This document shows positions 1-15,558 of a DNA stretch of 15,558 nucleotides, piece after piece; positions within the stretch are counted from its first letter, which is position 1, and each line of letters starts with the position of its first letter. The DNA is from Ilumatobacteraceae bacterium. Lineage in GTDB: Bacteria; Actinomycetota; Acidimicrobiia; Acidimicrobiales; Ilumatobacteraceae. A model generated the notes under the pieces. It was given only the letters and a program-made list of their open reading frames with translations. It had not been told where the DNA came from and made no database searches. A program made the translations under genes and the position numbers. The stretch covers positions 1 through 15,558 of the forward strand of contig JAENVT010000186.1 in the NCBI GenBank assembly GCA_016650435.1, read 5' to 3'.

Positions 1-2400
1 GGCCGCATTGCCCGCGGTGGTATTCGGTGGAGCGACCGCCGCGAGGATTTCCGCACCGAGATTCTCGGGCTCCTCAAGGCACAGATCGTCAAGAACGCGG
101 TCATCGTTCCGACGGGTGCAAAGGGAGGCTTCGTCCTGAAAAAGCCTCCGAACGGTCCCGAGGAGTTCCGTGCGGAAGGCGTGGCCTGCTACCGCGAATT
201 CATCGGCGGTCTGCTCGATCTCACCGACAACATCGTTTCCGGCGCGATCGTGCCGCCGCCCCACACTGTCCGCCTCGACGGGGACGACGCATACTTCGTC
301 GTGGCCGCCGACAAGGGCACGGCGACCTTCAGCGACATCGCCAACGAGATCTCTGCCGCGTACGGCTACTGGCTCGGCGACGCGTTCGCGTCTGGTGGAA
401 GCGAGGGCTACGACCACAAGGCGATGGGGATCACGGCGCGCGGTGCCTGGGAGAGCGTGCGACGCCACGCCCGCGTGCTGGGTAAAGACGCCGATACCGA
501 CGAGTTGACCATCGCGGGCATCGGCGATATGTCCGGCGATGTGTTCGGGAATGGGATGCTGCAATCACCTCACATCAAGTTGGTAGCTGCGTTCGACCAC
601 CGCCACATCTTCATCGATCCCGATCCCGATCCAGCGGTGTCCTTCGCAGAGCGCAAGCGATTGTTCGAGCTGCCGCGATCGAGTTGGGCGAACTACGACA
701 CCTCGCTGATGTCGGCCGGCGGTGCCGTCTATCCGCGCACGTTGAAGACCATCGCACTCAGTCCCGAAGCACGCAAGCGACTGAGCACGGATCAAACTGC
801 GTTCACACCACACGAACTTGTTTCGGCCATCCTGCGCGCTCCAGTCGACGTTCTGTGGAACGGCGGCATCGGCACGTACGTCAAGGCATCGACCGAAACT
901 CACGCCGAGGTTGGAGACCGATCCAACGATGGTCTGCGCGTCAGTGGCAACGAGTTGCGCTGCCGACTTGTTGCCGAGGGCGGAAACCTCGGACTGACAC
1001 AGAAGGGCCGTATCGAGTACGCGCTGAAGGGCGGGCTCGTCAACACCGATGCCATCGACAACTCCGCCGGCGTTGATTGCAGCGACCACGAAGTCAACAT
1101 CAAGGTCCTTCTCGGCACCGTGATGGCCGACGGCAAGATGACGACGGAACAACGCAATGGTCTGCTGCAAGAGATGACCGACGAAGTTTGCGAGTTGGTG
1201 CTCGACGACAACCGTTCGCAGACACTGACGTTGGCCATCGCTCGGCGACAGGCGTTGCCGATGATCAACGTCCATGCCAGATATCTGCATGTGCTCGAGG
1301 CCGAGGGATGGCTAAACCGAACGTTCGAAAGCCTGCCGACCGACAAGCAGATCGCCGAACGCCAGTCCTCTGGTATCGGTCTCACGACACCCGAGTTCGC
1401 AATTGTGTCGGCGTACACCAAGAGCGTCAACATGACCGAAATGGTGCGCACCGAATTTCCCGACGACCCGTACCTCGAACCCGATCTCGTCTGCTATTTC
1501 CCCAAGGTCTTGCAGCAGCGTTATCGCCCCGCGATTCTCGACCACCGACTTCGCCGAGAGATCATCGCCACGCAGGTCGCCAACCAGATGGTCAACCTAT
1601 CGGGCATCTCGTTCGACAACCGCATGACCGAAGACACCGGCGCGGGAGTTGTCGACGTTATGCGTGCCTGGGTTGCAGCACGCGACATCTTCAACTTCCC
1701 GACGATGTGGGAGCAGATCGAGGCGGTGCCAACCCACGTCAAGCTCGATACTCAGCTGGAGCTGTTCCTCGAGGCTCGCCGCATGGTCGAGCGAGGTGCG
1801 CTGTGGTTGCTGCGACACCGTCGTCCCCCGCTCGAGATCGCCACCGTCGTTGCCGAGTTCCAGCCCGGGATCAACGAGCTGTCGAAAACACTCGAGTCGC
1901 ATGTACGCGGCAAGGTCCGCGACCAACTGTTCGCCAACGAGGCGGCTCGGCTTGCGGCCGGGGTTCCGGAGTTGGTCGCCCAACGTTCCGTCGCATGGCC
2001 GTTGATGCACACCTCGTTCGACATCATCGACCTTGCAATTCGACAGCACTTGACCGTCCGCGAAACTGCAACGGCGTATTGGGAGGTGTTCGACGCGCTG
2101 GACCTCGGATGGTTGTGGGATGCGGTTGGCATGCTGCCGCGCAATGACCGCTGGCAGACACAGGCCCGCTCGGCATTGCGCGACGACCTGATGGGCGCGC
2201 TCGCCGACCTCGCCGACGATGCGCTGTACGTCGGGGGAGCGGCCGCGTGGGTAGCGGCCAACGAACGCATCGTCTCCCGGGCCCTGGCAATGTTCGCCGA
2301 GGTACGTCGTACCGATGCCTACGACCTGACCACGCTGTCGGTCGCCTTGCGCCAACTGCGCAACCTGGTGCTGATCACCCAACGCCCGGCCACTGCCTGA
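1..2400 (+). CDS. NAD-specific glutamate dehydrogenase, large type (C-terminal part, 5' end outside window)
   Basis: The reading frame is open from the first base of the window to the TGA at 2398-2400, so the true start lies upstream; an internal GTG at 181 is not the start. This is the catalytic and C-terminal part of the large (about 180 kDa class) NAD-glutamate dehydrogenase, which interconverts glutamate and 2-oxoglutarate plus ammonia in the cytoplasm. Visible family motifs are RGGIRWSDR near the first codons, KNAVIVPTGAKGGF (substrate-binding and catalytic lysines), GIGDMSGDVFGNGML (NAD-binding loop), FDHRHIFIDPDPDP, LWNGGIGTYVKA, AEGGNLGLTQ and NTDAIDNSAGVDCSDHEVN. About 800 residues are visible, half or less of a typical family member. 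It is followed after 68 bases by gltX on the same strand, a glutamate-linked neighbour. Family assignment is secure; the direction of the reaction in vivo is not visible from sequence. Confidence 0.95.
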   Translation, partial: GRIARGGIRWSDRREDFRTEILGLLKAQIVKNAVIVPTGAKGGFVLKKPPNGPEEFRAEGVACYREFIGGLLDLTDNIVSGAIVPPPHTVRLDGDDAYFVVAADKGTATFSDIANEISAAYGYWLGDAFASGGSEGYDHKAMGITARGAWESVRRHARVLGKDADTDELTIAGIGDMSGDVFGNGMLQSPHIKLVAAFDHRHIFIDPDPDPAVSFAERKRLFELPRSSWANYDTSLMSAGGAVYPRTLKTIALSPEARKRLSTDQTAFTPHELVSAILRAPVDVLWNGGIGTYVKASTETHAEVGDRSNDGLRVSGNELRCRLVAEGGNLGLTQKGRIEYALKGGLVNTDAIDNSAGVDCSDHEVNIKVLLGTVMADGKMTTEQRNGLLQEMTDEVCELVLDDNRSQTLTLAIARRQALPMINVHARYLHVLEAEGWLNRTFESLPTDKQIAERQSSGIGLTTPEFAIVSAYTKSVNMTEMVRTEFPDDPYLEPDLVCYFPKVLQQRYRPAILDHRLRREIIATQVANQMVNLSGISFDNRMTEDTGAGVVDVMRAWVAARDIFNFPTMWEQIEAVPTHVKLDTQLELFLEARRMVERGALWLLRHRRPPLEIATVVAEFQPGINELSKTLESHVRGKVRDQLFANEAARLAAGVPELVAQRSVAWPLMHTSFDIIDLAIRQHLTVRETATAYWEVFDALDLGWLWDAVGMLPRNDRWQTQARSALRDDLMGALADLADDALYVGGAAAWVAANERIVSRALAMFAEVRRTDAYDLTTLSVALRQLRNLVLITQRPATA

Positions 2401-2468
2401 TCCGCGTCGGCACGGGCGCCGGGGGTGCCGCCGACGCCAAACGGTGTGACCGGTAGGGTGGACAGCAC

Positions 2469-3875
2469 ATGAGCAGCGGCCCTCGATTCCGATTCGCGCC
2501 ATCGCCGACCGGCTTCTTCCACGTCGGCGGAGCGCGTACGGCGCTGTACAACTGGGCGCTGGCCAATCGTCTCGGCGGCACCTTCGTACTGCGGATCGAA
2601 GACACCGACGAGGCCCGCAACCAGCCAGAATGGACGCAGGGGATCATCGAAGCGCTCGACTGGCTCGGCATCAAGGCCGATGCCCCGGCGTTCGAAGGTC
2701 CCTACTTCCAAAGTCACTATGCCGAGGCACATCTCGCTGCGGCCGAGCGACTGTTCGAGGCCGGGGCGGCGTACTACTGCGACCTCACCTCGGAGCAGAT
2801 TCAAGCGCGCGCCAAAGCGACCGGCGCCAGTGGATACGACGGTTACTCCCGAGACCGCGCCCTAGGCCCTGGGCCCGGTCGGGTGCTTCGCTTCCGAATT
2901 CCAGAGGGTGCAACAACGGTGCACGACCTTGTGCGCGGCGATGTGGTTTTCGAGCATTCGACGATCGAAGATTTCGTGCTGGTGCGTGGCAACGGGACAC
3001 CGATGTTCCTGCTCGCCAACGTCGTCGACGACATGGAGATGCGCATCTCGCACGTCGTGCGCGCCGAGGAGCACCTTCCGAACACACCAAAGCAACAGCT
3101 GTTGTGGCAGGCGCTGGGGCACGAGCCGCCGGTATGGGCGCACGTGCCCCTGCTGGTCAACGAGCAACGCAAGAAGTTGTCGAAGCGGCGCGACAAGGTG
3201 GCTGTCGAGCAGTACCGGGCAGAGGGTTTTCTCGCCGAGGCGATGGTCAACTATCTGATGACGCTGGGATGGTCGCCGCCGGGCGACGACGAGATCGTTC
3301 CGTGGTCGGCGATCGAACGCGACTTTCGACTGGAGGACGTCAACCATTCGCCAGCGTTCTTCGATGTGAAGAAGCTCACGGCGTTCAACGGCGAGTACAT
3401 CCGCAAGCTGTCGACCGGCGAGTTCATCGCCGCCTCCGAGCCGTTCCTCCGAGCCGACGGCGTGCCATGGCCCCCCAACCGATTCGATCCGGCCAAGTTC
3501 GCCGCATTGGCCCCCGTCGTACAGTCGCGAGCCAACACATTGGCAGAGGTACCGGGTGTCATCGACTTCGTCTTCCTGGCCGATCCGGTTGTCGACGAGC
3601 AAGCCTGGGACAAGACGATGTCGTTGCCGGGCTCCAAAGCGGTGCTCGCCGAGACGACCGAGGCGTACCGAGAACTGACACAATGGGATGCAGCTGTCCT
3701 CAAGGACACGGTCGAGGCTGTGGGCGAGAAGCACGGTCTGAAGAAAGGTAAGGCACAGGCGCCGATTCGCGTCGCCGTCACCGGGCGAACCGTCGGGCCA
3801 CCATTGTTCGAGGCACTCGAGGTGCTGGGGCGGGAGGAAGTGCTCAGGCGGTTGACGATGGCGGCATCGGCGTGA
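2469..3875 (+). CDS. gltX: Glutamyl-tRNA synthetase (class I)
   Basis: This 468-residue protein has the length and layout of bacterial GluRS, which attaches glutamate to tRNA-Glu using ATP. The N-terminus carries [19 protein letters not shown] with the class I HIGH-type signature at residues 18-21 (HVGG). The KMSKS-type loop is KLSKR at residues 236-240. [10 protein letters not shown] (41-50), [16 protein letters not shown] (191-206) and [15 protein letters not shown] are typical active-site blocks. The ATG at 2469 is preceded by a weak GGGTGG site, and the spacer 2401-2468 has a GC-rich imperfect hairpin that may separate it from the dehydrogenase gene. It overlaps the next gene by four bases (GTGA), so the two are probably co-translated. 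Many actinobacteria lack GlnRS, and their GluRS also charges tRNA-Gln; the tRNA-Gln and tRNA-Glu genes just downstream fit this but do not prove it. Confidence 0.96.
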
Positions 3876-4591
3876 GCGATCTCGATCCTCTGTGGGGCCA
3901 CACTCCGGCGCACGGAACCGCGGCCGTCGCGTTCGCCGACCCGACGCCGGTGGGCGGTATCCCAATCGCTCGACAGCGCAACTGGCCACGCCGTCTCCTC
4001 GTCGGCGGCATCGCGTTCGTGTTGCTGTCCATCTCGTACTACACCGTGACCCTCTATCAAGTGCATTCGGTGGGACGCAGCGATCAGGCCCGCCCGGTCG
4101 ACGCCATCGTCGTGATGGGTGCCGCGCAATATGACGGTCGCCCGTCACCGCAACTCGCGGCCCGGCTTGATCATGCAGCAGACTTGTGGTCAGCGGGCGT
4201 CGCCAAGGTGATGGTCGTCACCGGCGGCAATCAACCAGGCGACCGATTCACTGAGGCCGAAGCATCGGCCGACTACCTGATCGAACGCGGTGTACCGGCC
4301 GAGGCGATCTTGCAGGAGTCGCGCGGGCACAGCTCGTATGCCTCGCTGGACGGAGTCGCCACGATGTTGCATCAGCGCGGACTGTTCCGCGTTCTGCTGG
4401 TCAGCGATCCGTTTCACTCGTTGCGCTCACGGTTGATCGCCCAAGAACTCGGACTCGTCGCCTACGTGTCGCCGACGCGCACGAGCCCGGTGCGAGGCAA
4501 AGAGGCGACCGCAAAAGAGATGCAAGAAGCCGCCGGAATCGCCCTCGGACGGATCATCAGTTTCAAGCGATTGCTGTCGATCACCGGCTGA
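3872..4591 (+). CDS. YdcF/SanA-like DUF218 membrane-anchored protein
   Basis: The 239-residue protein starts with a GTG that overlaps the gltX stop codon by four bases, so it is probably translated by coupling. A proline-rich N-terminus of about 38 residues is followed by one hydrophobic segment (about 41-62) with basic residues before it, so the rest probably faces outside. The DUF218 domain runs from about residue 75: [20 protein letters not shown], then [13 protein letters not shown] (112-124), [16 protein letters not shown] (127-142), [10 protein letters not shown] (149-158) and [13 protein letters not shown] (174-186). These match the YdcF/SanA family, whose better known members affect envelope integrity and vancomycin tolerance; the chemistry is poorly defined. 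The domain is complete. A link with gltX other than shared transcription is not evident. Confidence 0.85.
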
Positions 4592-4600
4592 CTGACGCGT

Positions 4601-4628
4601 GTGACCGATCGCGGTCGGTTGTTAGACT
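4601..4628 (+). promoter_or_regulatory. Putative promoter of tRNA-Gln
   Basis: GTGACC at 4601-4606 resembles a -35 box and TAGACT at 4623-4628 fits the actinobacterial TAnnnT -10 box, with a 16-base spacer. The predicted start point is around 4635, roughly 18 bases before the mature tRNA-Gln. It lies directly after the stop of the preceding gene, which suggests the tRNA has its own transcription start. Confidence 0.5.
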
Positions 4629-4652
4629 TGCGGTTCCACGGGCTTGCCCCGA

Positions 4653-4724
4653 TGGGGAATGGTGTAATTGGTAACACAGCAGTTTCTGGTACTGTTATTC
4701 AGGGTTCGAGTCCTTGTTCCCCAG
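4653..4724 (+). tRNA. tRNA-Gln (anticodon CTG)
   Basis: A full cloverleaf can be drawn by hand. The acceptor stem is TGGGGAA (4653-4659) against TTCCCCA (4717-4723), seven perfect pairs. The D arm lies within 4662-4677 and the anticodon stem is GCAGT/ACTGT (4679-4683 and 4691-4695) around loop TTCTGGT. The anticodon is CTG at 4686-4688, reading CAG for glutamine. The T arm is CAGGG-TTCGAGT-CCTTG (4700-4716). The discriminator base is G at 4724, and CCA is not encoded (CTC follows), unlike the neighbouring tRNA-Glu. Confidence 0.95.
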
Positions 4725-4750
4725 CTCAAGCACTACATTTTGCACGTCTC

Positions 4751-4784
4751 GAAGGTCGGCCACAGCGCCGGCCTTCGTCCGTTT
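4751..4784 (+). terminator. Intrinsic terminator-like hairpin after tRNA-Gln
   Basis: GAAGGTCGGC (4751-4760) pairs with GCCGGCCTTC (4767-4776) around a six-base loop, a 10-bp stem with one G-T pair. It is followed by GTCCGTTTT with a short T run ending at 4784. Its place between two tRNA genes with separate promoters supports a transcription stop for tRNA-Gln. Confidence 0.7.
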
Positions 4785-4788
4785 TCGG

Positions 4789-4817
4789 TTGGCACCCACC
4801 GGGCCCGTTGGTAGTGT
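4789..4817 (+). promoter_or_regulatory. Putative promoter of tRNA-Glu
   Basis: TTGGCA at 4789-4794 and TAGTGT at 4812-4817 are separated by exactly 17 bases, a good match to a housekeeping sigma promoter with the TAnnnT -10 box common in actinobacteria. The expected start point (about 4824) lies some 7 bases before the mature tRNA-Glu. The -35 box directly follows the terminator-like hairpin of the previous tRNA. Confidence 0.65.
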
Positions 4818-4830
4818 GCTGGGGCTACGA

Positions 4831-4906
4831 GGCCCCATCGTCTAGTGGCCTAGGACACCACCCTCTCAAGGTGGCGGCACGGGTTCGAATCCCGTTGGGG
4901 CTGCCA
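4831..4906 (+). tRNA. tRNA-Glu (anticodon CTC), integration target of the island
   Basis: The acceptor stem is GGCCCCA (4831-4837) against TGGGGCT (4896-4902), with a G-T pair at the end. The D arm lies at 4840-4856. The anticodon stem CCACC/GGTGG (4858-4862 and 4870-4874) encloses loop CTCTCAA, giving anticodon CTC at 4865-4867 (reads GAG, glutamate). The T arm ACGGG-TTCGAAT-CCCGT is at 4879-4895. The discriminator is G and CCA is encoded (4904-4906). The 3' part from 4862 onward is duplicated perfectly at 12283, so this gene is the attachment site of an integrated element, and its 3' end may have been supplied by that element. Confidence 0.96.
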
Positions 4907-4916
4907 ATAAGGCCTG
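4862..4916 (+). repeat. attL: 55-bp direct repeat, copy 1 (within tRNA-Glu 3' part)
   Basis: The sequence from the last base of the 5' anticodon stem strand to 10 bases past the encoded CCA is identical to 12283-12337. Starting at the anticodon loop is typical for tyrosine-recombinase crossover sites in tRNA genes. Sequence diverges at once on both sides of the 55 bases. Confidence 0.93.
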
Positions 4917-4960
4917 CTCAACAGTAGTTTGTTGTTGACTATTGACGCCCTGTCGAGCGC

Positions 4961-4974
4961 GTTTGCTACTGGAT
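4961..4974 (+). repeat. Putative integrase arm site, left end
   Basis: GTTTGCTACTGGAT lies 44 bases inside the attL core. The identical 14-mer occurs at 12155-12168 near attR, with a 12-base copy directly before it, all in the same orientation. Placement at both ends of the element fits arm-type binding sites of a tyrosine recombinase; the function is inferred from position only. Confidence 0.55.
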
Positions 4975-5480
4975 TGATCCGTGCCGCCGACCTCGAGACA
5001 CGACCTCGAGGCTCCTGTTAGGGGTCGAAGCGGTTACATCTCAAGTACTGGCCGCAAACGGTGAGATATCGAGCACAGCCTGGAGAGCCAGGAACGTACG
5101 CCAGCCGCTCATCAGAGCGAGGCAGCCGACGGTGCGAAGTCGTGCTGCGCCGCGCGTCAACTATCCCAGACAGGACATTGGTGATGCTCGTGCCACCTAG
5201 TCGGCGCGCATTCTGGGACACCCGAGAGTGCGGAGCGCGGAACGCCGGCTCCGTGTCTGTCGCCACCATTCACAGTATGTCCGGCTCGATCGTCTGGATC
5301 ACGGACGCCGGTGAGCGAATCGCGTGGTCACCGGAATAAGCGCCGATCTGTGCTCTCGGGCTGGGGGACCGTCGTGCGCAAACGCTGGCGATTGGTCAGA
5401 TGCCCGAAGTTTCGCGAACGGCGCATCGGAGGTTCGTAATCATGCCTTGGGCCCCGAAATCGCGCGCAACCGACGCGAGC

Positions 5481-5499
5481 CCGATTCTCGTGGAATCGG
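5481..5499 (-). terminator. Hairpin downstream of the giant minus-strand gene
   Basis: CCGATTC (5481-5487) pairs perfectly with GAATCGG (5493-5499) around a five-base loop, about 40 bases past the stop codon of the minus-strand gene. No T run follows on that strand, so it would be a U-poor terminator of the kind seen in GC-rich actinobacteria, or merely a stable RNA end. Confidence 0.35.
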
Positions 5500-5539
5500 C
5501 GACGTTTGCACTCGCCGCTACGGATTGGTCATCGCGGGG

Positions 5540-8500
5540 CTACGGAGTCCCTGGAGGCGCAGGGAACTCGGGGCACGTGGCTCGGTAGCCGCCGAGATCG
5601 CCGATGTACGTCGACCACTCGTCGCGTGTCAGGTTGCGTCGAGCGACCGAGCACGCCGCAGTTACCCAATGCTCCGGGTTGAGATCCCACACGGCCGCCC
5701 CATCTACCCTGAGGGAGGGAATGACCGCCTCGACCCCGTCTTCACGGAGGTCGACCGGCGCGTTGGTTCCGGGCCGTCCGACCGGTGCGGCATCACCGAG
5801 GCGAACGCGGGTGCGGACGTCGTACATCGAGAGAGTTCCATCATCGCCCGATGCGAGTAAGACGTTGCCGTCTTCGGAGAACCGAAGTTGCGAAACGAAC
5901 CCGCGTGCTCCTGCGAGCGAGGCCGTCTGGACGAGCGTGTCGGGTTCGTAGATGCCGATACCGCCGTCGTGCGCCGAGGCCACGAGGACGCCTTGTGGAC
6001 TGATGGCCACGTTGCCGAGGCTGCGGTTGTTGCTGCTGGCGACGACCTCGCCCGTTGTAGCGTTGAGGGCGTACAGACCTTGCCCGGAGACGTAGATCCG
6101 GGAATGATCGTCGGTGATGACCACGTGTTCGACCTGTCTCCCGTCGCCGGAGAACCTCACGACGGTTTCGCCGGTCGCCACGTCGAGTTCGACGACGTGC
6201 CCGTCGGAATAGCCGAGCAGTAGGAGGGCGCCGTCGCGACTGATGTTCTTGGCCGACGGCATGTCGTCGCGATTCAAGGGGTACCCAAACGATCGACGTT
6301 GTTTCGTGGTGACGTTGTACGTGCCGATCGTTCCATCGCTGAAAGCGCCGTAGATGATGTTCCCCTGCCCACCGCCCCAGACGATGTCTGGAAGGGCCTG
6401 CGTCAGCGTGTCGGAGGCCGTGTCCCACAGCGCGTAGTCGAGGTCGAACGGCGGAACGCCGCCGTTCGGTTTACCTACTAACACCGTCTTGCTATCGGCC
6501 TGCGCCGAGATGAGGACCCGACCGGCGGCGACGAGTCGCTGGATGGGGCCCCCACCGTCCACTCGCCAGCGACCGATGAGTCCGGCTTCGCCGTCGACGA
6601 CGACGAGAATGCTGGCACCACCGACATCCATCAGCTCGAGACTCTGGCTGCTGCCGCGCTGGCTCTCGATCGTTCGGCCGGTGATCTCTCCCGTCGCCAG
6701 TGATCGCTCATGGATGACGCCGAAGTTGGTGCCGCACCACAAGCGGTCCATGGCCAGCGAGAAGGTCCATTCACCGCATTCACTAATCCCTTCGTCGCTA
6801 CCGTTGATGCTCCATACCACGCTCCTGGTGGGGAGATCGATCCGGGCGATGGAGATTCGCGGAGCATCCGTCAGAGGATCCCTGATCCGACCGCGGGCCA
6901 CGAGCGTTCCCCCGTCGGGGCTGAACTTCATCAAGCCACCTGTCGAATCGTCCGGCACCTTGATGTCGGCCACCATGTCGAACGTCACCGGATCGAACAC
7001 GCGGAGATGGTCGGCGGTCGAACCGAGATACAAGCGGCCGTCGGGTCCATAGCCGAGGGCGCCGGTCAATCCAGGGTCCGCGTGGGGTTCGTATGCCAGC
7101 GCGGGGAGCTCAGCCACCACCTTGCCGCTGCTCGTGTCGTAGACAGTGGCCGCACCCCGGTCGTCCGCACCAATAGCAAGCTGTGCCCCGGTGGCGTCGA
7201 CGGCGACCATCGACCACGCGGTCGTGCCGGAGAGCTCGATCGTTCGACCGATCTTGCGCCCGGTGGAGAGATCGAATGCTGCAGCAACGCGGTGCAGCCC
7301 ATTCGGACCGAATTCTTCCTCCATGGCGGCGGCAACGCGGCCGCTGGTGCTGACCTCGATCCACTGACTGACAACCGTCCCCTGCATAATCGCCTCGAGC
7401 TGCACTCCTGCATCCCCCGACAGCACGTCGACGACTTGACCTGGCTCGAATCCGGGCTCACCGTTTCTCTTCGAGCTGGTGACGACAAGCTTGGTCATCC
7501 CGGGAATTGCAACAGCCGCAGTATTAGCGCCGGCGAAGTGGAGATAGCCGAGGAACCCCGGGTCGAAGGTGAAGGTTCCGAACAGGGCCGCCTTCGACGT
7601 CACCTTGGGCGATCGTCGCCAGGCCTCCACGGCGAGCAGAGCGGCGAGGTCGCGTTGCGACGAACGCAACGAGAGCAAACGACTGGCGAGGGTCGTCTGC
7701 TCTGCGCTGACCTCTGCGGTTCGGGCGTTCTGACGCTGGGTGAACGCGATAGCGCCCGCCACCAGTGCGAGTGCGAGTAGGCATGCCGTCGTCGTCAGCA
7801 GCCGCCGCAAGCGGCGCGCCGTGCGACGCTCGCGGTCTCGAACCGCGTCTCGGACGGTACGGCTGGCCTCGACGAAGGAGCGCTCTTCCGCGTTGAGCTG
7901 ATCTCCTCGCTCCGGGAGGGCTTCGAGGACGCCTTCGAGGCGTGAGCCGCGGTAGAGCTCTCCGTCGGGTCGACCGGCCTCGTCCCAAGTCCGCGCTGCG
8001 GTTGCGAGGTGTTGTAGTTGGGCGAGCCATCGACGGTCGATCTCCAGCCATTCGCGCAGCCGTGGCCAGTTGCTGAGCAGCGCTTCGTGGGCGACCTCGA
8101 TCACGGGCTCGCGGGTGGCGAGGTCGCGGTCGGCGACCAGCAGTCGGGCTTCGACGAATCGGTCGGCGACGGCGCGCTCGGGTTCTGACAACTCCCCGAA
8201 GCGGGCCCGCCGGCGAGTGTCGGGAGTGCCGTGGCCCGGTGCGACCAGCCTGCCGAAGAGCTGACGGGTGTGAGCTTTCATTTCCTCGCTGAGTGCTCCG
8301 TAGATGGCTTCGGCCCGACGCCCGATTGCACCGCCGAGGCCCCCAAGCTGCTGAAAGGTTGTGGCGGTGATGTGGTTGTCGACGCGACGCTCGTACATCT
8401 CCGCCACTGCGAACTGCAGCAGCGGCAGCCCGGCGGGTTGGGCGTTCGTCTCGGCCACGATCGCCGTGACGACGCCTTCCTCGAAGGTGGCGCCGTACCG

Positions 8501-10699
8501 TTCGGCCGGTCGGACGATGGCCTGCTCCAAGGACTGCGGGCTCAACGGAGGCACGGCGAACGTTCCATCCGCGACCAGCTGGCCGATCAACCCGTGCTGC
8601 AGCGGTCTGTCATAGAGGTCAGCTCTGACCGTCGCCACGCAACGGATCCCGAACTCGCCGGCAACCAGAATGGTGCTCAGGAACCGCTCTCGTTCGGCCG
8701 CATCGGCGAGGGTCCAGCATTCCTCGAACTGGTCGACGATCAACACGATCGGACCGGCGCCGTCACCGACCGCGCCGCTGAACCAGTCGGCCGGATTGGT
8801 CGTCGAGTTGTCGGTCGCGGCGATCTCGCGGAGCGCTTGACCCAACGCGACGGTGGGTCGATCACCCGGGACCATCGTCGCCACTCGAGTACCGCCGTGA
8901 CGAAGCAGCGGTATCAGCCCGGCATACACCAGCGAGCTCTTCCCGGACCCGGATGGGCCGACCACGGCGACGAACTTCTTGGCGGCCAGCGTGTCGCGCA
9001 ACGCGACGGCGACGTCGGCACGGCCGAAGAAGTCGGCGGCGTCTGCTTCGCCGAAGGCACGGAGACCCTTGTACGGGTTGACCGTCGACGTCACCTCGGT
9101 GCTCAGCGCCCGAGCCGCCCGCCGTCGTGACGAGTCAGGTTTTGCCAATTGCGAACCCAGGGGGGTCAACACGCCCCCCGGCCGACCAACGGCGTCACGC
9201 CAGGCGACGATGAATTCGGCCAGCGAGTCGTATCTCGCTTCAGCTCGCGGTGCGGTTGCCGTAGCGAGGACGGCATCGAGCAGCTCGCACCGCTCCTCGA
9301 TCAAGCCGGTGAGGCTCGGCAGGCGGGAGCTGGTCGGGGTTTGCATCAACGTCAACGGCGACCTCCCGGTGAGCAGCTCCCAGAGCATGCAGCCGAAGCT
9401 GAAGATGTCGGACTGAACGGTGTCACCTGTGCGGTCGGAGAGCTCCGGTGGCCCATACACCCGGGTACGATCTCTCGCCAGGGATTGCGTCCAGGATGTG
9501 ACGGCAATGCCGAAATCCGACAGGTAGGCGTTCCCCGTCTCGTCGAACAGCACGTTCGACGGCTTGATGTCGCAATGCACGACTCCGGCGGCGTGGGCTG
9601 CCAACAGACCGCTGCCGACCTCTTCGACGACGCGGCTGACACGCGCCACACTGAACGGACCGTCGCTCGCGAGAGCGCCGAGTGCGGTGCCTCCCGTGAG
9701 GAGACGGAACACGAGGTAGGCGCCGCCCGGTTCGCGCCAGTAGTCGTACAGCGGAACTATGTGGGGATGTTCGAGCCTGGCAACCAGCTGTGCCTCGGCC
9801 TCGAACCGTTGAATGAACTCCGGGCTGTCCACCAGTTCGGGACGGATCGATTTGATCGCCACCTCACGATTCGTGCCCGGCTGCGTCGCCGCGAACACCC
9901 GACCGAACGCACCCTCGCCGAGCACCTCATGGACGGCGTAACCACGCAGCAGCCTGGCCCGACCACTCACATTGGCAACCGGGGCACCTGACGCCAGCGA
10001 GCGTTCCAGCGCGACCAGATCGTCGGAAGGATCCAGCCCCGTCTCCTCGGCGAGCCGAGTGCGAAACGCCTGGTAGGCGCGCAACGCGTCGGCTCGGCGG
10101 CCGGTGCTGAACAACGCCCGCATCAGCAACGACACGGGCCGCTCGCGCAACGGATGATCGCCGGTCAGCCGCCCCAGCTCGGGAATCGCCCGATGGTGAT
10201 GGCCGAGGGCAAGGAGCGCCTCGGCTCTCTCTTCCAATGCGACAACCCGCAACTCGCTGAGCCGATTGGCCTCGGTGAGCACCCACCACTCTCCGCCGAA
10301 CTCGCCGTACGGGCTGCCGCGCCACAAAGCGAGCGCTCGATCGTACAGCTCGACAGCCCGCCCGGGCTCTGCGATCCCAGCCGCCGAGAGCAGTTCCTCG
10401 AACTGTTGTGCATCGACCAGCGAGTCACCGAGGTCAAGCTGATACCCACCCGGAACCGTTGTGATCGACGATTCGAGGAGCGCCCCACGAAGCCTTGACA
10501 CGTAGGTCATCACTGCTCGTGGCGCACCATCTGGTGCCAGCCCATCCGGCCACAGGCACTCAACCAGGCGATCCACAGAGATGGACTGTCCCGGCCTTGA
10601 CAACATGAGGGCGAGGAGCCGTCGTTGCTGAGGACCACCAACGCTGACAACGACATCGTCAAGTTTGGCCTCGACCGAACCGAGCACCCCAAAGCGCAT
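5540..10699 (-). CDS. SARP/BTAD - Ser/Thr kinase - nSTAND1 NTPase - TM - WD40 fusion protein
   Basis: This 1719-residue protein strings signalling modules together. Residues 1-90 form a winged-helix SARP DNA-binding domain and about 95-240 a BTAD helical domain. A Ser/Thr kinase follows at 253-500: GEGAFG loop (261-266), Lys283, HCDIKPSN (375-382; HRD arginine replaced by Cys), DFG (395-397) and GPPE. The nSTAND1-type NTPase begins with NPYKGLRAFGEADAADFFGR (541-560), with Walker A GPSGSGKSS (581-589) and Walker B IVLIVDQFEE (651-660). One hydrophobic span lies at about 968-987 behind a run of arginines, so the N-terminal modules should be cytoplasmic and the WD40-like region (about 1040-1719) outside. 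The C-terminus NLTRDEWSTYIGD is the cap typical of nSTAND1-WD40 proteins. The ATG at 10697-10699 follows GGGAGG by five bases, fixing the start. The streptomycete AfsK kinase and AfsR regulator are separate proteins with related modules. A sensing or defence role is inference. Confidence 0.9.
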   Translation of the reverse strand: MRFGVLGSVEAKLDDVVVSVGGPQQRRLLALMLSRPGQSISVDRLVECLWPDGLAPDGAPRAVMTYVSRLRGALLESSITTVPGGYQLDLGDSLVDAQQFEELLSAAGIAEPGRAVELYDRALALWRGSPYGEFGGEWWVLTEANRLSELRVVALEERAEALLALGHHHRAIPELGRLTGDHPLRERPVSLLMRALFSTGRRADALRAYQAFRTRLAEETGLDPSDDLVALERSLASGAPVANVSGRARLLRGYAVHEVLGEGAFGRVFAATQPGTNREVAIKSIRPELVDSPEFIQRFEAEAQLVARLEHPHIVPLYDYWREPGGAYLVFRLLTGGTALGALASDGPFSVARVSRVVEEVGSGLLAAHAAGVVHCDIKPSNVLFDETGNAYLSDFGIAVTSWTQSLARDRTRVYGPPELSDRTGDTVQSDIFSFGCMLWELLTGRSPLTLMQTPTSSRLPSLTGLIEERCELLDAVLATATAPRAEARYDSLAEFIVAWRDAVGRPGGVLTPLGSQLAKPDSSRRRAARALSTEVTSTVNPYKGLRAFGEADAADFFGRADVAVALRDTLAAKKFVAVVGPSGSGKSSLVYAGLIPLLRHGGTRVATMVPGDRPTVALGQALREIAATDNSTTNPADWFSGAVGDGAGPIVLIVDQFEECWTLADAAERERFLSTILVAGEFGIRCVATVRADLYDRPLQHGLIGQLVADGTFAVPPLSPQSLEQAIVRPAERYGATFEEGVVTAIVAETNAQPAGLPLLQFAVAEMYERRVDNHITATTFQQLGGLGGAIGRRAEAIYGALSEEMKAHTRQLFGRLVAPGHGTPDTRRRARFGELSEPERAVADRFVEARLLVADRDLATREPVIEVAHEALLSNWPRLREWLEIDRRWLAQLQHLATAARTWDEAGRPDGELYRGSRLEGVLEALPERGDQLNAEERSFVEASRTVRDAVRDRERRTARRLRRLLTTTACLLALALVAGAIAFTQRQNARTAEVSAEQTTLASRLLSLRSSQRDLAALLAVEAWRRSPKVTSKAALFGTFTFDPGFLGYLHFAGANTAAVAIPGMTKLVVTSSKRNGEPGFEPGQVVDVLSGDAGVQLEAIMQGTVVSQWIEVSTSGRVAAAMEEEFGPNGLHRVAAAFDLSTGRKIGRTIELSGTTAWSMVAVDATGAQLAIGADDRGAATVYDTSSGKVVAELPALAYEPHADPGLTGALGYGPDGRLYLGSTADHLRVFDPVTFDMVADIKVPDDSTGGLMKFSPDGGTLVARGRIRDPLTDAPRISIARIDLPTRSVVWSINGSDEGISECGEWTFSLAMDRLWCGTNFGVIHERSLATGEITGRTIESQRGSSQSLELMDVGGASILVVVDGEAGLIGRWRVDGGGPIQRLVAAGRVLISAQADSKTVLVGKPNGGVPPFDLDYALWDTASDTLTQALPDIVWGGGQGNIIYGAFSDGTIGTYNVTTKQRRSFGYPLNRDDMPSAKNISRDGALLLLGYSDGHVVELDVATGETVVRFSGDGRQVEHVVITDDHSRIYVSGQGLYALNATTGEVVASSNNRSLGNVAISPQGVLVASAHDGGIGIYEPDTLVQTASLAGARGFVSQLRFSEDGNVLLASGDDGTLSMYDVRTRVRLGDAAPVGRPGTNAPVDLREDGVEAVIPSLRVDGAAVWDLNPEHWVTAACSVARRNLTRDEWSTYIGDLGGYRATCPEFPAPPGTP

Positions 10700-10704
10700 C
10701 CCAG

Positions 10705-10710
10705 CCTCCC
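10705..10710 (-). promoter_or_regulatory. Ribosome binding site of the giant fusion gene
   Basis: On the minus strand GGGAGG stands five bases before the ATG at 10699. It is one of the few strong Shine-Dalgarno sequences in the window and decides the start of the SARP domain. Confidence 0.75.
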
Positions 10711-10722
10711 AAGTCCTCTGAT

Positions 10723-10773
10723 GGATCGTAAGGCATCGTCACAGAACGCGTTTACAGATCGTCAACAACGCGT
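10723..10773. promoter_or_regulatory. Candidate SARP operator: phased heptamer repeats in the divergent spacer
   Basis: Five heptamer-like units end in CGT at near-helical spacing: GGATCGT (10723-10729), GCATCGT (10733-10739), AACGCGT (10745-10751), AGATCGT (10756-10762) and AACGCGT (10767-10773). The steps are 10, 12, 11 and 11 bases, and the two AACGCGT copies are exactly 22 apart. SARP regulators are known to bind direct heptamer repeats at 11- or 22-base spacing. The site lies between the SARP-containing gene and the protease gene, so autoregulation and co-control are plausible but inferred. Confidence 0.45.
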
Positions 10774-10870
10774 CTTGCGACTCGACTCGACCCCAGCGTG
10801 CAGCGATGGTGTTGACGAACTGCAACCCGCTGTCGCGGTCTTGTGAGGCTTTCCCGCTCACGGTGCAGGC

Positions 10871-11758
10871 ATGGCAACCAAGTTCATCTCGTACGCAATC
10901 CTGTTCGCGCTGCTGGCCGGAGACGGACTTGCGGGGAACGTCCCGACCGCGGCCGCCGAGCCCGCGGTTGGAGTCGATCCAGTCATCGATGTGCCTGCCC
11001 CCTGGGTCTGGCACACAGAAGACGGGGTGCGCCGCGGTGGTCGTGCCGCCCGGATCGAACTCGACAACGCCGACCTCAACACCGCAATGTCCGTGTGGTA
11101 CCGGCTCGCCTACGTCGACGGTGGCAGCCGCCTGCAAGTCTTCGAGCACTACGCCGCTACCACCCGAGATCCTCAATCTGACATCGTGCGGAGCGAGAAC
11201 CTGGCCTGGCGCCTGGCCAATGAAGCACTCGGAGCAGACAGCGATCTTGCATCATCCAACCAACTACCAAGCTGGGCCCGCGTCCGGACCGGCAACGACA
11301 GCGGATCCTCAGCCGGGTTGATTTTCACCCTCGCCTACATCGATCTACTGACTCCAGGAAAACTCGTCGGCAACCTACGCATCGCCGGCACAGGTGGCGT
11401 CGGGTCCGACGGAGTCGTCACCCCGGCGTCAGGGCTCGACGCCAAAGTCGCTGCAGCCGTGCTCACCCGACCCGACGTGATCTTCACGACCAGCGCGCCA
11501 GAGTTGATCGAGCATGTCACCATCGTCGAATCTCAGCACACCCGCAACCCCGACGTCGGCTTCACCGTCGGCGAATGGCTCAACGTCAGCGGATACGAAC
11601 AAGCAGGCCGAAAGGCTGCTGGCCACCCAGGAACCATCGCCGTCATCGTCGTTCACGACCTCCGACAAGCACTGGCGTGGCTGTGCGGCCGCACCAACAA
11701 CATCATCACGTGCGCAGCCGCCCGCAGAACCGCAACCATCCCCATCGGAACGATCTAG
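10871..11758 (+). CDS. Exported Lon-like serine protease (peptidase S16 domain)
   Basis: The 295-residue protein begins with a hydrophobic stretch and a signal-peptide-like end (AAA-EP, about residue 30). The only in-frame ATG after an upstream TGA is at 10871. From about residue 135 it resembles the proteolytic domain of Lon: GNDSGSSAGLIFTLAYIDLL carries the presumed catalytic Ser147, followed by GNLRIAGTGGVGSDGVVTPA and GLDAKVAAAVL with the presumed catalytic Lys192. The Ser-Lys distance (45) is close to that in Lon (43 in E. coli). There is no ATPase domain, so this is a Lon-like domain working outside the cytoplasm, as in some actinobacterial secreted or PDZ-linked S16 proteins. Cys272 and Cys281 could form a disulfide after export. 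It is divergent from the giant STAND gene, 171 bases away, and is the only other cargo gene of the island. Its substrate is unknown. Confidence 0.72.
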   Translation: MATKFISYAILFALLAGDGLAGNVPTAAAEPAVGVDPVIDVPAPWVWHTEDGVRRGGRAARIELDNADLNTAMSVWYRLAYVDGGSRLQVFEHYAATTRDPQSDIVRSENLAWRLANEALGADSDLASSNQLPSWARVRTGNDSGSSAGLIFTLAYIDLLTPGKLVGNLRIAGTGGVGSDGVVTPASGLDAKVAAAVLTRPDVIFTTSAPELIEHVTIVESQHTRNPDVGFTVGEWLNVSGYEQAGRKAAGHPGTIAVIVVHDLRQALAWLCGRTNNIITCAAARRTATIPIGTI

Positions 11759-11766
11759 CTCGCACC

Positions 11767-11783
11767 CGCGCGTTCTGCGCGCG
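11767..11783 (+). terminator. GC hairpin after the protease gene
   Basis: CGCGCG (11767-11772) pairs with CGCGCG (11778-11783) around TTCTG, nine bases after the TAG stop. There is no T run, so it is at best a U-poor terminator. Confidence 0.35.
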
Positions 11784-12142
11784 TATCTCGTGACCACCAG
11801 CTTGTCCGTACGCGGAACAACACGCACGGAGCACATCTAGCGCCGGGGGTCTGCTCGCTGCCACGAAAGGCTGCGGAAGGGCGCCCGCCATCACGGACCC
11901 TTACGATCGGATGCCATAGCGGTGATATCGAGCGAATCCAATCCTCGTGTGGTAGGCGGCGAGTTCCTCGTATCAAGCAACGCGCAGCCGGTGCCGCCCT
12001 GACCAACCGCTGACGCCGGGCACCACGGCCCTCACATGGCACGCAGGTGAGGAAGAGGCCGTCACGGGTGTCTGCCACAGCGCTCAATCCACCGACCGGC
12101 GGGGGTATTGACCGTTGGTGAGCAGCACGCACCAGAGAGAAT

Positions 12143-12168
12143 GTTTGCTACTGGGTTTGCTACTGGAT
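12143..12168 (+). repeat. Tandem putative integrase arm sites, right end
   Basis: GTTTGCTACTGG (12143-12154) is directly followed by GTTTGCTACTGGAT (12155-12168); the latter is identical to 4961-4974 at the left end. They lie about 115 bases inside the attR core. In an excised circle the core would be flanked by two sites on one side and one on the other, an asymmetric layout known for tyrosine-recombinase attP sites. Confidence 0.55.
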
Positions 12169-12282
12169 CGGCAGGTATGCCCGTCCAGGTCAGAGCCCGT
12201 CTGTTGATCGTGCAGTATTCTGAGCTGGTACATCACAACACAGGGCAGTCCTGGGCAACACTCGATGGACGCAGGGCAACTT

Positions 12283-12337
12283 CCTCTCAAGGTGGCGGCA
12301 CGGGTTCGAATCCCGTTGGGGCTGCCAATAAGGCCTG
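12283..12337 (+). repeat. attR: 55-bp direct repeat, copy 2 (tRNA-Glu 3' fragment)
   Basis: Identical over 55 bases to 4862-4916. It contains the anticodon loop, T arm, 3' acceptor strand and CCA of tRNA-Glu, but the upstream sequence cannot form the D arm or the 5' acceptor strand. It is a tRNA fragment, not a functional gene, and marks the far end of the island. Confidence 0.93.
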
Positions 12338-12376
12338 GTTGAAGGGAATCGACCGTGAGGCGAACTGCGTCAGCGA

Positions 12377-12574
12377 GTGAGCACTGGGGTAGACGCGGTG
12401 CACGGCGACGATACGCAGTTCGGCACCTACCAAGTTGGCGAGTTCGGCGGCGTGCTCGACAGCCGCTCCGGCACTGTTAGGGGGACGATTCGTGTCCTCT
12501 CTAAGGACGCCGGTCGTCGTCTGCTCGCAAATCGCTTGCAGAATGTGGTGCTAGACCATTGCGAATGGGTTGGG
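12377..12574 (+). other. Probable coding stretch in another frame, upstream of the patatin gene
   Basis: From the GTG at 12377 a frame with strongly GC-rich third positions gives about 60 plausible residues, including GTYQVGEFGGVLDSRSG and GRRLLANRLQNVVLDHCEW. Past about 12565 the same frame becomes arginine-rich nonsense, while the frame of the patatin protein takes over. One missing base in the GGTTGGGC run near 12569 would join the two into one protein with an N-terminal extension. An in-frame stop (12356-12358) precedes the GTG. It may be a mutation, an assembly error or a separate short gene. I do not recognise the segment. Confidence 0.4.
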
Positions 12575-14703
12575 CATTCGAGGGTGACGAGGGTCTCTCG
12601 TTTTCGGCGTTGGTCCTCACAGCGGACACAAACGCCCCCCAGGTGGCGGCAACCATGTATCGCCAGCTCACGGCGCGTCCTTCGACCGGGTACACAACTC
12701 GCGTCTTCACCTCGTTCGATGTCACCGGCACAGACCTTGTTGACGATATCAATCGAGCGGCCGCCAGTGTTCCCGAGCGCGGCTATACGTTGTGCTATGT
12801 ATCCGGACGCCATCAGCTGCTCGCCGATGACATCGTCGTGGCAGGTCCGCCGCCCACCACACTGAGCCAAGTCCTCACGACGTTGCTTCATTCATCCTCG
12901 CCTTTTGGACTCCTGGTGTTAGTCGACCACTACGGTGAGGGCGACGGACTTCACGCAGCGACCGTAGGGGCGCTCGCGAGGGCAAGCATCGCCTGTCCGT
13001 GGTGTCTGATCTCAGAAGCAGTCGATGTCGAGGTGATCGATCCCACTCACACTCCGTTGCTCGAGGCACTCGGTCACGGCCTCGGGGACGAAGGACCGAC
13101 GCACACCGCCCGGTGGTTCCGAGCGGCGGATCTGCATAGGCAAGGATCCCGGTTCGCTGCCGATCGAGGACTAACACCTCCCATGATGACCGCCACCGCG
13201 TCCGTTTGGCTTCCCGTCGGATTTGTGGAGCGGGCCCCGACCGGCCCGGAGTTCGACGAGCGGTTGGAGCTTGCCCTGTCCGGTGGTGGCTATCGTGCTT
13301 CTGCCTTCTCGCTCGGATCGCTGCTCTACCTTGTGCACTCTGGTCTGAACAAGCGCGTCGATTCGATCGTCTCTGTATCCGGGGGTTCGATCACCAACGC
13401 TTGGATTGCCCAGACCATTGACTATGCCAAGCTCAACTCCGCGGAGGAGTTCGCGCCGTGCGCTCAAGGGCTCGCTTCTCATCTTTGCCGAACCAGCCTG
13501 GTGTCGCTGAAGAACGTGTACTTCGCGCTCTGGTTGGCTCTACTGGTGGCCGCGGTTGTATTCGCCGGCACGAGGATTGTTGCTGACTGGCCATTGAGTC
13601 GTGGCGATTTGCCTGTCCTGGTTGCGACCGTGCTTGCGGCTGCGGTAGTTATTCAGGCTCGAGGTCACGTAGTCACGCGTTGGCTCGCGCGGAACTACTG
13701 TCGGTCGGCGCAATACCAGAGGATCGGTGACCTCGCGGACCGAACGGTGGACCATGTCATCGCCGCGACCGATCTTTGCACCGGTGAGCCGTTCTGCATG
13801 TCCGGCCGTTCGAAAGGACGAACGTTTAGCCCTACCTGGGGTCTTCGTCCCGGCCGATCAGTCCGGCTTTCGACTGCCGTTCGCGCCTCGACTGCCCTTC
13901 CTCCACTCATGCCTCCGGTCCGACTCAAGCTTGAAAGCTGGCCAGACCAGGTAGGGGAACCACGCGCAATATGGCTTACAGACGGTGGAATCTGGAACAA
14001 CCTCGGTACCGATTGGAGCCGATTCCGCTCCGAGATCTTGAGCGCCGAGTGGACCCGCATCAGCAATGCCGAAGGGGTCACCGCTGCGATAATGGCGGCC
14101 GACGGCGCAGCTCCGTCCGGTGGCGTCCGGCTGGTGATTGACGCATCCGCACCATTGATCCATCGACGAATGCGAACTTTATGGATTCCCGTGCTTTCGA
14201 CTCTGGACACCGCACTGCGAGCGATGCTCACCTCGTACGCAAGCACAGTTGCGGCGCGTCGGCCCGCGCTCACAGCGGCACGCGACCGGATGATTCTCAA
14301 CCCGGAGCGGTGGCATGTGGACTGGCCCCAACCCCCCATGACCTGGAATGAGACGCCTGGTTCATCGCCTCCGCTCGAACTCATCGTCGGGATGGTTGGG
14401 CCGGGCGAGATCGCGGACAATTGGACAAGCTCGGGCCTAGGCACCCACTGGGACCAAATCGGAGCCTCCTACAGGGCCGAACTGTCACAAGCCGAACAGG
14501 AGTTGGCGCGGATACGAGGTGACAGGCCGAAAGCCGCGACGACGCTGAATGGTTTGGGTACCAACGTCGTACTGCAGTTGGTCGTCGATGGCTACCTCGC
14601 AACGCGAGAAACTCTCGTGACCGCTTTCGAGAATCACAGCGCGCCGGCCATACCCGATACCGCATGGTTCGACCGAATGATCGGTCTAAGAGATTCCGGC
14701 TGA
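12559..14703 (+). CDS. Patatin-like phospholipase with degenerate caspase-like N-terminal region and internal membrane hairpin
   Basis: The frame gives 714 residues from a TTG at 12559; an ATG at 12565 is also possible, and neither has a ribosome site. Residues 236-480 carry the patatin signatures: LALSGGGYRAS (oxyanion hole, 238-248), SVSGGSITN with the presumed nucleophile Ser274, IAATDLCTGEPF, and TDGGIWNNLG with the presumed Asp475. Two hydrophobic segments (about 320-337 and 351-366) lie between Ser and Asp, so the lipase would be membrane-bound. Residues 13-175 resemble a caspase-like fold: CYVSGRHQLLADD sits where the SGHG-type His motif would be, and LLVLVDHYGEG where D-C-x-S-G would be, with the catalytic Cys missing. 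Patatins cleave acyl chains from lipids, and some act as effectors in bacterial defence; that role here is inference. The upstream coding stretch in another frame suggests a disrupted N-terminus. Confidence 0.82.
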   Translation: MRMGWAFEGDEGLSFSALVLTADTNAPQVAATMYRQLTARPSTGYTTRVFTSFDVTGTDLVDDINRAAASVPERGYTLCYVSGRHQLLADDIVVAGPPPTTLSQVLTTLLHSSSPFGLLVLVDHYGEGDGLHAATVGALARASIACPWCLISEAVDVEVIDPTHTPLLEALGHGLGDEGPTHTARWFRAADLHRQGSRFAADRGLTPPMMTATASVWLPVGFVERAPTGPEFDERLELALSGGGYRASAFSLGSLLYLVHSGLNKRVDSIVSVSGGSITNAWIAQTIDYAKLNSAEEFAPCAQGLASHLCRTSLVSLKNVYFALWLALLVAAVVFAGTRIVADWPLSRGDLPVLVATVLAAAVVIQARGHVVTRWLARNYCRSAQYQRIGDLADRTVDHVIAATDLCTGEPFCMSGRSKGRTFSPTWGLRPGRSVRLSTAVRASTALPPLMPPVRLKLESWPDQVGEPRAIWLTDGGIWNNLGTDWSRFRSEILSAEWTRISNAEGVTAAIMAADGAAPSGGVRLVIDASAPLIHRRMRTLWIPVLSTLDTALRAMLTSYASTVAARRPALTAARDRMILNPERWHVDWPQPPMTWNETPGSSPPLELIVGMVGPGEIADNWTSSGLGTHWDQIGASYRAELSQAEQELARIRGDRPKAATTLNGLGTNVVLQLVVDGYLATRETLVTAFENHSAPAIPDTAWFDRMIGLRDSG

Positions 14704-14751
14704 CCGAACCGATGTTCGCAGACGGTGTCGCCCCGGAACACAACCACGAAA

Positions 14752-14772
14752 GAGCCGGGACAGTCTCGGCTC
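14752..14772 (+). terminator. Hairpin after the patatin gene
   Basis: GAGCCGGGA (14752-14760) pairs with TCTCGGCTC (14764-14772), nine pairs including one G-T, around a three-base loop, about 50 bases after the stop. No T run follows, so the terminator role is uncertain. Confidence 0.35.
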
Positions 14773-14922
14773 GTGCCACTACCTGGTTGATGATCCTGGT
14801 AGCGGTGATCTGACCGATCCGACAAATAGGTGATCAGCCCATAACCCTCCACGACGACTTGCGCAGAATACTCAGCCCGACGCACTCAGAACATTCCACG
14901 CCGTTCACTGTGGTAGCGCCGC

Positions 14923-15204
14923 GTGCTCGCAATACTGCGCGCACTGACGCTTGGCGACGATCTGTTGATGGCTTCCGACGATCCCACCACCGACAAGTTC
15001 GGCCCAGTTCAAGGGATGCAAGTGAACTATGCAGTTGCCGAAGTGGATGAGGCCAAGCGTGTGTTCGACGCCTTGGCGGACGGCGGGAACATCACCCTGC
15101 CGATTGCCCCGACCTTCTTTTCGCCCATGTTCGGCATGTGCGTCGACCGGTTCGGCACGCCATGGATGGTCAGCGCCGAGGCACCCACCGAATGGTCGCA
15201 ATCT
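14923..15204 (+). pseudogene. Truncated PhnB-like VOC/glyoxalase-family gene
   Basis: The frame after a TAG at 14914 shows ALTLGDDLLMASDDPTTDKF from 14941, then MQVNYAVAEVDEAKRVFDAL, a Gly/Asn turn, ITLPIAPTFFSPMFGM and VDRFGTPWMVSAE. This is the second half of a PhnB-like VOC-superfamily protein (about 140 residues when complete). The first half, about 50-60 residues, is not found upstream in any frame. There is no stop where the family usually ends: the frame runs on, antisense to the neighbouring gene, to the window edge. Loss of the start region and of a proper stop marks it as a relic, and its abrupt left border near 14.94 kb may be a recombination junction. Confidence 0.68.
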
Positions 15205-15558
15205 TTAGTCGTTCCCATTGCCATGATCTTTCTTCTTCTTGTCATTGCCGGGGCTCGTAGTTGCGGTCGTGGAGGTGGTCGCCACTGCGCCATTGCTGAC
15301 GTTGAGCGTCACTGTTGCCCCTGGGGGGACCTGCCCGCTGGGATCGACACCCGTCACGATGCCCGCGGGTACGCCAGCGGCGTCGACCGGGTTCAGTGCA
15401 ACGACAAACCCCGCTGTAGTCAACAGATTCGACGCATCTTGCGTGGAAAGACCTATGAGAACATTCGGGTCGACAGTTGCAGCGACGACCGGTGCCACGG
15501 TCGGTGGCGTGAGATCAAGCGGCTGGGTTGCGTCAGCGCTATGGAACAGCACGATGAC
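15205..15558 (-). CDS. PASTA-domain protein, C-terminal end (5' part outside window)
   Basis: On the minus strand 117 residues are visible before the TAA at 15205-15207, and the frame is open to the window edge. A proline/valine linker leads to one PASTA domain (DPNVLIGLSTQDASNLLTTA, then VDPSGQVPPGATVTLNVSNG), followed by a Thr/Ser stretch and a charged tail with KKKK. PASTA domains bind muropeptides or beta-lactams and occur at the C-terminus of penicillin-binding proteins and of PknB-type kinases. A single C-terminal PASTA domain with a short charged tail fits a class A penicillin-binding protein better, but the diagnostic part lies outside. An internal GTG at 15552 is probably not the start. 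Confidence 0.72.
   Translation of the reverse strand, partial: VIVLFHSADATQPLDLTPPTVAPVVAATVDPNVLIGLSTQDASNLLTTAGFVVALNPVDAAGVPAGIVTGVDPSGQVPPGATVTLNVSNGAVATTSTTATTSPGNDKKKKDHGNGND

What the first reader, a model, noticed from the sequence alone, without database searches (positions are those of the whole stretch)
4862..12337. Two-gene island in tRNA-Glu carrying a giant SARP-kinase-STAND-WD40 protein and an exported Lon-like protease
A perfect 55-bp att repeat delimits 7.4 kb whose only recognisable cargo is a multi-domain signalling protein and a divergent secreted S16 protease. STAND NTPases are established in bacterial anti-phage immunity (Avs and related systems), and compact islands in tRNA genes often carry defence cargo. 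A membrane-spanning sensor with its DNA-binding domain inside and its propeller outside, paired with an extracytoplasmic protease, could form a sense-cleave-respond module. That pairing as one mobile unit is not one I know as described. The function is inference.
Basis: partly seen in the sequence, partly recalled or inferred. Interest (0 to 1): 0.82.

Follow-up and report, generated by a model that had tools for sequence, protein, structure and literature searches.

The report
tRNA island: membrane regulator plus protease
A 7.4-kb DNA island sitting in a tRNA gene of an actinobacterium carries just two recognisable genes, a giant membrane-spanning switch protein with a DNA-binding head and an exported Lon-like protease; the two recur together in related sequences and look like an outside-to-inside signalling module, not a proven defence system.

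Summary
An exact 55-bp repeat (4862-4916 = 12283-12337) starts in the anticodon loop of an intact tRNA-Glu. It encloses a 1719-aa SARP-kinase-nSTAND1-TM-double-propeller protein and a divergent 295-aa S16 protein with the Lon Ser/Lys dyad. Three exact GTTTGCTACTGG repeats just inside the ends look like integrase arm sites. In 13 relatives with tRNA-Glu the left flank is conserved and neither gene lies downstream. No integrase was recognised, so the island resembles a cis-mobilizable element.

The pairing is real but loose. Five further contigs, matched by exact contig length, appear to hold both proteins (0.33 expected). None of 79 giant loci from reference genomes has the S16 gene.

SARP-type operators are well supported: exact heptamers 11 bp apart precede 11 of 46 SARP genes of this kind (0.69 expected, 0 of 1000 shuffles). 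The window has the 22-bp variant (37 of 2000 shuffles).

Best reading: a one-protein transmembrane transcriptional switch that controls itself and probably the protease. Defence is unsupported. The giant is a new variant of AfsR-like regulators; the island type is known.

The parts
4831..4906 (+). tRNA-Glu (CTC), intact; integration target
   Evidence: ARAGORN; Rfam RF00005
4862..4916 (+). left 55-bp att repeat (anticodon loop to 10 nt past the tRNA 3' end)
4961..4972 (+). GTTTGCTACTGG, putative integrase arm-type site inside the left end
   Evidence: exact; 3 matches in window against 0.02 expected; the role is inference
5540..10699 (-). 1719-aa giant: SARP wHTH+BTAD (23-234), Ser/Thr kinase (254-450, HCD motif), nSTAND1 (542-912), TM (967-985), tandem beta-propellers (about 1050-1673), C-terminal tail with conserved Cys
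10700..10870 (.). 171-nt divergent promoter region shared by both genes
10745..10773 (.). AACGCGT ... AACGCGT, heptamer direct repeat spaced 22 bp (degenerate AGATCGT between), candidate SARP operator, 46-74 nt before the giant's start
   Evidence: 37 of 2000 shuffles have a repeat at 11 or 22 bp
10871..11758 (+). 295-aa probably exported Lon-like (S16) serine protease, dyad Ser147/Lys192, Cys272/Cys281
12143..12154 (+). GTTTGCTACTGG, putative arm-type site inside the right end
12155..12166 (+). GTTTGCTACTGG, second, head-to-tail copy
12283..12337 (+). right 55-bp att repeat (displaced tRNA-Glu 3' end)
2469..4591 (+). conserved chromosomal left flank: gltX and DUF218 protein (then tRNA-Gln)

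Best explanation
A former integrative element, reduced to its attachment sites and two cargo genes, sits in tRNA-Glu. The giant is a single-pass membrane protein: two beta-propellers outside read an extracellular or envelope signal; the nSTAND1 ATPase and the kinase inside act as the switch; the SARP domain then binds direct repeats in the shared promoter and drives transcription of itself and of the exported S16 protease. The protease processes a secreted or envelope substrate, which may be the very signal that the propellers read. Inferred: topology, operator function in the window, control of the protease gene, direction of signalling, and the link between protease and receptor.
For: Domains and TM. 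Kinase K283, D377 and DFG, Walker A K587 and Walker B D656 are in 24 of 24 rows, protease S147 and K192 in 28 of 28. RRTARRLRR before the TM gives inside-N, outside-C by the positive-inside rule (recalled rule; sequence); planctomycete membrane kinases with WD40 arrays are likewise predicted kinase-inside, WD40-outside (PMC11032199, passages). C-terminal model (pLDDT 73, pTM 0.53) is mostly beta; WD-repeat proteins fill the PDB list and Apaf-1 has the highest TM-score by model length of the 50 rows shown (0.53, rank 30 by E-value, rmsd 9.3). Pairing: 5 exact contig-length coincidences against mean 0.33, maximum 2, in 120 shifted controls; distances of the 6 pairs correlate (r 0.67, 23 of 720 permutations). 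Operator: exact heptamers 11 bp apart in 11 of 46 regions upstream of SARP genes from the fetched loci, next spacing 3 of 46, shuffles mean 0.69, 0 of 1000 reach 11; a 22-bp pair in the window, 37 of 2000 shuffles. SARP repeats are described as 11 or 22 bp apart (PMC10936776, passages). Island.
Against: Most giants seen have no S16 neighbour, so the giant can work without it. The pairing elsewhere rests on equal contig lengths, not on DNA that I could read; orientation there is unknown. In the window the exact repeat is at 22 bp, while the other regions show 11 bp and none 22. No clear -10 box at the described distance and no sigma-70 promoter match. The S16 fold rests on a low-confidence model; the window S16 protein has no segment above the TM threshold. 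No target or signal is known.
Confidence: 0.5

Rival explanations
1. Anti-phage or conflict system: the STAND protein senses an invader and the protease is the effector or its maturase, carried as island cargo.
For: [quoted passage not shown] compact tRNA islands often carry defence cargo (recalled); HCD instead of HRD in the kinase of 14 of 24 rows, non-RD kinases being common among immune receptors of plants and animals (recalled).
Against: The 25 PADLOC families shown for the giant (of 33) match its kinase region, and the S16 protein has none. The propellers and the protease appear to be outside the cytoplasm, where STAND phage sensors such as Avs do not act (recalled). No nuclease, NADase or pore-forming effector was recognised. 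The SARP head points to a transcription output.
Confidence: 0.1
2. Two unrelated cargo genes: the giant and the S16 gene are both frequent in this lineage and meet by chance in accessory regions.
Against: Five coincidences against 0.33 expected, three contigs where the two genes take 82-87% of the DNA, and a modest correlation of divergence. The lists show 120 of 262 S16 hits and 120 each of 2663 and 4420 giant hits, so the counts are lower bounds.
Confidence: 0.27
3. The island is a live, non-autonomous mobile element moved by an integrase encoded elsewhere, not a decayed one (a question apart from what the two genes do).
For: Exact 55-bp repeat and putative arm sites kept at both ends.
Against: No second copy, no integrase and no tandem arm sites found: 0 of 221 genomes of the family. 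Intact att sites are also expected after a recent decay.
Confidence: 0.13

Closest known systems
AfsR and other large SARP-STAND regulators (Streptomyces)
   Same: SARP wHTH+BTAD at the N-terminus, then a STAND NTPase; control by Ser/Thr kinases; direct-repeat operators 11 or 22 bp apart (PMC10936776, PMC5930380, passages)
   Different: Here a kinase is in the same chain, the STAND is nSTAND1, and a TM segment and two propellers replace the TPR domain; NCBIfam AfsR scores 140.6 against a cut-off of 1430
Membrane Ser/Thr kinases with external WD40 or propeller domains (Planctomycetota, actinobacteria)
   Same: Kinase predicted inside, WD40 outside, single TM (PMC11032199, passages); actinobacterial kinases fused to propellers are mentioned in PMC7159879 (passages)
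   Different: The passages seen mention no SARP head together with an nSTAND1 switch and no S16 partner
nSTAND1-WD40 proteins with HTH or trypsin heads
   Same: Same nSTAND1 to propeller stretch; matched on 753 plasmid records, some annotated helix-turn-helix or trypsin-like
   Different: Head domains differ; no plasmid record covers 80% of the giant
SepM/YlbL-type extracytoplasmic S16 proteases
   Same: S16 motif region, Ser/Lys dyad, hydrophobic N-terminus; SepM cleaves a signal peptide (PMC11197336, start of abstract in the listing; YlbL recalled)
   Different: The window protein matches SepM only over residues 140-210, 36 bits against a cut-off of 200; Pfam reports no PDZ domain
Cis-mobilizable elements (CIME) and tRNA islands
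   Same: attL and attR kept, integration and transfer genes gone (definition in PMC5704250, passage); tRNA gene regenerated and its fragment displaced (PMC4383910, start of abstract in the listing)
   Different: Only two cargo genes; no related full element was found
Apaf-1
   Same: STAND ATPase followed by two WD40 propellers (recalled); best TM-score by model length among 50 PDB rows
   Different: TM segment between them; SARP and kinase instead of CARD; no sequence-level kinship claimed

Membership tests
tRNA-integrated genomic island | intact tRNA gene at one end, displaced 3' fragment at the other | tested here: met
tRNA-integrated genomic island | absent at the same site in relatives | tested here: met
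   0 of 13 relatives with a found tRNA-Glu have either gene downstream (tblastn E 1e-8); a 14th shows no tRNA in the stretch held; downstream stretches 3.4-15.7 kb. The relatives are other species at 73% gltX identity or less
tRNA-integrated genomic island | own integrase | tested here: not met
   ORF list and Pfam of the two genes, no integrase recognised; small ORFs in the end regions were not scanned one by one
CIME | att sites kept, integration and transfer genes lost | tested here: met
   with the same limit on small ORFs; whether the att sites work was not testable
SARP regulators | Trans_reg_C plus BTAD | tested here: met
   both above curated cut-offs
SARP regulators | direct-repeat operator 11 or 22 bp apart | tested here: inconclusive
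   for the kind: met, 11 of 46 regions; for the window itself: 22-bp repeat, 37 of 2000 shuffles, no matching -10 box
AfsR (equivalog) | score above NCBIfam cut-off | tested here: not met
   140.6 against 1430
nSTAND1 NTPases | nSTAND1 domain with Walker A and B | tested here: met
   349.2 bits, cut-off 27.1; motifs
Lon-like S16 proteases | S16 fold with Ser/Lys dyad | tested here: met
   dyad 28 of 28; SepM_fam_S16 28 of 28; Lon_C 14 of 28 at E up to 0.1; Foldseek Lon hits, weak. Activity not testable
SepM family | score above NCBIfam cut-off | tested here: not met
   36.3 against 200
Known anti-phage systems (PADLOC) | full set of system proteins | tested here: not met
   the 25 of 33 families shown for the giant match its kinase region; none for the S16 protein

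The most novel reading that the evidence does not exclude
A portable outside-to-promoter module: a single-chain transmembrane receptor with an Apaf-1-like pair of external propellers, a STAND switch, a non-RD kinase and its own DNA-binding head, transcriptionally coupled to a secreted Lon-type protease that matures or destroys its ligand, so that a whole sense-cleave-respond circuit travels as one two-gene island.
Probability: 0.2. Interest if true: 0.78.

Novelty: new variant of a known kind. Interest (0 to 1): 0.54.

Why it matters
It would show that the AfsR-type SARP-STAND switch has been rebuilt into a membrane receptor that carries a signal from outside the cell to a promoter in one polypeptide, and that exported Lon-like proteases outside the SepM family may act in signalling. 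The giant family is large (2663 and 4420 hits in two capped searches). My searches of open-licence papers showed no title or passage that describes this architecture or pair; of the listed papers I looked at passages of PMC8195603, PMC10907252, PMC7159879 and PMC11032199 only. The 11-bp repeats before 11 of 46 such genes make self-regulation directly testable.

Tried and rejected
S16 family in reference genomes: the genome-contig scan confirmed none of 20 pattern matches. In 12 genomes reached through giant loci, 9 had matches of at best 9e-15 over parts of longer frames, which I read as generic S16 or Lon proteins. 1 distant relative in 221 genomes of the family at E 1e-20 (G141; its contig is 4.7 kb; the same genome has a giant fragment on another contig). 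0 of 397 in the order at E 1e-18, where at most 6 candidates per genome were scored and the tool warns that nothing rang. Viral contigs: none for either protein. Plasmids: no S16. Phages: 30 records hit by the giant, none covering 80%.

Arm sites: four viral contigs have the tandem 11-mer, in DNA without a tRNA and with no integrase motif seen by a crude pattern; 0 of 221 genomes. So the arm-site reading stays inference. A decayed second tRNA copy was considered for the right repeat and rejected because its anticodon stem cannot form. The patatin gene right of the island lies outside the repeat and has no counterpart in the relatives' loci; its status is left open. tRNA beside giants: one tRNA-Gly, at the end of L009, in 21 loci scanned.

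Operator counts: the first count used 20 regions with typed match starts (5 loci at spacing 11). A second set of 49 (6 loci, 0 of 300 shuffles; 2 of 300 when 11 and 22 are pooled) turned out on checking to have wrong gene starts in many loci, because truncated or extended rows of the alignment fixed the start. It is superseded (20 rows with a common start, 46 regions, 11 loci). Nine of those 11 lie before genes that the giant query matched, two before other SARP genes (L020, L021). In one search spacing 11 also leads for 8-mers with one mismatch (18 of 46, next 7) and 6-mers (14, next 6). Because of this mended result I raised the best explanation from 0.45 to 0.5 and lowered two rivals.
Full report
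What is there. The window carries part of an NAD-glutamate dehydrogenase gene, gltX, a DUF218 gene, tRNA-Gln and tRNA-Glu. From the anticodon loop of tRNA-Glu an exact 55-nt stretch (4862-4916) is repeated at 12283-12337. Between the copies lie two recognisable genes: the 1719-aa giant on the minus strand (5540-10699) and the 295-aa S16 gene on the plus strand (10871-11758), divergent with 171 nt between. In the end regions, 4917-5539 and 11759-12282, I recognised no gene; their small ORFs were not scanned one by one. GC is 0.648 in the island against 0.632 and 0.611 beside it, so composition does not mark it as foreign.

Is it an island? In 397 genomes drawn from the order of G003, the gltX protein is closest to G001 (73%) and G062 (72%); both are in the family searched around G012, the genome of L022, titled Ilumatobacter. 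The NCBI names given for two S16 and several giant homologues read Ilumatobacteraceae. I fetched the gltX loci of 14 genomes. All 14 have gltX and DUF218 together; 13 have tRNA-Glu after them (in the 14th no tRNA was found in the 2.9 kb held), 12 of these with tRNA-Gln between DUF218 and tRNA-Glu (on the other strand in L116) and one with tRNA-Arg instead. None of the 14 has the giant, the S16 gene or the patatin gene in the stretch held. So the two genes are an insertion at this site relative to these relatives. The stretch right of the island is also without counterpart there. Three exact copies of GTTTGCTACTGG, one 44 nt inside the left repeat and two head to tail ending 116 nt before the right repeat, are the only matches in the window even with one mismatch; 0.02 are expected. 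Their placement and direct orientation are what arm-type sites of a tyrosine integrase look like (recalled), and I read them so, but no element with an integrase and these sites was found. With both ends kept and no integrase seen, the closest term is cis-mobilizable element, defined in PMC5704250 (passage) as an element that lost integration and transfer genes but kept attL and attR.

The giant. SARP head, kinase, nSTAND1 (349 bits), one hydrophobic segment 967-985 preceded by an Arg-rich stretch, then a mostly beta region. Kinase Lys283, Asp377 and DFG and the STAND's Walker A Lys and Walker B Asp are kept in 24 of 24 aligned rows; two Walker A positions and the hydrophobic Walker B positions vary. 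The HRD motif is HCD in 14 of 24, including this one. The C-terminal 740 residues, modelled with nine homologous stretches, give pLDDT 73 and pTM 0.53; WD-repeat proteins fill the PDB list, and Apaf-1 has the best TM-score by model length of the 50 rows shown, 0.53, though it ranks 30th by E-value. Four Cys lie after the TM; C1322 is in 24 of 24 rows, C1683 and C1709 in 23, as in exported domains with disulfides (inference).

The protease. 262 homologues, the best 120 listed, after the window's own at 57-75% identity. Ser147 and Lys192, the Lon dyad, are in 28 of 28 aligned rows, as are Cys272 and Cys281. 27 of 28 pass a mild test for a hydrophobic N-terminus; the window protein has no segment above the stricter TM threshold. 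One homologue carries a bacterial cadherin/Ig-like stretch before it (P0102; 1 of 10 long homologues scanned), which also points outside. The structure model is of low confidence, with Lon proteases at the top of the list.

Do they belong together? No neighbourhood tool was open for the metagenomes that hold most homologues, so I compared the contig lengths printed with each protein. Among 120 S16 and 165 giant rows, five exact coincidences besides the window appear (6888, 7418, 7457, 13071, 28146), with agreeing or overlapping sources; 120 shifted controls give mean 0.33, maximum 2. On the three shortest contigs the two genes would take 82-87% of the DNA, so they would be neighbours. The pairs span 62-67% (S16) and 41.5-60.6% (giant) identity to the window, and their distances correlate, r 0.67, 23 of 720 permutations. 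Against this: of 79 giant loci from GTDB genomes none has the S16 gene (80 best of 241 were kept, about 35 of the 79 include the SARP head, and several loci are short), of 46 S16 contigs of at least 6.2 kb only 5 match a listed giant, and the two closest giants (77% and 66%, contigs 889332 and 18383) match no listed S16 contig. Each list is cut at 120. In the family, 17 of 221 genomes have a giant at E 1e-100, with two candidates scored per genome.

Regulation. The shared 171-nt region has AACGCGT at 10745 and again 22 bp on, with a degenerate copy half-way. Exact heptamer repeats at 11 or 22 bp occur in 37 of 2000 dinucleotide shuffles of it. The same question was put to the regions upstream of SARP genes in the fetched loci. 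With gene starts set by 20 rows that share the window's start, 46 non-redundant regions of up to 200 nt were obtained; 11 hold exact heptamers 11 bp apart, while no other spacing from 7 to 45 is found in more than 3; shuffles give mean 0.69, maximum 4, 0 of 1000 reaching 11. Nine of the 11 precede genes matched by the giant query. The 22-bp spacing is in none of the 46. PMC10936776 (passages) states that SARP repeats are 11 or 22 bp apart; PMC5930380 (passages) describes heptamers with 4-nt spacers. So the SARP heads of this kind of protein very probably bind DNA and many act on their own promoters. For the window itself the case is weaker: one 22-bp pair, no clear -10 box at the described 8 bp, no promoter match. 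An earlier version of the count had faulty gene starts and is withdrawn.

Mechanism and verdict. AfsR, the closest studied protein, is held off by its NOD and TPR parts and released by ATP, with phosphorylation opposing the release (PMC10936776, passages including part of the abstract). By analogy the giant would turn an outside event, read by the propellers, into SARP activity on the shared promoter, raising its own level and that of the exported protease. Whether the protease makes or destroys the signal is open. Kinase-inside, WD40-outside membrane proteins are already described in Planctomycetota (PMC11032199, passages), which supports the topology and limits the novelty to the SARP head, the nSTAND1 switch and the partner protease. 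Defence remains possible but has no specific support. I file the island as CIME-like, the giant as a new architecture among SARP-STAND regulators, and the protease as an S16 subfamily outside SepM. Literature searches returned no title or passage describing the architecture or the pair; they cover open-licence papers only, and I looked into passages of four of the listed papers.

Noticed in passing
window 12559-14703: Patatin-like phospholipase with two hydrophobic segments directly right of the island; no counterpart in 14 relatives' loci.
   Followed up: partly
window 15205-15552 (-): Short ORF with a PASTA domain.
   Followed up: no
upstream of SARP genes in L005, L016, L018, L020, L021, L027, L029, L035, L122, L134, L141: Exact heptamer direct repeats 11 bp apart, mostly 60-120 nt before the start: candidate autoregulatory SARP operators across several genomes.
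   Followed up: yes
L008 5390-15950: Two giant SARP genes in tandem in one MAG.
   Followed up: no
P0065, P0106, P0108, P0093, P0092: Some long S16 homologues end in repeats like RGLIPRQALEPAP, and most of these in a common tail IPCSELVYTxC.
   Followed up: no
P0018, P0029 N-termini against window 10764-10826: N-terminal extensions of some S16 homologues resemble a translation of the window's intergenic DNA, hinting that this promoter region is conserved.
   Followed up: no
L110 8711-11162: In one relative tRNA-Gln and tRNA-Glu are 2.3 kb apart, so another insertion or rearrangement at this site.
   Followed up: no
contig lengths 191980, 26100, 7631 (proteins): Two S16 homologues share one contig length each, so the gene may often be multi-copy.
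   Followed up: no
L088 1285-2373: Distant 362-aa S16 relative beside an ORF that looks like an IS3-type transposase, in genome G141, which also holds a giant fragment.
   Followed up: partly
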